A DNA stretch of 64,000 nucleotides from an uncultured Bacteroidota bacterium. Its GTDB lineage: Bacteria > Bacteroidota > Bacteroidia > Flavobacteriales > Flavobacteriaceae. Positions 1 to 64,000 of the stretch are shown here, piece after piece. The DNA lies in the NCBI GenBank assembly GCA_902598525.1, contig CACKBZ010000003.1, positions 62,001-126,000 on the forward strand, written 5' to 3'. Positions within the stretch are counted from its first letter, which is position 1; each line of letters begins with the position of its first letter. Both the position numbers and the translations under genes were made by a program. Under the pieces are notes generated by a model, which saw nothing but the letters and a program-made list of their open reading frames with translations, was not told where the DNA came from and searched no databases.

Positions 1-236
1 ATGCTATTAATAACATCTTTGTAAGAAACATTATATCGATTGCCAATTAAAGCTGCAAAAGCTCCGCTAAGTATGAGAATAAATTGACTTGAACCGGCTA
101 AAGGATCTGCATCATAAATAAATACGTTAGCATAAAGGTTAAATGATAACAAGGTTACCAAAAAGATTAGAGGTAAAATTGCAATTTGCAGAGGTAAAAT
201 TCTTCTGTTTTTTTCTTCCAATGTAGATAATATCAT
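1..236 (-). CDS. NhaC-type Na+/H+ antiporter, N-terminal part (cut by window edge)
   Basis: The minus strand opens with ATG at 236 and stays open for 78 codons to the window edge, so the 3' part lies outside. The protein begins with a short charged stretch (EEKNRR), then a hydrophobic segment at about residues 14-33, a D-A-D-P-L-A-G-S-S-Q motif, and a second hydrophobic helix rich in Leu, Ser and Ala. This order matches the start of the NhaC-family sodium/proton antiporters common in marine Flavobacteriia, which are inner-membrane proteins exporting Na+ against H+. The reading frame is closed by a stop just upstream of the ATG, so the start is well placed. It diverges from tilS, leaving about 76 nt for promoters. 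The family call rests on only 78 residues and is therefore moderate. Confidence 0.6.
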   Translation of the reverse strand, partial: MILSTLEEKNRRILPLQIAILPLIFLVTLLSFNLYANVFIYDADPLAGSSQFILILSGAFAALIGNRYNVSYKDVINS

Positions 237-312
237 ACAATTTCAGAATTTTTTTTTAGATGCAAAATATTATTAAGCAGTTATTTGACTAAACTTTAAT
301 TATTTTTACGGA

Positions 313-1242
313 GTGGAACATAAAATTGAAAAAATCTTAAAAGAGAAGATTAAAGCTTTTGAAAAATGTAATTTTTTAATTGCAGTAAGCGGAGGAGTTG
401 ATAGCATGGTTCTTGCAGATCTTTTTCTAAAAAATAATTTAAATTTTTCTATAGCACACTGTAACTTTAAATTAAGATCAAATGAGAGTGATACAGATCA
501 TGATTTTGTAAAAAAGTGGAGTTTAAAGCATAAAATTCATTGTCACAGTAATGAATTTAATACAGTGGAATTTTGTAAAAAGAATAAAATGGGTATTCAG
601 GAGGGGGCAAGAAAACTAAGGTATGATTGGTTTGACGAACTTTTATCTAAGTATGATTTTGATTATTTAGTTACAGCTCACCATTTAGATGACCAAATAG
701 AGACTTATCTTATAAACTCTTCAAGAGGATCAGGAATTAAAGGATTATTAGGTATTGTATCAAGCACAAAAAAAATTTTTAGGCCACTACTTGATGTTTT
801 AAAAATTGATATTTTGAACTATGCAAAATTTAATTCTGTAGAGTATAGAGAAGATTCATCAAATTCTAGTGATGATTATCAAAGGAATATGATAAGAAAC
901 TCTATTCTTCCAAGATTTAAGGAATTTGATGATAATGTTATGTTAAAGTTCAAAACAACAATCAATAACCTACACTCAACTAAGATATTTGTAGATAATA
1001 TAATAGAGGATACAAAAAATGAGCTCTTTAAAATTGATTCAAAATCAATAAAAGTTAATATTGAAATGCTTATGCAAAAGAAACCGTTAGAGTTTTATGT
1101 ACACAATCTATTTTATGAATTTGGCTTTAACTATAAAGAAGTTATTAAAATATTTAATTCAGATTCAGGTAAACTCATTTTGTCAACCACCCACAGTATG
1201 ACAAAGCTAAAAGGTGATTTAATAATCAAGAAAAATGACTAG
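313..1242 (+). CDS. tilS: tRNA(Ile)-lysidine synthase, short form
   Basis: TilS ligates lysine to C34 of tRNA-Ile(CAU) using ATP, which converts its decoding from AUG to AUA. The PP-loop ATP-binding motif SGGVDS lies at residues 26-31, followed by the family's HCNFKLR and ARKLRYDWF segments and AHHLDDQIETYL near residue 120. The start is GTG at 313, with an in-frame stop upstream at 286-288 and no in-frame ATG nearby. The 309-residue length is well short of the roughly 430 usual in Bacteroidetes, and the C-terminal domain is absent. The next gene begins 8 nt before this stop and carries an intact signal peptide, so the shortening does not look like a frameshift. A short form is known from Aquifex. 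Confidence 0.93.
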   Translation: MEHKIEKILKEKIKAFEKCNFLIAVSGGVDSMVLADLFLKNNLNFSIAHCNFKLRSNESDTDHDFVKKWSLKHKIHCHSNEFNTVEFCKKNKMGIQEGARKLRYDWFDELLSKYDFDYLVTAHHLDDQIETYLINSSRGSGIKGLLGIVSSTKKIFRPLLDVLKIDILNYAKFNSVEYREDSSNSSDDYQRNMIRNSILPRFKEFDDNVMLKFKTTINNLHSTKIFVDNIIEDTKNELFKIDSKSIKVNIEMLMQKKPLEFYVHNLFYEFGFNYKEVIKIFNSDSGKLILSTTHSMTKLKGDLIIKKND

Positions 1243-3163
1243 AAATATACTCTTTAGCTTTATATCAATTTTCTCTTTAAACGCTCAGGATATTGAACCG
1301 GTTAAGTGGGATTATGATGTAAATAAAATTAATGATAATGAATATAATATCTCTTTTAGTGCATCAATATTAAATGGATGGAAATTATATTCTCAATTTT
1401 CTCCTGATGAAGGTGCTCTACCAACTTCATTTAGCTTCATTAATAATATTTCTAAATTTGAAGCAGACGAATTATTCAATGAGGATAATTACATAGTTGG
1501 CTTTGATAATGTCTTTAAAATGGACCTATATTATTATGAAAATGAAGCCAATTTCAATCAAAATGTAAAGTTATTAGATAAAGATTTAAATCAAATTAAA
1601 GTCGAAATTGATTATTCATCATGTGATGATGAACTATGTATCTTCAGAAATGAAACTTTTAACGTAGTTCTTGATAATAGTATTAAGACTACTGAGTCTG
1701 AAAATGTGACCTTAGAGGATATAAGGAAGTACAATGCACTTGAACTTGATTTAGACAAATCGAATTATGATTCTGTAAACTTTATTGAAAAATCAAATTA
1801 TTTTGAAATATTCATATTTGGTTTAATTGCGGGCTTTTTAGCATTATTGACACCTTGTGTATTCCCTATGATACCATTAACTGTATCTTATTTTATTGAT
1901 GAATCCAAACTTAAATATAGTGGGGCAATCTCAGCATCACTTTATGGTGGATTCATAATTCTAATTTATATTTTATTAAGTATTCCTTTTCATGTTTTTG
2001 ATAGTTTAAATCCAAACATATTAAATACAATATCTACAAATGTCTATGTAAATATTACATTCTTTATTGTATTCGTTTTATTTGCAATTTCATTTTTTGG
2101 ATATTTTGATATAGTCATTCCAAGTAATATTATATCTGGTTCCGAGAAGAAATCAGAAAAAGGTGGAGTTATTGGAATTTTTTTCATGTCACTTACACTG
2201 GCTCTAGTCTCATTCTCATGTACTGGACCAATCTTAGGATCTTTATTAGCTGGTTCACTGTCATCTGCTCAATCTGGTGCGATGCAACTTACATATGGTA
2301 TGTTTGGGTTTGGAGTTGCACTTGCATTACCTTTTACTTTACTCGCTTTTTATCCAAAATATTTATCTCTAATTCCAAAATCAGGTATTTGGCTAAAGAA
2401 CTTAAAAGTTTGTCTTGGTTTTATTGAACTTGCTCTAGCCTTTAAATTTCTTTCAAACGCAGACCTAGTTGAGGGTTGGGGTATTTTAAAGCGTGAAACG
2501 TTTATCATAATCTGGGTTATAATCTTTCTATCTATGTCACTCTATCTATTTGGATCTTATTTTGGTAAATTAAAGTTTAATTATAAAAGCATCTCAGGAT
2601 GGTTGTTTTTGTTGTTTTCAATCTTCTTACTAAGTGGGTTATATGATAGTAAAAATGTTAGACTCTTAAGTGGTATTCTTCCACCTGAGTTTTATTCTAT
2701 TGAAGAAAAACAGAGCGAATGTCCTCTTGGGCTAAATTGTTTTAAAAATTATGATGAAGGAAAAGAGTATGCTGTTAAGAATGATAAAATTATGTTATTG
2801 GACTTTACAGGTTGGGCTTGTGCCAACTGTAGACGAATGGAGGAAAATGTATGGTCAAAGCCTAAAATATACGACTTGTTAGATAATAATTATGTAATAA
2901 TTTCCCTTTACGTAGATGATAGAACTAAGCTTTCAGATATTGAGAAATTTAAATACATTAATAAATCGGGAAAAATTCAATATATAAATAATGTTGGAAG
3001 GAGATGGTCTCTTTTTCAGCAAATAAATTTTAATAATGCTTCTCAACCATACTATGTAGCTATGCTTCCTTCTGGTAAAATTTTATCAGAACCAATTCAG
3101 TTTACATCCGATAAAAAGTTTCAAAATTGGCTTGAAACCTCAATTGAAGAATCTAAGTTATGA
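1235..3163 (+). CDS. dsbD: Protein-disulfide reductase DsbD
   Basis: This inner-membrane protein would pass electrons from cytoplasmic thioredoxin to periplasmic thiols. A signal peptide ends at LNAQ (about residue 18). The periplasmic N-domain carries a CDDELC pair near residue 130. A block of about eight membrane helices runs from about 190 to 475 and contains the two redox motifs TPCVFP and SFSCTGP. The C-terminal thioredoxin domain has a CANC active site in the GWACANCRRME context near residue 530. All three cysteine pairs are present, so the electron relay looks complete. The ATG overlaps the end of tilS by 8 nt, suggesting translational coupling. The 642-residue length is normal for the family in Bacteroidetes. 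Confidence 0.95.
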   Translation: MTRNILFSFISIFSLNAQDIEPVKWDYDVNKINDNEYNISFSASILNGWKLYSQFSPDEGALPTSFSFINNISKFEADELFNEDNYIVGFDNVFKMDLYYYENEANFNQNVKLLDKDLNQIKVEIDYSSCDDELCIFRNETFNVVLDNSIKTTESENVTLEDIRKYNALELDLDKSNYDSVNFIEKSNYFEIFIFGLIAGFLALLTPCVFPMIPLTVSYFIDESKLKYSGAISASLYGGFIILIYILLSIPFHVFDSLNPNILNTISTNVYVNITFFIVFVLFAISFFGYFDIVIPSNIISGSEKKSEKGGVIGIFFMSLTLALVSFSCTGPILGSLLAGSLSSAQSGAMQLTYGMFGFGVALALPFTLLAFYPKYLSLIPKSGIWLKNLKVCLGFIELALAFKFLSNADLVEGWGILKRETFIIIWVIIFLSMSLYLFGSYFGKLKFNYKSISGWLFLLFSIFLLSGLYDSKNVRLLSGILPPEFYSIEEKQSECPLGLNCFKNYDEGKEYAVKNDKIMLLDFTGWACANCRRMEENVWSKPKIYDLLDNNYVIISLYVDDRTKLSDIEKFKYINKSGKIQYINNVGRRWSLFQQINFNNASQPYYVAMLPSGKILSEPIQFTSDKKFQNWLETSIEESKL

Positions 3164-3173
3164 TAAACTAGAC

Positions 3174-3890
3174 TTATCTTTTATAGTATACTTTTTCAAA
3201 AGGAATTCTAAACCTTTCTCCATAAACACCTTCTTCTAGTCTTATGCCACATCCGATTATCATATTAATTTCTGATTTTGAGTTGAGATTTAGAATTTTT
3301 TTTACTTTAAGAGAGTCAAACCCCTCCATAGGGCACGTATCATAACTAAATGCTGCCATACTTATCATAAAATTTTGAGAGGCTAAAGCAGCGCTTTTAT
3401 GAGCAATAACCCTTGAATCAGATCTATTAAGTTGTCTGTACATAACTCTAAAAAATCCAACTATGTGTGCAAATAAGTATTTTGACAGACTAAGGATACC
3501 AAAAAAATCTTTGTAAACGAAAGGAACAACTTTTTTGTAATATCTCTGTGTTAATTTAAATTGCTTATCAGATAGGGAATCTTTTTTTAATTTGAAAAAA
3601 TCTAAATTATCATTTGCTCTATTTTTCCACAAATCTTTTCTTACTACAGTTACAACAATTTGTTTTGCTGTTTTTGCAGCAGGTTGATTAAAACAACACT
3701 CTGAAATTTTGCTTAATAAAGTTTTATCAGTTATGTGATAAAATTCCCATAGTTGAAGATTTGAGCTAGTAGGGGCTAGAGTGGCATTTATTATACACTT
3801 CTTGACAATATTAATATCAAGATCTTTTTTTGGGTTAAATTTTCTTATTGATCTTCTATATTCAATTGCATCAGTGACAGTTTTCTCCAT
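3174..3890 (-). CDS. Nitroreductase family protein
   Basis: This is an FMN-dependent NAD(P)H oxidoreductase of the nitroreductase fold. The N-terminus has the family signature RRSIRKFNPKK, with the basic residues that contact FMN phosphate, followed by the APTSSNLQLWEF segment. A later stretch (SQNFMISMAAFSYDTCPMEG) matches the helix before the second flavin contact region. I place the start at the ATG at 3890. A longer reading frame would begin at TTG 3905 and overlap the upstream gene, whereas 3890 leaves a 1-nt gap after its stop. It is probably cotranscribed with the aldehyde dehydrogenase, and it ends 10 nt from the convergent dsbD stop. The physiological substrate cannot be read from the sequence. 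Confidence 0.85.
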   Translation of the reverse strand: MEKTVTDAIEYRRSIRKFNPKKDLDINIVKKCIINATLAPTSSNLQLWEFYHITDKTLLSKISECCFNQPAAKTAKQIVVTVVRKDLWKNRANDNLDFFKLKKDSLSDKQFKLTQRYYKKVVPFVYKDFFGILSLSKYLFAHIVGFFRVMYRQLNRSDSRVIAHKSAALASQNFMISMAAFSYDTCPMEGFDSLKVKKILNLNSKSEINMIIGCGIRLEEGVYGERFRIPFEKVYYKR

Positions 3891-3891
3891 C

Positions 3892-5271
3892 TTATATTTT
3901 ATCAAGCATTTTTCTTATAAAATTGAAAGATTTTGGATATGGACCATATCTAAAAGGGAGATCTATCATGCTTTTTTTTCTCAATACAGGTTTTAAATGT
4001 GAAAAAGTATCAAAGCTAAATTTACCTCTATATGCTCCCATCCCGCTATCACCAATACCTCCAAATGGAAGATTTGGATTAATATAATGTATTAGAGTAT
4101 CGTTGACTACACATCCCCCAAATTTATTATTTTCTATTAGGTTATCAATAAACGTTTGATTTTTAGAAAAAATATAAAAAGCAAGTGGGGTAGGGTTATT
4201 GTCAATGATATCTTTAATTTCGCTTTCATTCTCGTATGATAAAATTGGAAGGATTGGTCCAAAAATTTCTTCATTCATTATTTCAGAATTCATGTCTGGA
4301 TCAATAATAATTGTTGGTTCAATATACAATCTATCTGAACTAATTTTACCGCCAAACTCAACTTTCTGATTTTTGAGAACATTTTTAATTCTGTTAAGAT
4401 TATCTATATTAATAATTCTACCATAACTTTCAGAGTCTATTGGTGAATTGCCAAAAGTTTTTATAATATTCTCTTTAATAGCTGAAACAAGGTTTGATTT
4501 AATGTGTTGATTAACAACAATATAATCAGGGGCTATGCATGTTTGACCACAATTAACAAATTTTCCTGAAACAATTCTTTTAGCAACTTTGTCAATATTT
4601 ACTCCTGAGTCAACTATACATGGACTTTTTCCTCCAAGTTCTAATGTTATTGGTGTTAAATTTTTTGCAGCTTTTTCTGCAATAATTTTTCCTATTCTTG
4701 TACTACCAGTAAAAAATATATAATTCCATTTTTTATCTAATAAATATTTTGCAACATTTGCATCACCCTCAACAACAGTTGCAATATTCATTGGGAAAAC
4801 AGAATCAATTAATTCTTTGAGAACTCTAGATGTAGATGGAGCAAGTTCAGATGGTTTTATTACAACGGCATTTCCAGCAGCAATAGCACCTATTAAAGGT
4901 GTAAGAGACAACTGGAATGGATAATTCCATGGAGTTATAATCAAAACATTTCCATATGGCTCAGGTATTAAATAATTCTGTGAGGGAAAATTTAAAATTG
5001 ATCCTTTTACTCTTTTCTTTTTTGACCAATTTTTTAGTTTTCTTATGAATAATTTAATTTCTTTTTTAACTAGAAGTATTTCAGTTAAGAAAGATTCAAA
5101 TTCATGTTTGTTCAAATCTTCTTTCAGTGCTCTATAAATCTTTGATTCATTATGCTTGATAGCAAGCAATAATGAGTTTAAGATATTAACTCTATTACTG
5201 ATAGAATTAGAATTTTCTTTAACAAATTTTACTTGAGACTCAATTACTGTATCAAGATCTTTATAATCCAT
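3892..5271 (-). CDS. NAD(P)-dependent aldehyde dehydrogenase, ALDH3-like
   Basis: The protein oxidises aldehydes to carboxylates with NAD(P)+. The characteristic parts are the cofactor motif FTGSTRIGK, the general-base region ELGGKSPCIV, the catalytic cysteine in NCGQTCIAPDY (about residue 243), and the late motif EEIFGPILP. The C-terminal NDTLIHYINPNLPFGGIGDSG matches the class 3 (fatty or aromatic aldehyde) branch rather than the betaine-aldehyde branch. The 459-residue length fits that class. A hydrophobic or amphipathic tail follows the catalytic domain, as in some membrane-associated ALDH3 members. It leads a two-gene unit with the nitroreductase. A role in lipid or aromatic aldehyde detoxification is inferred from family only. 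Confidence 0.9.
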   Translation of the reverse strand: MDYKDLDTVIESQVKFVKENSNSISNRVNILNSLLLAIKHNESKIYRALKEDLNKHEFESFLTEILLVKKEIKLFIRKLKNWSKKKRVKGSILNFPSQNYLIPEPYGNVLIITPWNYPFQLSLTPLIGAIAAGNAVVIKPSELAPSTSRVLKELIDSVFPMNIATVVEGDANVAKYLLDKKWNYIFFTGSTRIGKIIAEKAAKNLTPITLELGGKSPCIVDSGVNIDKVAKRIVSGKFVNCGQTCIAPDYIVVNQHIKSNLVSAIKENIIKTFGNSPIDSESYGRIINIDNLNRIKNVLKNQKVEFGGKISSDRLYIEPTIIIDPDMNSEIMNEEIFGPILPILSYENESEIKDIIDNNPTPLAFYIFSKNQTFIDNLIENNKFGGCVVNDTLIHYINPNLPFGGIGDSGMGAYRGKFSFDTFSHLKPVLRKKSMIDLPFRYGPYPKSFNFIRKMLDKI

Positions 5272-5279
5272 AATTATTT

Positions 5280-5287
5280 CAAATCTA
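5280..5287 (-). promoter_or_regulatory. Possible -7 box for the aldehyde dehydrogenase gene
   Basis: On the minus strand this reads TAGATTTG, a perfect match to the Bacteroidetes -7 consensus TAnnTTTG. It sits only 8 nt from the ATG at 5271, so transcription would start almost at the start codon. No TTTG lies at the expected upstream distance, so confidence is low in this very AT-rich gap. Confidence 0.3.
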
Positions 5288-5379
5288 ATTATTTAAAATC
5301 AATATTATAATTTATAATTTGGGTATACGAAAATTTTCATTATAAAACATTGATATTAAGATAGTTATTATTGATTATT

Positions 5380-5387
5380 TATTTTTG
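5380..5387 (+). promoter_or_regulatory. Possible -7 box for the ilv operon
   Basis: The sequence TATTTTTG fits TAnnTTTG and lies 72 nt before the preferred ilvD start. No TTTG is present 18-21 nt upstream. The 158-nt gap between the divergent aldehyde dehydrogenase and ilvD genes holds no other recognisable element, and I found no terminator-like hairpin that would support attenuation. Confidence 0.35.
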
Positions 5388-5459
5388 AATATAATTTAAG
5401 ATAATAATTGTACTAAAAAACATCATTCTATGGTGATAATTTTAAATGTTTTTAAGAAT

Positions 5460-7133
5460 ATGTACAATAAATATAGCAGATTAGTAACAAAGGATGATTC
5501 ACAACCAGCTGCTCAAGCTATGCTTCATGCTATTGGCTTAAATGATGAAGATTTTGATAAACCTTTTATTGGAATTGCAAGTACGGGTTACGAAGGAAAT
5601 CCATGTAATATGCACCTTAATGATTTATCATTAAAAATTAAGGATAGTATTACTGCTTCAAATTATGTTGGATTAATTTTTAATACTATTGGTGTTAGTG
5701 ATGGAATTTCTATGGGAACTTTTGGAATGAGATATTCACTCCCCTCTAGAGATATTATTGCAGATTCAATGGAAACTGTTGTTCAAGCAATGTCATACGA
5801 TGGCTTAATCACTGTTGTTGGATGTGATAAAAATATGCCTGGAGCCTTAATGGCTATGTTAAGGCTTGATAGACCAAGTATTCTAGTTTATGGAGGAACA
5901 ATTGACTCTGGATGTTATAATAATAAAGAGTTGGACGTTGTCTCAGCATTTGAAGCATGGGGAGAGAAAGTTTCTGGAAAAATAGACGAGAGCGAGTATA
6001 AAAATGTAATAAAAAATGCTTGCCCAGGTGCTGGAGCCTGTGGAGGTATGTATACTGCAAATACCATGGCTTCTGCTATTGAAGCCTTAGGCATGTCACT
6101 TCCTTATAACTCATCTAATCCTGCAATAAGTAATGAAAAAATAAATGAATGTAGCGAGATAGGTAAATCAATTAAAAATCTGGTTGAGAATGATATTAAA
6201 CCTTCTGATATTGTTACAAAGAAATCTCTTGAAAATGCTTTAAGATTAGTTACTGTTCTCGGGGGATCAACTAATGCAGTACTTCATTTTCTAGCAATAT
6301 CTAGAGCAGCAAACATAGACTTATCAATTGATTATTTTCAAGAAATAAGTGATTCAACTCCTTATTTAGCAAATCTCAAACCTAGCGGTAAATATCTAAT
6401 GAAAGACCTACATAAAATAGGTGGTGTTCCTTATGTATTAAAGTATATGCTTGAAAATAAAATGCTTCATGGGGATTGCCTTACTGTGACAGGGAATACA
6501 TTAGAAGAAAATTTATCAAAAATTGAGTCTTTTGATACAAGTTCAAATGATCTTATTTTTCCAATTTCAAACCCAATAAAAAATACTGGTCACATTCAGA
6601 TCTTAAAGGGAAATCTAGCTGAAGAGGGTTGTGTTGCAAAAATAACAGGCAAAGAGGGTTTAACATTTTCAGGTCCAGCTAAGGTTTTTAATAGTGAGTT
6701 TGAATGTCTTTCTGCTATTAAGAATTCCGAGGTGTTAAAGGGGGATGTTGTAGTCATAAGGTATGAAGGGCCTAAAGGAGGTCCTGGAATGCCTGAGATG
6801 TTAAAACCTACATCAGCTATAATGGGTGCTGGATTAGGTAAAGAAGTCGCTCTAATTACTGATGGTAGATTCTCTGGAGGAACTCATGGGTTTGTGGTTG
6901 GTCACATTGTACCAGAGGCATTTGAGGGTGGAACAATTGCAATAGTAGAAAATGGAGATATAATTACTATTGATTCAGAAAAAAATAAGATTTTTGTTGA
7001 TATTTCTGATAAAGAAATTATGAGGAGAAAAGAAAAATGGAATCAACCAGATTTAAAAATTAAAAAAGGAATTCTTTATAAATATTTAAAATCAGTTTCT
7101 AATGCATCTAATGGATGTGTAACTGATGAATAA
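5460..7133 (+). CDS. ilvD: Dihydroxy-acid dehydratase
   Basis: IlvD dehydrates 2,3-dihydroxy-isovalerate and 2,3-dihydroxy-3-methylvalerate to the 2-oxo acids, the third common step of valine and isoleucine synthesis, using an Fe-S cluster. Visible family motifs are QPAAQAML at the start, the cluster-binding [13 protein letters not shown] and [15 protein letters not shown] regions, GGSTNAVLH, and [13 protein letters not shown] with [10 protein letters not shown] near the end. I choose the ATG at 5460, giving MYNKYSRL and 557 residues, because Flavobacteriia homologues begin NKYS. An upstream in-frame ATG at 5430 would add the residues [10 protein letters not shown]. It is the first gene of ilvD-ilvB-ilvN-ilvC-ilvA, with 5 nt to ilvB. 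Confidence 0.95.
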
Positions 7134-7138
7134 TTATT

Positions 7139-8833
7139 ATGAAAAATAAAAAAATTAGTGGTGCTGAAGCTGTAATCCATTGTTTATTAAATGAGGGAGT
7201 AGATCTTGTATGGGGATATCCAGGAGGCGCAATAATGCCTGTATACGATGAATTCTATAAATTCCAAGATAAGTTAAAACATGTACTTGCAAGACATGAG
7301 CAAGGTGCTATTCATGCAGCTCAAGGATATGCAAGATCTTCTGGTAGAGTTGGAGTTGCAATTGCAACCTCTGGTCCAGGTGCAACTAATCTTGTTACTG
7401 GTATTGCAGATGCTCAAATAGATTCAACACCAGTTGTTTGTATTACTGGACAAGTACCATCACATCTTTTAGGCTCTGATGCTTTTCAAGAAACTGACAT
7501 TATTGGGATCTCAATGCCCGTTACTAAATGGAATTATCAGATAACTAAACCATCAGAAATACCTGAGATCTTTGCAAAAGCTTTTTACATTGCAAAATCT
7601 GGAAGACCAGGTCCTGTATTGATTGATATAACAAAAGATGCACAATTTGAGTTTTGTGAATATGCTTATAAAAAATGTGACGGAATTAGAAGTTACTTCC
7701 CATATCCTGTGATAAATAATGACTCAGTAGATAGTGCGGTAGCACTTATTAATAAAGCTAAAAAGCCATTTATTGTTTGGGGTCAGGGTGTAATCTTAGG
7801 AAAAGCGGAAGAAGAATTTAAAAATTTTGTTGAAAAAAGTGGAATTCCTGCAGCATGGACAATTCTTGGTTTATCTGCTTTACCAACCTCACACGAATTA
7901 AATGTTGGTATGGTAGGTATGCATGGAAATTATGGTCCAAACATTCTGACAAATAAATGTGATCTTTTAATTGCGATTGGAATGAGATTTGATGATCGTG
8001 TTACAGGTAATCCAAGTACATATGCATCTCAGGCTAAAATTATCCATCTTGAAATTGATCCTGCAGAGGTTGATAAGAATATAAAAGTTGATGTTCCGGT
8101 AATTGGTAACTGTAAGGAATCTCTTAAGATGATTACTGATAAAATTGATAAAAGATCTCACAAAAAATGGATTTCAAAATTTGATGATTTAATGAAAATT
8201 GAGTTTGATAAGGTAATTAAATCTGATTTAAGTCCAAACAAAAAAGGATTAACCATGGGAGAGTCAATTATTGCTATAAATGAGTATACAAAAGGAGATG
8301 CAATAATTGTTACTGATGTTGGACAACATCAGATGGTTGCATGTAGATATGCAAATTTTATCAGATCAAAGAGTAATATTACATCGGGTGGTCTTGGGAC
8401 TATGGGATTTGCTCTACCTGCTGCAATGGGAGCTAAGATGGGGGCTATGGATAGAGAAGTTGTTGCAGTAATTGGTGATGGTGGTTATCAAATGACTATC
8501 CAGGAGCTTGGAACAATTTTCCAACTTCAAATTCCTGTTAAAATTGTCATCTTAAATAATGATTTTCTGGGAATGGTTAGGCAATGGCAACAACTATTTT
8601 TTGACAAAAGGTATGCATCTACAGAAATGATAAATCCTGATTTTGTCGCTATTGCTAAGGGTTACTATATTGATTCTGATAGAGTAGAGAAAAGAAAAGA
8701 TTTAAAATCTGCTGTTAAAAAGATGATTAGTTCAAAAAAACCATATGTTCTTGAAATTTGTGTGGAGAAAGAAGATAATGTATTCCCAATGATTCCCTCT
8801 GGAGCCTCTGTATCAGATATTAGACTTGATTAA
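7139..8833 (+). CDS. ilvB: Acetolactate synthase, large (catalytic) subunit
   Basis: This thiamine-diphosphate enzyme condenses pyruvate with pyruvate or 2-oxobutyrate to form the acetohydroxy acids for valine, leucine and isoleucine. The N-terminal PYR domain contains GYPGGAIMPVYDE and the catalytic glutamate in LARHEQGAIHAA (about residue 53). The central domain follows, and the C-terminal PP domain has the ThDP-Mg motif starting GDGGYQMTIQEL and ending at the NNDFLGMVRQWQ region. The 564-residue length is typical. Only 2 nt separate it from the regulatory subunit gene, so coupled synthesis of the two subunits is likely. Confidence 0.96.
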   Translation: MKNKKISGAEAVIHCLLNEGVDLVWGYPGGAIMPVYDEFYKFQDKLKHVLARHEQGAIHAAQGYARSSGRVGVAIATSGPGATNLVTGIADAQIDSTPVVCITGQVPSHLLGSDAFQETDIIGISMPVTKWNYQITKPSEIPEIFAKAFYIAKSGRPGPVLIDITKDAQFEFCEYAYKKCDGIRSYFPYPVINNDSVDSAVALINKAKKPFIVWGQGVILGKAEEEFKNFVEKSGIPAAWTILGLSALPTSHELNVGMVGMHGNYGPNILTNKCDLLIAIGMRFDDRVTGNPSTYASQAKIIHLEIDPAEVDKNIKVDVPVIGNCKESLKMITDKIDKRSHKKWISKFDDLMKIEFDKVIKSDLSPNKKGLTMGESIIAINEYTKGDAIIVTDVGQHQMVACRYANFIRSKSNITSGGLGTMGFALPAAMGAKMGAMDREVVAVIGDGGYQMTIQELGTIFQLQIPVKIVILNNDFLGMVRQWQQLFFDKRYASTEMINPDFVAIAKGYYIDSDRVEKRKDLKSAVKKMISSKKPYVLEICVEKEDNVFPMIPSGASVSDIRLD

Positions 8834-8835
8834 AA

Positions 8836-9369
8836 ATGGAAAAAAGAAAAAATTTTACTGTTTCTGTTTATACTGAAAATAATGTTGGACTTCTTCATAG
8901 AATTTCAGCAATTTTTCTGAAGAGACATATAAACATAGAAAGTTTTACAACATCAGAATCTGAAATAAAAAATGTATATCGATTTATTATAGTTGTGAAA
9001 ATGACAAAATCTGGTATTGAAAGGGTAATCAAGCAAATTGAGAAACAAGTTGAAGTAATAAAAGCTTTTTATCACAGAGATGATGAAACAATATTTCAAG
9101 AATCTGCTCTATACAAAATGAAGTCGTCTTCATTGTTTGAGGAGAGACACATACAAAATATTATTAAAGATTCAAATGCAAGAATTGTAACTGTTAACCC
9201 AGAATTTTTTGTGATTGAAAAAACTGGATTTAGAGATGACACTGAAAAGCTGTATAAGGACCTTGCGCCTTTTGGTCTTCTTCAATTTACTAGATCTGGA
9301 AGAATTGCAGTGAGTAAAGAAAAGATGGGAATCTCAGAAATTTTAAATACTTTTAAAAACCAAAATTAA
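8836..9369 (+). CDS. ilvN: Acetolactate synthase, small (regulatory) subunit
   Basis: The small subunit activates IlvB and makes it sensitive to feedback by valine. An N-terminal ACT domain is visible ([20 protein letters not shown], about residues 10-30, and the [11 protein letters not shown] turn), followed by the second domain with the [15 protein letters not shown] stretch. The 177-residue length matches IlvN/IlvH proteins of Bacteroidetes. It sits between ilvB (2-nt gap) and ilvC (4-nt gap), confirming its place in the operon. Whether valine inhibition is retained cannot be judged by eye. Confidence 0.93.
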
Positions 9370-9373
9370 AAAA

Positions 9374-10849
9374 ATGAAAAATTATTTCAACACCTTATCT
9401 TTTAGAGAGAAATTAATGCAATTAGGAAAATGTAGATTTATGAGCTCATCAGAGTTTGGTAATGGAGTAAATTTTCTCAAGAATAAAAAAATAGCTATTG
9501 TCGGTTGTGGTGCTCAAGGTCTTCATCAAGGTCTTAATATGAGGGATTCTGGTCTTGATATTTCATATGCTTTAAGACAGTCATCAATTGACTCCAAAAG
9601 ACAGTCATTTGTTAATGCAACTTCTAATAATTTCAATGTTGGTAATTTCGAGGAAATAATACCAAATTCTGATTTGGTTATTAATCTTACTCCAGATAAA
9701 AATCATACTCCAGTCGTTGAACTGCTTATGCCATTAATGAAAAAGAATTCTATTTTGTCCTACTCACATGGCTTTAATATAGTTGAGGAGGGTATAAAAA
9801 TTAGAAAAGATATTACGGTTATAATGGTTGCACCTAAATCTCCAGGTTCTGAGGTTAGGGAAGAGTATTTAAGAGGTTTTGGAGTTCCAACTCTTATTGC
9901 TGTTCATCCAGAAAATGACCTTAATGGAATAGGTTTTGATGCAGCTAAAGCATATGCTGTCTCTCTTGGCTCTAATAAAGCAGGGGTACTAGAATCATCT
10001 TTTGTTGCTGAGGTCAAATCTGATTTAATGGGTGAACAAACAATATTATGTGGAATGCTTCAAACAGGCTCAATATTATGTTTTAATAGAATGAAAGAAC
10101 TAGGAATTGATCCAAACTACTCTGCAAAGCTTATCCAACATGGATGGGAAACTATTACGGAATCACTTAAACATGGGGGAATAACTAATATGATGGATAG
10201 ACTGTCAAATCCTGGAAAAGTTAAAGTATTTGAATTATCTGAAGAATTAAAATTAATATTGGCTCCATTGTTCATTAAGCATATGGATAATGTTTTATCT
10301 GGTAGTTTTTCTGAGACTATGATGAAAGATTGGAAAAATGATGATAAAGAGCTTTTAAGCTGGAGAGAGCAAACAAGTAAAACTGATTTTGAAATGACAG
10401 AGCCTACTTCAGATGAAATTTCAGAACAAGAATACTTTAATAATGGACTCTTAATGATAGCAATCGTTAAAGCAGGTGTAGAGTTAGCCTACGAGACAAT
10501 GGTTGAAGCAGGAATAAAAGAAGAATCTGCATATTATGAGTCTTTACATGAGCTCCCTTTAATAGCCAACTTAATATCTAGAAAAAAATTATATGAGATG
10601 AATAGTATAATTTCAGATACTGCTGAATACGGATGTTATTTGTTTAACAACGAGGCAATACCTCTTCTCTCTAAATTTTTTGATAAAGTAGAAACTGATA
10701 TAATTGGTTCGGATTCAATTAGTAATAGTACAGACTCTGTTGATAATATAAAATTAATTGAGATTAACGAAACAATCAGATACCACTCAATTGAAATAAT
10801 TGGTGATGAACTTAGGCAGTATATGACTTCAATGAAAACCGCCATATAA
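9374..10849 (+). CDS. ilvC: Ketol-acid reductoisomerase, class II (long form)
   Basis: IlvC isomerises and reduces acetohydroxy acids to 2,3-dihydroxy acids with NADPH and Mg2+. The dinucleotide-binding motif [10 protein letters not shown] appears near residue 45, with the ALRQSS cofactor-specificity loop after it. The catalytic and metal-binding regions include [12 protein letters not shown] and [15 protein letters not shown]. At 491 residues it is the long class II enzyme, as in E. coli, with a duplicated C-terminal knotted domain. The ilvA start codon follows the stop immediately with no spacer, so translation of ilvA is probably coupled. Confidence 0.95.
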
Positions 10850-12097
10850 ATGCAGCCCATAGATTTAAAAGGAGTTAGGCAAGCTTCTGAAAATCTTCAA
10901 GGTGTCTCAATTTTAACTCCTTTGGTTATTAATGAGAGACTTTCAAATGATTTAAATTGTAAAATTTACTTAAAACGAGAAGATCTCCAGCAAGTTAGAT
11001 CTTTTAAAATCCGTGGAGCTTTTAATAAAATTAGATCTATTAACTCTGACTATCTAAAAGATAAAATTTTAGTTTGTGCAAGTGCTGGTAATCATGCTCA
11101 GGGTTTTGCTTATTCTTGTAATAAGCTAAAAATTTATGGAAAGGTTTATATGCCTGTTACAACTCCAAAACAAAAGATAGAAAGGGTTAAAATATTTGGA
11201 GGTGAATATGTTGATATTATATTAACCGGAGATAATTTTGACGATGCCCAGCATGAGGCTCAAAAGCAAAATACTGATAAAAATTTATTTGTTCATGCAT
11301 TTGATGATGTAAAGGTTATTGAAGGCCAGGGAACCGTAGGTCTTGAGATTTTAGATCAAGTTGATAAGTATTTTGACTATTTAATTGTCCCAGTTGGAGG
11401 AGGAGGCTTAATCTCTGGAATAATTACAGTTTTCAAAGAATTATCTCCTAAAACAAAGATAATTGGTGTAGAGGCTGAGGGTGCTCCTGCAATGAGTAAA
11501 TCAATAAAAGATGGTAAAATAATTGAATTAAAAACAATTGATAACTTCGTTGATGGAGTTTCAATAAAAAAAATAGGTAAGATTCCTTTTGAAATTTGTA
11601 AAAATTATCTAGATGAAATGTTATTAGTGCCAGAGGGTAAGATTTGTCAAACAATATTGGATCTTTACAATAAGGATGGAATAGTTGTTGAACCTGCAGG
11701 TGCAATTGGAGTATCTGCAATCGAATTAAATAGTAAAAAGTTTGAAAATAAAAATGTTGGTGTATTGATTTGTGGAGGAAATAATGATTTTACAAGGATG
11801 GCAGAAATAAGAGAGAGGGCATTATTTTATTCTAACCTTAAACACTATTTTATTGTTAAGTTTCCTCAAAGGGCAGGAGCACTTAAAGAATTTGTGAACA
11901 GTGTGCTTGGTAAAAATGATGATATCACTTTCTTTGAATATATGAAGAAGAATAATAGAGAAAATGGGACTGCAATAATTGGTATTGAGTTAAAATTTTC
12001 TAAAGATTTAGATGATTTAATGAAAAAGATGAAAGAAAATGGTTTCTTTGGAGAGTATTTAAACGAAAAACCAGAAACTCTTCGTTTTTTAATTTAG
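10850..12097 (+). CDS. ilvA: Threonine ammonia-lyase (threonine dehydratase)
   Basis: This PLP enzyme deaminates threonine to 2-oxobutyrate, the committed step of isoleucine synthesis. The PLP lysine lies in the RSFKIRGA motif (about residue 50) and the phosphate-binding glycine loop is [10 protein letters not shown] near residue 183. A C-terminal region of about 80 residues (from [18 protein letters not shown]) resembles a single ACT-like regulatory module, shorter than in the E. coli enzyme. The 415-residue length matches the Bacteroidetes and Gram-positive form. As last gene of the ilv operon it supplies the isoleucine branch. If the second LeuA-like protein nearby is a citramalate synthase, two routes to 2-oxobutyrate would coexist. 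Confidence 0.93.
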
Positions 12098-12102
12098 AAT
12101 AT

Positions 12103-13680
12103 ATGTCAACAAAAACTATCACAGTAGATCAACTAAACTGCAGAGAATATCTTGTAGATGGAAAACTAAAAAAATGGGAGGGAGATACCTCTGAAGTTTA
12201 CTCAACTATAAGTTCTGACCCAAATAAACCCTATGCTCAGACTCTACTGGGTTCAATACCAGATATGGACTCAGAATCTGCCTTAGAAGCTTTAGAGTCA
12301 GCTAAAAAGGCATTTAATAGAGGTCAAGGTAAATGGCCGACCATGAAGGTTAGAGACAGACTTAAGTGCATGAAAAGATTTGCTGACAAAATTCAGGAAC
12401 ACAGAGATGATGTAGTAAACCTTTTAATGTGGGAGATAGGAAAAAACAAGAAAGACTCTGAAAAAGAGTTTGATAGAACAGTAGACTATATCTATGATAC
12501 AATCATTGAATATAAGAACATTGATAGATCTTCTGCTAGATTTGAAAAAGACTCAGGAATTCATGCTCATATTAGAAGGGGCCCCTTAGGTGTAGTCTTA
12601 TGTCTTGGACCATATAATTATCCACTTAATGAAACTTTCTGTTTATTAATACCTGCGATTCTAATGGGTAATACAACCATTTTTAAACCAGCAAAGCACG
12701 GTGTTCTTTTAATTGCCCCCCTATTAAATGCTTTTAAAGAATGTTTCCCTCCGGGGGTAGTTAATATTTTATTTGGAAGGGGAAGAAAGATATGTCCTCC
12801 TATAATGAAAACAGGTTTTGTTGATGTACTTGCACTTATTGGTCATAGTTCATCTGCAGTTGCTCTTCAAGATCAACATCCTAATAAAAATAGACTCAGA
12901 CTTGTTTTAGGACTTGAGGCGAAAAATCCTGGTATTATATTACCAGATGCTGACCTTGACTTAACAATTCAAGAATGTATCTCTGGTTGTCTTTCATATA
13001 ATGGACAAAGATGTACGGCACTAAAAGTTTTATATGTTCATGAATCAATAGTAGATAAATTTAACATGAAGTTTGCAAAAGCAGTTGACAATTTAAAATT
13101 TGGAATGCCATGGGAAGAAGACTCTTTTTTAACACCTTTACCTGAACCATCTAAACCTCAATATATAAGAGATCTAATTGATGATGCAGTATCTAAAGGT
13201 GCGTCTATAGTCAATAAAAAAGGTGGTCAAGTCACTGAAAACTATTGTTTCCCTGCTATACTATACCCTGTAACTCAAAATATGAGGGTTTATGAGGAAG
13301 AACAATTTGGACCTGTCATACCTGTAATTTCATTCAGAGATATAGATGAGCCTCTTGACGATATGGCAAAATCGGAATATGGTCAACAAGTAAGTCTTTT
13401 TGGAAGTAATACAAAGCAACTAGGACCACTTATTGATACTCTTGCAAATCTTGTTTGTAGAGTAAACCTAAATAGCTCTTGTCAAAGAGGACCAGATATA
13501 TATCCTTTTACAGGAAGAAAAAACTCAGCAGTCAGTACTTTGAGTGTGCATGATGCCTTAAGAGCCTTTTCTATAAGAACCTTTGTAGCTTCAAAAGATA
13601 ATATTCATAACAACAGGATACTTAAAAAACTTTTAGAATCAAATGATTCTAATTTTATCTCTACTGACTATATACTCTAA
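12103..13680 (+). CDS. gapN: NADP-dependent non-phosphorylating glyceraldehyde-3-phosphate dehydrogenase (GapN-like)
   Basis: GapN oxidises glyceraldehyde-3-phosphate directly to 3-phosphoglycerate, giving NADPH instead of ATP. The protein has the aldehyde-dehydrogenase fold: GPYNYPLNE near residue 165, [16 protein letters not shown] around the general base, the catalytic cysteine in [10 protein letters not shown] (about residue 305), and the late motif [11 protein letters not shown]. The ends are longer than in streptococcal GapN (525 versus about 475 residues), like the long forms in other Bacteroidetes. It follows ilvA by 5 nt and may be read through from the ilv promoter. Its stop shares 4 nt with the convergent leuB stop. 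Substrate assignment rests on family resemblance. Confidence 0.82.
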
Positions 13681-14744
13681 TTTTTTTCAATAAAATCTAC
13701 TATATAGTCACCAACTTGATCTGTTGAGTATGAATTTTTGACTGAACTTAGGTCAGGAGTCACATAATTATTTTTAAGAGAATCTTCAACTGCTCTATTG
13801 ATTATTTTGGATTCTTCTTTTAGGTTAAATGTATATTCAAGCATCATCGAGAGTGATAAAATTGAAGCAATAGGATTTGCAATATTTTTTCCTGCTGCTT
13901 CTGGATAAGACCCATGAATAGGTTCATACAATGCGTTATTAGAACCAACTGAAGCAGATGGCATAAGCCCCATTGATCCAGAAATGACTGAGGCCTCGTC
14001 TGTCAGAATATCACCAAATAGATTTGAAGTAATCAAAACATCATATGAATTTGGCCATTGAACTAGTCTCATAGCAACAGCATCTACAAATTCATATGAT
14101 ACCTCTATGTCCGGAAATTCTTTTTCCATACTTTGAACTGTTTCTCTCCATAGTCTTGATGTTTCAAGAACATTTGCTTTATCAACACAACATAATTTAT
14201 TAGTTCTTTTCTGTGCATATTCAAACCCTATCTTTGCAATTCTAATAATTTCATCTCTACTATATTCACATGTATCAAATGCAAAATTATCATTATCCTT
14301 TCTGCCTCTTTCTCCAAAATAAATACCTCCGGTTAATTCTCTAACAAAAAGGATATCAGTTCCAGATATTCTCTCTTCTTTTATTGGTGACATGTCTAAT
14401 AGAGATTTGAATACCTTTGTAGGTCTCAGGTTTGCATAAAGTCCGAGCTTTTTTCGCATTTTCAGTAAGCCTTGCTCAGGTCTTACTTTAGCTTTTGGGT
14501 CATTATCATACTTTGGATCCCCAATTGCTCCAAAAAGAATTGCATCTGAGTTTAGACATACTTGATGAGTTTGATCTGGATAAGGATCTCCATATTTATC
14601 AATAGCAACGGCTCCAACTAATCCACTCTCTAATTCAATTTTATGATTAAATTTTCTACCTAAAGCTTTAAGTACTTTTAATGATTGCTGAGTAACCTCA
14701 GGTCCAATTCCATCTCCAGATAATACAGCTATTTTTAAAATCAT
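13677..14744 (-). CDS. leuB: 3-isopropylmalate dehydrogenase
   Basis: LeuB oxidatively decarboxylates 3-isopropylmalate with NAD+ to give the precursor of leucine. Clear motifs are the N-terminal [14 protein letters not shown], the substrate-binding [33 protein letters not shown], and the metal and cofactor region [13 protein letters not shown] with GSYPEAAG. The 355-residue length is standard. It is the last gene of leuA-leuC-leuD-leuA2-leuB, starting 5 nt after leuA2. The stop codons of leuB and gapN overlap through the tetranucleotide CTAA at 13677-13680, so there is no room for a terminator between these opposing transcripts. Confidence 0.96.
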
Positions 14745-14749
14745 AATTA

Positions 14750-16261
14750 TTAAGTATTTAGCATTTTTTCAGTTGCTTTGATAGCAGACACAGTTTGATC
14801 TGTATCAAGCCCTCTTGTTTTAAATTTTTTTGATCCACTATCCCAAGTAATAGTGGTTTCACAGAATGCGTCTGAATCACTACCTGGAGGAATACGAACA
14901 GCATAGTCAATTAACTTAGGAAGTTTCTTTTTTCTCTTAGAATATATTTTTTTCAATGCATTCATAAATGCATCAAATTGGCCATCACCTGAGCAATTTT
15001 CTTGATAAAGTTTATCATCAATAATTAATGAAAGAGAGGCAGATGGTCTAAGTGTCTTAGCATGAGTTAAAACATAAGATTCAATAATTATATTTTTCTT
15101 TTTTGTTGGATATTCAAGTACATCACTAATAATATAGGGTAGATCTTCAATTGTAACTTTCTCTTTTTTATCTCCTAATTCAATTACTTTAGATGTTACC
15201 ATGCTTAATTCATCATCACTAAGTTTAATGCCTAATTCATCTAGATTCTTTTTTATATTAGCTTTGCCAGAAGTTTTTCCTAGAGCATATTTTCTTTTTC
15301 TTCCAAATCTACTTGGATTTAAGTTATTGAAGTATAAATCTTTTTTGTTATCGCCATCAGCATGAACGCCTGCTGTTTGAGTAAATACATTTTCACCAAC
15401 AATTGGTTTATTAGTTGAAACACTTTGTCCAGAAAATGTTGAAATTAAATTACTTGCTTTAAATAAGTTTTTCTCTTCAATATTTATATTATACTCAGGT
15501 AAAAAATCTTTAATTGCTGCGACAGCACTTGATAAAGGAGTATTACCAGCTCTCTCTCCCATTCCATTAATTGTAAGGTGAAGACCATCACAACCAGCTC
15601 TAATAGCTTCTAAAGAGTTTCCAACACTTAAATCATAGTCATTATGTCCGTGAAAGTCTATATGGAAATTAGGATATCTACTCTTTACTTCCCTTATAAA
15701 TTCATACGTTTCATAATGTGTTAATATTCCAAGTGTGTCAGGAAGTAAGACTCTTTTTATGTTTTTTGTTTTTAAAAAATCTAAATAATCGATAACGTAA
15801 TCTTTACTATTCTTCATTCCATTACTCCAATCTTCAAGATATACATTAGTGGTTATTAAACTCTTTTCTGCAATATCAATAGTTCTTGATATGTCACTAA
15901 AATGTTGGTCAGGGGTTTTCTTTAACTGGTGTTTTAGATGATTTAAGGAACCCTTAGTTAAGAGGTTTTGAACTTTACATCCCGAATTTAATAGCCACTC
16001 GATAGATTTTCCTTCATCTATAAATGTTAAAACTTCAATACTATTTATCTTATTATTTTTTTCTGCCCAGCTAGATATTTCCTTAACTGAGTTAAGTTCT
16101 CCCTCAGATACTCTTGCAGAGGCAACTTCTATTCGATCTATTTTCAGATCATCCAACAAAAGCTTGGCTATTGTAAGTTTCTCTTTAGGTGAATATGATA
16201 CTCCTGAGGTCTGTTCTCCATCCCTCAGAGTAGTATCCATTATTTCAATGTATTTGGACAT
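14750..16261 (-). CDS. Second 2-isopropylmalate synthase-like protein (LeuA2; possibly citramalate synthase)
   Basis: This enzyme of the LeuA/CimA family would condense acetyl-CoA with a 2-oxo acid. The catalytic signature [12 protein letters not shown] is at residues 9-20, the metal-binding DFHGHNDYDLSVGN is near residue 205, and GMGERAGNTPL follows. Unlike the other LeuA encoded here, it has the C-terminal LeuA allosteric (regulatory) domain, from about residue 380 to the end. It lies between leuD and leuB in the same operon, an arrangement common in Flavobacteriia. It could be a second isopropylmalate synthase, the regulatory partner of LeuA, or a citramalate synthase; the sequence does not settle this. 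The ATG overlaps the leuD stop end by one base. Confidence 0.85.
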   Translation of the reverse strand: MSKYIEIMDTTLRDGEQTSGVSYSPKEKLTIAKLLLDDLKIDRIEVASARVSEGELNSVKEISSWAEKNNKINSIEVLTFIDEGKSIEWLLNSGCKVQNLLTKGSLNHLKHQLKKTPDQHFSDISRTIDIAEKSLITTNVYLEDWSNGMKNSKDYVIDYLDFLKTKNIKRVLLPDTLGILTHYETYEFIREVKSRYPNFHIDFHGHNDYDLSVGNSLEAIRAGCDGLHLTINGMGERAGNTPLSSAVAAIKDFLPEYNINIEEKNLFKASNLISTFSGQSVSTNKPIVGENVFTQTAGVHADGDNKKDLYFNNLNPSRFGRKRKYALGKTSGKANIKKNLDELGIKLSDDELSMVTSKVIELGDKKEKVTIEDLPYIISDVLEYPTKKKNIIIESYVLTHAKTLRPSASLSLIIDDKLYQENCSGDGQFDAFMNALKKIYSKRKKKLPKLIDYAVRIPPGSDSDAFCETTITWDSGSKKFKTRGLDTDQTVSAIKATEKMLNT

Positions 16262-16857
16262 TAGTATGGAGAATTATTGGCAAATTTAGATATTTCTTGC
16301 TTTTTATTTATAAGGTAATCTATATCATCAAAACCATTTGACATGTTACTCTTTTTGTAAGAGCTAATATTAAATTTTTCAGACTTTCCGGTTTCAATAA
16401 TCTTAAATTCTTGAATTTCTAGGTTTATCTCAAAATTACTTTTTGGATCTGTATCAATTTGGAAAAAAATATCTATTAAAAATTCCTCAGAAACTTGAAC
16501 AGGGAGAACACCAATATTCAAACAGTTATTTTTAAATATATCAGCAAAAAAACTTGATACCACAGCTCTGAACCCGTAATCATATATTGCCCAAACTGCA
16601 TGCTCTCTTGAAGATCCACATCCAAAATTTTTGCCTGCAACAAGTATCTTTCCATTGTAGATTTTATTGTTTAAAGGAAATGAATCAATAGTAGTGTCAT
16701 CGGGATTATATCTCCAATCCTTAAAAAGATTTTCACCAAACCCTTTTCTTTCAGTTGCTTTCAAAAATCTTGCTGGGATTATTTGATCTGTATCTACATT
16801 ATCGATATTAAGTGGAACAGCTGAGGTGTTTAGAATGTTAAATTTATCGTAAGCCAT
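16261..16857 (-). CDS. leuD: 3-isopropylmalate dehydratase, small subunit
   Basis: LeuD forms the swivelling subunit of isopropylmalate isomerase together with LeuC. The family motifs are NVDTDQIIPARFLK near residue 20, ILVAGKNFGCGSSREHAVWAI near residue 70, and FKNNCLNIGVLP. The 198-residue length is normal. It follows leuC by one nucleotide and runs into leuA2, so all leu genes look cotranscribed from upstream of leuA. Confidence 0.95.
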   Translation of the reverse strand: MAYDKFNILNTSAVPLNIDNVDTDQIIPARFLKATERKGFGENLFKDWRYNPDDTTIDSFPLNNKIYNGKILVAGKNFGCGSSREHAVWAIYDYGFRAVVSSFFADIFKNNCLNIGVLPVQVSEEFLIDIFFQIDTDPKSNFEINLEIQEFKIIETGKSEKFNISSYKKSNMSNGFDDIDYLINKKQEISKFANNSPY

Positions 16858-16858
16858 T

Positions 16859-18247
16859 TTAAATAATTTCTCTTGGATCAGTTATTTTTCCAGTAATAGC
16901 AGTAGCAGCAGCGACCAAGGGGCTTGCAAGTAAAGTTCTAGCACCAGGTCCTTGTCTTCCTTCAAAATTTCTATTTGTGGTACTTACTGCATATTTTCCC
17001 TTGGGTATTTTGTCATCATTCATTGCCAGACATGCAGAACAACCAGGTTCTCTTAATTGAAAACCGGAATCTGTCAAGATATCTAAGATACCTTCATCTT
17101 TAATGCTTTTTAATACTTTATGTGATCCAGGTACAAGCCAAGCATTAACATCATCAGATTTTCTTCTACCTTTTATTAAGCTGGCAAATGTTCTAAAATC
17201 TTCAATTCTCCCGTTTGTGCAGCTTCCAAGGAAGACATAGTCAATTTTTTTACCAATCATCATTTCACCTTCCTTAAACTCCATATAATCGAGTGCCTTT
17301 TGATATGATGATTCCGAGTCTGAACCGGAACCTGGAATTGATTTAGAAATTGGAATAGCCATACCTGGATTAGTCCCATAAGTAATCATAGGTTCAATAT
17401 CACTTGCATTAAAGTTAAATTCTTTATCAAAAATTGCATCATTATCAGTCTTTAAAGATTTCCAATATGATAGGGCTTTTTCCCAACCATTTCCTTTAGG
17501 GGCATATTCTCTACTTTTTATGTATTCAAATGTTTTCTCATCTGGGGCAATCATTCCACCTCTTGCACCCATTTCAATACTAAGATTACAAACTGTCATT
17601 CTGCCCTCCATACTCATATTTTTAAAAACTTCTCCTGAATATTCGACAAAATATCCAGTTGCACCAGAGGAAGAAAGTCTTGATATAATATATATAGCAA
17701 CATCCTTGGGTGTAACATGAGAATTTAGAGATCCATCAATGTTTATTCTCATTTTTAAAGGCTTTTGTTGCATTATAGACTGACATGCAAGAACCATTTC
17801 AACTTCAGAAGTTCCTATACCAAATGCAATAGCTCCAAATGCACCATGAGTAGATGTATGAGAGTCTCCACATACAATTGTTAGGCCTGGCTGAGTAATG
17901 CCATTTTCTGGACCAATAACATGAACAATACCGTTCTTATTGTGGCCAAGCCCCCAAAAATCTATACCATGATCCTTACAGTTTTTTTCAAGAGTTTTAA
18001 CTTGCATAGCTGATAGCTTATCCTTAATTGGTAGATGCTGATTTAAAGTTGGTGTATTATGATCAGCAGTTGCAAAAGTTTTATTAGGAAACATTACTTT
18101 AAGGCCTCTGTTTTTTAGTCCAACAAATGCAACTGGACTTGTAACCTCATGAATAAAGTGTCTATCAATAAAAAGTACATCTGGACCATCTTTTATTTTT
18201 TCAATTACATGTGAGTCCCAAACTTTGTCAAAGAGTGTTTTAGCCAT
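16859..18247 (-). CDS. leuC: 3-isopropylmalate dehydratase, large subunit
   Basis: LeuC carries the 4Fe-4S cluster of isopropylmalate isomerase. The protein starts with [11 protein letters not shown] and has the [13 protein letters not shown] motif near residue 130. The three cluster cysteines appear in the GSCTNGR motif (about residue 345) and in the [11 protein letters not shown] motif (about residue 405). The 462-residue length is typical. The ATG at 18247 overlaps the end of leuA by 8 nt, pointing to coupled translation. Confidence 0.96.
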
Positions 18248-19400
18248 ACTTAATTTTTTTATTTTTAAGAATTATTGGGAAATCAACATCTGTTACTTCT
18301 TTCTTTTTATCTGCCAATGTTAAGAATTCATCATATACTTCATCTAGTTCATTTTTTGTAAGATTAACTCCAAATTCTTTCATTCTAAACGCTAATGCAG
18401 CTCTTCCACTCCTGGCGGTTAATACTATTGAAGATTTATCTACACCAACATCAAGTGGATCAATAATTTCATATGTTTCTCTTTTCTTGATAACACCATC
18501 TTGATGAATTCCAGAGCTATGAGCAAATGCATTTGATCCTACAATTGCCTTATTTGGTTGAACAGGCATTCCCATTAATTCTGATACTTTTTGACTTGTT
18601 TCATTAAGAAGCTTTGAATTAATGTTAGTATCTAGATTTAAATCAGAGTGTTGTCTTAAAATCATTACGACTTCCTCTAAGGAAGTATTTCCTGCTCTCT
18701 CTCCAATACCATTGATTGTGCATTCAATCTGCCTTGCACCATTGAGAACACCATGTATAGAGTTTGCAGTAGCTAGACCAAGGTCATTATGACAATGACA
18801 TGAAACTGTAACATTTTCAATACCGTTAACATTATTAATTAAAAACTTAATTTTATCCCCATATTCATTTGGAAGGCAGTAGCCAGTTGTATCTGGTATA
18901 TTTAATACAGTAGCACCAGATTTAATTACTTCCTCGCATACTTTTGCAAGAAATTCATTTTCTGTTCTACCTGCATCTTCAGCATAAAATTCAACATCAT
19001 CTACATATTTCCTTGCATGAGCTACCGATTTTTTTGCTGAATCTATGATAGAGTCCTTATTTGAATTAAACTTATATTTAATATGAACTTCAGATGTGCC
19101 TATTCCAGTATGAATCCTTGGATTCTTTGCACTTTTTAATGATTCTGCAGCAATATCAATATCCTTTTCATTTGCTCTACTCAGGGCACAAACAGATGCA
19201 TTTTTTATAATTTTTGATATTTCAACTACAGATTTAAAATCACCAGGGCTTGAAATTGGAAATCCAGCTTCAATTATATCAACACCTAGTAAATCAAGTT
19301 TTTCAGCTAGGATAAGTTTACTTTTAGTGTCAAGCTTACATCCTGGAACTTGTTCGCCATCTCTAAGTGTTGTATCAAAAATTTTAACTTGATTTTTCAT
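18240..19400 (-). CDS. leuA: 2-isopropylmalate synthase, short form without regulatory domain
   Basis: LeuA condenses acetyl-CoA with 2-oxoisovalerate, the first committed step to leucine. The signatures are [14 protein letters not shown] at residues 8-21, the metal site [15 protein letters not shown] near residue 205, and [15 protein letters not shown]. At 386 residues it ends shortly after the catalytic and subdomain region ([17 protein letters not shown] and [12 protein letters not shown]) and lacks the roughly 120-residue allosteric domain that mediates leucine feedback. That domain is present on the second LeuA-like protein in this operon. It is the first gene of the leu operon, and the 126-nt AT-rich gap upstream separates it from a divergent gene. 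I found no TAnnTTTG box there. Confidence 0.94.
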
Positions 19401-19526
19401 TACTTACTAAATTATTACTTAAAATGATGATACTTAAAAAAAAGTATATTAATTTTACAATGCCAGAAAACAATATTAACTATATAAATTATTGATAATC
19501 AACATTTAAGATAAAATATTTATACA

Positions 19527-21116
19527 ATGACTAATGATTTAAAAGATAACCTTTTTGTACTTATAAAATCCTTAACAAAGTCTGAGAAAAGACAATTTAA
19601 GCTTTATGTAGGTAGAATGGATTCTAATGAAGACTCGAAATTCCTTAATTTATTTAACCTACTTGATAAAATAAAATTATACGATGAAAAGATCATACTT
19701 GAAAGTAAAATTGTATCAAAGCAACAACTTTCAAATCTCAAAGCACATTTATATAAGCAAATTTTAATAAGTCTTAGGTTAAATCCTCAACATAAAAATG
19801 TTAAACTTCATATTAGAGGTCAAATTGATTTTGCAACAATTCTATATCAAAAGGGCCTATACAAGCAAAGCCTTAAAATTTTAGATAAAGTAAAATCTTA
19901 TGCATTAAAATATGATGAAAATACCTCTGCTTATGAGATTGTTGAATTCGAAAAATTAATTGAATCTTTATATGTAACAAGAAGTCTTAGTAACAGGACT
20001 GATGAATTAGTTTCTCAAACAAATCATTTAAAACAGTTAAATGATATTTCAAGTTCTTTATCTAATATATCTCTTCAGTTATATGAAAAGTTGATTAAGG
20101 CGGGATATGCAAAGAGTGATTCAGAATCTAAAGAAATTAAGTCTGTTTTTAAAAGAAAAATTAAGGACTTTAACCCGAAAAAATTAGGATTTAGAGAAAA
20201 ACTAATATACTATCAGTCTTGGGTATGGTACTCTCTTTTAGTTCAAGACTTCCTTTCAACTTACAAATACGCATCAAAATGGATAAACACATTTAACAAT
20301 AATCCAGAGATGATAAAAATACACCCTGTATATTATTTAAAGGGTTATAACTTTCTGTTGGAGGCACTTTCATTAATAAAGCACCCTTCTAAGTTTAAAA
20401 ATTGTCTAAATGATATGATAGAAGTTGTTGAGAATAGTGAATTTCCTGTAAATCAAAATTTAAATGCATTAATATTTTTATATAAATACAACAATCTTTT
20501 TAATCTTCATGTACTTGAGGGGACTTTTAAAGAGTCAATCAAAGTTGTTCCTGAGGTATTAGATGGTATTGAAAAAAATAAAAATTTTATTGATCATCAT
20601 CATGTTATGCTTTTATATTATAAGATTGCTTGTATGTATTTTACTGTTGATGAATTCGATAAATGTATAAAGTATACTAATTTAATTATGAGTAATAAAA
20701 ATATTAAGATGAGAGAAGACCTTCAATGTTTTACAAGGATTCTAAACTTAATTGCGCACTGGGAAGCAGGGTTAGATTTTCATTTGGATAAAATTATAAG
20801 GGAAACCTATAGTTACTTAGATAAACTTAATGACTTACATGAGGTTCAAAAGACAATTTTAAAATATTTAAATGGATTGGAGAATATTTACCCTGGAGAA
20901 ATTAAAAACTTTCTGAGAAATCTTTATAATGAGTTAAAAAAATATGAAGATGATCCATATGAAAAAAGAGCTTTCCTATATCTAGATATAATTTCATGGC
21001 TTGAAAGTAAAATAAAAAGGAAACCTTTACAATTTATTATTAAAGAGAAGGCTATATTGATTAATAGGAGAGAGAAGCAGACCATAAGCCTGTCAAAGGA
21101 GTCTTTGCCTCTATAA
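19527..21116 (+). CDS. Conserved hypothetical protein, probably all-helical repeat (TPR-like)
   Basis: I do not recognise a named family. The 529-residue protein has no signal peptide or membrane segment and is rich in Lys, Leu, Asn and Ile. It opens with a helix-forming block (LIKSLTKSEKRQFKLYVGR), and the stretch ILYQKGLYKQSLKILDKVKSYA near residue 113 looks like a TPR helix pair. Further helical repeats follow (DHHHVMLLYYKIACMYF and CIKYTNLIM in the second half). A cytoplasmic scaffold or protein-interaction role is the most that can be inferred. It diverges from leuA. Its last 56 nt overlap the convergent pseudouridine synthase gene, where the two C-termini are read from both strands. Confidence 0.7.
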   Translation: MTNDLKDNLFVLIKSLTKSEKRQFKLYVGRMDSNEDSKFLNLFNLLDKIKLYDEKIILESKIVSKQQLSNLKAHLYKQILISLRLNPQHKNVKLHIRGQIDFATILYQKGLYKQSLKILDKVKSYALKYDENTSAYEIVEFEKLIESLYVTRSLSNRTDELVSQTNHLKQLNDISSSLSNISLQLYEKLIKAGYAKSDSESKEIKSVFKRKIKDFNPKKLGFREKLIYYQSWVWYSLLVQDFLSTYKYASKWINTFNNNPEMIKIHPVYYLKGYNFLLEALSLIKHPSKFKNCLNDMIEVVENSEFPVNQNLNALIFLYKYNNLFNLHVLEGTFKESIKVVPEVLDGIEKNKNFIDHHHVMLLYYKIACMYFTVDEFDKCIKYTNLIMSNKNIKMREDLQCFTRILNLIAHWEAGLDFHLDKIIRETYSYLDKLNDLHEVQKTILKYLNGLENIYPGEIKNFLRNLYNELKKYEDDPYEKRAFLYLDIISWLESKIKRKPLQFIIKEKAILINRREKQTISLSKESLPL

Positions 21117-21783
21117 CTATTTTTTTTTCAGATACAGGATGAGTAAATTCAACTTCTTTTGAGTGTAAATAAATTCCACCATCTTTATTTGATCTTTTAG
21201 ACCCATATTTTAAATCTCCTAAAACTGGATATCCAATTTTTGAAAAACTGCATCTAATTTGATGGTGGCGTCCAGTTATTAATTCAACTTCAACTAGACT
21301 ATAATTATCCAAGTTTTTAAGTTTTTTAAATAATAGACTGCCATATTTAGAGTTTTTTACCTCCTCATCCCACAAGTAAGATTTGTTTTGTTTTTTATTT
21401 TTTTTAAACCAGCCTTTAATTTCTCCATAGTTAGAACGAAATTTATTTGAAATAATTAACCAGTATATCTTTTTTATTTCTCTATTTCTTAATTTTTTGT
21501 TCATTCGTGATAAAGCCTTACTTGTCTTTGCAAAGATTACTATGCCCGAGGTGGGCCTGTCAATTCTATTAACTAAACCTAGAAAAACATTACCTTTTTT
21601 ATTATACTTCTTTTTCAAATAATCTTTAACTATTTCAATTAAAGATAAATCTCCCGTGATGTCTCCTTGAACAAGAACACCTGTCTTTTTATTGATAATT
21701 ATCAGATGATTGTCTTCGTAAAGTATTTCAGATTCTATTAAATTCAAGTTAGTATTGCTCTTCTTTGTTAGGGAAATCTCCAC
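21061..21783 (-). CDS. RluA-family RNA pseudouridine synthase
   Basis: The enzyme isomerises uridine to pseudouridine in rRNA or tRNA. The catalytic aspartate is in [19 protein letters not shown] (about residue 73), and the family motifs [13 protein letters not shown] at the start and [14 protein letters not shown] near residue 168 are present. There is no N-terminal S4 domain, and the 240-residue length fits the short RluA/RluC-like members. The target position cannot be assigned. The listed start is GTG at 21783, which overlaps panB by 35 nt. TTG at 21747 would start just after the panB stop and would be closer to the family's usual N-terminus. It ends inside the opposite-strand hypothetical gene. 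Confidence 0.9.
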
Positions 21784-22561
21784 TTTTAATATCAGTAGAA
21801 TATTTTTTAACAGCTTTACTAATTAAAGTATCTAAATCAAGATATCTTCTTAAGAATCTGGGACTAAAATCCTTATTCATTCCAAGCATATCCTGTAAAA
21901 CAAGAACCTGACCATCTACATGATTTCCAGCACCTATTCCTATAATTGGAACGTTTAATTTTGAGAAAACTTTTTTAGAAAGCAGATTTGGTATTTTCTC
22001 AAGTAAAACAGAGAAGCAACCAATTTCCTCAAGCATTACAGCATCATTTAACAGAGTAGATGCCTCATCTTTGTCCTTTGCTCTTACTTCATATGTCCCA
22101 AACTTATATATTGACTGTGGGGTTAAACCTAAATGACCCATTACTGGAATTCCAGCTTGAATAATTCTCTCAATTGATTCCTTCGCCTGATAACCCCCCT
22201 CTAATTTAACTGCATGAGCACCTGATTCCTTCATAATTTTAATAGCAGATTTCAATGCCTCTTTAGAATCTGCTTGATATGTACCAAAAGGTAGATCAAC
22301 TATAACAAGAGCTCGTTTTACAGCTCTTACCACAGAGCTTGCGTGATAAATCATCTGATCTAAAGTAATTGGTAGTGTTGTTTCATGGCCAGCCATTACA
22401 TTTGAAGCAGAATCTCCAACTAAAATTATGTCTATGCCAGCCTCATCAATTATTTTAGCAAAACTGAAATCATAAGCCGTTAGCATAGAGATTTTTTCAG
22501 ATTTATTTTTCATCTGATTAAGAACTTTAATTGTTACTCTAGATTGATTTTGATTAGTCAT
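21749..22561 (-). CDS. panB: 3-methyl-2-oxobutanoate hydroxymethyltransferase
   Basis: PanB transfers a hydroxymethyl group from methylene-THF to 2-oxoisovalerate, giving ketopantoate for pantothenate and CoA. Motifs seen are [17 protein letters not shown], the metal-binding [29 protein letters not shown], and [15 protein letters not shown] place the start at ATG 22561 (270 residues, the usual length). A longer frame to 22630 adds 23 residues that do not resemble the family, and a promoter-like TAnnTTTG box lies between the two candidate starts. It diverges from dnaK, with the RluA-type gene downstream. Confidence 0.94.
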
Positions 22562-22575
22562 TATAACATTTTCCA

Positions 22576-22583
22576 CAAAAATA
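22576..22583 (-). promoter_or_regulatory. Possible -7 box for panB
   Basis: Read on the minus strand this is TATTTTTG, matching TAnnTTTG, about 15 nt before the preferred panB ATG. It lies inside the longer alternative reading frame, which argues for the shorter start. No upstream TTTG is seen at the usual distance. Confidence 0.4.
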
Positions 22584-22605
22584 GTATAAATATATTTACC
22601 TGTAT

Positions 22606-22622
22606 TATGACATAATGTCATA
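22606..22622. promoter_or_regulatory. Perfect 17-bp palindrome in the panB-dnaK gap (operator candidate)
   Basis: The sequence TATGACAT-A-ATGTCATA is an exact inverted repeat of 8-bp arms around one central A. It lies 23 nt upstream of the putative panB -7 box and 49 nt before the dnaK ATG. The arms are too close for a stable RNA hairpin, and the symmetry suits a dimeric DNA-binding protein. It is not the CIRCE element of HrcA. The regulator is unknown. Confidence 0.45.
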
Positions 22623-22671
22623 CTATTCAAATTGGCATAATCGTTGACTGTATTATTTAAAATTAAATATT

Positions 22672-24591
22672 ATGAGTAAAATAATTGGAATTGACTTAGG
22701 TACTACAAATTCATGTGTTTCTGTAATGGAAGGTAATGAACCTGTTGTAATACCCAACGCTGAAGGAAAAAGAACTACACCATCTGTAATTGCTTTTGTT
22801 GAAGATGGTGAAATTAAAGTTGGAGACCCTGCTAAAAGACAGGCTGTTACCAACCCTGAAAAAACTATTGCATCTGTAAAAAGGTTTATGGGTAATAAAT
22901 TTAGTGAATCATCAAAAGATGTTAAAACTGTAGCATACAAAGTTGTGAAAGGGGACAACGATACTCCAAGAGTTGATATAGATGGAAGACTATATTCACC
23001 ACAAGAATTATCTGCAATGGTACTTCAAAAAATGAAAAAAACTGCAGAAGACTATCTAGGTTCAACCGTAAGTGAAGCAGTTGTAACAGTCCCAGCCTAT
23101 TTTAACGACTCACAAAGACAAGCTACAAAAGAAGCTGGTGAAATTGCAGGACTTAAAGTTCAAAGAATTATAAATGAGCCAACTGCTGCCGCATTAGCAT
23201 ATGGAATGGATAAAGGAGGTTCAGATAAAAAAATTGCTGTATATGATCTAGGAGGAGGAACATTTGATATATCAATTTTAGAACTTGGTGATGGTGTATT
23301 TGAGGTACTTTCAACAAATGGAGATACACACTTGGGTGGTGATGATTTTGATCAGGTTATTATTGATTTTCTAGCTGAAGAATTCAAAAAAAATGAGCAA
23401 ATTGATTTAAGAGAAGATTCTATGGCTCTTCAGAGATTAAAAGAAGCTGCAGAAAAGGCAAAAATAGAACTTTCTTCTTCAACTCAAACGGAAATAAATT
23501 TACCTTATGTAACTGCTACTTCATCGGGTCCTAAGCACTTAGTAACTACATTAACTAGAGCGAAGTTTGAGCAACTTTCAGATGAATTAGTTAAAAGATC
23601 AATGGAGCCTGTAAAGAAGGCCCTGAAAGATGCTAGTCTTACCAAGAAAGACATAGATGAAGTTATTCTAGTTGGAGGTTCAACAAGAATTCCAATAATT
23701 CAAAAAGAGGTAGAATCGTTATTTGGCAAAAAGCCTTCTAAGGGAGTTAATCCTGATGAAGTTGTTGCTGTAGGTGCAGCTATCCAGGGAGGTGTTCTTT
23801 CTGGTGATGTAGAGGATGTTCTTCTACTTGATGTTACGCCATTGTCACTAGGTATAGAAACTATGGGGAATGTTATGACTAAGCTAATTGAGTCAAACAC
23901 GACTATACCGACAAAGAAATCACAAGTATTTTCAACCGCAGCTGATAATCAACCATCAGTAGAAATACATGTATTACAGGGTGAAAGACCAATGGCTAAA
24001 GACAATAAAACAATTGGTAGGTTTCACTTGGACGGAATTCCACCATCTCCCAGAGGTGTCCCACAAATTGAAGTGACTTTTGATATTGATGCTAATGGAA
24101 TAATTAATGTAAGCGCATTAGATAAAGCGACTAATAAATCTCAAGATATTAGAATTGAAGCTTCTTCAGGACTTACAGAGGAAGAAATTGAAAAAATGAA
24201 AAAAGATGCTGAGGCAAATGCGGAGGCAGATCAAAAAGCAAAAGATGAGGTTGATAAACTAAATAGTGCTGATCAAATGATTTTTCAGACAGAGAAGCAA
24301 CTTAAGGATTTTGGTGATAAATTATCAGATGACAAAAAGAAGCCAATTGAATCTGCCCTTGAAGATCTAAAAAAGGCATATGAGTCAAAAGACCTGGAAA
24401 AAATTGATGAGAAACTAAACTCTATTAACGAAGCATGGAAAAATGCCTCAGAAGAGATGTATAAGGCACAAGCGGAGAATGGGAGTGGACAGCCTGGCTC
24501 AGATCCAAATTCTGATAATCAAAATACTGCTTCTGATTCAAAGGGTGACGATGTTCAGGATGTTGACTTTGAAGAGGTAAAAGAAGAATAG
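22672..24591 (+). CDS. dnaK: Chaperone DnaK (Hsp70)
   Basis: DnaK binds and releases unfolded polypeptides in an ATP-driven cycle with DnaJ and GrpE. The nucleotide-binding domain begins [16 protein letters not shown] and contains [32 protein letters not shown] and [11 protein letters not shown]. The linker [16 protein letters not shown] follows near residue 387, then the substrate-binding domain and the acidic tail [14 protein letters not shown]. The 639-residue length is typical. grpE and dnaJ are not in this window. The gene stands alone at its 5' side and runs into the thioesterase gene after 3 nt. No CIRCE element is visible; the nearby palindrome is the only regulatory candidate. Confidence 0.98.
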
Positions 24592-24594
24592 ATT

Positions 24595-25020
24595 TTGATT
24601 GATAAAAAATTAAAGAAATTTATTCTCAAGGAGGCAAATGATAGATGTAGCGGTACACTTGTTTCTACACTAGGTATTAAGTTTACAGATGTTGGTGAAA
24701 CCTTTCTGGTTGCAGAAATGAAGGTTACCCCTAAACTTCATCAACCAGCTGGTGTACTTCACGGTGGTGCGACTGCTGCATTAGCAGAAACTGTTGGTAG
24801 CTCTGCTGCTGCTATTTTTTCAAAAAAAGATAATCAAATGTTAAGAGGAGTTGAATTATCTATTAATCATGTAAGAGGCATCAGTGAGGGAATTGTAATT
24901 GCTAAAGCTGAGCCAATCCATATGGGTAGAACAATGCAACTTTGGAAAATATCCATTAAAAATAAAGATGGAAAGGATATTTCATTTGCAAAACTAACTA
25001 CGTTAACAATTAATAAGTAA
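24595..25020 (+). CDS. Hotdog-fold thioesterase, MenI/YdiI-like
   Basis: The protein resembles E. coli YdiI (MenI), which hydrolyses 1,4-dihydroxy-2-naphthoyl-CoA to DHNA in menaquinone synthesis. The match includes the PaaI-type core HQPAGVLHGGATAALAETVG (about residues 49-68), whose glutamate is the catalytic residue in YdiI, and the SEGIVIAKAEPIHMGRTMQLW stretch. The 141-residue length fits. The start is TTG at 24595, since no ATG lies near and the frame opens right after the dnaK stop with a 3-nt gap. The next gene encodes a MenA-like prenyltransferase that would use DHNA, which supports the menaquinone role. A broader acyl-CoA thioesterase remains possible. Confidence 0.82.
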   Translation: MIDKKLKKFILKEANDRCSGTLVSTLGIKFTDVGETFLVAEMKVTPKLHQPAGVLHGGATAALAETVGSSAAAIFSKKDNQMLRGVELSINHVRGISEGIVIAKAEPIHMGRTMQLWKISIKNKDGKDISFAKLTTLTINK

Positions 25021-25058
25021 AACTTAAAAAAAAACTTTCATATTAAATTGTCAAAATG

Positions 25059-25066
25059 TAAATTTG
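25059..25066 (+). promoter_or_regulatory. Possible -7 box for the PAS-prenyltransferase gene
   Basis: TAAATTTG fits TAnnTTTG and lies 19 nt before the ATG at 25086, inside the 65-nt gap after the thioesterase gene. A partial TTTC is seen near the expected upstream position, but no TTTG. It suggests the downstream pair may have its own promoter besides read-through. Confidence 0.4.
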
Positions 25067-25085
25067 GCTCTTTAAAAATAGCTAT

Positions 25086-26438
25086 ATGAAAAGTGTAATA
25101 ATATGTGATATGGAGGGTTTAATCACAAACATGAATGATGGTGCTGTAAAAATGTTCGGTTATCCTTCCAAAGAGTTAGTTGGCATCAAAAGAGTATCAA
25201 TTTTTTCTCCTGGAGAAATAGTCCTTCAAAATGTTCTTGGTTGGTTAAAGGATGCAAACCAAACAGGTGAGCATATAACTAAAACTAATTTTATTAGAAA
25301 AGATGGTTCAACATTTGCAGCAAAGATTAAAATAACTCCAAACTTTGGTAATGGAAAGAATAATCCTCAAACAGGATACTGCGGTATTACTGAGTTAATT
25401 GATGAAGAAGTTAATATACCAATTAGTTTTGTTACCAAAATAATAAAAGGTGTTGCTATTACTAGAGTTGGTTTTGCTTCAGCCTCATTATTTCCTGTAT
25501 TTGCTATTGGTTGTTATTATGCGGGAATTGGAGACAATTTATTCAGTCCTTTATCACTTGCTCTAACCACTTTTGGTATTTTATTTTTTCATTTATTTTC
25601 AAACTTATATAATGATTATTTTGATGTTAAGCATGGAACAGATGAAGCTAATACAGAATATTTTAATGCTGGAATGGATTCAACAATTCTCCAAGGTGCA
25701 CAATTATCTGGAGGTAGTAGGGCAGTAGAACTTGGTTTAATAACACTAAATGGTACAAGAAGTCTTGCTAATATTATGTTCATACTAGGTTTATTTACTG
25801 CTGCTGGTATATTGTATACAAGTTATCTAAATACTGGTACAACATCTAATGCATATTATGCAGCAATAATTGCATTAATCGGAGTGCTTGTTGGATATTT
25901 TTATACAGCAAAACCAGTCAGGCTTTCTTCTAGATATGGGTTGGGAGAACTTTCAATCTTTCTTTCATTCGGACCATTATTAACTTTAGGTACTGGATTT
26001 GCTATTGCAAATGAAACAATTCAATTATTTTCAACTGAATTTTATAATCTTATCCTACTTGGTGTTCCAATTGGACTATTAACAACCAATATTCTTTTTA
26101 TTAATCAATATCCAGATTATTCATCAGATAAAAAAGTTGGTAAGAATCATTTAGTTGTTTTGTTGGGTAAGAGACTCTCAAGGTGGATATATGCTATTAA
26201 CCTTGCCGTTACTGTAGGTTCCCTTTATTATATATCAGAAAATGTTGTAAATAATACCCAAGCATCATTATTTCTTTACATACTAATACCTGTATCTATG
26301 ATTTACTCCTATTTTCTTATTACTGGATTATTCAAATACTACAATGAAAGATCACTAATCAAGTATAATATTCATACCATATATTTTCATATGCTATTTT
26401 CATTTATATATATGATTATTTTAGCTAATTTTCAATAG
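25086..26438 (+). CDS. PAS domain fused to a MenA-like (UbiA-family) prenyltransferase
   Basis: Two parts are visible. Residues 1 to about 110 form a PAS domain: VIICDMEGLITNMNDGAVKM, FGYPSKELVG, FIRKDGSTFAAKIKITP and GYCGITEL. From about 118 to 450 follows a polytopic UbiA-family prenyltransferase with the first aspartate motif NDYFD at residues 176-180, YTAKPVRLSSRYGLGELSIF near 273-292 and a second aspartate motif DYSSDKKVGK starting near 344. The GLGEL and NDYFD context resembles MenA, which attaches the polyprenyl tail to DHNA. No histidine kinase or output domain is attached, so the PAS unit may sense a signal that adjusts quinone synthesis; that is inference. The MenI-like gene lies directly upstream, and the next gene overlaps the stop by 1 nt. 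Confidence 0.85.
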   Translation: MKSVIICDMEGLITNMNDGAVKMFGYPSKELVGIKRVSIFSPGEIVLQNVLGWLKDANQTGEHITKTNFIRKDGSTFAAKIKITPNFGNGKNNPQTGYCGITELIDEEVNIPISFVTKIIKGVAITRVGFASASLFPVFAIGCYYAGIGDNLFSPLSLALTTFGILFFHLFSNLYNDYFDVKHGTDEANTEYFNAGMDSTILQGAQLSGGSRAVELGLITLNGTRSLANIMFILGLFTAAGILYTSYLNTGTTSNAYYAAIIALIGVLVGYFYTAKPVRLSSRYGLGELSIFLSFGPLLTLGTGFAIANETIQLFSTEFYNLILLGVPIGLLTTNILFINQYPDYSSDKKVGKNHLVVLLGKRLSRWIYAINLAVTVGSLYYISENVVNNTQASLFLYILIPVSMIYSYFLITGLFKYYNERSLIKYNIHTIYFHMLFSFIYMIILANFQ

Positions 26439-27340
26439 TGTTTTTGTGGGATAAGTCATATAACTTAAAAAACTTTTGGTACTATATTTTAGGATCATTT
26501 ATAATTATTCTATTTAGTACGTTTGGTCAAATTCCATTAATGTTTTATTTGCCATCTGAGATACCTAGTCCAGATTCAAACCCAATGGATATTTTAAAGG
26601 GAATACCATCTAACCTTAGACTTTTCTTATTACTTATTAGTTTTGCAATTACCGTCCCTGGTATATGGTTAACAGTAACAAAACTTCATGATCTTCCTTT
26701 TATTTCAGTTATAACTGGTAGAAAAAAAATCGATTTTGAAAGAATTTTATACTCTTTTATGATATGGGGTACTGCTATTTCCTCCCTCGTGTTCTTAGAT
26801 TATTCTTTAAACCCAGATGATTATCAAGTTAACTTTAAGATAAAGGAATTTATTATTTTATTTATAATTGCTATTTCACTTATCCCTATTCAAATTAGTG
26901 TTGAAGAGATTGTATTTAGAGGATATTTGATGCAAGGCTTTGGTAATTGGTTTAACAGTAGATTTATGGCTCTATTCCTTTCATCTACTGTATTTGGATT
27001 ACTGCATTTTTCAAATCCTGAAATTGATGCTTTAGGAAATAAATTTATAGTTCAGTATATCACTGCAGGATTTATACTAGGTATAATCGCCTTAATGGAT
27101 GATGGTCTTGAGTTATCTCTTGGTCTACATGCTGCTCAAAATCTAATAGCTGTTCTTATTTTGACTGCTGATTGGACTGTTCTTCAAACAGAGTCTATTT
27201 TAAAATATACAGCTGATCCTGAAATAAGGACAGTTGATTTGTTAATTTCCCTATCACTTTGTTTAATTGTTCTAATTGTTTTTGCAAGAAAATACTCTTG
27301 GACTAATTGGAAAGAAAAACTATTTTCTAAAATTAGATAA
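26438..27340 (+). CDS. CPBP-family (CAAX/Abi) intramembrane metalloprotease
   Basis: This is a polytopic membrane protein with the three conserved elements of the CPBP glutamic protease family: the EEIVFRGYLMQGF motif (EExxxR, about residue 153), the GLLHFSNP motif with its histidine, and the late GLHAAQN motif. Family members cleave or process membrane or prenylated proteins, though most bacterial substrates are unknown. It starts at GTG 26438, sharing the G of the upstream TAG stop, which indicates translational coupling with the PAS-prenyltransferase. Two hydrophobic segments precede the catalytic region. A link to quinone synthesis is suggested only by position. Its 3' end overlaps the convergent GNAT gene by 21 nt. 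Confidence 0.85.
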   Translation: MFLWDKSYNLKNFWYYILGSFIIILFSTFGQIPLMFYLPSEIPSPDSNPMDILKGIPSNLRLFLLLISFAITVPGIWLTVTKLHDLPFISVITGRKKIDFERILYSFMIWGTAISSLVFLDYSLNPDDYQVNFKIKEFIILFIIAISLIPIQISVEEIVFRGYLMQGFGNWFNSRFMALFLSSTVFGLLHFSNPEIDALGNKFIVQYITAGFILGIIALMDDGLELSLGLHAAQNLIAVLILTADWTVLQTESILKYTADPEIRTVDLLISLSLCLIVLIVFARKYSWTNWKEKLFSKIR

Positions 27341-27793
27341 TTTTAATTCCATCTTTATATCACTCCTTTTGTATGGTGCATCTGGGTTATCAATTTCATT
27401 AAATCCAAACTTTTTGTATAAGTGAATTGAATTTTTTAGAACAGTATTTGAATAAAGTATAATTGATTTAAAGTTCTTATCAATTGAATAATCAATTATA
27501 TATTGTATTAACTGATGACCTATTCCATTTCCTCTTAGATCTTTTTTTACAGCCATTTTATTCAATTCATATATTCCATTTTCTTTTAAAATTAATGCCA
27601 TGGTTCCTACAACTTGAGAATTATTTAGTGCAAAAAATATATAACCACCTTTATCGATGATCTCTGATTTACAATTTCTAAGAACCTGTTCATCATATTC
27701 TTCAACATAAAAAAACTCATTAAGCCAATCGTAATTAAGTTCATAAAAATACTTGGAATATTTATTAGAGTAAGAAACTATTTCAACCTTCAT
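27320..27793 (-). CDS. GNAT-family N-acetyltransferase
   Basis: The 157-residue protein has the acetyl-CoA binding signature [19 protein letters not shown] (about residue 83, R/QxxGxG/A type), followed by the strand-helix pair [22 protein letters not shown] that closes the GNAT fold. The substrate is unknown. The gene starts 11 nt inside the end of fumC, so the two are probably cotranscribed. It ends overlapping the CPBP gene on the other strand. Confidence 0.85.
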
Positions 27794-29180
27794 TATTTGT
27801 CATCCTTTCAGGAATTACATATTTGTCAAATTCCTTTTCTGATAAATAATTTAGTTTTATGCATGCTTGTTTTAAGCTAATATCCTCGTCATATGCTTTA
27901 TTTGCAATTTCCGCAGCTTTGTAGTAACCAATTTTAGAATTTAAAGCTGTAACAAGCATTAAAGAATCAGTTAAGAATTTTTTTATTTTCTTTTTATCAG
28001 CTTCCAGACCATCAATACATTTTTTTGAGAAGCTTAAACATGCGTCCCCTAGTAATTTTGAAGATTCGATAATATTATATGCAAAAAGTGGTTTAAATAC
28101 ATTTAACTCAAGTTGACCATTAGCTCCAGCAAAACTTACAGCCATATCATTACCAATTATTTGAGCACAAACCATTGAAATTGCTTCACATTGTGTAGGA
28201 TTAACTTTTCCAGGCATTATAGAACTTCCTGGTTCATTAGCAGGTATTATTAATTCACCTAGTCCGGACCTAGGGCCTGAGCCCATTAATCTTATATCAT
28301 TTGATATTTTATATATTGCTGTTGCAGCTGTTTTAATAGCAGCATGCATCTCTACTACAGAATCATGAGATGCAATTCCTTCAAATTTATTAGGAGACTC
28401 TTTGAATTTTATACCAGAATTCTTTGAAATATAATTAATAATCTTTTTTGAATATCCCTTGGGAGAGTTTAATCCAGTTCCAACAGCTGTTCCACCAATA
28501 GGTAACTCAGATAAGTGATCGATAGCATTTTCAATAGATTTAATACCATTATTAACTTGAGTTACATAACCCGAGAATTCCTGTCCCAAAGTAATAGGGG
28601 TAGCATCCATTAGATGAGTTCTACCGATTTTAACAATCTTATCAAATTCCTTTGATTTTTTTCTCAAACTGTCACTTAAGATTTTCAGATTAACTAAAGT
28701 ATTATTTTTAATTATTTTCATAGCAGCAATATTAATTGCAGTAGGAAATGTATCATTAGAAGATTGTGAAAGATTAACGTGGTCATTTGGAGATAATGTT
28801 TTTTCAGACTTACCGAGTTCTTTGCCCTCTATAATATGGGCTCTATTTGAAATTACCTCATTAACATTCATATTAGTTTGTGTCCCAGATCCTGTCTGCC
28901 AAATAACTAGTGGGAATTGATCATTATGTTTGTTAGAAATGATTTCATCACATACAGTTTGAATGAGTTTTGATTTTTCTTTTGATAAAACTCCAAGTTC
29001 CTCATTTGTAGCAGCTGCAGATTTTTTTATTATAGCATATGAGTGAATTATCTCGATAGGCATAGATGCAGAATTACCAATTTTAAAATTTCCTCTAGAT
29101 CTTTCTGTTTGAGCTCCCCAGAGCGAGTTTTTCGGAACTTTGACGTCTCCTAGTGTGTCTTTTTCTATTCTATAGTCCAT
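27783..29180 (-). CDS. fumC: Fumarate hydratase, class II
   Basis: FumC interconverts fumarate and malate in the TCA cycle without an iron-sulfur cluster. The superfamily signature [15 protein letters not shown] lies near residue 318, and the substrate-binding stretches [15 protein letters not shown] and [13 protein letters not shown] are intact, as is [20 protein letters not shown]. The 465-residue length is standard. An ATG at 29180 starts the gene, with a TAnnTTTG box about 48 nt upstream on the same strand. The divergent small gene at 29235 shares this regulatory gap. The GNAT gene follows with an 11-nt overlap. Confidence 0.97.
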
Positions 29181-29185
29181 GATAC

Positions 29186-29216
29186 TTTGTAATTTACTTA
29201 AAAAAAATTACTTTTG
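29186..29216 (+). promoter_or_regulatory. Bacteroidetes-type promoter for the 52-aa membrane protein
   Basis: TTTG at 29186-29189 and TACTTTTG at 29209-29216 are separated by 19 nt, matching the -33/-7 layout (TTTG, then TAnnTTTG) of Bacteroidetes housekeeping promoters. Transcription would begin near 29221, about 14 nt before the small gene's ATG. Confidence 0.6.
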
Positions 29217-29227
29217 TTTAGCATATA

Positions 29228-29235
29228 CAAATATA
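29228..29235 (-). promoter_or_regulatory. Possible -7 box for fumC
   Basis: On the minus strand this reads TATATTTG, a perfect TAnnTTTG. It gives a leader of about 42 nt before fumC. No TTTG is found 18-21 nt upstream of it. It overlaps the first base of the divergent small gene's start codon, so the two promoters are back to back. Confidence 0.4.
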
Positions 29236-29393
29236 TGGAGTTTCAACAATACCTCGGTTTTTTGGCTTTTTTAGCAATATTCACAATGGGCTTTTGGCTG
29301 ATGATTTTTTTAGCAATTGTAGCACCATATTGGGCTTCTTCATACGTATTTCAAAAGATAAAAGATTTTATAAATAATAAGCTAAAATCTTAG
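29235..29393 (+). CDS. Small membrane protein, 52 residues, unknown function
   Basis: An open frame from ATG 29235 to TAG 29391-29393 encodes 52 residues. It begins MEFQQYLGFL and has one long hydrophobic segment (about residues 7-32, rich in Phe, Leu, Ile and Ala with Gly and Trp), then PYWASSYVFQ and a basic tail (KIKDFINNKLKS). This is the pattern of a single-pass membrane protein with a cytoplasmic basic end. Three things support a real gene: a full -33/-7 promoter just upstream, a good fit to the gap between fumC and the receptor gene, and a stop shared through TTAG with the convergent receptor gene, as at other junctions here. I do not recognise the family. Confidence 0.65.
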   Translation: MEFQQYLGFLAFLAIFTMGFWLMIFLAIVAPYWASSYVFQKIKDFINNKLKS

Positions 29394-31900
29394 TTATTAA
29401 ATATAGGCTCGCTGCTTCCTCCCTGATCAAAATCACCTTGACTTCTTCTCATATTCCTTTTTCTTTTTCTTTGTTGATATTTATTATCATTAAATATGTA
29501 GTTGAAAGTTAGAATATATGTTGGTTCTCTCCACATACCTTCACCTTCAGTTCTAAATGTATCTCTAAAGTTCTCATATTTCCATATACTTGTGTTAAAT
29601 AAATCACTAGCTTTAAGGGAAATTGTTCCCTTTCTTTTAAGAATAGATTTTTGTATTGCACCAGTAACAAAACCAAACGCTTTTCTCTTCGAAAAAGCAT
29701 TTTCACTTGGACCTCTTATAAATCCAAAAAATTGAATACTGTAATTTTTTGGTAATCTAATGAAACCATTAAATCTAGTGCTCCAATTTATATCATCAGA
29801 ATCGAAGTTTTGATCTTCATAGCTTCCTCTAGTTGAAGAACTATTGATTGTAAAGCTTGTATTAAGTCTTACGCTTCTAGATGGCGTATATGTAAGACTT
29901 AACTCTGATCCTATACTTTTATTACTTGAGAGATTAATTGGATATGATTCAAGAACAGGAACTTGAAGTATTGCATTATCTGATTCTACATCTCTAATAA
30001 GATCAACAATTTCTCCGGTTTCCTCAGTAATCCTTTCAATGTTCCCATTAGATTGTTTGAAGAAAATAGATGTATTAAGTGTAAATTTTTTGAATCTTTT
30101 TAAATAATCAATTTCAAATGCCGACGTAAATGTTGGGTCAAGAAAAGGATTTCCTCTTCTAAAACTTGTAACAGAATTTCTTCTTGCAAAAGGATTTACA
30201 TCCCATCCTCTAGGCCTCCTAACCCTTTTGCTATAACCAAAAGTTAGAGATTGAATATTAGAAAACTGATATGCTAAATTAACAGTTGGAAAAATATCAG
30301 AGTATTTTTTAATTTCAAATTGGTTAGTGGTTTTTTGATTAATTTCTTGTCTTGAATTCTCATATCTTAAGCCTAATAAAAAGGAAAATTTATCAATTTT
30401 TTTTCCAAATTGACTATATATTGAATTCACTCTCTCTTTATAGTTAAATACATTAGATAGTTCTTTGTCAGATGTATATACAGCATTGTTTAAAAAAGAT
30501 ACATCATAATCTGTTTCTCTTTCAAGAAAATTACCCCTATATCCTATTTCAAATTCTGTATTTTTATCAATAGGTTGAATATAATCTACTTGAGCTAGAA
30601 ATCTCTTTTGATAATCAAGAGTAGATACCTTTTCAAATTCAGGACTAGATACAATAGGGAAGGTTGAGAAATCTTCTATATCTTCAAATCTATCATCCTC
30701 ACTTTCTTCATATGAAATTCTAGCACTAAGAGTCTGTCCATCGGTATCATAGTCTTTGTAAAAATCTAGTGCATATTCAAATGATTCGTCAATTTCAACT
30801 TCATCTCTCAATCTTTTATTTATTGACGAAATTGATTGACCAGTTATATCTCTTACTATATTGGTCGTTGGACTATCTTCATCACTTTTTTTTAAAAAAC
30901 CACTCAAAGTCAATGAAGTCTTATCATCAAAATAATATTCTGCACCAAGATTAAAAAAAACATTACTTCTATAATCATTCCAATCATTTGTTTCTTCAAT
31001 ATTCAAATCTTGTTTGAAATATTCTGTACTTGAGAAGAAACTTCCTGAATTTTTCGTATCACTAACATTTACAGTTGTAAAAAAGTTAACCTTTTCATTC
31101 CTCACATTTAATGTTCCATTTAAGCCAAGGTTCTTTGGTATTCCTGAATTAAGATTTATATTACCATTAAAACCTAGAAGATTTTGTTTCTTTAAAATAA
31201 TATTAAGGATACCTGCAGTTCCTTCAGCAGAGTATCTTGCAGATGGAGATGTTACAACTTCAACTTTCTCAATTGATTCAGAAGGAAGAGATCTAAGACC
31301 TTGAGGTCCTGATAAACCTGTTAAAGCAGAGGGTTTCCCATTTATAAGTATTCTTACATTGCTGTTTCCTCTTAAAGAAACATTTCCATCAAAATCTACA
31401 TCAATTGAAGGGATATTTGCTAAAACATCAGATACACTCCCGCCTTTTACAGTTATATCTTGACCAACGTTATATATTTTTTTATCAAGTCTAATTTCAA
31501 CTTGAGTACTTTCAGCTCTGACTTCAACTTCATCTAGTATTGATATATCAAGATTTAGAGGAATAGTTTTCAAATCAGTATTACCTCTTATTAATAGATT
31601 TTCATTTCTATAAGAGACAAAAGATATGTAGTCAATACTCAAATCATAAATGCCTGGATTTAGCTTTATTGAAAAATTACCATTATCATCAGATATTCCA
31701 CCAAAAACTTTTTCTTGATTTCTTTTGTCTTTTAGGGTAATAGTAGCATATTCTAATCTTTCACTTGTTTCTGAATCAATCACTGTTCCAGTAAGAACAA
31801 ATTGGATATTTTGAACCTGTTGATAGTTATTTGTGTCTTTTTCTTGAGAAAATGTTGAGACAGAGATTGATAGTAAGATTAGAAAAATTAATTTTTTCAT
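29390..31900 (-). CDS. TonB-dependent outer-membrane receptor (Omp_b-brl family) with carboxypeptidase-like N-domain
   Basis: This is an outer-membrane gated channel, 836 residues. A signal peptide ends at TFSQ (about residue 19). Residues 33-120 form a carboxypeptidase-regulatory-like beta-sandwich (GTVIDSETSERLEYATITLK). A plug domain covers about 140-235, with VKGGSVSDVLANIPSIDVD, VSLRGNSNVRILINGKPS and GTAGILNIILKK. A beta-barrel rich in alternating aromatic and polar residues fills the rest. It is the FecA/Omp_b-brl type, not a SusC protein, and no SusD partner is adjacent. The last strand region (YILTFNYIFND) is followed by about 30 residues that are first strongly basic, then Gly/Ser/Asn-rich. 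The ligand is unknown. Confidence 0.9.
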   Translation of the reverse strand: MKKLIFLILLSISVSTFSQEKDTNNYQQVQNIQFVLTGTVIDSETSERLEYATITLKDKRNQEKVFGGISDDNGNFSIKLNPGIYDLSIDYISFVSYRNENLLIRGNTDLKTIPLNLDISILDEVEVRAESTQVEIRLDKKIYNVGQDITVKGGSVSDVLANIPSIDVDFDGNVSLRGNSNVRILINGKPSALTGLSGPQGLRSLPSESIEKVEVVTSPSARYSAEGTAGILNIILKKQNLLGFNGNINLNSGIPKNLGLNGTLNVRNEKVNFFTTVNVSDTKNSGSFFSSTEYFKQDLNIEETNDWNDYRSNVFFNLGAEYYFDDKTSLTLSGFLKKSDEDSPTTNIVRDITGQSISSINKRLRDEVEIDESFEYALDFYKDYDTDGQTLSARISYEESEDDRFEDIEDFSTFPIVSSPEFEKVSTLDYQKRFLAQVDYIQPIDKNTEFEIGYRGNFLERETDYDVSFLNNAVYTSDKELSNVFNYKERVNSIYSQFGKKIDKFSFLLGLRYENSRQEINQKTTNQFEIKKYSDIFPTVNLAYQFSNIQSLTFGYSKRVRRPRGWDVNPFARRNSVTSFRRGNPFLDPTFTSAFEIDYLKRFKKFTLNTSIFFKQSNGNIERITEETGEIVDLIRDVESDNAILQVPVLESYPINLSSNKSIGSELSLTYTPSRSVRLNTSFTINSSSTRGSYEDQNFDSDDINWSTRFNGFIRLPKNYSIQFFGFIRGPSENAFSKRKAFGFVTGAIQKSILKRKGTISLKASDLFNTSIWKYENFRDTFRTEGEGMWREPTYILTFNYIFNDNKYQQRKRKRNMRRSQGDFDQGGSSEPIFNN

Positions 31901-31920
31901 GAGGTTTTTGTTTGGTTTGG

Positions 31921-31928
31921 CAAATATA
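31921..31928 (-). promoter_or_regulatory. Probable -7 box for the TonB-dependent receptor
   Basis: The minus strand reads TATATTTG (TAnnTTTG), 20 nt before the ATG at 31900, so the leader would be about 15 nt. No TTTG lies at the expected distance upstream. The position at the head of an isolated gene supports it. Confidence 0.45.
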
Positions 31929-31996
31929 TCTTAATAACCATAGAACTTCACCTAAGGTTTTGTTAAAAAAGTTTAATCATTTCTTTTGAAGCAGGA

Positions 31997-32020
31997 TTCT
32001 TTAATATTTTAATTAAAGAA
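31997..32020. repeat. Inverted repeat downstream of rplT
   Basis: Perfect 9-bp arms TTCTTTAAT and ATTAAAGAA flank a 6-nt spacer, in the 191-nt gap between rplT and the receptor gene. It could form an RNA hairpin ending the rplT transcript, but no T-run follows on either strand, so a classical intrinsic terminator is not supported. The rest of the gap holds only the receptor promoter box. Confidence 0.3.
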
Positions 32021-32091
32021 CCTTCTTTCAATCTATACTTTTATTCTTTGACCTAGAAAAAAATAAAAAGTTTAAGTAAGAGTTGGGAAAT

Positions 32092-32436
32092 TTATTTAAC
32101 TGATTTGATTATAGCTTCAAAAGCACCTGGATTATTCATTGCTAAATCTGCTAAAACTTTTCTATTTATAGAAATATTATTCGATTTAAGTTTAAACATT
32201 AACTCATTGTATGACAATCCATGTTGATGAGCTGCAGCATTTATCCTCATTATCCAAAGAGATCTGAAATTTCTCTTTTTTGTTTTTCTATCTCTATAAG
32301 CATATAATAATGCTTTTTCTACCGCATTTTTTGCAACAGTCCAGACATTCTTTCTTCTGCCGAAATATCCTTTTGCTTGTTTTAGTATTTTTTTTCTTCT
32401 AGCTCTTGAAGCTACTGAGTTAACTGATCTTGGCAT
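32092..32436 (-). CDS. rplT: 50S ribosomal protein L20
   Basis: L20 binds 23S rRNA early in 50S assembly and in other bacteria also represses its own operon. The basic N-terminus ([19 protein letters not shown]), the [10 protein letters not shown] segment and [20 protein letters not shown] are diagnostic. The length is 114 residues, as usual. It is the last gene of thrS-infC-rpmI-rplT and starts 6 nt after rpmI. Confidence 0.97.
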
Positions 32437-32442
32437 AACTAT

Positions 32443-32640
32443 TTATTTTAATCTTAACTGTCTTTTAATGTTATTCTCATCGCTTTCATGTACTAAGCCA
32501 AAATGAGTAAGCCTGAGCTTTCTTTTTTTTGACTTCTTAGTCAAAATATGATTTTTAAAAGCGTGTTTTCTTTTGATTTTACCGGAACCAGTAACTTTAA
32601 ACCTCTTCTTTGCACTGGACTTAGTTTTCATTTTTGGCAT
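32443..32640 (-). CDS. rpmI: 50S ribosomal protein L35
   Basis: A small, very basic protein of 65 residues starting [20 protein letters not shown], followed by [20 protein letters not shown]; both are hallmarks of L35. It lies between infC and rplT, the universal arrangement, with gaps of 11 and 6 nt. Confidence 0.97.
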
Positions 32641-32651
32641 AATTCCTTTTT

Positions 32652-33215
32652 TTAGTTCTTTTTTGGTGTTATATACATAATCATTCTTTTTCCTTCAAGC
32701 TCTGGCATTTGTTCAACTTTACCTATTTCTTCAAGATCCTGAGCTAATCTGAGAAGCAATATTTGTCCTTGTTCCTTAAAAATTATAGACCTTCCCTTAA
32801 AAAAAACAAATGCTTTCAACTTAGCACCCTCCTTTAAAAATTTCTCTGCATGTTTCTTTTTAAACTGATAATCATGTTCATCTGTTTGAGGGCCAAACCT
32901 TATTTCTTTTACTACAATTTTTGTAGCTTTTGATTTAAGTGCTTTATCCCTCTTTTTTTGCTCATATAAAAACTTCTTGTATTCAAGAATCTTACATACA
33001 GGGGGGGAGGCTTTTGGAGAAATTTCAACTAAGTCTAACTCAAGATTTCTTGCTATTCTAAGTGCTTCATTAGTTGAGTAGATTCCAACTTCAACATTAT
33101 CACCCACAAGTCTAACTTCATGAGCTGTTATTTTCGAGTTGATTTTATGAGGATCTTCTTTTATTTCTCTTCTAAATCTCCTATTCGATCTTTTTCTTCT
33201 TATAGCTATAACAAT
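32652..33215 (-). CDS. infC: Translation initiation factor IF-3, non-canonical start codon
   Basis: IF-3 prevents subunit joining and checks start-codon pairing on the 30S subunit. The C-domain and linker are clear ([43 protein letters not shown]). An ATG/GTG search starts only at GTG 33107, within the N-domain, but the same frame continues upstream with family sequence: [20 protein letters not shown], then [20 protein letters not shown]. The start must therefore be ATT at 33215 or ATA at 33209, giving 187 or 185 residues, the normal length. An AUU start is known for E. coli infC, where it lets IF-3 repress its own synthesis. The ATT shares one base with the thrS stop (TAATT). Confidence 0.93.
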
Positions 33216-35170
33216 TATTTTAAATTAATATTAAATTTTGGGATACAATCTGAAATCTCTTTCTTGATTATATCTATAAATTTTTCAATCTTCATTTCAC
33301 CTAGATCATCTCCATGATGTCTTCTGATAGATATTGTGTCATTTTTAACTTCATTATCACCTACAACGATCATAAAAGGTATCTTCTTTATCTCAGACTC
33401 TCTAATTTTCTTTCCAACTGTCTCATTTCTATCATCTAAGTGCGCGCGAATTTCGTGATTTTCTAAGATATTTAAAACTTTTTGACCATAATTTTTAAAG
33501 TTCTCGCTTACGATTAATATCTCTACCTGAGTACTTGTAAGCCATAATGGAAATACCCCACCAGTATGTTCAATTAAAATTGCTACAAATCTTTCCATAC
33601 TCCCAAAAGGAGCTCTATGTATCATAACCGGTCTTAGATCTTCATTATTACTTCCTTTATATGTCAAATCAAATCTTTCAGGTAGATTATAATCAACCTG
33701 AATAGTACCTAATTGCCATTTCCTTCCAAGAGCATCTTTAACCATAAAATCAAGTTTTGGTCCATAAAATGCTGCTTCACCATATTCTACGTTATAATCA
33801 AGTCCTTTTTCTTTTGCACAGTCAAGTATAGCTTTCTCTGATATTTCCCAATTTTTATCTGAACCAATGTACTTATCTGGATTGTCGGGATCTCTTAATG
33901 ATACTTGAGCTGAAAAGTCATTAAACCCTAAAGAGTTAAAAACATAAAGAACTAAATCAATTGTATTCTTGAATTCTGATTCAACCTGATCTGGTGTACA
34001 AAATATATGAGCATCATCAACAGTAAAGCCTCTAACTCTACTCAGACCATGCAATTCTCCACTTTGTTCATACCTGTATACAGTTCCAAATTCTGCAAGT
34101 CTTAAAGGAAGATCTCTATAACTTTGAGGTTTAGCATTATAAATTTCACAATGATGTGGACAATTCATTGGTCTCAAAAGGAATGTCTCAGTCTCATTAG
34201 GAGTAGAAATTGGCTGAAAGCTGTCTGCACCGTACTTTTCGTAATGTCCAGATGTTTCATACAACTCTTTTGCCCCAATGTGAGAGGACATTACTTTTTT
34301 ATAACCTGCTCTTTTTTGTGCATCTTCAAGAAAATTTTGTAATCGATCTCTAAGTTCTGTTCCATTTGGTAACCAAAGAGGTAGTCCATGACCAACCCTG
34401 TTAGAAAAAGTAAATAATTCTAATTCCTTACCAATCTTTCTGTGATCTCTTTCCCTAGCCTTATCAAGGAGCTCAAGATATTCGGTTAGTAATTTTTGTT
34501 TGGGGAATGATATACCATAAACTCTTGTTAGCTGGTTGTTTTTTTCATCTCCTCTCCAATATGCACCTGCAACATTTAAAAGTTTTACAGCTTTAACTGA
34601 GCCAGTTGATGGAATATGTCCTCCTTTACATAAATCTGTGAAATCAGAGTGATCGCAGAATGTAATAGATCCATCATCAAGTCCTTGAATTAATTCAATT
34701 TTGTACTCATTACTCTCTGAATTATAGAAATCTAATGCATCTTTTTTTGTTACAGATTTTATTTTAAAACGATGGTCTTCTCTTGCTATTTCTAAAAATT
34801 TTGATTCAACTCTTTCAAAGTCTTTTTCAGAAAAAACATCATCACCAAAATCAACATCATAATAGAACCCATTTTCAATTGATGGACCTATTGTTAGTTT
34901 AGATTTAGGATAAAATAATTTGATTGTTTGAGCTAAAATATGAGCAGAGGAGTGCCAAAAAGCTTGTTTCCCCTCATCATCATCCCATGTAAAAAGTCTG
35001 ATTTCTCCATCTTCATTTAATAATGATTCTGTCTCCACTATCTCATCATTATATGATGCTGATATAACTTTTCTTGCTAATCCTTCACTTATACTTTTAG
35101 CTACATCAATAACTTTTGTTCCTTTTTCAAACTTTTTTACTGATTTATCTGGAAAAATAACTTTAATCAT
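33215..35170 (-). CDS. thrS: Threonyl-tRNA synthetase
   Basis: This class II synthetase charges tRNA-Thr. The order is TGS domain (residues 1-60), editing domain with the HSSAHILAQ motif near residue 74 and the later [14 protein letters not shown] motif, then the catalytic core with [10 protein letters not shown] (zinc cysteine, about 338), [20 protein letters not shown] and the class II motif 3 region near [16 protein letters not shown]. The anticodon-binding domain closes the protein. The 651-residue length is normal. Its TAA stop overlaps the infC start by one base. It begins 27 nt after the DUF6095-type gene and may also have its own promoter. Confidence 0.98.
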
Positions 35171-35187
35171 AATATACTAACAACTTT

Positions 35188-35195
35188 CAAAAATA
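35188..35195 (-). promoter_or_regulatory. Possible -7 box for thrS
   Basis: The minus strand reads TATTTTTG in the short gap before thrS, about 18 nt from its ATG. A weak TTG lies too close upstream and no proper -33 box is seen. If real, it would let thrS-infC-rpmI-rplT be transcribed separately from the rplS run. Confidence 0.33.
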
Positions 35196-35197
35196 AT

Positions 35198-35425
35198 TCA
35201 ATTTAATTTATTCTTTGGTCCTAAAGTCCCGTTTAAGATATTACTTATCCCCCTGTAACCAACATAAATAGCTAAAACTAGAAGAATTACACCTATAATT
35301 AATACTACAAAAAAGAAGGGATGATCCTGATTGTTAAATGCTTGAGAGACAAGTACAGGTCCAATGAAACAAAGAGAAATACCTGAGAAAACTTGAATAA
35401 ATCCTTTTTTTAAGTATTTATTCAT
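35198..35425 (-). CDS. DUF6095-like small membrane protein
   Basis: The 75-residue protein has two hydrophobic helices: FIQVFSGISLCFIGPVLVSQ and, after a short polar turn (NNQDHPFF), FVVLIIGVILLVLAIYVGY. It ends with a short polar tail. The FIGPVL motif, the two-helix layout and the position next to murQ match the uncharacterised DUF6095 family of Flavobacteriia. I start it at ATG 35425, 8 nt inside murQ, because the longer frame would begin at TTG 35440. No function is known. Overlap with murQ suggests joint translation. Confidence 0.75.
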   Translation of the reverse strand: MNKYLKKGFIQVFSGISLCFIGPVLVSQAFNNQDHPFFFVVLIIGVILLVLAIYVGYRGISNILNGTLGPKNKLN

Positions 35426-36233
35426 TTGTGTAGTTATCAATAGCCAAACGAATACTTTTATATTTTAGAATTAATTCATCAGCTTTATCTTTATCTACGC
35501 CTAATTCTTCCATCAGAATTCTTCTAGCTCGTTTGTTAAGCTTAGCGTTAGACATCTGCATATCTATCATCTTGTTTCCTCTTACGTGACCATCTAAAAT
35601 CATTGATATAGTAGAAATCATATTCAAAATCAACTTTTGAGCAGTTCCAGCTTTAAGCCTAGAGCTTCCTGTTAAAAATTCTGGTCCAACTATGACCTCA
35701 ATTTTAAAATCTGAAAACTTAGATAATGGGGAGTTTTCATTGCATACAATACATGCAGTCGAAATATTATTTTCTTGACAATCTTTAAGGCCTCCAACAA
35801 CATATGGTGTAGTGCCAGAAGCAGCAATTCCTATTACAAAATCGTTAGAATTAACATTGTGTTCAGATAAATCTTTCCATGCTTGATTAGTATCATCTTC
35901 AGCAATTTCAATTGAGCTATATAAGGCAGGTATTCCACCTGCAACTAGTCCGACTACTTTTTCAGGAGGGGTTCCGAATGTAGGTGGACACTCAGATGCA
36001 TCAAGAACACCTAATCTTCCGCTGGTTCCAGCACCAATATAAAATAATCTTCCACCTTTTTTTATTTTGGGAGCAATAGCTTCAATAACTTCAGAAACTC
36101 TTGGTAAAACCTTATTAACTGCGTTTAATGCATTCTTGTCTTCCTGATGCATTGCATTTACAAGTTCAATTACAGACTTTTTCTCTAAATCCTTATGATT
36201 TGATTCTTGTTCTGTTATTTTAATAAAATCCAT
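35418..36233 (-). CDS. murQ: N-acetylmuramic acid 6-phosphate etherase
   Basis: MurQ cleaves the lactyl ether of MurNAc-6-phosphate to give GlcNAc-6-phosphate during recycling of cell-wall fragments. A SIS sugar-phosphate domain is visible with IGAGTSGRLGVLDASECPPTFG split across its loop, the IGIAASGTTPYVVGGL motif and LTGSSRLKAGTAQKLILNM. The C-terminal helical part contains NKMIDMQMSNAKLNKRA. The 271-residue length is slightly short but complete. It follows icd by 2 nt and overlaps the DUF6095-type gene. Confidence 0.94.
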   Translation of the reverse strand: MDFIKITEQESNHKDLEKKSVIELVNAMHQEDKNALNAVNKVLPRVSEVIEAIAPKIKKGGRLFYIGAGTSGRLGVLDASECPPTFGTPPEKVVGLVAGGIPALYSSIEIAEDDTNQAWKDLSEHNVNSNDFVIGIAASGTTPYVVGGLKDCQENNISTACIVCNENSPLSKFSDFKIEVIVGPEFLTGSSRLKAGTAQKLILNMISTISMILDGHVRGNKMIDMQMSNAKLNKRARRILMEELGVDKDKADELILKYKSIRLAIDNYTNE

Positions 36234-36235
36234 TA

Positions 36236-37465
36236 TTAAATTTCTAATTTTTTTTCTAAGTTAATTTTTAATTGATCTAAAAATTCCTGTGTAGTAAGAA
36301 AATTAGATTCTACCAAATCATCTCTAAATACTAGTAAAGCAAGGTCCTTAGTCATTTTTCCATCTTCAACTGTCTCAATACAAACTTCCTCTAAAGTTTT
36401 GCAAAAACTAATAAGTTTTTCATTATCGTCAAGTTTACCTCTATGCATTAATCCTCTAGTCCAAGCAAATATAGATGCAATTGGATTAGTAGAAGTTTGT
36501 TCACCTTTTTGATGTCTTCTAAAGTGTCTTGTAACCGTACCGTGAGCAGCTTCTGCTTCTAATGTTTTGCCATCAGGAGTTACTAAAGTAGATGTCATTA
36601 ATCCAAGCGAACCGAAACCTTGGGCAACTACATCAGATTGAACATCACCATCATAATTCTTACAAGCCCATACAAACCCACCTTTCCATTTGATTGCGGC
36701 AGCTACCATATCATCAATTAGTCTATGCTCGTAGGTAATATTCTCCATTTCAAACTTTTCTTTGAACTCGTTTTCATATACTTCCTGAAAAATATCCTTA
36801 AATCTACCATCGTAAGCTTTAAGAATTGTATTTTTTGTTGATAAATAAAGAGGCCATCTCTTTGTAAGCGCCATATTCATGCACGATCTAGCAAATCCAT
36901 ATATTGAAGAGTCAATATTATACATTGACATAGCAATTCCATCTTCTTCAAAGTTGTAGATTTCCCATGTCTTTGATTCTCCACCATCTTTAGGAGTAAA
37001 TTTCATTTCAAGTTTTCCAGGTCCATGAGTAGTAACGTCAGTTGCTCTATACTGATCACCAAAGGCATGTCTCCCAATACATATTGGTCTTGACCATCCT
37101 TGAACATATCTTGGAATTGATCTGCAAATAATAGGCTCTCTAAAAACAGTACCTCCAACAATATTTCTAATAGTTCCATTTGGAGATTTATACATTCTTG
37201 ACAGTGAAAATTCTTCAACCCTTTGCTCATCTGGGGTTATTGTAGCACATTTTATGCCAACATTATACTTTTTTATAGCATTAGCAGCATCTATTGTAAT
37301 CTGATCATCAGTTTTATCTCTTGATGTAATACCTAAATCAAAATAAACTATGTCAAGGTCTAGGTAGTCAAGAATAAGCTTCTCTTTTATAAATTTCCAG
37401 ATAATTCTCGCCATTTCATCCCCATCTATCTCAACAATTGGATTGGCTACTTTGATTTTTGACAT
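36236..37465 (-). CDS. icd: NADP-dependent isocitrate dehydrogenase, eukaryote-like homodimeric type
   Basis: This enzyme converts isocitrate to 2-oxoglutarate in the TCA cycle with NADP+. The protein starts [16 protein letters not shown] and has the substrate site [20 protein letters not shown] near residue 93, then [18 protein letters not shown] and the metal-binding region [13 protein letters not shown] with [32 protein letters not shown] carries cofactor contacts. These match subfamily II IDH, also found in mitochondria, rather than E. coli Icd. The length is 409 residues. It sits between rplS (4-nt gap) and murQ (2-nt gap). Confidence 0.95.
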
Positions 37466-37469
37466 TAGT

Positions 37470-37814
37470 TTAGACTTCTTTGATTCTAGCTTTCTTACCT
37501 CTTAATTCTCTGAAGTAATAAATTCTTGATTGTCTAACTTTACCTTTTTTGTTAACCTCAATTTTCTTTAAAGCTGGCATATTAATAGGAAAAATTCTCT
37601 CAATGCCAACTGTACCAGACATCTTTCTTATTGTAAAAGTTTTTGACTGACCTCTTCCTTTTATTTGAATAACTACACCTTTAAAAGATTGTGTTCTAAC
37701 TTTTTCACCTTCTCTGATTTCATAAAATACAGAGATTGTATCACCAGATGAAAATGAAGGAAAGTCGTTTTTATTTATTAGTTTTTCTTGAACTAAATTT
37801 ATTACAGAATCCAT
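37470..37814 (-). CDS. rplS: 50S ribosomal protein L19
   Basis: L19 lies at the interface of the 30S and 50S subunits. The motifs [34 protein letters not shown] and the end of the protein [20 protein letters not shown] are diagnostic; the length is 114 residues. A complete -33/-7 promoter lies upstream and an inverted repeat sits in the leader, so this gene probably heads its own transcript even though trmD is only 57 nt away on the same strand. Confidence 0.97.
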
Positions 37815-37831
37815 CGAAACAATTTATATAT

Positions 37832-37851
37832 AATTTGATGTTAATCAAATT
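37832..37851 (-). promoter_or_regulatory. Inverted repeat in the rplS leader
   Basis: Perfect 8-bp arms AATTTGAT and ATCAAATT enclose 4 nt, placed between the rplS promoter and its ATG at 37814. The hairpin would lie at the very 5' end of the mRNA. No T-run follows on the minus strand, so it is not a good terminator for trmD. It could protect the 5' end or take part in autoregulation; this is only inference. Confidence 0.35.
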
Positions 37852-37855
37852 CGTG

Positions 37856-37885
37856 CAAAAATAAGTCTTTTTATTCATTATCAAA
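37856..37885 (-). promoter_or_regulatory. Bacteroidetes-type promoter for rplS
   Basis: On the minus strand TTTG (37885-37882) is followed after 18 nt by TATTTTTG (37863-37856), matching the -33/-7 consensus. The -33 box lies inside the last codons of trmD. Transcription would start near 37851, about 37 nt before rplS. Confidence 0.58.
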
Positions 37886-38548
37886 AAGATTTGGCCTAAG
37901 TAATTTTGTTCTTTCTATAGATTTTTGATCATTCCATTTTTGTATTTCACTTTGATTTCCAGATAAAAGAACTTTTGGTACCTCAAAACCTTTATAAACT
38001 TCGGGTCTTGTATATACTGGGGCTGCCAATAAATTATCCTGGAATGTATCTGAAAGTGCAGATGATTCATCACCAATGATACCAGGTAATAACCTAATTA
38101 TTGAATCACAAAGAACAGCGGCCGGAAGTTCTCCCCCTGAAACGACATAATTTCCAATAGAAATCTCTTTTGTCACAATATGTTCTCTGACTCTATGGTC
38201 AATACCTTTATAATGTCCACATATAACTATAATGTTTTTTAGGGTTGACAGGTAATTTGATTCTTTTTGATTCAATAATTCTCCATCTGGGGTTAAGTAA
38301 ATTATTTCATCGTATTTGTTCTTTTTCTTTAAAAATTCAATGCATTTATCAATAGGTTCAATTTTTATAACCATACCTGGGAATCCGCCATAAGGGTAGT
38401 CGTCAACTTTTCTTGAATTATCTGCATAATCTCTTAAGTTGTGTGTAATAATTTTAACCTTCTTAGAGTCAATAGCCTTTTTTATTATGGAAAAGGAGTT
38501 TAAACTATCAAATACATCAGGGAATAACGAAAGAACATCTATTCTCAT
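37871..38548 (-). CDS. trmD: tRNA (guanine(37)-N1)-methyltransferase
   Basis: TrmD methylates G37 of tRNAs with SAM, which prevents frameshifting. The protein begins MRIDVLSLFPDVFDSL and has the knotted SPOUT-fold signatures YGGFPGMVIKIEPI, VICGHYKGIDHRVREHI and IGNYVVSGGELPAAVLCDSI, then YTRPEVYKGFEVPKVLLSGN. The 225-residue length is standard. Its ATG shares one base with the htrA stop (TAATG), so translation is probably coupled. It is followed by rplS, an association seen in many bacteria. Confidence 0.97.
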   Translation of the reverse strand: MRIDVLSLFPDVFDSLNSFSIIKKAIDSKKVKIITHNLRDYADNSRKVDDYPYGGFPGMVIKIEPIDKCIEFLKKKNKYDEIIYLTPDGELLNQKESNYLSTLKNIIVICGHYKGIDHRVREHIVTKEISIGNYVVSGGELPAAVLCDSIIRLLPGIIGDESSALSDTFQDNLLAAPVYTRPEVYKGFEVPKVLLSGNQSEIQKWNDQKSIERTKLLRPNLFDNE

Positions 38549-39697
38549 TAATTAGAATCTTTCTTAAGAGTTACTGATACAGTAATTAGTTGTTTATCTC
38601 TAATGTATTTTACACTAACTTTATCTCCAGGTCTTTTGGATGATAGATAGCCTGATAAATCAGAGAATCTATTAATATTGACATCATCAATAGATTTTAT
38701 TATGTCTCCTTTTTGAAGTCCAGCATTATCAGCTCCAAATCCAGGCTCAATAACATCAATATAGAAGCCTTCCGTTTCATCAATTTTAAGCTGTTTAGAA
38801 TAAGAAGATCTTAAGGCAACTCCTCTAACACCAAGAAGCCCCTTCTGAACATCACCATACTCTAAAATATCTTCGAAAATCTTTCTAACTGTGTTACTAG
38901 GAACTGCGAATGAATAGCCAACATATCCCCCAGTCATAGACTGAATAAGGGTATTTATCCCAATTAATTCACCCTGAATATTTACAAGGGCACCCCCGCT
39001 ATTCCCAAAATTAACTGCAGCGTCTGTCTGAATAAATGACTGATTTTTTTGATCAAATTCGTTCAAATCTCTAGACTTTGAGCTAATAATACCAGCAGTT
39101 ACTGTAGAATTTAAGTTATAGGGATTACCTACAGCTAGCACCCATTCTCCAATTAGGGTTGAATCTGAATCACCAAAAAAAGATATAATCAAGATTTGAA
39201 TCCGTATCTATCTTCAAAACTGCTATGTCATTAACTTCATCAAATCCAATTATTTCAGCTTCATACTCTCGATTATCATTAGTTGTAACAATAACTTCTG
39301 TAGAGTTTTCGATAACATGATAGTTTGTTATTATATATCCATCAGGTGAAATAATTACACCAGAGCCTGTTCCAACTTTTTTTCTTGAATCATCTCCATA
39401 AAAAAATTGTAAAGCCCAGGAATCGCTGTCCTTTACAATACTAGTATTTTTAACATGTACAACTGCATCAATTGATTTATTTGCAGCAAAAGTTAAATCT
39501 GGTAATGAAGATTTTAAAATTTTATTTGAATTAAGGTTGGCTGGAATTGATATCTTAGGATAGTCTTTATCAAAAAATCCCGAAGTTAGTTTAGATTCAA
39601 TTTTATTTTCAATCCTATTATCAATTCTATTATTTATAGTTAAAACTAATAGAAAAAAAACAATAAGTGATATTGTAATTTTTGAATATAAATTCAT
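38548..39697 (-). pseudogene. HtrA/DegS-like serine protease, split by a one-base homopolymer insertion
   Basis: Two frames together encode one trypsin-like envelope protease of about 382 residues. The first (39697 to 39170) holds an N-terminal membrane anchor (about residues 7-22), the catalytic His127 in NYHVIEN and Asp157 in NDIAVLKID. The second (to 38548) holds the catalytic serine in NFGNSGGALVN and a single C-terminal PDZ domain (GDIIKSIDDVNINRFSDLSG). The frames meet at a run of seven T on the coding strand (39175-39181). With six T the sequence would read DYIFFGDSD as in normal HtrA proteins. An anchor plus one PDZ resembles DegS. All three catalytic residues survive, so a sequencing error, a recent mutation or slippage are all possible. 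Confidence 0.85.
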
Positions 39698-39770
39698 TAT
39701 AATTTTTCAGTAAAAATAAGATAATAAAATTTTAATAATTATATTTTAACTATAGTTTAACTAGAAAAAG

Positions 39771-40274
39771 ATGAAATTAAGACTCAGAGCATTAGAACCT
39801 TCAGATCTTGAAATAATGTATGATACAGAAAATGATAAATCGTTGTGGGTATACTCAAATACCTCATCACCTTTTTCAAAACATACTTTAAAAAAATTTA
39901 TTGAAAATTCTCACCTTGATATCATTGAGCATAAGCAAGTTAGACTTGTTATTTATGATAAATTAAATTCATATGGTTTCATAGATCTTTTTGATTATGA
40001 TCATGTAAGTAGAAGGGCTGGAGTAGGAATTATTATATTTGAAAAGTTTAGATCTAAAGGAATTGGTTCTTTATCATTAAAATTAATTGAACAACATGTT
40101 TTAAACCATGTGCCAATGCATCAGTTATATGCTAATATCTCTTCAAACAATATTGACAGTATTTCATTATTCAAAAAAAATGGCTATAATGAAGTTGGTG
40201 TAAAAAAAGACTGGATTTTTTATAACAATAAATTTTATGATGAGCTTTTATTCCAAAAAATATTAAATAAATGA
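39771..40274 (+). CDS. GNAT-family N-acetyltransferase (RimJ/SpeG-like)
   Basis: The 167-residue protein starts MKLRLRALEPSDLEIMYD, typical of the RimJ/RimL/SpeG branch. It has the acetyl-CoA motif FEKFRSKGIGSLSLKLIEQH near residue 90 and the NNIDSISLFKKNGYNEVG segment that completes the GNAT fold. The substrate may be a protein N-terminus or a polyamine; the sequence does not decide. Its stop overlaps the mltG start by 4 nt (ATGA). Confidence 0.87.
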   Translation: MKLRLRALEPSDLEIMYDTENDKSLWVYSNTSSPFSKHTLKKFIENSHLDIIEHKQVRLVIYDKLNSYGFIDLFDYDHVSRRAGVGIIIFEKFRSKGIGSLSLKLIEQHVLNHVPMHQLYANISSNNIDSISLFKKNGYNEVGVKKDWIFYNNKFYDELLFQKILNK

Positions 40275-41299
40275 AGTTTTTAAAAATTTTAATACCAATT
40301 TCAATTTTATCATTAGTATTCATTTTCGACTACTATAATAAATATTACAAGCCAAATACATCCTTTGACGATGAAAGCATCTTTTTGTATGTGATCAAGG
40401 ATGATAGTTTAGCATTTAGAGATTCCATTTCAAAATATATCAAATCCGAAAAAACTTTTTATAAAGTTGCAAGAAGACTCAAATACTTAGAAAATAAAAA
40501 AACAGGAAGATTTAAAATAAATAAAGATTTAGGAAACAATGATATAGTTAACTCATTAAAATTTAACAATACTCCAGTAAATGTAACTTTCAATAATCAA
40601 GAGAGAATTGAGGATTTAGCTGGAAGAGTATCAAAGCAAATATATGAAGATAGCTTATCATTAATATCAGCATTTAAAGATCAAGAATTTCTAAAAAAAA
40701 ATGGTCTAAATGAAAAAAATGTCCTTTCAATTTTTATTCCAAATTCATATAATATTTATTGGAATACTAACTCTGAGGATTTTAGAGATAGAATGTTAGA
40801 GGAGTATAAAAAATTCTGGAATAAAGAAAGGACAAAAAAGGCTGAAGAACTTGGTTTAAGTAAATTGGATATAATCTCTCTTGCATCTATAGTTCAAATT
40901 GAAAGTAGAAGAAATGATGAGCGTCCCAGAGTAGCAGGATTATACATTAACAGAATCAAAAAGAATATGAGACTTCAAGCAGATCCGACTGTAATCTATA
41001 CAATAAAAGATTACTACAAAAACTTTGATACTATTATTAGGAGAGTTCTTTATCGTGATCTTAAGTTGGATTCAGATTATAATACATATAGAATCAAAGG
41101 TATTCCTCCAGGACCAATAACAATGCCTGACATCTCAGCAATTGATGCAGTTTTGTATTATGAAAAAAATAATTATCTCTTTATGGTTGCTGATCCAAGT
41201 AACAGGGGGTATCACCTTTTTGCTAGTAATCTATCCCAGCATAATAAGAATAAAAGAGCTTACATTCGTTGGATCAACAGTAGAGGTATATATAGATGA
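40271..41299 (+). CDS. mltG: Endolytic murein transglycosylase MltG
   Basis: MltG cleaves nascent glycan strands at the inner membrane and sets their length. An N-terminal membrane anchor spans about residues 4-20 (ILIPISILSLVFIFDYY), followed by a LysM-like region. The YceG catalytic domain has ASIVQIESRRNDERPRVAGL, whose glutamate aligns with the active-site residue, MRLQADPTVIYTI and GIPPGPITMPDISAIDAVLY. The 342-residue length is normal. It is coupled to the upstream GNAT gene by an ATGA overlap. It ends 2 nt from the convergent dnaA stop. Confidence 0.93.
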   Translation: MKFLKILIPISILSLVFIFDYYNKYYKPNTSFDDESIFLYVIKDDSLAFRDSISKYIKSEKTFYKVARRLKYLENKKTGRFKINKDLGNNDIVNSLKFNNTPVNVTFNNQERIEDLAGRVSKQIYEDSLSLISAFKDQEFLKKNGLNEKNVLSIFIPNSYNIYWNTNSEDFRDRMLEEYKKFWNKERTKKAEELGLSKLDIISLASIVQIESRRNDERPRVAGLYINRIKKNMRLQADPTVIYTIKDYYKNFDTIIRRVLYRDLKLDSDYNTYRIKGIPPGPITMPDISAIDAVLYYEKNNYLFMVADPSNRGYHLFASNLSQHNKNKRAYIRWINSRGIYR

Positions 41300-41301
41300 G
41301 A

Positions 41302-42729
41302 CTAGTTTGAGAGTTTTTGATTTAGATCCTCTACATATTTTCTAAATTGCTTGTCAGTAAAGCTAAGATTATCAACTGTCTTACAAGCATGGAGAACTGT
41401 TGCATGATCTCTTCTTCCAATTTGTGAACCTATACTTGCCAATGATGCTTTAGTAAACTTTTTAGCAAAATACATTGCAATTTGTCTGGCTTGAACAATG
41501 TGTCTTCTCCTAGTCTTAGATTGAAGTGTCTGAATATCCATTTGGAAATAATCAGATACAACTTTTTGTATATAGTCAATCGAGACTTCTCTTCTATTGT
41601 TCTTAACAAACTTATTGATAACTTCTTTAGCTAAATCAACAGTTATTTCAGCTTTGTTAAAAGAAGATTGGGCAATCAATGATATAATAGCTCCCTCAAG
41701 TTCTCTAACATTAGAGTTTATATTTTTTGCAACAAATTCTATTACTTCATCTTGAATTTCAACTCCATCTCTAAAAAGTTTATTTTTAAGTATTGATACC
41801 CTAGTCTCAAAATTAGGATTTTGTAATTCTGCTGACAGACCCCATTTAAATCTAGATAAAAGTCTTTGTTCTATGTCTTGCATGTCAATAGGTGCCTTAT
41901 CTGATGTTATAATAACTTGTTTGCCATTCTGATGAAGGTGGTTAAATATATGAAAGAAAACATCTTGAGTACCAGATTTACCTGAGAGAAACTGTACATC
42001 ATCAACAATCAAAATATCAATTAGTTGATAGAAATGAATAAAATCATTCCTTGTATTCTTTTTGACAGAGTCAACATACTGTTGAGTAAATTTTTCTGCA
42101 GAAATATAAAGAACTGTCTTATCTGGGTACTTTTGTTTTATATCAACACCAATAGCATGTGCAAGATGTGTTTTACCAAGTCCAACACCCCCATATATGA
42201 GTAATGGATTAAATGATGTACCTCCAGGTTTATTTGAGACAGCAATTCCTGCTGATCTTGCAAGCCTATTAGAATCTCCCTCTAAAAAGTTTTCAAAAGT
42301 ATAATTAGGGTTTAATTGAGATTCAATTTCTAAATTCCTAATTCCTGGAATTACAAATGGATTTTTTAACTCACTTGCAAAAGAGCTAAATGGAGACTCA
42401 ATAGACTGAGGCTTAATTCCACTAGTTGATGAACTTGGGATACTCTCAGTAAATGGCATTTTGTTACCATAAGTATTTTCCATTTTGATTACATATACAA
42501 GTCTTGCATTAGATCCTAACTCCTTAGTAAGAGCAATTCTTAAAATCTTAACGTAATGTTCCTCAAGCCATTCATAAAAAAATTTACTTGGAACTTGTAT
42601 ACTTAAAACATCTTCAGATAGTTTTATAGGTATTACTGGTTCAAACCAAGTTTTGTATGCTTGTGGTTGAATATTATCTTTAATAAATTCAAGACAGTTA
42701 TTCCATACAGAGGAGGGAGTTTGACTCAT
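41302..42729 (-). CDS. dnaA: Chromosomal replication initiator protein DnaA
   Basis: DnaA binds the origin and opens it in its ATP form. Domain I begins WNNCLEFIKDNIQPQAYKTW. The AAA+ domain has Walker A GGVGLGKTHLAHAIG (about residue 180), Walker B ILIVDDVQFLSG and sensor RLLSRFKWGLSAE. The C-terminal domain IV shows the DNA-binding signature IGRRDHATVLHACKTV near residue 440. The 475-residue length is typical. dnaN, recF and gyrB are not nearby, as is common in Bacteroidetes. No cluster of DnaA boxes is evident beside the gene. Confidence 0.98.
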   Translation of the reverse strand: MSQTPSSVWNNCLEFIKDNIQPQAYKTWFEPVIPIKLSEDVLSIQVPSKFFYEWLEEHYVKILRIALTKELGSNARLVYVIKMENTYGNKMPFTESIPSSSTSGIKPQSIESPFSSFASELKNPFVIPGIRNLEIESQLNPNYTFENFLEGDSNRLARSAGIAVSNKPGGTSFNPLLIYGGVGLGKTHLAHAIGVDIKQKYPDKTVLYISAEKFTQQYVDSVKKNTRNDFIHFYQLIDILIVDDVQFLSGKSGTQDVFFHIFNHLHQNGKQVIITSDKAPIDMQDIEQRLLSRFKWGLSAELQNPNFETRVSILKNKLFRDGVEIQDEVIEFVAKNINSNVRELEGAIISLIAQSSFNKAEITVDLAKEVINKFVKNNRREVSIDYIQKVVSDYFQMDIQTLQSKTRRRHIVQARQIAMYFAKKFTKASLASIGSQIGRRDHATVLHACKTVDNLSFTDKQFRKYVEDLNQKLSN

Positions 42730-42912
42730 TTTTTTCTTGGCTATAAGTTAATTGAATATATTTACCTTTTAATTGATTTAAGTTTAAACAAATATTAATT
42801 AAAAAAAATAAAAAAAAAATAAGTTTACCTATTGATTATTAATTTTTTTTTATTTAAAATCACATGACTTAAACTTGTAGGAAAAATATTAAATTCCTTC
42901 ACATAGAAAAAA
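42730..42912. other. AT-rich gap between dnaA and the YbgC-type thioesterase
   Basis: This 183-nt gap between divergent genes is almost entirely A and T, with A-runs around 42801-42820 and a T-run at 42843-42851. I find no DnaA box (TTATNCACA or its complement), no TAnnTTTG promoter and no hairpin of note. It must contain the promoters of both flanking genes, but I cannot place them. An origin here is not supported by visible boxes. Confidence 0.3.
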
Positions 42913-43305
42913 ATGAAATATAAAACGGATTCAATAAAAGTTAGATATTGTGAAACTGATCAAATGGGTATTGTACATCACAGTAACTATTTAAAATTTT
43001 TTGAACTTGCTAGAATTGAATGGCTCGAAAAATTAAAAATGCCTTATCAAAAAATTGAAGAAAATGGTATAATACTCCCTGTTGTAAAATGTGAAGTAAA
43101 GTTTTTAAAATCACTTTTTTTTGGAGATTCATTCAACATAGAAGTGATTTGTAAAAAAAAACCAACCGCGACAATAGTTTTTTTTTATAAAGTTTTTAAC
43201 CAATATAATGATCTTACAACAGAAGGTTCCACAACTTTAGCATTTTTAAATTCTAAAACAATGAAGCCTCAAAGATGTCCAAAAATAATTAGTGATTTAT
43301 TTTAG
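42913..43305 (+). CDS. Acyl-CoA thioesterase, YbgC/FadM (4-hydroxybenzoyl-CoA thioesterase) type
   Basis: This 130-residue hotdog-fold protein hydrolyses acyl-CoA thioesters. The family signature with the catalytic aspartate is RYCETDQMGIVHHSNYLKFF (about residues 11-30), followed by ELARIEWLEKL. The substrate is not predictable; in other bacteria the family works with fatty acyl-CoAs and in some cases with the Tol-Pal system. The gene diverges from dnaA. Its TAG stop overlaps the ribD stop through TTAG at 43302-43305. Confidence 0.9.
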   Translation: MKYKTDSIKVRYCETDQMGIVHHSNYLKFFELARIEWLEKLKMPYQKIEENGIILPVVKCEVKFLKSLFFGDSFNIEVICKKKPTATIVFFYKVFNQYNDLTTEGSTTLAFLNSKTMKPQRCPKIISDLF

Positions 43306-44336
43306 TGCTTGAAAATTTCATAAAATTTGTCATCTTCGATATATGTGAATTTTGATTTTTCAACTTCATAATTTGGTGCAAGAAGCCCTCCTTTAAGATT
43401 TTTATTTGACTTAAAAATTCTTATACAATCCCATTTATCATTATCTAAGAATTTCTGTATAGTATATGCTCCACCTTCTACAATTACTGATTGAATTCCT
43501 TTTTTATATAGTGATTCTAGAATTGAGTCAAGGTCAAACTGATTTATAACTTGATTATTATTTTTTAATTCTAAATTTTTTGTTTTTGAGAATATAATTG
43601 TTTCGGATTCAGTGGATAATACTTTTGAATTATTTGGAATTCTATTATTCGGATCTAGGACTATTCTTATTGGATTTTTTCCATCAACCAACCTAGTGGT
43701 TAATTCTGGATCATCATCAATCACTGTTTGAACACCAACTAAGATTGAGTGTTCTTGACTTCTAAAATAGTGTGACATTTTTTTAGATTGTTCATTTGAA
43801 ATCCAAAATATATCTTGTTCATTTCGATCAGATTTCCTTGGACTTATAAAGCCATCTTTAGATTCCGCCCATTTTAATATAACATATGGTCTCCTTTGAT
43901 TATGAAATGTGAAAAATCTTTTATTTAACTTATCACATTTATCTTTCATAATACCATGTTCTACATTACATCCACTTGAAATCAGAGTATTTATTCCTCC
44001 ACCCTTTACAAGGCTGTTTGGATCTCTGGATCCAATTATAACATTCTTAATCCCTTTGTCAATTATTAGCTTCGTGCAAGGCGGAGTTTTTCCAAAATGA
44101 TTACAAGGCTCGAGATTAACATATAAAGTTGACATACTTAGTAAGTCTTGATTAATTACACTATTAATCGCATTAACCTCGGCATGATTAGACCCATATG
44201 CCTCGTGATAACCCTCACCAATTATCTTATTATTGTGAACAATTATACATCCAACCATTGGATTTGGGTATGTATTTCTAATTCCCCTAGTTGCTAATTC
44301 AATACATCTTTTCATGTATTTAATGTGTATGTCCAT
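43302..44336 (-). CDS. ribD: Bifunctional riboflavin biosynthesis deaminase/reductase RibD
   Basis: RibD carries out the second and third steps of riboflavin synthesis: deamination of the pyrimidine and reduction of its ribosyl side chain with NADPH. The N-terminal deaminase domain has zinc ligands in NHAEVNAIN (about residue 50) and EPCNHFGKTPPCTKLI (about residue 75). The reductase domain follows with RPYVILKWAESKDGFI, GVQTVIDDDPELTTR and IVEGGAYTIQKFL. The 344-residue length is slightly short but complete. It diverges from the downstream GNAT gene with a 47-nt gap. Confidence 0.95.
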   Translation of the reverse strand: MDIHIKYMKRCIELATRGIRNTYPNPMVGCIIVHNNKIIGEGYHEAYGSNHAEVNAINSVINQDLLSMSTLYVNLEPCNHFGKTPPCTKLIIDKGIKNVIIGSRDPNSLVKGGGINTLISSGCNVEHGIMKDKCDKLNKRFFTFHNQRRPYVILKWAESKDGFISPRKSDRNEQDIFWISNEQSKKMSHYFRSQEHSILVGVQTVIDDDPELTTRLVDGKNPIRIVLDPNNRIPNNSKVLSTESETIIFSKTKNLELKNNNQVINQFDLDSILESLYKKGIQSVIVEGGAYTIQKFLDNDKWDCIRIFKSNKNLKGGLLAPNYEVEKSKFTYIEDDKFYEIFKH

Positions 44337-44383
44337 AATTTGTTTAAAAATTAGAATTGTAAATTTAAGTTAAAAAGGTCATT

Positions 44384-44863
44384 ATGTTAATAAGATCTAT
44401 TAATGAGAGTGATAACAAAAGTATTTCAAGAATTCTAAAGGAAGTTCTTGTTGAAATGGAAATACCAAAAAAAGGTTCTGCATATGAAGACCCAGAGCTT
44501 GACAAAATGTTTGAAGCTTATCAAAATCCAAGATCTGTATATTATATAATTGAGCATAAAAATAAAATCCTAGGTGGAGCTGGAATATCTGAACTTAAAG
44601 AAAGCAATAGTGATATATGTGAGCTTCAAAAAATGTATTTTCATAAGTCTATTCGTGGAAAAGGTCTTGGAGATAGAATGATTGATAAATGTTTAACATT
44701 TGCAATAAAATCAAATTTTACTAAATGTTATATTGAAACTATGCCTAACATGATTAGTGCTCAAAAATTATATTTAAAAAAAGGATTTGAATATATTGAC
44801 AAACCAATCGGTAATACAGGTCATACTGCCTGTCCTGTATGGATGCTTAAAGATTTAAAATGA
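44384..44863 (+). CDS. GNAT-family N-acetyltransferase
   Basis: The 159-residue protein has the acetyl-CoA binding signature FHKSIRGKGLGDRMIDKCLT (about residue 86) and the terminal GNAT segment MISAQKLYLKKGFEYID. A GNAT protein between ribD and prmC is a recurring Flavobacteriia neighbourhood as I recall it. The substrate is unknown. The stop overlaps the prmC ATG by 4 nt (ATGA). Confidence 0.87.
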   Translation: MLIRSINESDNKSISRILKEVLVEMEIPKKGSAYEDPELDKMFEAYQNPRSVYYIIEHKNKILGGAGISELKESNSDICELQKMYFHKSIRGKGLGDRMIDKCLTFAIKSNFTKCYIETMPNMISAQKLYLKKGFEYIDKPIGNTGHTACPVWMLKDLK

Positions 44864-45693
44864 ATATAATTGAATTTAGAGATTTTTTTAGATCTGAATT
44901 AGAAAAAACCAATAAAGAATCTGATTATATTTTTAAAATATTACTTAAAGAGCTATGTAATATTGATCCTTTAAAAATTGCCATAGATCCAAATTTTAGG
45001 ATAAAACCAGAAAATGAGATCCTTTTAAGATCAAGTCTTACAAATATCATTAGAAATTATCCTTTAGATTACATAATAAATAAGAAAAGTTTTTTTGGTT
45101 ATGACTTTTATGTAGATGAAAATGTGTTAATACCAAGACCAGAAACAGAAGAATTAGTCCAATGGGTAATTGACGATAATAATTCAAATGACAGAAAAAA
45201 ACTAATTGATTTGGGAGCTGGATCAGGATGTATTGGAATATCAATTTCTAAAACAATAAGTCTTGACATAACATTAGCAGATATATCAAAAGAAGCTCTC
45301 CGTGTATGTAGTATTAATAAGGATATCCTTGATTCAAATGTAAAAATAATAGAGTATGATATGAACACTGAATTTACTAACAATGAATTCTTTGATATTA
45401 TTATCTCAAACCCTCCTTATCTTGATTATTCAAAAAAAGATGAAATAGATGAGAATGTAAATTTTGAACCTCATATTGCTCTATTTGCGCCAGAAGATGA
45501 TCCACTTCATTTTTATAAACAAATACTCGTTTTTGCAAATAAAAACTTGAAAAAAGGAGGCCAGATATACCTTGAAATAAATCCTGATTTTATTAAAGAA
45601 TTTAATAGTTTATTAACCGAATTTAAGCTAAATGATGTTAACTTTAGAGTGGATTTTAGAGGGAAAAAAAGACTTGTTAAGCTGTCATTTTAA
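44860..45693 (+). CDS. prmC: Peptide chain release factor N5-glutamine methyltransferase
   Basis: PrmC methylates the glutamine of the GGQ motif in release factors RF1 and RF2 using SAM. The N-terminal helical domain is followed by VLIPRPETEELVQWVI, the SAM-binding LIDLGAGSGCIGISI (about residue 117) and the catalytic NPPYLDYSKKDEI motif near residue 185. The 277-residue length is normal. It abuts ligA directly: the ligA ATG follows the stop with no spacer. Confidence 0.95.
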   Translation: MNIIEFRDFFRSELEKTNKESDYIFKILLKELCNIDPLKIAIDPNFRIKPENEILLRSSLTNIIRNYPLDYIINKKSFFGYDFYVDENVLIPRPETEELVQWVIDDNNSNDRKKLIDLGAGSGCIGISISKTISLDITLADISKEALRVCSINKDILDSNVKIIEYDMNTEFTNNEFFDIIISNPPYLDYSKKDEIDENVNFEPHIALFAPEDDPLHFYKQILVFANKNLKKGGQIYLEINPDFIKEFNSLLTEFKLNDVNFRVDFRGKKRLVKLSF

Positions 45694-47691
<1,998 letters not shown>

Positions 47692-47699
47692 ACTTATAT

Positions 47700-47707
47700 T
47701 AAATTTG
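47700..47707 (+). promoter_or_regulatory. Possible -7 box for bamD
   Basis: TAAATTTG fits TAnnTTTG and lies 17 nt before the bamD ATG in a 33-nt gap after ligA. No TTTG lies 18-21 nt upstream. Confidence 0.4.
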
Positions 47708-47724
47708 CCAAACAATAAATCTAT

Positions 47725-48507
47725 ATGTTTAGAATTTTCATAATAGTGTTTCTGTCATCAATACTTCTATCTTGTAATGAATATCAGAAATTACTTAATA
47801 GTACAGATAACGACACGGATAAGTATAATGCAGCTGAGAAATACTATAATGATGGTGAATTTAGAAGAGCAAATGCTCTGATTGAGCAGTTAATTCCAAG
47901 CTACAGAGGAAAACCACAAGGTGAAAGATTAGTATTCTTTTTTGCCGATTCATACTTTCAGACCAAACTTTATTACTCTGCTGCTATTCAATTTGAAAAT
48001 TTTATAAAGTCTTACCCTAACAGTCAGAGAATACAGGAGGCTTATTTTATGGAAGCAAAGTCTTACTATATGTTATCTCCTTTATATACCCTTGATCAAG
48101 ATGATACATATACAGGTATAGATAAACTTCAAGTTTTTATTAATAGGTTTCCAAATAGTGAATATGTCTCAGAGGCACTAGAACTTATGGATGATCTTCA
48201 AAATAAACTTGAGGAAAAAGATTTTGAAATTTCAAAACAATATTATACAATAAGAGACTATACATCAGCAATTAAGGCACTTGATAATTTTGTAGCTGAT
48301 AATCCTGGTACAATTTTTAGAGAGGAAGCCCTTTACTATAAATGGTTATCTCAATTTGAAATTGCAATAAACAGTATTGAATCAAGAATTGTTGATAGGG
48401 TTACGGAACTTGAGAGGTCACTTGATAATTTTTTAAGAAATTATCCTGATACAATTTTTATAGAGGACTTGTCAGAAAAAATTAATATTGCAAAACAACT
48501 TTTATAA
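47725..48507 (+). CDS. bamD: Outer membrane assembly lipoprotein BamD
   Basis: BamD is an essential lipoprotein of the beta-barrel assembly machine, acting on the inner face of the outer membrane. A lipoprotein signal ends at the lipobox LLSC (about residue 17). The rest is a run of TPR-like helices: YNDGEFRRANALIEQLIP, YYSAAIQFENFIKSYPNSQR, and DYTSAIKALDNFVADNPG. The 260-residue length matches Bacteroidetes BamD. The downstream rpoZ-coaBC order confirms the neighbourhood. Confidence 0.93.
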   Translation: MFRIFIIVFLSSILLSCNEYQKLLNSTDNDTDKYNAAEKYYNDGEFRRANALIEQLIPSYRGKPQGERLVFFFADSYFQTKLYYSAAIQFENFIKSYPNSQRIQEAYFMEAKSYYMLSPLYTLDQDDTYTGIDKLQVFINRFPNSEYVSEALELMDDLQNKLEEKDFEISKQYYTIRDYTSAIKALDNFVADNPGTIFREEALYYKWLSQFEIAINSIESRIVDRVTELERSLDNFLRNYPDTIFIEDLSEKINIAKQLL

Positions 48508-48514
48508 TTAAAAA

Positions 48515-48844
48515 ATGAACAAATACAGAAATTCGAACGCAGCAAATACAACAAAAACCTATAATAAACTTGAGATTGAGAGTGCAACTGATAATATTTA
48601 TGAAGCAATTTCAATAATAGCAAAAAGATCAGGTCAAATTAATTCTGAAATAAAGAAAGAATTACATGATAAACTTGATGAATTTGCTACTCATAACGAT
48701 AGCCTTGAGGAAATCTTTGAAAATAAGGAACAAATTGAAGTTTCAAAATTTTATGAAAAGCTTCCCAAGCCATACGCAATAGCGATTGAGGAGTGGCTTG
48801 AAGATAAAATATATTATAGAGATACTGAAGCTGAAACTGAGTAA
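48515..48844 (+). CDS. rpoZ: DNA-directed RNA polymerase omega subunit, Bacteroidetes form
   Basis: Omega helps fold and recruit the beta' subunit. The core omega stretch ESATDNIYEAISIIAKRSGQ (about residues 27-46) with INSEIKKELHDKLDEFA is present. It continues with the long acidic extension typical of Bacteroidetes, including EQIEVSKFYEKLPKPYAIAI. The protein is 109 residues. It lies 7 nt after bamD and 14 nt before coaBC, the common order in Flavobacteriia. Confidence 0.9.
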   Translation: MNKYRNSNAANTTKTYNKLEIESATDNIYEAISIIAKRSGQINSEIKKELHDKLDEFATHNDSLEEIFENKEQIEVSKFYEKLPKPYAIAIEEWLEDKIYYRDTEAETE

Positions 48845-48858
48845 TAATCTTCAAAACA

Positions 48859-50079
48859 ATGAGTGTTTTAGCTCAAAAGAATATTTTATTAGGTGTAACA
48901 GGTGGAATAGCTGCCTACAAAATACCTTTACTTATAAGGCAACTTATTAAGCTTAATTGTAATGTAAAAGTTGTTATGACACCTTCTTCCAAAGAGTTTG
49001 TAACTCCTCTAACTCTTTCTACTGTCTCAAAAAATGATGTTCACTCTGAATTTTCTACTGAAAAAAATGGGAACCCTACCTGGAACAATCACGTTGAACT
49101 TTCTGAATGGGCAGATATCTTTATAATTGCTCCAGCCACTTCAAATTCTATATCGTCTATGGCAAATGCTAAATGTGATAATATTCTTTTAGCATGCTAT
49201 TTATCTAGTACTTGTCCAGTATTTATTGCTCCCGCAATGGATCTTGAAATGTATAGAAATTCTCTTAATCAAGAAAATATTAAGAAACTAACGAATAATA
49301 GGACTAACGTACTTCCTGTTGGTATGGGTTCTCTAGCTAGTGGTTTAGAAGGTAAGGGAAGAATGTTGGAACCAGAAGAGATAATTGAACACATTGAAAT
49401 TAAACTCAAAGAAACACTTCCATTAAGTAATTTTAATTTTTTAATAACTGCTGGACCTACTCATGAAAAAATTGATCCAGTCAGATTTATTGGTAATAGT
49501 TCCTCTGGAAAAATGGGATATTACTTAGCTAAAGCAGCTATTTCACTTGGAGCTAATGTAAAATTGATAATGGGACCAACTAACTTATCAATGGACTTGT
49601 TAAACATAGACATATTTAGGGTTCAAGATTCTGATCAGATGTTTAAAGAAATTATGACTCATTTTAAATCATCTGATGTTGTAATTTGTTCGGCAGCTGT
49701 TTCTGATTTTAAACCAGCTAAATTTAAAAATTCTAAAATTAAAAAAGATAAAGGCCTAGATTCTATTAAACTTAAACCTACAACTGATATAATTAAAGAA
49801 TTAGGTAAAATTAAAAAGGAACAATATCTAGTTGGATTTGCACTTGAGACTGATAATCACATTGAAAATGCAAAGGCAAAATTGGAATTAAAAAACCTTG
49901 ATGCTATAATAGTTAATAAAATTGGAGATTTTAACCCAGTTTCAAGTGACTTAAATCAAATTGATTTTATAAATTCAGATTTAGAAATTACCCAATTTAA
50001 AATGAAGCACAAAAAAGATGTTTCAATAGATATAATGGAAATTATTTACAAGAATGTTAAAAAAAATAAGAATAAATAA
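48859..50079 (+). CDS. coaBC: Bifunctional phosphopantothenoylcysteine decarboxylase/phosphopantothenate-cysteine ligase
   Basis: The protein catalyses two steps from phosphopantothenate to phosphopantetheine in CoA synthesis. The flavin-binding decarboxylase half shows GVTGGIAAYKIPLLIR, the histidine in WNNHVELSEWAD, and APAMDLEMYRNSL. The ligase half begins near residue 195 with FLITAGPTHEKIDPVRFIGN and the SSGKMGYYLAKAA motif, and later has VGFALETDN and NKIGDF. The 406-residue length is standard. Its last 26 nt overlap recN. It shares the CoA pathway with panB and coaE in this window. Confidence 0.96.
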   Translation: MSVLAQKNILLGVTGGIAAYKIPLLIRQLIKLNCNVKVVMTPSSKEFVTPLTLSTVSKNDVHSEFSTEKNGNPTWNNHVELSEWADIFIIAPATSNSISSMANAKCDNILLACYLSSTCPVFIAPAMDLEMYRNSLNQENIKKLTNNRTNVLPVGMGSLASGLEGKGRMLEPEEIIEHIEIKLKETLPLSNFNFLITAGPTHEKIDPVRFIGNSSSGKMGYYLAKAAISLGANVKLIMGPTNLSMDLLNIDIFRVQDSDQMFKEIMTHFKSSDVVICSAAVSDFKPAKFKNSKIKKDKGLDSIKLKPTTDIIKELGKIKKEQYLVGFALETDNHIENAKAKLELKNLDAIIVNKIGDFNPVSSDLNQIDFINSDLEITQFKMKHKKDVSIDIMEIIYKNVKKNKNK

Positions 50080-51706
50080 TTACGCTCTAATAGATAATGT
50101 TGAAATATCATTTGAAAACGGTATGACTTCTATAACAGGAGAGACTGGTGCTGGAAAGTCAATTCTACTTGGAGGATTATCACTTGTTCTTGGCTCTAGA
50201 GTTGATAATGCAAAAATTATAAATAAGGATAAAAAGTGTTTTGTTGAGGCAGTTTTTGACCTCACTGGTCAAAACCTTCAGATGTTTTTTTCAGATAATG
50301 ATTTAGATTTTGATAATCAGACAATAATTAGAAGAGAGGTTAATCAAACTGGAAAATCAAGAGCTTTTATAAATGATACACCAGTTAGGTTGGACCAATT
50401 ATCAAGTTTAACAAATGATTTGCTTGATATTCATTCCCAATTTAATAATCTCAATATACTAGATACAAACTTTATTTTTTTAATTCTTGACTCTTTATCG
50501 AATAACACCGTTAATTCCAATACTTACTCTAAGGATTTTAAGTATCTCATGGAACTTGAGAAAAAAATTCAAGAAAAAGAAACACAAAGAGACACTCTTG
50601 AATCAGACCTTGATTATAATAATTATTTATTAAATGAATTTAATTCTATTGATTTTGATGATATTAACATAGAAGATATAGAGAATAAAGTTAAAGAGGC
50701 AGATAACGTTGATGATATTAAAGAAGCCTTATCTCTAATTAATGAAGAATTTAATACAGAGCATGAAGGAATATCAGAAAAGTTCTCAAATATTGTAAGA
50801 AAACTTAATAAAGTCTCAGGATCTTCTAATCGAGTTAACTCTGTGGCAGATAGCCTTACCTCAATAATTCATAGCTTAAATGATGTAATTGAAGATTCTC
50901 AGTCTATACTTAGTGATCTTTCTAACTCTGAAGAAGACATAAACCAATTAAGATTAAACCTTGACAAAATCTATACATTACAAAATAAACACAGAGTATC
51001 ATCAATAGATGAATTAATTAAAATAAAAGAGAACCTGCTATTAGTTGTTGATGGACATCAAGACATTAATCAAGAAATTAAATATTTAAAATCTTCAAAA
51101 GATATTTTATTAAAGGATCTAGTCTCTAAAGCTAACCTTATTCATGAAAAAAGATACTCTGTTAAGAATAATTTTGAAAAATTATTAAATCAAAATCTTT
51201 CTGAATTAGGAATGAATAATTCACAAATAAAAATTGATTTGTCAAAAACAGAATCAATTCAAAAAAATGGATTCAGTGAAGGTAAATTTTTACTAAAGTC
51301 AAATAAAGGTGAAAAATATAGTGATCTAAGAAATGTAGCCTCGGGTGGGGAGATATCAAGAATAATGCTTTCAATTAAATCAATTTTATCAAGCTATATA
51401 AAATTATCTACTATAATTTTTGATGAAATTGATACTGGTATATCAGGGACTGTATCCTCAAAAGTAGCAGATTTAATGGGTCAAATGTCAAAAAACATGC
51501 AAGTTATTGTTATAACACATACACCTCAAGTTGCATCAAAAGGTGATTTCCACTATAAGGTATTTAAAAGGGAAGTTGAAAATAAAATTATAACTGATAT
51601 CAAACTACTTGATGATAAGGAGAGAGTAAAAGAAATTGCAGAGATGTTGTCTGGAGATAAATCAAATAAATCAGCCAATGAACTTGCTAATGAGTTACTT
51701 AATTAA
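50054..51706 (+). CDS. recN: DNA repair protein RecN
   Basis: RecN is an SMC-like ATPase acting early in double-strand break repair. It begins with the ABC/SMC N-terminal lobe (NYALIDNVEISFENGM and the Walker A segment TGETGAGKSILLGGL at about residue 30). A long coiled-coil-prone middle follows, rich in Asp, Glu, Asn and Lys. The signature LRNVASGGEISRIMLSIKS lies near residue 424, with Walker B STIIFDEIDTGISG and VITHTPQVAS after it. The 550-residue length is typical. The ATG at 50054 lies inside the end of coaBC; it fits the usual RecN start (six residues before NNYALI). Confidence 0.95.
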   Translation: MLKKIRINNYALIDNVEISFENGMTSITGETGAGKSILLGGLSLVLGSRVDNAKIINKDKKCFVEAVFDLTGQNLQMFFSDNDLDFDNQTIIRREVNQTGKSRAFINDTPVRLDQLSSLTNDLLDIHSQFNNLNILDTNFIFLILDSLSNNTVNSNTYSKDFKYLMELEKKIQEKETQRDTLESDLDYNNYLLNEFNSIDFDDINIEDIENKVKEADNVDDIKEALSLINEEFNTEHEGISEKFSNIVRKLNKVSGSSNRVNSVADSLTSIIHSLNDVIEDSQSILSDLSNSEEDINQLRLNLDKIYTLQNKHRVSSIDELIKIKENLLLVVDGHQDINQEIKYLKSSKDILLKDLVSKANLIHEKRYSVKNNFEKLLNQNLSELGMNNSQIKIDLSKTESIQKNGFSEGKFLLKSNKGEKYSDLRNVASGGEISRIMLSIKSILSSYIKLSTIIFDEIDTGISGTVSSKVADLMGQMSKNMQVIVITHTPQVASKGDFHYKVFKREVENKIITDIKLLDDKERVKEIAEMLSGDKSNKSANELANELLN

Positions 51707-51724
51707 GTGTATCTTTATAAAAAA

Positions 51725-51805
51725 ATGAATGAAGGTATAATCATAGCTTTGATGATGCTAGGATTAGTTATGATTATTATATTACTTGATAAAAAGAAGA
51801 AATAA
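51725..51805 (+). CDS. Possible 26-residue membrane peptide
   Basis: A short frame between recN and fabI runs from ATG 51725 to TAA 51803-51805. It encodes MNEG, a single hydrophobic helix of about 17 residues rich in Ile, Leu and Met, and the tail DKKKK. The stop overlaps the fabI ATG as TAATG, the same coupling used by fabI and coaE. The clean membrane-anchor pattern and this overlap argue for a gene; the small size argues for caution. I know no family for it. Confidence 0.45.
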   Translation: MNEGIIIALMMLGLVMIIILLDKKKK

Positions 51806-52617
51806 TGTCAAATTCTATTTTAAAAGGTAAAAAAGGTATAATTTTTGGTGCATTAGATGATAGTTCTATTGCATGGAAAACTGCTGAAAGGGTCTATGAA
51901 GAGGGAGGCGAGTTTATTCTTAGTAATGCCCCTGTTTCTATAAGAATGGGAACAATAAATGAATTAGCTGGAAAAACAAATTCTGAAGTAATTCCTGCTG
52001 ATGCAACCAATTTACAAGATTTAGAGAAGCTAATTTCTCATGCTACTGAAAAGTTTAATGGAAAATTAGATTTCGTCCTTCATTCGATAGGAATGTCTGT
52101 TAATGTTAGAAAAGGTAAACACTATACAGACTTAAATTATGATTGGTTAGCTAAAGGTTGGGATGTTTCTGCAGTATCTTTTCATAAGCTAATGCAATCT
52201 CTACTTAAAATGGATGCAATGAACGAGTGGGGTAGTATTGTTGCTCTAACATATATAGCTGCACAAAGGACTTTTCCAAATTATAACGATATGGCAGATA
52301 ATAAAGCATATTTAGAATCCATAGCAAGAAGTTTTGGCTATTTCTTTGGTAAAGAAAAAAATGTTAGAGTAAACACAATATCTCAATCACCAACCTTAAC
52401 AACTGCTGGAAAAGGAGTAAAAGGATTGGATGATTTTCTTAAATATGCTAATTTAACCTCACCTCTTGGTAATGCTACTGCTGAAGATTGTGCTAACCTA
52501 ACTGTATCGCTTTTCTCTGATTACACAAAAAGAGTTACTCTTCAAAATATTTATAATGATGGAGGGTTCTCAAGTGTTGGTGTGAGTCAAGAAATTATTG
52601 ATAAATTAAATTCATAA
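51805..52617 (+). CDS. fabI: Enoyl-[acyl-carrier-protein] reductase (NADH)
   Basis: FabI reduces enoyl-ACP in the last step of each fatty-acid elongation cycle. The short-chain dehydrogenase fold starts GKKGIIFGALDDSSIAW; the serine-containing FVLHSIGMS motif is near residue 94. The catalytic tyrosine and lysine are spaced as YNDMADNK (Y-x6-K) at about residues 157-164. The C-terminal QNIYNDGGFSSVGVS is typical. The length is 270 residues. Its TAATGA junction overlaps the coaE start by one base. Confidence 0.95.
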   Translation: MSNSILKGKKGIIFGALDDSSIAWKTAERVYEEGGEFILSNAPVSIRMGTINELAGKTNSEVIPADATNLQDLEKLISHATEKFNGKLDFVLHSIGMSVNVRKGKHYTDLNYDWLAKGWDVSAVSFHKLMQSLLKMDAMNEWGSIVALTYIAAQRTFPNYNDMADNKAYLESIARSFGYFFGKEKNVRVNTISQSPTLTTAGKGVKGLDDFLKYANLTSPLGNATAEDCANLTVSLFSDYTKRVTLQNIYNDGGFSSVGVSQEIIDKLNS

Positions 52618-53204
52618 TGAAAATTGTCGGATTAACTGGAGGGATTGGATCTGGTAAATCTACTGTTTTGGAAATCTTTAAAAAAATTGGCGTAAATACA
52701 TATAATGCAGATGAATCTGCAAAGAAATTAATTAGTTCAAATAAAAAAATCATTTACTCTATAAAACAATTATTTGGAGAAGACATCTATAATGAGCACG
52801 ATTTAAACTCTGAATTAGTCTCGAAAATTGTTTTTAATGACAAAGAAAAGCTTAAGTCTTTAAATTCAATAATTCATCCTGAGGTAGCAAAAGATTTTGA
52901 CTCTTTCTGTCTTAATAATAAAGACGAAAAATATATTGTGAAAGAAGCGGCAATTATTTTTGAGACTAAAACAGAAAATCTTTTTGATAAGATCGTTTAC
53001 GTTAGAGCTCCAAAAGAAATTAGAATTGATAGGGTAATGTTGAGAGATAATGTATCCAAAGGAGATGTTTTAAATCGAATAAGGAATCAAATTGCTGAAC
53101 ATTTAATTATTGATAAATGTGACTATATAATAGATAATATTGATTTAAACGATTTAGAGAAAAAGGTAACAGAAATTAATAACTCCATAATTAGTTTAAA
53201 CTAG
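52617..53204 (+). CDS. coaE: Dephospho-CoA kinase
   Basis: CoaE phosphorylates dephospho-CoA in the final step of CoA synthesis. The P-loop is GLTGGIGSGKSTVLEIF (residues 5-21), followed by the lid region with DADE-like NADESAKKL, HPEVAKDF and ERVMLRDN-like DRVMLRDNVSKGD. The 195-residue length is normal. It is followed by a hairpin with a T-rich tail, so transcription from the fabI side may end here. Confidence 0.95.
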   Translation: MKIVGLTGGIGSGKSTVLEIFKKIGVNTYNADESAKKLISSNKKIIYSIKQLFGEDIYNEHDLNSELVSKIVFNDKEKLKSLNSIIHPEVAKDFDSFCLNNKDEKYIVKEAAIIFETKTENLFDKIVYVRAPKEIRIDRVMLRDNVSKGDVLNRIRNQIAEHLIIDKCDYIIDNIDLNDLEKKVTEINNSIISLN

Positions 53205-53235
53205 TTTCTTAACATTTTATTAAGAAATTTATATT
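53205..53235 (+). terminator. Hairpin with T-rich tail after coaE
   Basis: Arms TTTCTTAA (53205-53212) and TTAAGAAA (53220-53227) form a perfect 8-bp stem with a 7-nt loop, starting immediately after the coaE stop and followed by TTTATATTTT. The stem is AT-rich and therefore weak. It is one of the few terminator-like structures in this window. Confidence 0.45.
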
Positions 53236-53236
53236 T

Positions 53237-53244
53237 TAATTTTG
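53237..53244 (+). promoter_or_regulatory. Possible -7 box for the two-component genes
   Basis: TAATTTTG fits TAnnTTTG, 14 nt before the kinase ATG and just after the coaE hairpin. No TTTG is found 18-21 nt upstream. The combination of hairpin then box suggests a transcript boundary. Confidence 0.4.
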
Positions 53245-53258
53245 AGAATTTTATAAAT

Positions 53259-54852
53259 ATGAATAGAAAACTTTATACTTCTTTAATTCTATTAATGTCA
53301 TTTTCATTGATTGGGATAATATTAATGCAAGGATATTGGATTTATTCCTCATGGAAAAATAAAGAAGAGGAGTTTTCATTGGCTGTTAATAGGACTCTTA
53401 GAGAAGCTGTTGATGAAATTCAAAGTAGAGAATTAAATGATTATGTTAATACATATCAAATGTTAATTGATTCTGTTGGTACTCCAGATGAACAAAATTT
53501 TACTGATGTATTTTTATTTTTAGATGAAGATCAGTCTTCTAATCTCTCTACTTTTTTTGCTTACGGAATACTTGAGGAAGATTATAACATAAACCTTCCA
53601 AAAAACTTAACTAATAGATATGGTAATGATAATTTGAAAGACTATAAAGCAGTTAAAACAACTATTGTAAATAAAAACATATTTGATAGAAGAGAAAATA
53701 GACTTAATGCTTCAATATCTAAATTGAAAAGTGTTGAAGATATCGATATATTTAAGTTTGAAAAATATAAGTCAGCTTTTCAAGAGTATGCATCCTCTTT
53801 GCCTATCCATAAAAGAACTACTTCTCGAGAGATCCAGATACTACTAGACAGGGGATTTAATGACAGAAATATTACTACACCATATGAGTTTGGTATATAC
53901 AGTAATGGTCTTTCAACAAAAGTCAAATCAAATAACTATATAGAGATTCAATCTGGTCCAAAATATTCGATACCATTCTTATATGATAGGTCTAGTCCGA
54001 TCAAATATGATCTTGTTATTTCATTTCCTGAAAAACAAGAATATGTTTTATCCGGTATTATTGGTGTTGCAACTCTTTCATTTATGTTGACTTTGATAAT
54101 AATTGTTATTTCTACTAGCGCTCTTTATCAGATTATTCAACAAAAAAAACTATCTGAAATAAAAAGTGATTTTATAAATAATATCTCTCATGAATTTAAG
54201 ACTCCAATTGCCACAATTAATCTTGCATTAGATGCAATATCCAGCTCAAAAAATAATTTAAATGATAAATCTAACTCATATTTAGGAATGATAAGAGAGG
54301 AAAATTCAAGAATGCTATCTCAAGTAGAAAATATTTTAAGGATTTCTCAATTAGAAAAAAGCTCTAATCCGTTTGATATGGAAGACACAAATATTCATGA
54401 AGTTATTGAGGATGCTGTAGAGCATGTTAAGCTTATAGTCGATAGTAATAAAGGATCAATAAACTTAAATCTTAATGCAAAAAATCCATTTATTAATGGA
54501 AATAGTAATCATCTTGAAAATATCATTATTAATATTTTAGATAATGCCGTAAAATATTCTAAAGCTAGCCCATTTATTAATGTATCAACAAAAAACATCG
54601 ATGATAATCTTGAAATATGTATTCAAGATAATGGAATAGGAATGGATAAGAATACACAAAAAATGGTATTTGAAAAAATTTTATAGAGAACAAAATGGAG
54701 ATATACATGATATTAAAGGACATGGTCTTGGCCTTTCATATGTAAAAAAAATTGTGGATTTTCATAAAGGTAAAATCTCACTTGAAAGTAAGAAAGGATC
54801 TGGTACTAAATTCTATATAAACATTAAAACATTAACAAATGAAAATAAATAA
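53259..54852 (+). pseudogene. Sensor histidine kinase (RprX-like), split by a one-base homopolymer insertion
   Basis: The first frame (53259-54686) has a membrane helix at about residues 7-28, a periplasmic sensor region, a second helix at about 262-287, the phosphoacceptor His311 in NISHEFKTPIAT, an N box (ENIIINILDNAVKYSKAS) and the G1 box DNGIGMD. It ends prematurely at MVFEKIL. The second frame (to 54852) continues with FYREQNG and the G2 box KGHGLGLSYVKKIV, and ends normally. The break is at six A (54673-54678). With five A the sequence reads MVFEKFYREQNG, the usual kinase sequence. Order coaE-kinase-regulator resembles Bacteroidetes RprX/RprY. It may be a sequencing error or a recent mutation. 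Confidence 0.85.
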
Positions 54853-55537
54853 AAAAATTCTTTTAGTTGAAGATGATCCTAATTTTGGCAGAATACTAAA
54901 AGATTATTTGACCATAAATAATTATGAGGTTACTCTTGCTGTAAATGGTATAGAAGGTTTTGAAAAATTCAATAAATCTGAATTTAATCTCTGTATTTTG
55001 GATATTATGATGCCATTTAAAGATGGTCTTACTCTAGCGAAAGAAATTAGGGAAATTAATGAAACGATTCCTCTGATCTTTCTCACTGCAAAAAATTTAA
55101 AAGATGATGTATTGAAGGGATATAAGATTGGTGCAGATGATTATCTAACAAAACCATTTGATTCTGAAATTCTATTAGCAAAGATTAAATCAATTTTAAA
55201 TAGAAAACCACCAGTCAACACCGATCAAGAAGATGTATTTGAGTTTGATTTTGGAGAATTTTCATTTAATTCAAAGCTCAGGATTTTAAATCATAGAGAT
55301 GGGAAATCATTTAAACTTTCACCAAAAGAAAACCAACTACTTAAAATGCTGGTTCTAAATTTTGACGATTTACTTCCTAGAGATATTGCATTAAATAAGA
55401 TTTGGAGAGATGCTAATTATTTTACTTCAAGAAGCATGGATGTCTATATTGCAAAACTTAGAAAGTATCTTGAAAAAGATGTCTCATTAAAAATAATAAA
55501 TGTTCACGGTGAAGGTTTTAGATTAATGAAGGACTAG
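54839..55537 (+). CDS. OmpR-family response regulator (RprY-like)
   Basis: This is the partner of the upstream kinase. The receiver domain has the acidic pair EDD at residues 11-13, the phosphoacceptor Asp55 in CILDIMMPFKDG, and the lysine in DYLTKPFDSE near residue 104. The C-terminal winged-helix domain shows LSPKENQLLKML, SRSMDVYIAKLRKYL and IINVHGEGFRL. The 232-residue length is typical. It starts 14 nt before the kinase stop and is fully intact, unlike the kinase. The target genes are unknown. Its stop overlaps the xerD stop through CTAG at 55534-55537. Confidence 0.94.
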   Translation: MKINKKILLVEDDPNFGRILKDYLTINNYEVTLAVNGIEGFEKFNKSEFNLCILDIMMPFKDGLTLAKEIREINETIPLIFLTAKNLKDDVLKGYKIGADDYLTKPFDSEILLAKIKSILNRKPPVNTDQEDVFEFDFGEFSFNSKLRILNHRDGKSFKLSPKENQLLKMLVLNFDDLLPRDIALNKIWRDANYFTSRSMDVYIAKLRKYLEKDVSLKIINVHGEGFRLMKD

Positions 55538-56442
55538 TACTTATAATTCTCTCTAGGGTGGTATTTTTTCAACACTTCCTCTAAATGATATGTATCTAAG
55601 TGAGTATATATCTCAGTTGTTATAATGCTTTCGTGACCTAGAATTAACTGAATCGTTCTTAAATCTGCACCATTTTTTAGTAGATGTGTTGCATATGAGT
55701 GCCTTAATGTATGAGGGCTGATATTTTTTCTAATATTAGCTTCCTTTGCAGAATCCTTTATAATCTTAAAAATCATTGATCTAGTCAATTGCCTACCATA
55801 TCTATTTAAAAAAAGAATATCCGAAAATTTTGGATCAATATTTAATTTTTCCCTTAAATCTAAGTACTTTTTAATTTCAATTGATGCGATATCCCCTAAT
55901 GGGACAAGTCTTTCTTTATTACCCTTACCAAATACCTTTAAAAAACTTTCCTTAAAAAAAATATTTGAAAGATTTAATTTAATTAATTCACTTACTCTCA
56001 TTCCAGTTCCATATAGTACCTCAACTATAGTTTTATTCCTCTGTCCAAATTCATTATTTAGATTAATCGACGAAATCAATTTAGTTATTTCATCCTCTGT
56101 TAAGATCTCAGGTAATTTTTTTTCAAGTTTTGGAGTTTCAATATCATCAATGGGTGATATCTTTATTTTACCCTCAAATAATAAATAGTTAAAAAAACTC
56201 TTTAATGATGATATACATCTAGCTTGACTACTTGATGACTTATTGTCTGAAAAACTATTATAAATATAAATTTTAACTATTTCTGAGGTACATTCATAAG
56301 GATGAATGTTAATTTTGTTATCATTAATATATTTTTTAAACTGTATTAAATCATATTCATAACTTTTAATTGAATTAGTACTCAAACCTCTCTCTAGTTT
56401 AAGATAATTTTTAAAATTTTCAATGCTGTTATCCCAATTCAT
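55534..56442 (-). CDS. xerD: Site-specific tyrosine recombinase XerD-type
   Basis: XerD, with XerC, resolves chromosome dimers at dif during division. The N-terminal SAM-like domain begins ENFKNYLKLERGLSTNSI. The catalytic residues appear in GTGMRVSELIKL (Arg, about residue 148), SPHTLRHSYATHLL (His/Arg, about residue 244) and GHESIITTEIYTH (His and the nucleophilic Tyr, about 267-279). The 302-residue length fits core XerD rather than a phage integrase, and no attachment sites or phage genes flank it. Confidence 0.93.
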   Translation of the reverse strand: MNWDNSIENFKNYLKLERGLSTNSIKSYEYDLIQFKKYINDNKINIHPYECTSEIVKIYIYNSFSDNKSSSSQARCISSLKSFFNYLLFEGKIKISPIDDIETPKLEKKLPEILTEDEITKLISSINLNNEFGQRNKTIVEVLYGTGMRVSELIKLNLSNIFFKESFLKVFGKGNKERLVPLGDIASIEIKKYLDLREKLNIDPKFSDILFLNRYGRQLTRSMIFKIIKDSAKEANIRKNISPHTLRHSYATHLLKNGADLRTIQLILGHESIITTEIYTHLDTYHLEEVLKKYHPRENYKY

Positions 56443-56478
56443 TTTTTTATTACTCTATAAGCATTAACTTTATAATAT

Positions 56479-56898
56479 ATGAAAATAACAATAATTAATG
56501 GACCTAATTTGAATCTTCTTGGTTCAAGAGAAACTGATATATATGGTGATCAAAATTTTGATTCCTTTTTTAAATCATTAAAATTAAAATACCCAGAAAT
56601 TGATTTAGATTATCATCAGTCTAACATAGAAGGTGAACTAATTAACATTATTCAAGACTCAAGAGAATCAGATGGAATAATTATAAATGCTGCTGCATAT
56701 ACCCATACTTCAGTTGGTATAGGTGACGCAATAAAGGCTATTGACACAAAAGTAATAGAAGTTCATATATCAAACACTTTCTCAAGAGAAGAATTCAGGC
56801 ACAATTCATATTTGTCACCTGTTGTTGATGGAATAATTATAGGTTTTGGTTTAAATAGTTATGAATTAGCTATTCAAAGCATATTATCTCAAAGATGA
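56479..56898 (+). CDS. aroQ: 3-dehydroquinate dehydratase, type II
   Basis: AroQ removes water from 3-dehydroquinate in the shikimate pathway. Family motifs are INGPNLNLLGSRETDIYG at the start, HQSNIEGELINIIQ, IINAAAYTHTSVGIGDAI and the substrate-binding EVHISNTFSREEFRHNSYL. The catalytic tyrosine lies in the first loop and the histidine in EVHISN. The 139-residue length is typical. It diverges from xerD, and its last 10 nt overlap lpdA on the other strand. Confidence 0.96.
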   Translation: MKITIINGPNLNLLGSRETDIYGDQNFDSFFKSLKLKYPEIDLDYHQSNIEGELINIIQDSRESDGIIINAAAYTHTSVGIGDAIKAIDTKVIEVHISNTFSREEFRHNSYLSPVVDGIIIGFGLNSYELAIQSILSQR

Positions 56899-58280
56899 AT
56901 TACTTCCTCGTAAGCATCGGCTACCGCTTCCATTAATGCCTCACTCATTGTCGGATGAGGATGGACAGACTTTAATATTTCCTTACCAGTAGTTTCAAGT
57001 TTTCTACCCAATACAGCTTCTGCAATCATATCAGTAACTCCAGCTCCAATCATGTGACAGCCAAGCCACTCACCATATTTTTCATCAAAAATAACCTTAA
57101 CAAATCCATCTGGATGACCTGAAGCCTGTGCTTTTCCAGATGCAGTAAATGGAAATTTTCCAACTTTTACTTTATACCCTTTCTGAATTGCTTTTTCTTC
57201 TGTTAACCCAACAGATGCAACTTCTGGAGAACAGTAAGTACATCCTGGAATATTATCATAATCAATTGGTTCTACATCATGATTCGCAATTTTTTCAACA
57301 CAAAGTATTCCTTCAGCCGAAGCAACATGAGCTAATGCTTGACCAAATGTAATATCTCCGATAGCGTAATATCCTGGAATATTTGTTTGATAGAATTCAT
57401 CGACAATAATTTTGTCTTTATCAACAGCTATTCCAACTTCCTCAATTCCTATATTTTCGATATTACTCTTTATACCCACAGCAGATAAAACAATATCTGC
57501 TTCGTGCTCGGAAATTTGATTATTTGATTTAATTTGAACCTTAACACCTTTACCTTTAGTATTAGATGAAATGACTTCAGAGCTGGTTAATATTTCAATT
57601 CCAGACTTTTTAAAAATTTTACTTAATTGACTTGAGATATCTTTATCTTCAACAGGTAAAACTCTATCCATGTATTCAACTATTTTTACCTCAGTTCCCA
57701 TAGAATTATAGAAATAAGCAAATTCAATTCCAATAGCACCTGAGCCAACAATAATTATTTTTTTGGGTTGCTTGGGGAGTGTCATTGCTTCTCTATAGCC
57801 AATTATTTTTTTACCGTCTTGAGGAATAGAATCAATCACTCTTGATCTACTACCTGTAGCTATAATAATATTTGAGGATTCAAACTCTTGAACTTCACCC
57901 TCATTTTCAACTGAAACTTTTTTGTTTGGTAATACTCTACCATGTCCGTTAATAATATCAATTTTATTCTTCTTCATAAGGAAAGTTACACCTTTACTCA
58001 TCCCATCAGCTACACTCCTTGACCTTTTAACAACTGAGTCAAAATCTTTATCAAAATCTTTAACTTTTAGTCCATATGAATCAGCTTTTTTTAAGTATTC
58101 AAATACTTGTGCAGACTTTAATAGAGCCTTAGTTGGGATACACCCCCAATTTAAACAAACACCACCTAGACTTTCTTTTTCGACAATAGCAGTCTTTAGT
58201 CCTAATTGAGAAGCCCTAATTGCAGTTACATATCCACCTGGACCACTTCCTAGAACAATTAAATCATATTTTTTAGTCAT
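56889..58280 (-). CDS. lpdA: Dihydrolipoyl dehydrogenase
   Basis: This E3 flavoprotein reoxidises dihydrolipoamide in the pyruvate and 2-oxoglutarate dehydrogenase complexes. The FAD motif GSGPGGYVTAIRASQLG is at the N-terminus, the redox disulfide lies in GGVCLNWGCIPTKALL (about residues 40-55), and the NAD motif IIVGSGAIGIEFAYFYNSMG is near 176. The catalytic HPHPTMSEALMEA lies near the C-terminus. The 463-residue length is standard. The genes for E1 and E2 are not in this window. It overlaps the end of msrB by 8 nt. Confidence 0.95.
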   Translation of the reverse strand: MTKKYDLIVLGSGPGGYVTAIRASQLGLKTAIVEKESLGGVCLNWGCIPTKALLKSAQVFEYLKKADSYGLKVKDFDKDFDSVVKRSRSVADGMSKGVTFLMKKNKIDIINGHGRVLPNKKVSVENEGEVQEFESSNIIIATGSRSRVIDSIPQDGKKIIGYREAMTLPKQPKKIIIVGSGAIGIEFAYFYNSMGTEVKIVEYMDRVLPVEDKDISSQLSKIFKKSGIEILTSSEVISSNTKGKGVKVQIKSNNQISEHEADIVLSAVGIKSNIENIGIEEVGIAVDKDKIIVDEFYQTNIPGYYAIGDITFGQALAHVASAEGILCVEKIANHDVEPIDYDNIPGCTYCSPEVASVGLTEEKAIQKGYKVKVGKFPFTASGKAQASGHPDGFVKVIFDEKYGEWLGCHMIGAGVTDMIAEAVLGRKLETTGKEILKSVHPHPTMSEALMEAVADAYEEVIHL

Positions 58281-58767
58281 TTCTTTTATTATTTATAAAA
58301 TTTATACTTGCAGAATTAACACAATATCTTTTACCTGTTGCAGTTGGGCCATCATCAAAGACATGACCTTGATGCCCTCCACAGTTAGAACATAAAATTT
58401 CAGTTCTAATCATTCCTAAGCTTGTATCTTTTTTGTAGACAATTGCACCTGGAATTGCTGCTTCATAACTTGGCCATCCACAATCAGACATAAACTTACT
58501 TCCACTCTTAAATAGAGGTTGTCCGCATCCCTTGCATACATATACCCCATCTTCAAAATGCATATTATATATTCCCGTGTGGGGCCTTTCAGTACCCGCA
58601 TTTCTTAATATCTCAAATTCTTCAGGAGATAACTCTTCTTTCCACTCTTCTTCTGATTTATTCACTTTATATGTTATTTTAGGTTCTTGTTTATCTAATT
58701 TTGTTTGGCAGTTTAATAGTGTAAAACTAAAAAAAACTAGTCCAAATAAGTGCAATTTTAAGTACAT
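58273..58767 (-). CDS. msrB: Peptide-methionine (R)-S-oxide reductase, exported lipoprotein form
   Basis: MsrB repairs methionine-R-sulfoxide in proteins. The zinc-binding CxxC pairs are in YVCKGCGQPL and EILCSNCGGHQGHVF, and the catalytic cysteine is in GKRYCVNSASINF near residue 150. Before the domain lies a signal sequence (LVFFSFTLLNC) with a lipobox-like cysteine at about residue 20, so the enzyme is probably lipid-anchored in the envelope and would act on oxidised periplasmic or outer-membrane proteins. A DsbD-type reductant system is encoded elsewhere in the window. The length is 164 residues. Confidence 0.93.
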   Translation of the reverse strand: MYLKLHLFGLVFFSFTLLNCQTKLDKQEPKITYKVNKSEEEWKEELSPEEFEILRNAGTERPHTGIYNMHFEDGVYVCKGCGQPLFKSGSKFMSDCGWPSYEAAIPGAIVYKKDTSLGMIRTEILCSNCGGHQGHVFDDGPTATGKRYCVNSASINFINNKRND

Positions 58768-58780
58768 CTATATTTTTTGA

Positions 58781-58788
58781 CAAATATA
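58781..58788 (-). promoter_or_regulatory. Probable -7 box for msrB-lpdA
   Basis: The minus strand reads TATATTTG (TAnnTTTG), 13 nt before the msrB ATG, so the leader would be under 10 nt. No TTTG is found 18-21 nt upstream. Confidence 0.42.
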
Positions 58789-58833
58789 TATATCTTTTAA
58801 TTTATTTACTTACTTAGTCAATCATTTAAATTT

Positions 58834-60156
58834 ATGCTAAATAAAAAAACCGACCATCCAAAAGGAAGTAAAAAATTAATTGGTGCATGGACAATATATG
58901 ACTGGGCAAACTCAGTTTATTCATTGGTTATATCTTCAGCAATTTTTCCAATATATTACTCTACATACGTTTTTACTGATATCAGTTCAATTATGATATT
59001 TAGTATAGACGTAAACAAAGACACCTTGATTAGTTTTCTTTCAGGAATTTGTTTCCTTTTAATTGCTTTTATCTCACCTATGTTATCAGGTATAGCCGAT
59101 TATATAGGTAATAAAAAAATTTTTATGAAGTTTTTTGTTTACATGGGCTCTATCTCATGTATCGGACTATATTGGTTTGAATTAGAAAATATAGAGTTCA
59201 GTCTTTTTCTATATTTCCTATCATTACTTGGATTCTGGGGTAGTCTGGTCTATTATAATTCATATTTGAATGATATTACTTTTCCTAAACAAACAAATAT
59301 GGTAAGTGCTAGAGGATATACGATGGGATATATCGGAAGTGTTATACTTCTCTTGATAAACCTTATAATTATTTATTTCTATGAAGATTTTGGTTTTAAC
59401 TCTGATAAAAATGCTATGAAGATGTCTTTTGCATTAACTGGTTTGTGGTGGTTAGGTTTTAGTCAATACTCTTTTTATCATTTACCTAAAGGAAATAGGG
59501 AGATAAATATTCCAAAAAATATTATTTGGAATGGATTTAAAGAGTTAAGGGGCGTTTATAAAGTTATCAGATCTAGTAAAAGGTTTACAAGATTCTTATT
59601 GGCATTTTTCGTTTTTTCATTTTCTCTCCAAACTGTACTTTATATTGCATCTTACTTTGGAGTTACTGAAATTCAATGGCCAAGTGCAAGTGAACAAACA
59701 GCTGGTCTTATAATTAGCATTTTACTTATTCAGATTGTTGCAATTGGTGGAGCATATAGTTTTACAAAATTGGCTCAAAAATTTGGAAATATTATAGTAC
59801 TAACCTTTGCAATTTTTCTTTGGTCATTAGTATGTTTCTATGCGTACTATATTGAAACTCCAAGTCAATTTTATATGATTGCTGGACTTGTTGGCCTCTT
59901 AATGGGGGGTACTCAACCTGTTGCTAGAGCTACTTTTTCCCTATTTATCCCTGAAACAAAGGATACAACATCATTTTTTAGTTTTTATGATGTAACCGAA
60001 AAAATAGGTATTTTCTTTGGTTTGCTTTTCTATGCCTTTTCTGCTCAATTAACAGGCTCAGTTAGATTTTCAGTTTTAATTTTTATGTTTTTCTTTTTTA
60101 TTGGAGCATTATTATTGATTAGAGTTCCTAGAATTGATAAAAGTAAGTTGGCATAG
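58834..60156 (+). CDS. UMF1-family MFS permease (Atg22-like)
   Basis: The 440-residue protein has about 12 hydrophobic segments. The N-terminal motif LIGAWTIYDWANSVYSLVIS is typical of the UMF1 (Atg22-like) branch of the major facilitator superfamily, as is the later GLVGLLMGGTQPVARATFSL. Yeast Atg22 exports amino acids from the vacuole; bacterial substrates are unknown, so only a transport role is claimed. It diverges from msrB and is followed by a 102-nt gap before lon. Confidence 0.86.
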   Translation: MLNKKTDHPKGSKKLIGAWTIYDWANSVYSLVISSAIFPIYYSTYVFTDISSIMIFSIDVNKDTLISFLSGICFLLIAFISPMLSGIADYIGNKKIFMKFFVYMGSISCIGLYWFELENIEFSLFLYFLSLLGFWGSLVYYNSYLNDITFPKQTNMVSARGYTMGYIGSVILLLINLIIIYFYEDFGFNSDKNAMKMSFALTGLWWLGFSQYSFYHLPKGNREINIPKNIIWNGFKELRGVYKVIRSSKRFTRFLLAFFVFSFSLQTVLYIASYFGVTEIQWPSASEQTAGLIISILLIQIVAIGGAYSFTKLAQKFGNIIVLTFAIFLWSLVCFYAYYIETPSQFYMIAGLVGLLMGGTQPVARATFSLFIPETKDTTSFFSFYDVTEKIGIFFGLLFYAFSAQLTGSVRFSVLIFMFFFFIGALLLIRVPRIDKSKLA

Positions 60157-60167
60157 CTTTTGTCCTT

Positions 60168-60211
60168 ATTTAATTGTGATTATTGTCTGAGCTTTATCAT
60201 CTCAATTAAAT
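60168..60211. repeat. Inverted repeat between the MFS gene and lon
   Basis: Arms ATTTAATTG (60168-60176) and CAATTAAAT (60203-60211) are perfectly complementary over 9 bp around a 26-nt loop. The loop contains a further TGAT/ATCA match, so a longer imperfect hairpin is possible. No T-run follows. It may terminate the MFS transcript or lie in the lon leader; the evidence is weak. The rest of this 102-nt gap shows no clear promoter. Confidence 0.28.
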
Positions 60212-60258
60212 GAACTGATATCTAGATTTTCTGACATAATGACCATAAATAATTTTAA

Positions 60259-62712
60259 ATGAGCATTATTTTTAATAATATAGACAAAATGTCATTTGAT
60301 GATATTAGTGAGGAATCTGATTTTATTCCATTAATGACAAATGAAGATGAAGTGGCACTCGAAAAAGAAAGTCTACCAGATGTATTGCCAATACTTCCTC
60401 TCACAAATACAGTACTTTTTCCTGGTGTAGTTATTCCAATAAATGCAGGTAGGGATAAATCTATTAAACTTATTAAAGATGCTAATAAGTCTAGTAAATT
60501 AATTGGAGTTGTAGCACAAAGAAATATTAATGATGAAAACCCAGGTATAGAAAATATATATGGAGTAGGTACTGTGGCAAAAATATTAAGGGTTTTAAAA
60601 ATGCCTGATGGAAATACAACTGTTATTATACAAGGAAAAAAAAGATTTAAGATTAAATCTATTGTTAAATCTGATCCATACATCCAAGCAACTGTTGATC
60701 CTGTTTCTGATGAGGCATTAAAAAAATCAAACAGTAAATTCTCTGCAACAATAGATGCTATAAAGGATATAGCTTTAAAAATTATAAAAGAAAATCCTAA
60801 TATTCCATCAGAGGCATCATTTGCAATTAAAAATATCCATAGTTCTGCATTCTTGATCAATTTTGTTTCCTCAAATATGAACATTACTGTCAAAGACAAA
60901 CAAGAGCTACTTGAAAGTATAAGTATTCAAAATAGAGCTATGAAATGCCTTAAGTTCTTAAATGTAGAATATGAAAAACTCGCTTTAAAAAACGATATAC
61001 AATTAAAAGTAAGGAATGATTTAGATCAGCAGCAAAGAGAATATTATTTGCAGCAGCAGATGAAAACAATTCAAGAGGAGCTCGGGGAAAATTCATATCA
61101 TGAAGATATTCAAGAATTGATAAATAAGTCAAAAGATAAAAATTGGAGTGAAGAAACAAGAAATCATTTTGAAAAAGAGTTATCTAAACTAAAGAGAATG
61201 AACTCTCAGGTTGCAGAATATTCTGTTCAAAGAAACTATTTGGACTTACTAGTTGATCTGCCATGGGAAAACTACTCTGAAGATAATTTTGACTTAGAAA
61301 AAGCCCAAAAAATTTTAGATAATGATCATTTTGGGCTAGAGGATGTAAAAAAAAGAATAATAGAGTATCTAGCTGTTCTAAAGCTAAGAAAAGATATGAA
61401 GTCACCAATATTATGTTTATATGGCCCTCCTGGTGTAGGTAAAACTTCACTTGGTAAATCTATAGCTAAATCAATAAACAGAGAGTATGTTAGAGTTTCG
61501 TTGGGTGGATTAAGAGATGAAGCTGAAATTAGAGGACATAGAAAGACATACATTGGAGCAATGCCTGGAAGAATTATACAAAGTGTAAGAAAATCAGGTA
61601 CATCTAATCCAGTATTTGTTTTAGATGAAATTGATAAAATTTCAAGTGGTTCACAAGGTGATCCTTCATCTGCTTTGTTAGAGTTGCTTGATCCTGAACA
61701 AAATAGTTCTTTTCATGATAATTTCTTAGAAATAGGTTATGACCTTTCAAAAGTAATGTTTGTTGCAACAGCTAATAATCTATCAACTATGCATCCTGCT
61801 TTACTTGATAGAATGGAGCTAATTAACGTATCTGGGTATACATCCGAAGAAAAAGTCTCAATTGCAAATAAGTTTTTAATTAAAAAACAGTTGACTGAGC
61901 ACGGAATGAATTCTTCTGATTTTAAAATATCTAATAAAAATATCAAAGAGATTATTAGTGGCTACACAAGAGAATCTGGGGTTAGAAATCTTGAGAAACA
62001 AATTGCTAAGCTAATTAGAAACAGAGCTAAAAATATTGTCTCAGATTCCAGGTTGAACGATTACAATGACAAAAATTATTTAAAAGATGTATTAGGACCT
62101 CAGAAATTTTTTAGAGATAAATATGAAAATAATAATTTCGCTGGAGTGGTTACAGGACTTGCATGGACTTCTGTAGGTGGTGAAATTTTATTCATTGAAT
62201 CATCATTATCAGAGGGTAAAGGAAATTTGTCGATTACAGGTAACTTAGGAAAAATAATGAAGGAATCCGCTGTTATTGCATTAGAGTATATTAAATCTAA
62301 TTATCAAGATCTTGGAATCAATAAAGAAATTGACTACTCAAAATATAACATACATATTCACGTTCCTGAGGGAGCAACTCCTAAAGATGGTCCAAGCGCA
62401 GGTATAACAATACTTACATCCCTTGTCTCACTATTTACTCAAAAAAGAGTTAAAAAGAATATAGCTATGACAGGTGAGATTACTTTAAGAGGTAAGGTTC
62501 TTCCTGTAGGAGGAATAAAAGAAAAGATTTTGGCTGCTAAAAGGGCAAATATTAAGGAAATTATTTTAAGTTCATATAATAAAAAGGATATTGAAGAAAT
62601 AGATCAAAAATATCTTAAGGGTTTAAGCTTTATATACGTTAATAATATGAGTGATGTAATATCTCACTCTCTTACAAATAGGAAGGTCTTAAATCCAAAA
62701 AATATAAATTAA
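60259..62712 (+). CDS. lon: ATP-dependent protease La (Lon)
   Basis: Lon degrades misfolded and regulatory proteins in the cytoplasm. The N-terminal substrate domain begins LPILPLTNTVLFPGVVIPI (about residue 40). A coiled-coil stretch follows (QQQREYYLQQQMKTIQEELG). The AAA+ module has Walker A GPPGVGKTSLGKS near residue 395 and VFVLDEIDKISSG as Walker B. The protease domain has the catalytic serine in PKDGPSAGITI and the lysine in VGGIKEKILAAKRA. The 817-residue length is typical. ATG 60259 is used; ATG 60289 is an alternative that removes ten residues. Confidence 0.97.
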   Translation: MSIIFNNIDKMSFDDISEESDFIPLMTNEDEVALEKESLPDVLPILPLTNTVLFPGVVIPINAGRDKSIKLIKDANKSSKLIGVVAQRNINDENPGIENIYGVGTVAKILRVLKMPDGNTTVIIQGKKRFKIKSIVKSDPYIQATVDPVSDEALKKSNSKFSATIDAIKDIALKIIKENPNIPSEASFAIKNIHSSAFLINFVSSNMNITVKDKQELLESISIQNRAMKCLKFLNVEYEKLALKNDIQLKVRNDLDQQQREYYLQQQMKTIQEELGENSYHEDIQELINKSKDKNWSEETRNHFEKELSKLKRMNSQVAEYSVQRNYLDLLVDLPWENYSEDNFDLEKAQKILDNDHFGLEDVKKRIIEYLAVLKLRKDMKSPILCLYGPPGVGKTSLGKSIAKSINREYVRVSLGGLRDEAEIRGHRKTYIGAMPGRIIQSVRKSGTSNPVFVLDEIDKISSGSQGDPSSALLELLDPEQNSSFHDNFLEIGYDLSKVMFVATANNLSTMHPALLDRMELINVSGYTSEEKVSIANKFLIKKQLTEHGMNSSDFKISNKNIKEIISGYTRESGVRNLEKQIAKLIRNRAKNIVSDSRLNDYNDKNYLKDVLGPQKFFRDKYENNNFAGVVTGLAWTSVGGEILFIESSLSEGKGNLSITGNLGKIMKESAVIALEYIKSNYQDLGINKEIDYSKYNIHIHVPEGATPKDGPSAGITILTSLVSLFTQKRVKKNIAMTGEITLRGKVLPVGGIKEKILAAKRANIKEIILSSYNKKDIEEIDQKYLKGLSFIYVNNMSDVISHSLTNRKVLNPKNIN

Positions 62713-62717
62713 TTTTT

Positions 62718-63362
62718 ATGATAATAGCAATTGATGGTGAGGCCTCTACTGGCAAAAGTACTCAGGCAAAGAAAATTGCTAAAAGGTTAAATATTAATTA
62801 TAGAGATTCAGGAGCCTATTATAGAGCAATAACACTTTTTTTGATACAAAATCAAATAAATCCAAAAGAAGTAATAGGAAGTGATATTTTTAGTAAAATT
62901 AATATCTCTCAAAATTTTGAAAATAATATTTTTTCCATTTTTTTAAATGATGAAGATGTAACATCAAAAATAAGAGGTCATAAAGTTTCTTTGAATGTCA
63001 GTGAATACGCTAAAAAACCTGAAATAAGAAAGTTTGTTTATAACCTTTTAAGAAAATCATCTGAGTTAAATTCAATAATAGTAGATGGTAGAGACATTGG
63101 AACTGTAGTATTTCCTGATGCAGATTTTAAATTTTTCTTATTCGCTATACCTGAAATTAGGGCTCAAAGACGTCACAGAGAGATAAACGATGAAAGTATC
63201 AAAATTGAATCAATTGAAAAAGAGATATTGATAAGAGATGATATAGACTCTAATAGAGATATTGCTCCTTTAAAAAAAGCAAAAGATGCCTTTGGAATTG
63301 ACGTAAGTTATCTTAGTATTGAGGAAGTTTTTGAAAAAATACTCCAAAAAATAATTATTTAA
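62718..63362 (+). CDS. cmk: Cytidylate kinase
   Basis: Cmk phosphorylates CMP and dCMP. The P-loop is IAIDGEASTGKSTQAK (residues 3-18), followed by NYRDSGAYYRAITLF, the KIRGHKVSLNVSEYAK segment and VDGRDIGTVVFPDADFKFFL near residue 118. The lid region has AQRRHREI. The 214-residue length is slightly short but complete. It lies 5 nt after lon and upstream of rpsA, the widespread cmk-rpsA pairing. Confidence 0.95.
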   Translation: MIIAIDGEASTGKSTQAKKIAKRLNINYRDSGAYYRAITLFLIQNQINPKEVIGSDIFSKINISQNFENNIFSIFLNDEDVTSKIRGHKVSLNVSEYAKKPEIRKFVYNLLRKSSELNSIIVDGRDIGTVVFPDADFKFFLFAIPEIRAQRRHREINDESIKIESIEKEILIRDDIDSNRDIAPLKKAKDAFGIDVSYLSIEEVFEKILQKIII

Positions 63363-63385
63363 GTTAAATAAAAACTTGACTAATC

Positions 63386-63416
63386 TTTGTCAATAAGTTA
63401 ATAAATTATATTTTTG
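63386..63416 (+). promoter_or_regulatory. Bacteroidetes-type promoter for rpsA
   Basis: TTTG at 63386-63389 and TATTTTTG at 63409-63416 are separated by 19 nt, matching the -33/-7 consensus in full. The rpsA ATG is at 63423, only 6 nt past the -7 box, so the mRNA would be leaderless or nearly so. Confidence 0.6.
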
Positions 63417-63422
63417 CCCACT

Positions 63423-64000
63423 ATGAGCGAAGAAAACACTGATAAAACTAACTCAGAGGAGTCCAAAACACTTACAAAGACTCCAAAGAAAGCTACTACA
63501 AAAAAATCAAAAAAAGATTCAAATCCGCAGGATGATTTTCTTTCAAATTTTAACTGGCATCAATATCAAGAAGGTATTGACGAACTAGACGAAAAGCAAA
63601 TAAAAGAATTTGAAAAATTAGTTGAAAAAAACTTTGTTGATACAGCAGACGAAAATATTATTTTAGGTGAAGTAATTCATTTAACTGATAAGGATGTTAT
63701 AATAGATATAAATGCAAAATCTGAAGGGGTTATCTCTAAAAATGAGTTTAGATATAATCCTGATCTTAAGTTAGGGGATAAAGTTGAGGTAATTGTTGAT
63801 ACAAGGGAAGACAAATCAGGGCAATTAGTCCTTTCTCATAGGAAAGCTAGAGTAATTAAAGCTTGGGACAGAGTTAATGCTGCTCATGACTCTGGTGAAG
63901 TTGTTCAAGGTTTTGTCAAATGTAGAACTAAGGGTGGAATGATAGTAGACGTCTTTGGTATTGAAGCTTTCCTACCTGGGTCCCAGATAGACGTAAAGCC
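63423..64000 (+). CDS. rpsA: 30S ribosomal protein S1, N-terminal part (cut by window edge)
   Basis: S1 brings mRNA to the 30S subunit through repeated RNA-binding S1 motifs. The frame opens at ATG 63423 and runs to the window end (192 complete codons). It begins with a Lys/Thr/Ser-rich tail of about 40 residues, then DDFLSNFNWHQYQEGID. The first S1 motif includes GEVIHLTDKDVIIDINAKSEG and VEVIVDTREDKSGQLVLSHRKA. A second repeat starts with GEVVQGFVKCRTKGGMIVDVFG and FLPGSQID. Position after cmk confirms the call. Confidence 0.96.
   Translation, partial: MSEENTDKTNSEESKTLTKTPKKATTKKSKKDSNPQDDFLSNFNWHQYQEGIDELDEKQIKEFEKLVEKNFVDTADENIILGEVIHLTDKDVIIDINAKSEGVISKNEFRYNPDLKLGDKVEVIVDTREDKSGQLVLSHRKARVIKAWDRVNAAHDSGEVVQGFVKCRTKGGMIVDVFGIEAFLPGSQIDVK

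Follow-up and report, generated by a model that had tools for sequence, protein, structure and literature searches.

A PAS domain joined to a predicted MenA-type prenyltransferase in Bacteroidota that mostly lack the recognised quinone-ring pathways

UBIAD1 prenylates a ring that is obtained from food and is a working model for the salvage of such rings. Among UbiA enzymes, MenA is marked by the spacing rule DxxDxxxxxD, and the UbiA groups of marine Flavobacteria are given as MenA, EboC-like, GGGP-type and haem O synthase proteins, with no PAS-UbiA protein listed (PMC9235831). Porphyromonas pasteri carries menA and ubiE without menF, menD, menC, menH, menE and menB and grows on DHNA, according to the sections of PMC9704088 that were consulted. 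In Lactococcus, feedback by DHNA is described as acting on MenF and MenD (PMC12421875, excerpt). Our literature search found no published fusion of a PAS domain with a quinone-type prenyltransferase.

The window, that is, the whole stretch of 64,000 nucleotides that was analysed, comes from a genome that is 79% complete and comprises 1.17 Mb in 23 contigs. Genomes, loci and families within the Flavobacteriales are labelled G, L and f, respectively; the genus is that of the window's genome, and a carrier is a genome with the PAS-UbiA fusion. The features of the window concerned are the following.

24595..25020, + strand: MenI-like hot-dog thioesterase with a TTG start (4HBT and TIGR00369 over cut-off)
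25086..26438, + strand: PAS-UbiA fusion gene, 450 aa, a PAS domain joined in frame to a UbiA-family prenyltransferase
25086..25397, + strand: PAS domain, residues 1-104 (Pfam match 3-92; PAS_9 over cut-off, PAS fold in the model)
25446..26435, + strand: UbiA-family prenyltransferase part, residues 121-450 (Pfam match 137-405; UbiA over cut-off, UBIAD1 fold match)
25611..25643, + strand: first Asp motif NDYFDVKHGTD, residues 176-186, with MenA-type spacing (42/42 fusions)
25938..25949, + strand: GLGE, residues 285-288 (42/42 fusions)
26112..26129, + strand: second Asp motif PDYSSD, residues 343-348 (PDxxxD in 42/42 fusions)
26438..27340, + strand: CPBP (Rce1-like) intramembrane protease, overlapping the fusion gene by one base

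The original prediction had placed its feature at 24595-26438, a span that includes the fusion but also takes in the thioesterase reading frame (24595-25020); the fusion itself occupies 25086-26438. Its central claim, a PAS domain fused to a MenA-type prenyltransferase, was borne out, in that both Pfam models score over their cut-offs (PAS_9 on residues 3-92 with 33.9 bits versus 27, UbiA on residues 137-405 with 70.7 bits versus 34.2) and both Asp motifs are intact, with NDYFD at residues 176-180 and the second pair of aspartates at D344 and D348. GLGEL is found at residues 285-289, and a short linker separates the PAS domain from the UbiA-family domain. The motifs NDxxDx5D, PDxxxD and GLGE are each kept in all 42 aligned fusions, and the AlphaFold2 model of the fusion, built on this 42-sequence alignment, has a mean pLDDT of 85.

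The fusion is real and not an assembly artefact. It is a single frame in 85 of the 87 loci examined (seven genome stretches and 80 named records, some genes being reached twice), and its presence in all 25 genus genomes, in further families of the Flavobacteriales and in records of Marinoscillum type excludes the possibility, foreseen from the start, that two separate genes had been joined by an assembly error. Both broken frames, L025 and L082, are, judged by length, one and the same contig of G018, in which the fusion copy has internal stops and CtaB is interrupted too; in this two-contig genome the stops in the two genes are perhaps sequencing indels.

A protein search of 60 relatives recovered the full-length fusion in 25/25 genus genomes (68-92% identity, the window's own copy not counted) and in two f6 genomes (55%). 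A profile search of 216 genomes, drawn evenly across the order and each at least 75% complete, yielded 17 carriers, all of them with genomes of 1.2-2.0 Mb, which represent four families and 10 of the 71 genera. Scanning species genomes with PAS-derived patterns gave 119 relatives, and the 80 records kept from these bear Bacteroidota titles throughout, several of them Marinoscillum or Flammeovirgaceae; the AG- and SCGC names among them presumably denote many surface-ocean single-cell genomes, and some titles read MAG. The Marinoscillum and Flammeovirgaceae rows are nested among Flavobacteriales rows in the tree, and this suggests that the gene may have been transferred between orders, with the root inside the fusion clade left open. 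Viral spread was considered too, and a single scan of viral contigs gave no relative. Two fusion genes were seen on different contigs of one bin both in record NAT270 (L117 and L118) and in genome G266, reflecting either a second copy or a mixed bin. In L037 (G006), the thioesterase and the intact fusion gene are separated by a second, broken PAS stretch (6785-7024, 59% identity).

Judged by Asp-motif spacing, tree and fold, the window's fusion is a predicted MenA-type enzyme belonging to a distinct, long-branched subfamily on the MenA/UBIAD1 side. The DxxDxxxxxD spacing was observed in 42/42 fusions and 9/9 MenA rows and in none of 27 other UbiA rows, and the short spacing in 4/4 MqnP rows and 0/42 fusions. 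In a tree of 60 rows (24 fusions, 9 MenA of relatives, 13 CtaB, 4 MqnP and 10 of another UbiA) the 24 fusions form one clade (support 100/99) beside the nine stand-alone MenA and apart from CtaB, MqnP and the other UbiA, on a branch to MenA that is long (2.35) and flagged; of the loci L144-L173, 16 of 30 passed the tree filter and the other 14 were classed by best BLAST match. The best fold match of the prenyltransferase part is UBIAD1 (Z 24.8 over 272 residues, 17% identity), archaeal UbiA proteins being matched as well. MenA models match all 42 aligned fusions, and chlorophyll synthase models match them weakly. The window protein stays below the cut-offs of TIGR00751 (53 bits versus 102.15) and NF004751 (67.1 versus 264), the former model being passed by the MenA of the Men-positive relative G025 with 264.5 bits. 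The fusion enzyme is probably active.

No stand-alone MenA was found in carriers by UbiA search and classification of the fetched loci, and the other MenA that was sought in the window's own genome was met nowhere in the genus. The combination of a stand-alone MenA with a dead active site in the fusion was looked for and not found. The classification took in nearly all other UbiA matches, with seven weaker matches in carriers left out. Among the 65 UbiA frames in the fetched loci, MenA-type spacing together with MenA as nearest relative occurred only in the non-carriers G025 and G028; the remaining frames comprise 59 with short spacing and 4 with neither motif, and four weak-match loci gave no frame. 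The other UbiA matches in the genus resemble CtaB. In the window's genome a UbiA passing the CtaB model stands before COX3, from which it follows that a quinone is probably needed. Yet another UbiA, of about 286-327 aa, occurs in both carriers and non-carriers (L190-L203), where a maf-like gene or mevalonate genes adjoin it in a conserved setting; no match to it was obtained in the window's genus.

MenB over cut-off was found in none of 58 carriers (0/25 in the genus and 0/33 further distinct carriers, G270 and G271 being left out as duplicates of G146 and G080 with identical match coordinates), and MenD over cut-off in none of 17 (0/15 genus, 0/2 f6). MqnC, counted by E < 1e-90 and not by the cut-off of 428.1 bits because most true-looking matches just miss the latter, is missing from 15/15 genus and 2/2 f6 genomes and present in 6 of the 33 further carriers, all of them f11. 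Thus 42 of the 48 carriers tested for both hold neither MenB nor MqnC. All 12 non-carrier relatives tested hold MenD, MenB or MqnC; the Fisher value for carriers versus non-carriers ignores shared ancestry and involves a chosen set of non-carriers, and was not relied on. With genus genomes 54-95% complete, the lack of a marker from any one of them carries little weight, but incompleteness does not account for a pathway that all of them lack. In the genus the frames with weak MenB matches are all 629-806 aa long and those with weak MenD matches 567-569 aa long; we read these as FadB-type and acetolactate-synthase proteins, respectively. An ordinary MenA in an ordinary Men pathway was rejected on these counts, the same searches being positive in Men-positive relatives, and a futalosine pathway in the genus was rejected likewise. 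The idea that the PAS domain tunes an ordinary menaquinone pathway is not supported in that form, since MenD and MenB, which lead to DHNA-CoA for MenI, are absent, as is MqnC in the genus.

What the genus keeps is the end of menaquinone synthesis without its start, namely the thioesterase, the fusion and, in 8 of 15 genomes, UbiE over cut-off, which was also found in 2/2 f6 genomes and 8/9 non-carriers. In L140 (G000) and L141 (G022) the ubiE gene stands at the end of an apparent trp operon, read as trpE to trpA. Homogentisate was discarded as a general source of the ring, HPPD over cut-off being present in 1/16 genus genomes and 0/19 named-record genomes; families f6, f11 and f15 are exempt from this, with HPPD in 16/16 tested carriers, and it is found in 8/11 non-carriers too.

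Families f11 and f15 hold both states of the older route. MqnC and the fusion occur together in G080, G142, G165, G180, G193 and G203 of f11, and MqnP is present in all of these save G142. The fusion occurs without MqnC in G095, G137 and G146, which are of one genus, and in G127, of the genus of G080; in these four no MqnP was seen and the single strong other UbiA is CtaB. In f15, G096 has the fusion without MqnC and G050 has MqnC without the fusion. From these few genomes it looks like the fusion was gained first and the old route lost later. MqnP is kept in five of the six f11 carriers with MqnC and was not seen in the four without it, as if the fusion had taken over. In the f11 carriers that keep futalosine genes the role of the fusion must be extra or redundant, which would fit a non-quinone role too.

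The thioesterase and DnaK genes lie upstream of the fusion and the CPBP protease gene downstream. The thioesterase matches 4HBT with 61.2 bits (cut-off 20.6) and is 52.6% identical to the men-operon thioesterase of G025, 47.8-48.1% to that of G039 and 43.3% to a gene of G047. The men operon runs thioesterase, menF-like, menD in both G025 and G039, followed in G039 by menB and menA; in the window it is reduced to the thioesterase directly 5' of the fusion. The earlier description of the preceding gene as MenI-like is supported by this identity of 48-53% to the gene heading the men operon in two Men-positive relatives. Neither curated MenI model was passed by the window's protein (92.5 versus a cut-off of 185, and 84.2 versus 226), and the men-operon thioesterases of G025 and G039 also score below these cut-offs. 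In the Men-positive relative G028 no such thioesterase was found within 16 kb around the men genes. Of 80 loci, 44 have the thioesterase close to the fusion and 36 do not, so that it is doubtful as an obligate partner. In the Marinoscillum record L104 the fusion is immediately followed, on the opposite strand, by a related 4HBT thioesterase gene (7600-8010, 34% identity).

The CPBP Rce1-like protein (57.5 bits versus a Pfam cut-off of 22.4) was rejected as an obligate partner of the fusion, standing beside it in only 59 of 80 loci. The protease had also been proposed to act on the enzyme, but its absence from the neighbourhood in the other 21 makes such action unlikely as a general rule. In L126, L128, L129, L132, L133, L137 and L139, which belong to another group than the window's, the gene after the fusion encodes a pterin-4a-carbinolamine dehydratase, as a Pfam match showed for one of them.

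The PAS domain is matched by TIGR00229 in the window protein (33 bits versus 22.9), and its fold matches those of 3lyx (CPS_1291 PAS, Z 17.2), Aer (15.4) and NifL (15.0). Residues C7, Q48, N49, W53 and Y98 are invariant in the 42 fusions and C99 is kept in 41, while residue 63 varies between Y, H, F, S and N. Helix 43-60 of the window protein contains no His or Cys, hence neither a FixL-type haem ligand nor a LOV-type Cys, the ligand residues of those PAS families, is evident. Two PAS-derived peptides served to find the 80 named loci, which biases any conservation count that includes them; conservation was recounted in 24 sequences from whole-genome searches with the 16 peptide positions left out, L214 (G096) standing outside this set with its broken frame. 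Over 168 distant pairs, mean identity is 61.1% in the PAS domain, 51.4% in the whole enzyme part and 57.5% in the enzyme core, the PAS value exceeding that of the whole enzyme part in 168/168 pairs and that of the core in 118. By this measure of sequence identity the PAS domain and the catalytic core are under about equal constraint, which we find unusual for a sensor. The fold matches include structures of AhR PAS in complex with flat aromatic ligands, and naphthoquinones and AhR are linked as a topic in published papers. It is possible that the putative sensor recognises the ring.

The explanation we put first, with belief and doubt close to balanced, is a PAS-gated MenA-type enzyme which, where no known ring pathway is present, would act on an imported naphthoate ring. 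The membrane prenyltransferase with its N-terminal PAS sensor would join a dihydroxynaphthoate-like ring to an isoprenyl chain, and the prenylated product would then be methylated to menaquinone by UbiE. DHNA or a close relative would be taken up from other organisms, and the carriers would be quinone-ring auxotrophs that keep the downstream steps, for which the DHNA-dependent Porphyromonas is a precedent. The PAS domain may be situated in the cytosol beside the active-site face, where it would bind a small ligand or redox cofactor, candidates being the ring itself, the quinol pool or a flavin, and gate the enzyme. Such gating could stand in for the DHNA feedback which in Lactococcus acts at MenF and MenD, missing here. 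A MenI-like thioesterase beside the fusion makes little sense, however, if free DHNA is imported, and the scores below the MenA cut-offs, the long flagged branch and the 7/15 genus genomes with UbiE not over cut-off count against this explanation as well.

The thioesterase would find a place in a full, undescribed quinone pathway, an explanation that we consider rather unlikely. Unknown genes would lead to a DHNA-CoA-like aromatic thioester, the thioesterase would free the acid, the PAS-UbiA protein would prenylate it and UbiE would methylate the product. The position of the thioesterase, which in the genus directly precedes the fusion and in 44 of 80 loci is close to it, L104 with its reversed order and opposite strand included, speaks for this, as does the absence of both markers from 42/48 carriers in several families and, by record titles, two orders. 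A 2026 survey remarks that in many lineages no quinone pathway is recognised, and suggests that some quinones are still to be discovered (PMC13386864). On the other hand, no candidate ring-making gene was found, HPPD being missing in 15/16 genus and 19/19 named-record genomes, and in 36/80 loci the fusion has no thioesterase close by. If correct, this rather unlikely explanation would give marine Bacteroidota with small genomes a quinone route that is neither Men nor futalosine, with PAS-UbiA as its marker enzyme and control through the PAS domain, and with UbiE and, where kept, the thioesterase as its other visible steps; the gene would have moved between families and across orders, the older route then being lost in several families.

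A non-respiratory role, in which PAS-UbiA prenylates another acceptor, for instance a light- or antioxidant-related lipid, and the carriers import finished quinones, is distinctly improbable. The five f11 carriers with MqnC, MqnP and the fusion are in its favour, since the fusion is dispensable there for futalosine menaquinone, and the long branch, the sub-cut-off MenA scores and the weak matches to chlorophyll synthase models are consistent with it. The MenA-type motif spacing and the placement on the MenA side argue against it; the genus would moreover be left without any quinone prenyltransferase, and some other cause would have to be sought for the fact that carriers repeatedly lack the known routes. 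It is very improbable that carriers possess one of the known pathways in a form that escapes detection through divergence or poor binning, for although genus genomes are incomplete and most carriers outside the genus hold crotonase-type frames of about 255-290 aa that reach up to 139 bits with the MenB model (cut-off 342.7), the same sub-cut-off frames occur in the non-carriers G058 (141.9 bits) and G025, the latter with a true MenB too, the genus MenB matches are confined to the long frames described above, and three markers that are positive in relatives fail together.

That a sensor and a quinone-type prenyltransferase form one protein suggests that quinone synthesis is regulated directly, at the level of the enzyme. 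The fusion marks a set of ocean bacteria without a recognised quinone-ring route, though genes for haem O synthase and for a subunit of cytochrome oxidase are retained in the window's genome. If, as in the explanation we put first, the ring is imported, neighbouring organisms would supply a respiratory cofactor, and this might help to explain why such groups are difficult to cultivate; the alternative to dependence on neighbours is that carriers hold an unknown ring pathway.

Compared with known systems, the carriers resemble the DHNA-dependent Porphyromonas in being Bacteroidota that lack menF, menD, menC, menH, menE and menB and keep the last steps, but Porphyromonas is host-associated and an ordinary menA is described for it in the consulted sections of PMC9704088, whereas the ocean carriers hold a distinct PAS-fused subfamily. 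MenA and the fusion share the UbiA fold, DxxDx5D and the second Asp motif and form neighbouring clades; the fusion differs in its N-terminal PAS domain, in scoring below the curated MenA cut-offs, in having GGSR in place of the GPKR or GPAR of the two MenA compared, and in its setting, the Men pathway being absent from carriers. MqnP of the futalosine route is a UbiA-family protein like the fusion, and five f11 carriers hold both, but it forms a separate clade with short Asp spacing. UBIAD1, the animal MK-4 prenyltransferase, has a fold like that of the fusion but is eukaryotic and without PAS. The sensors NifL, Aer and MmoS share the PAS fold with the fusion (Z 14.5-15.4), and, unlike in these, the PAS domain of the fusion is joined to a biosynthetic membrane enzyme.
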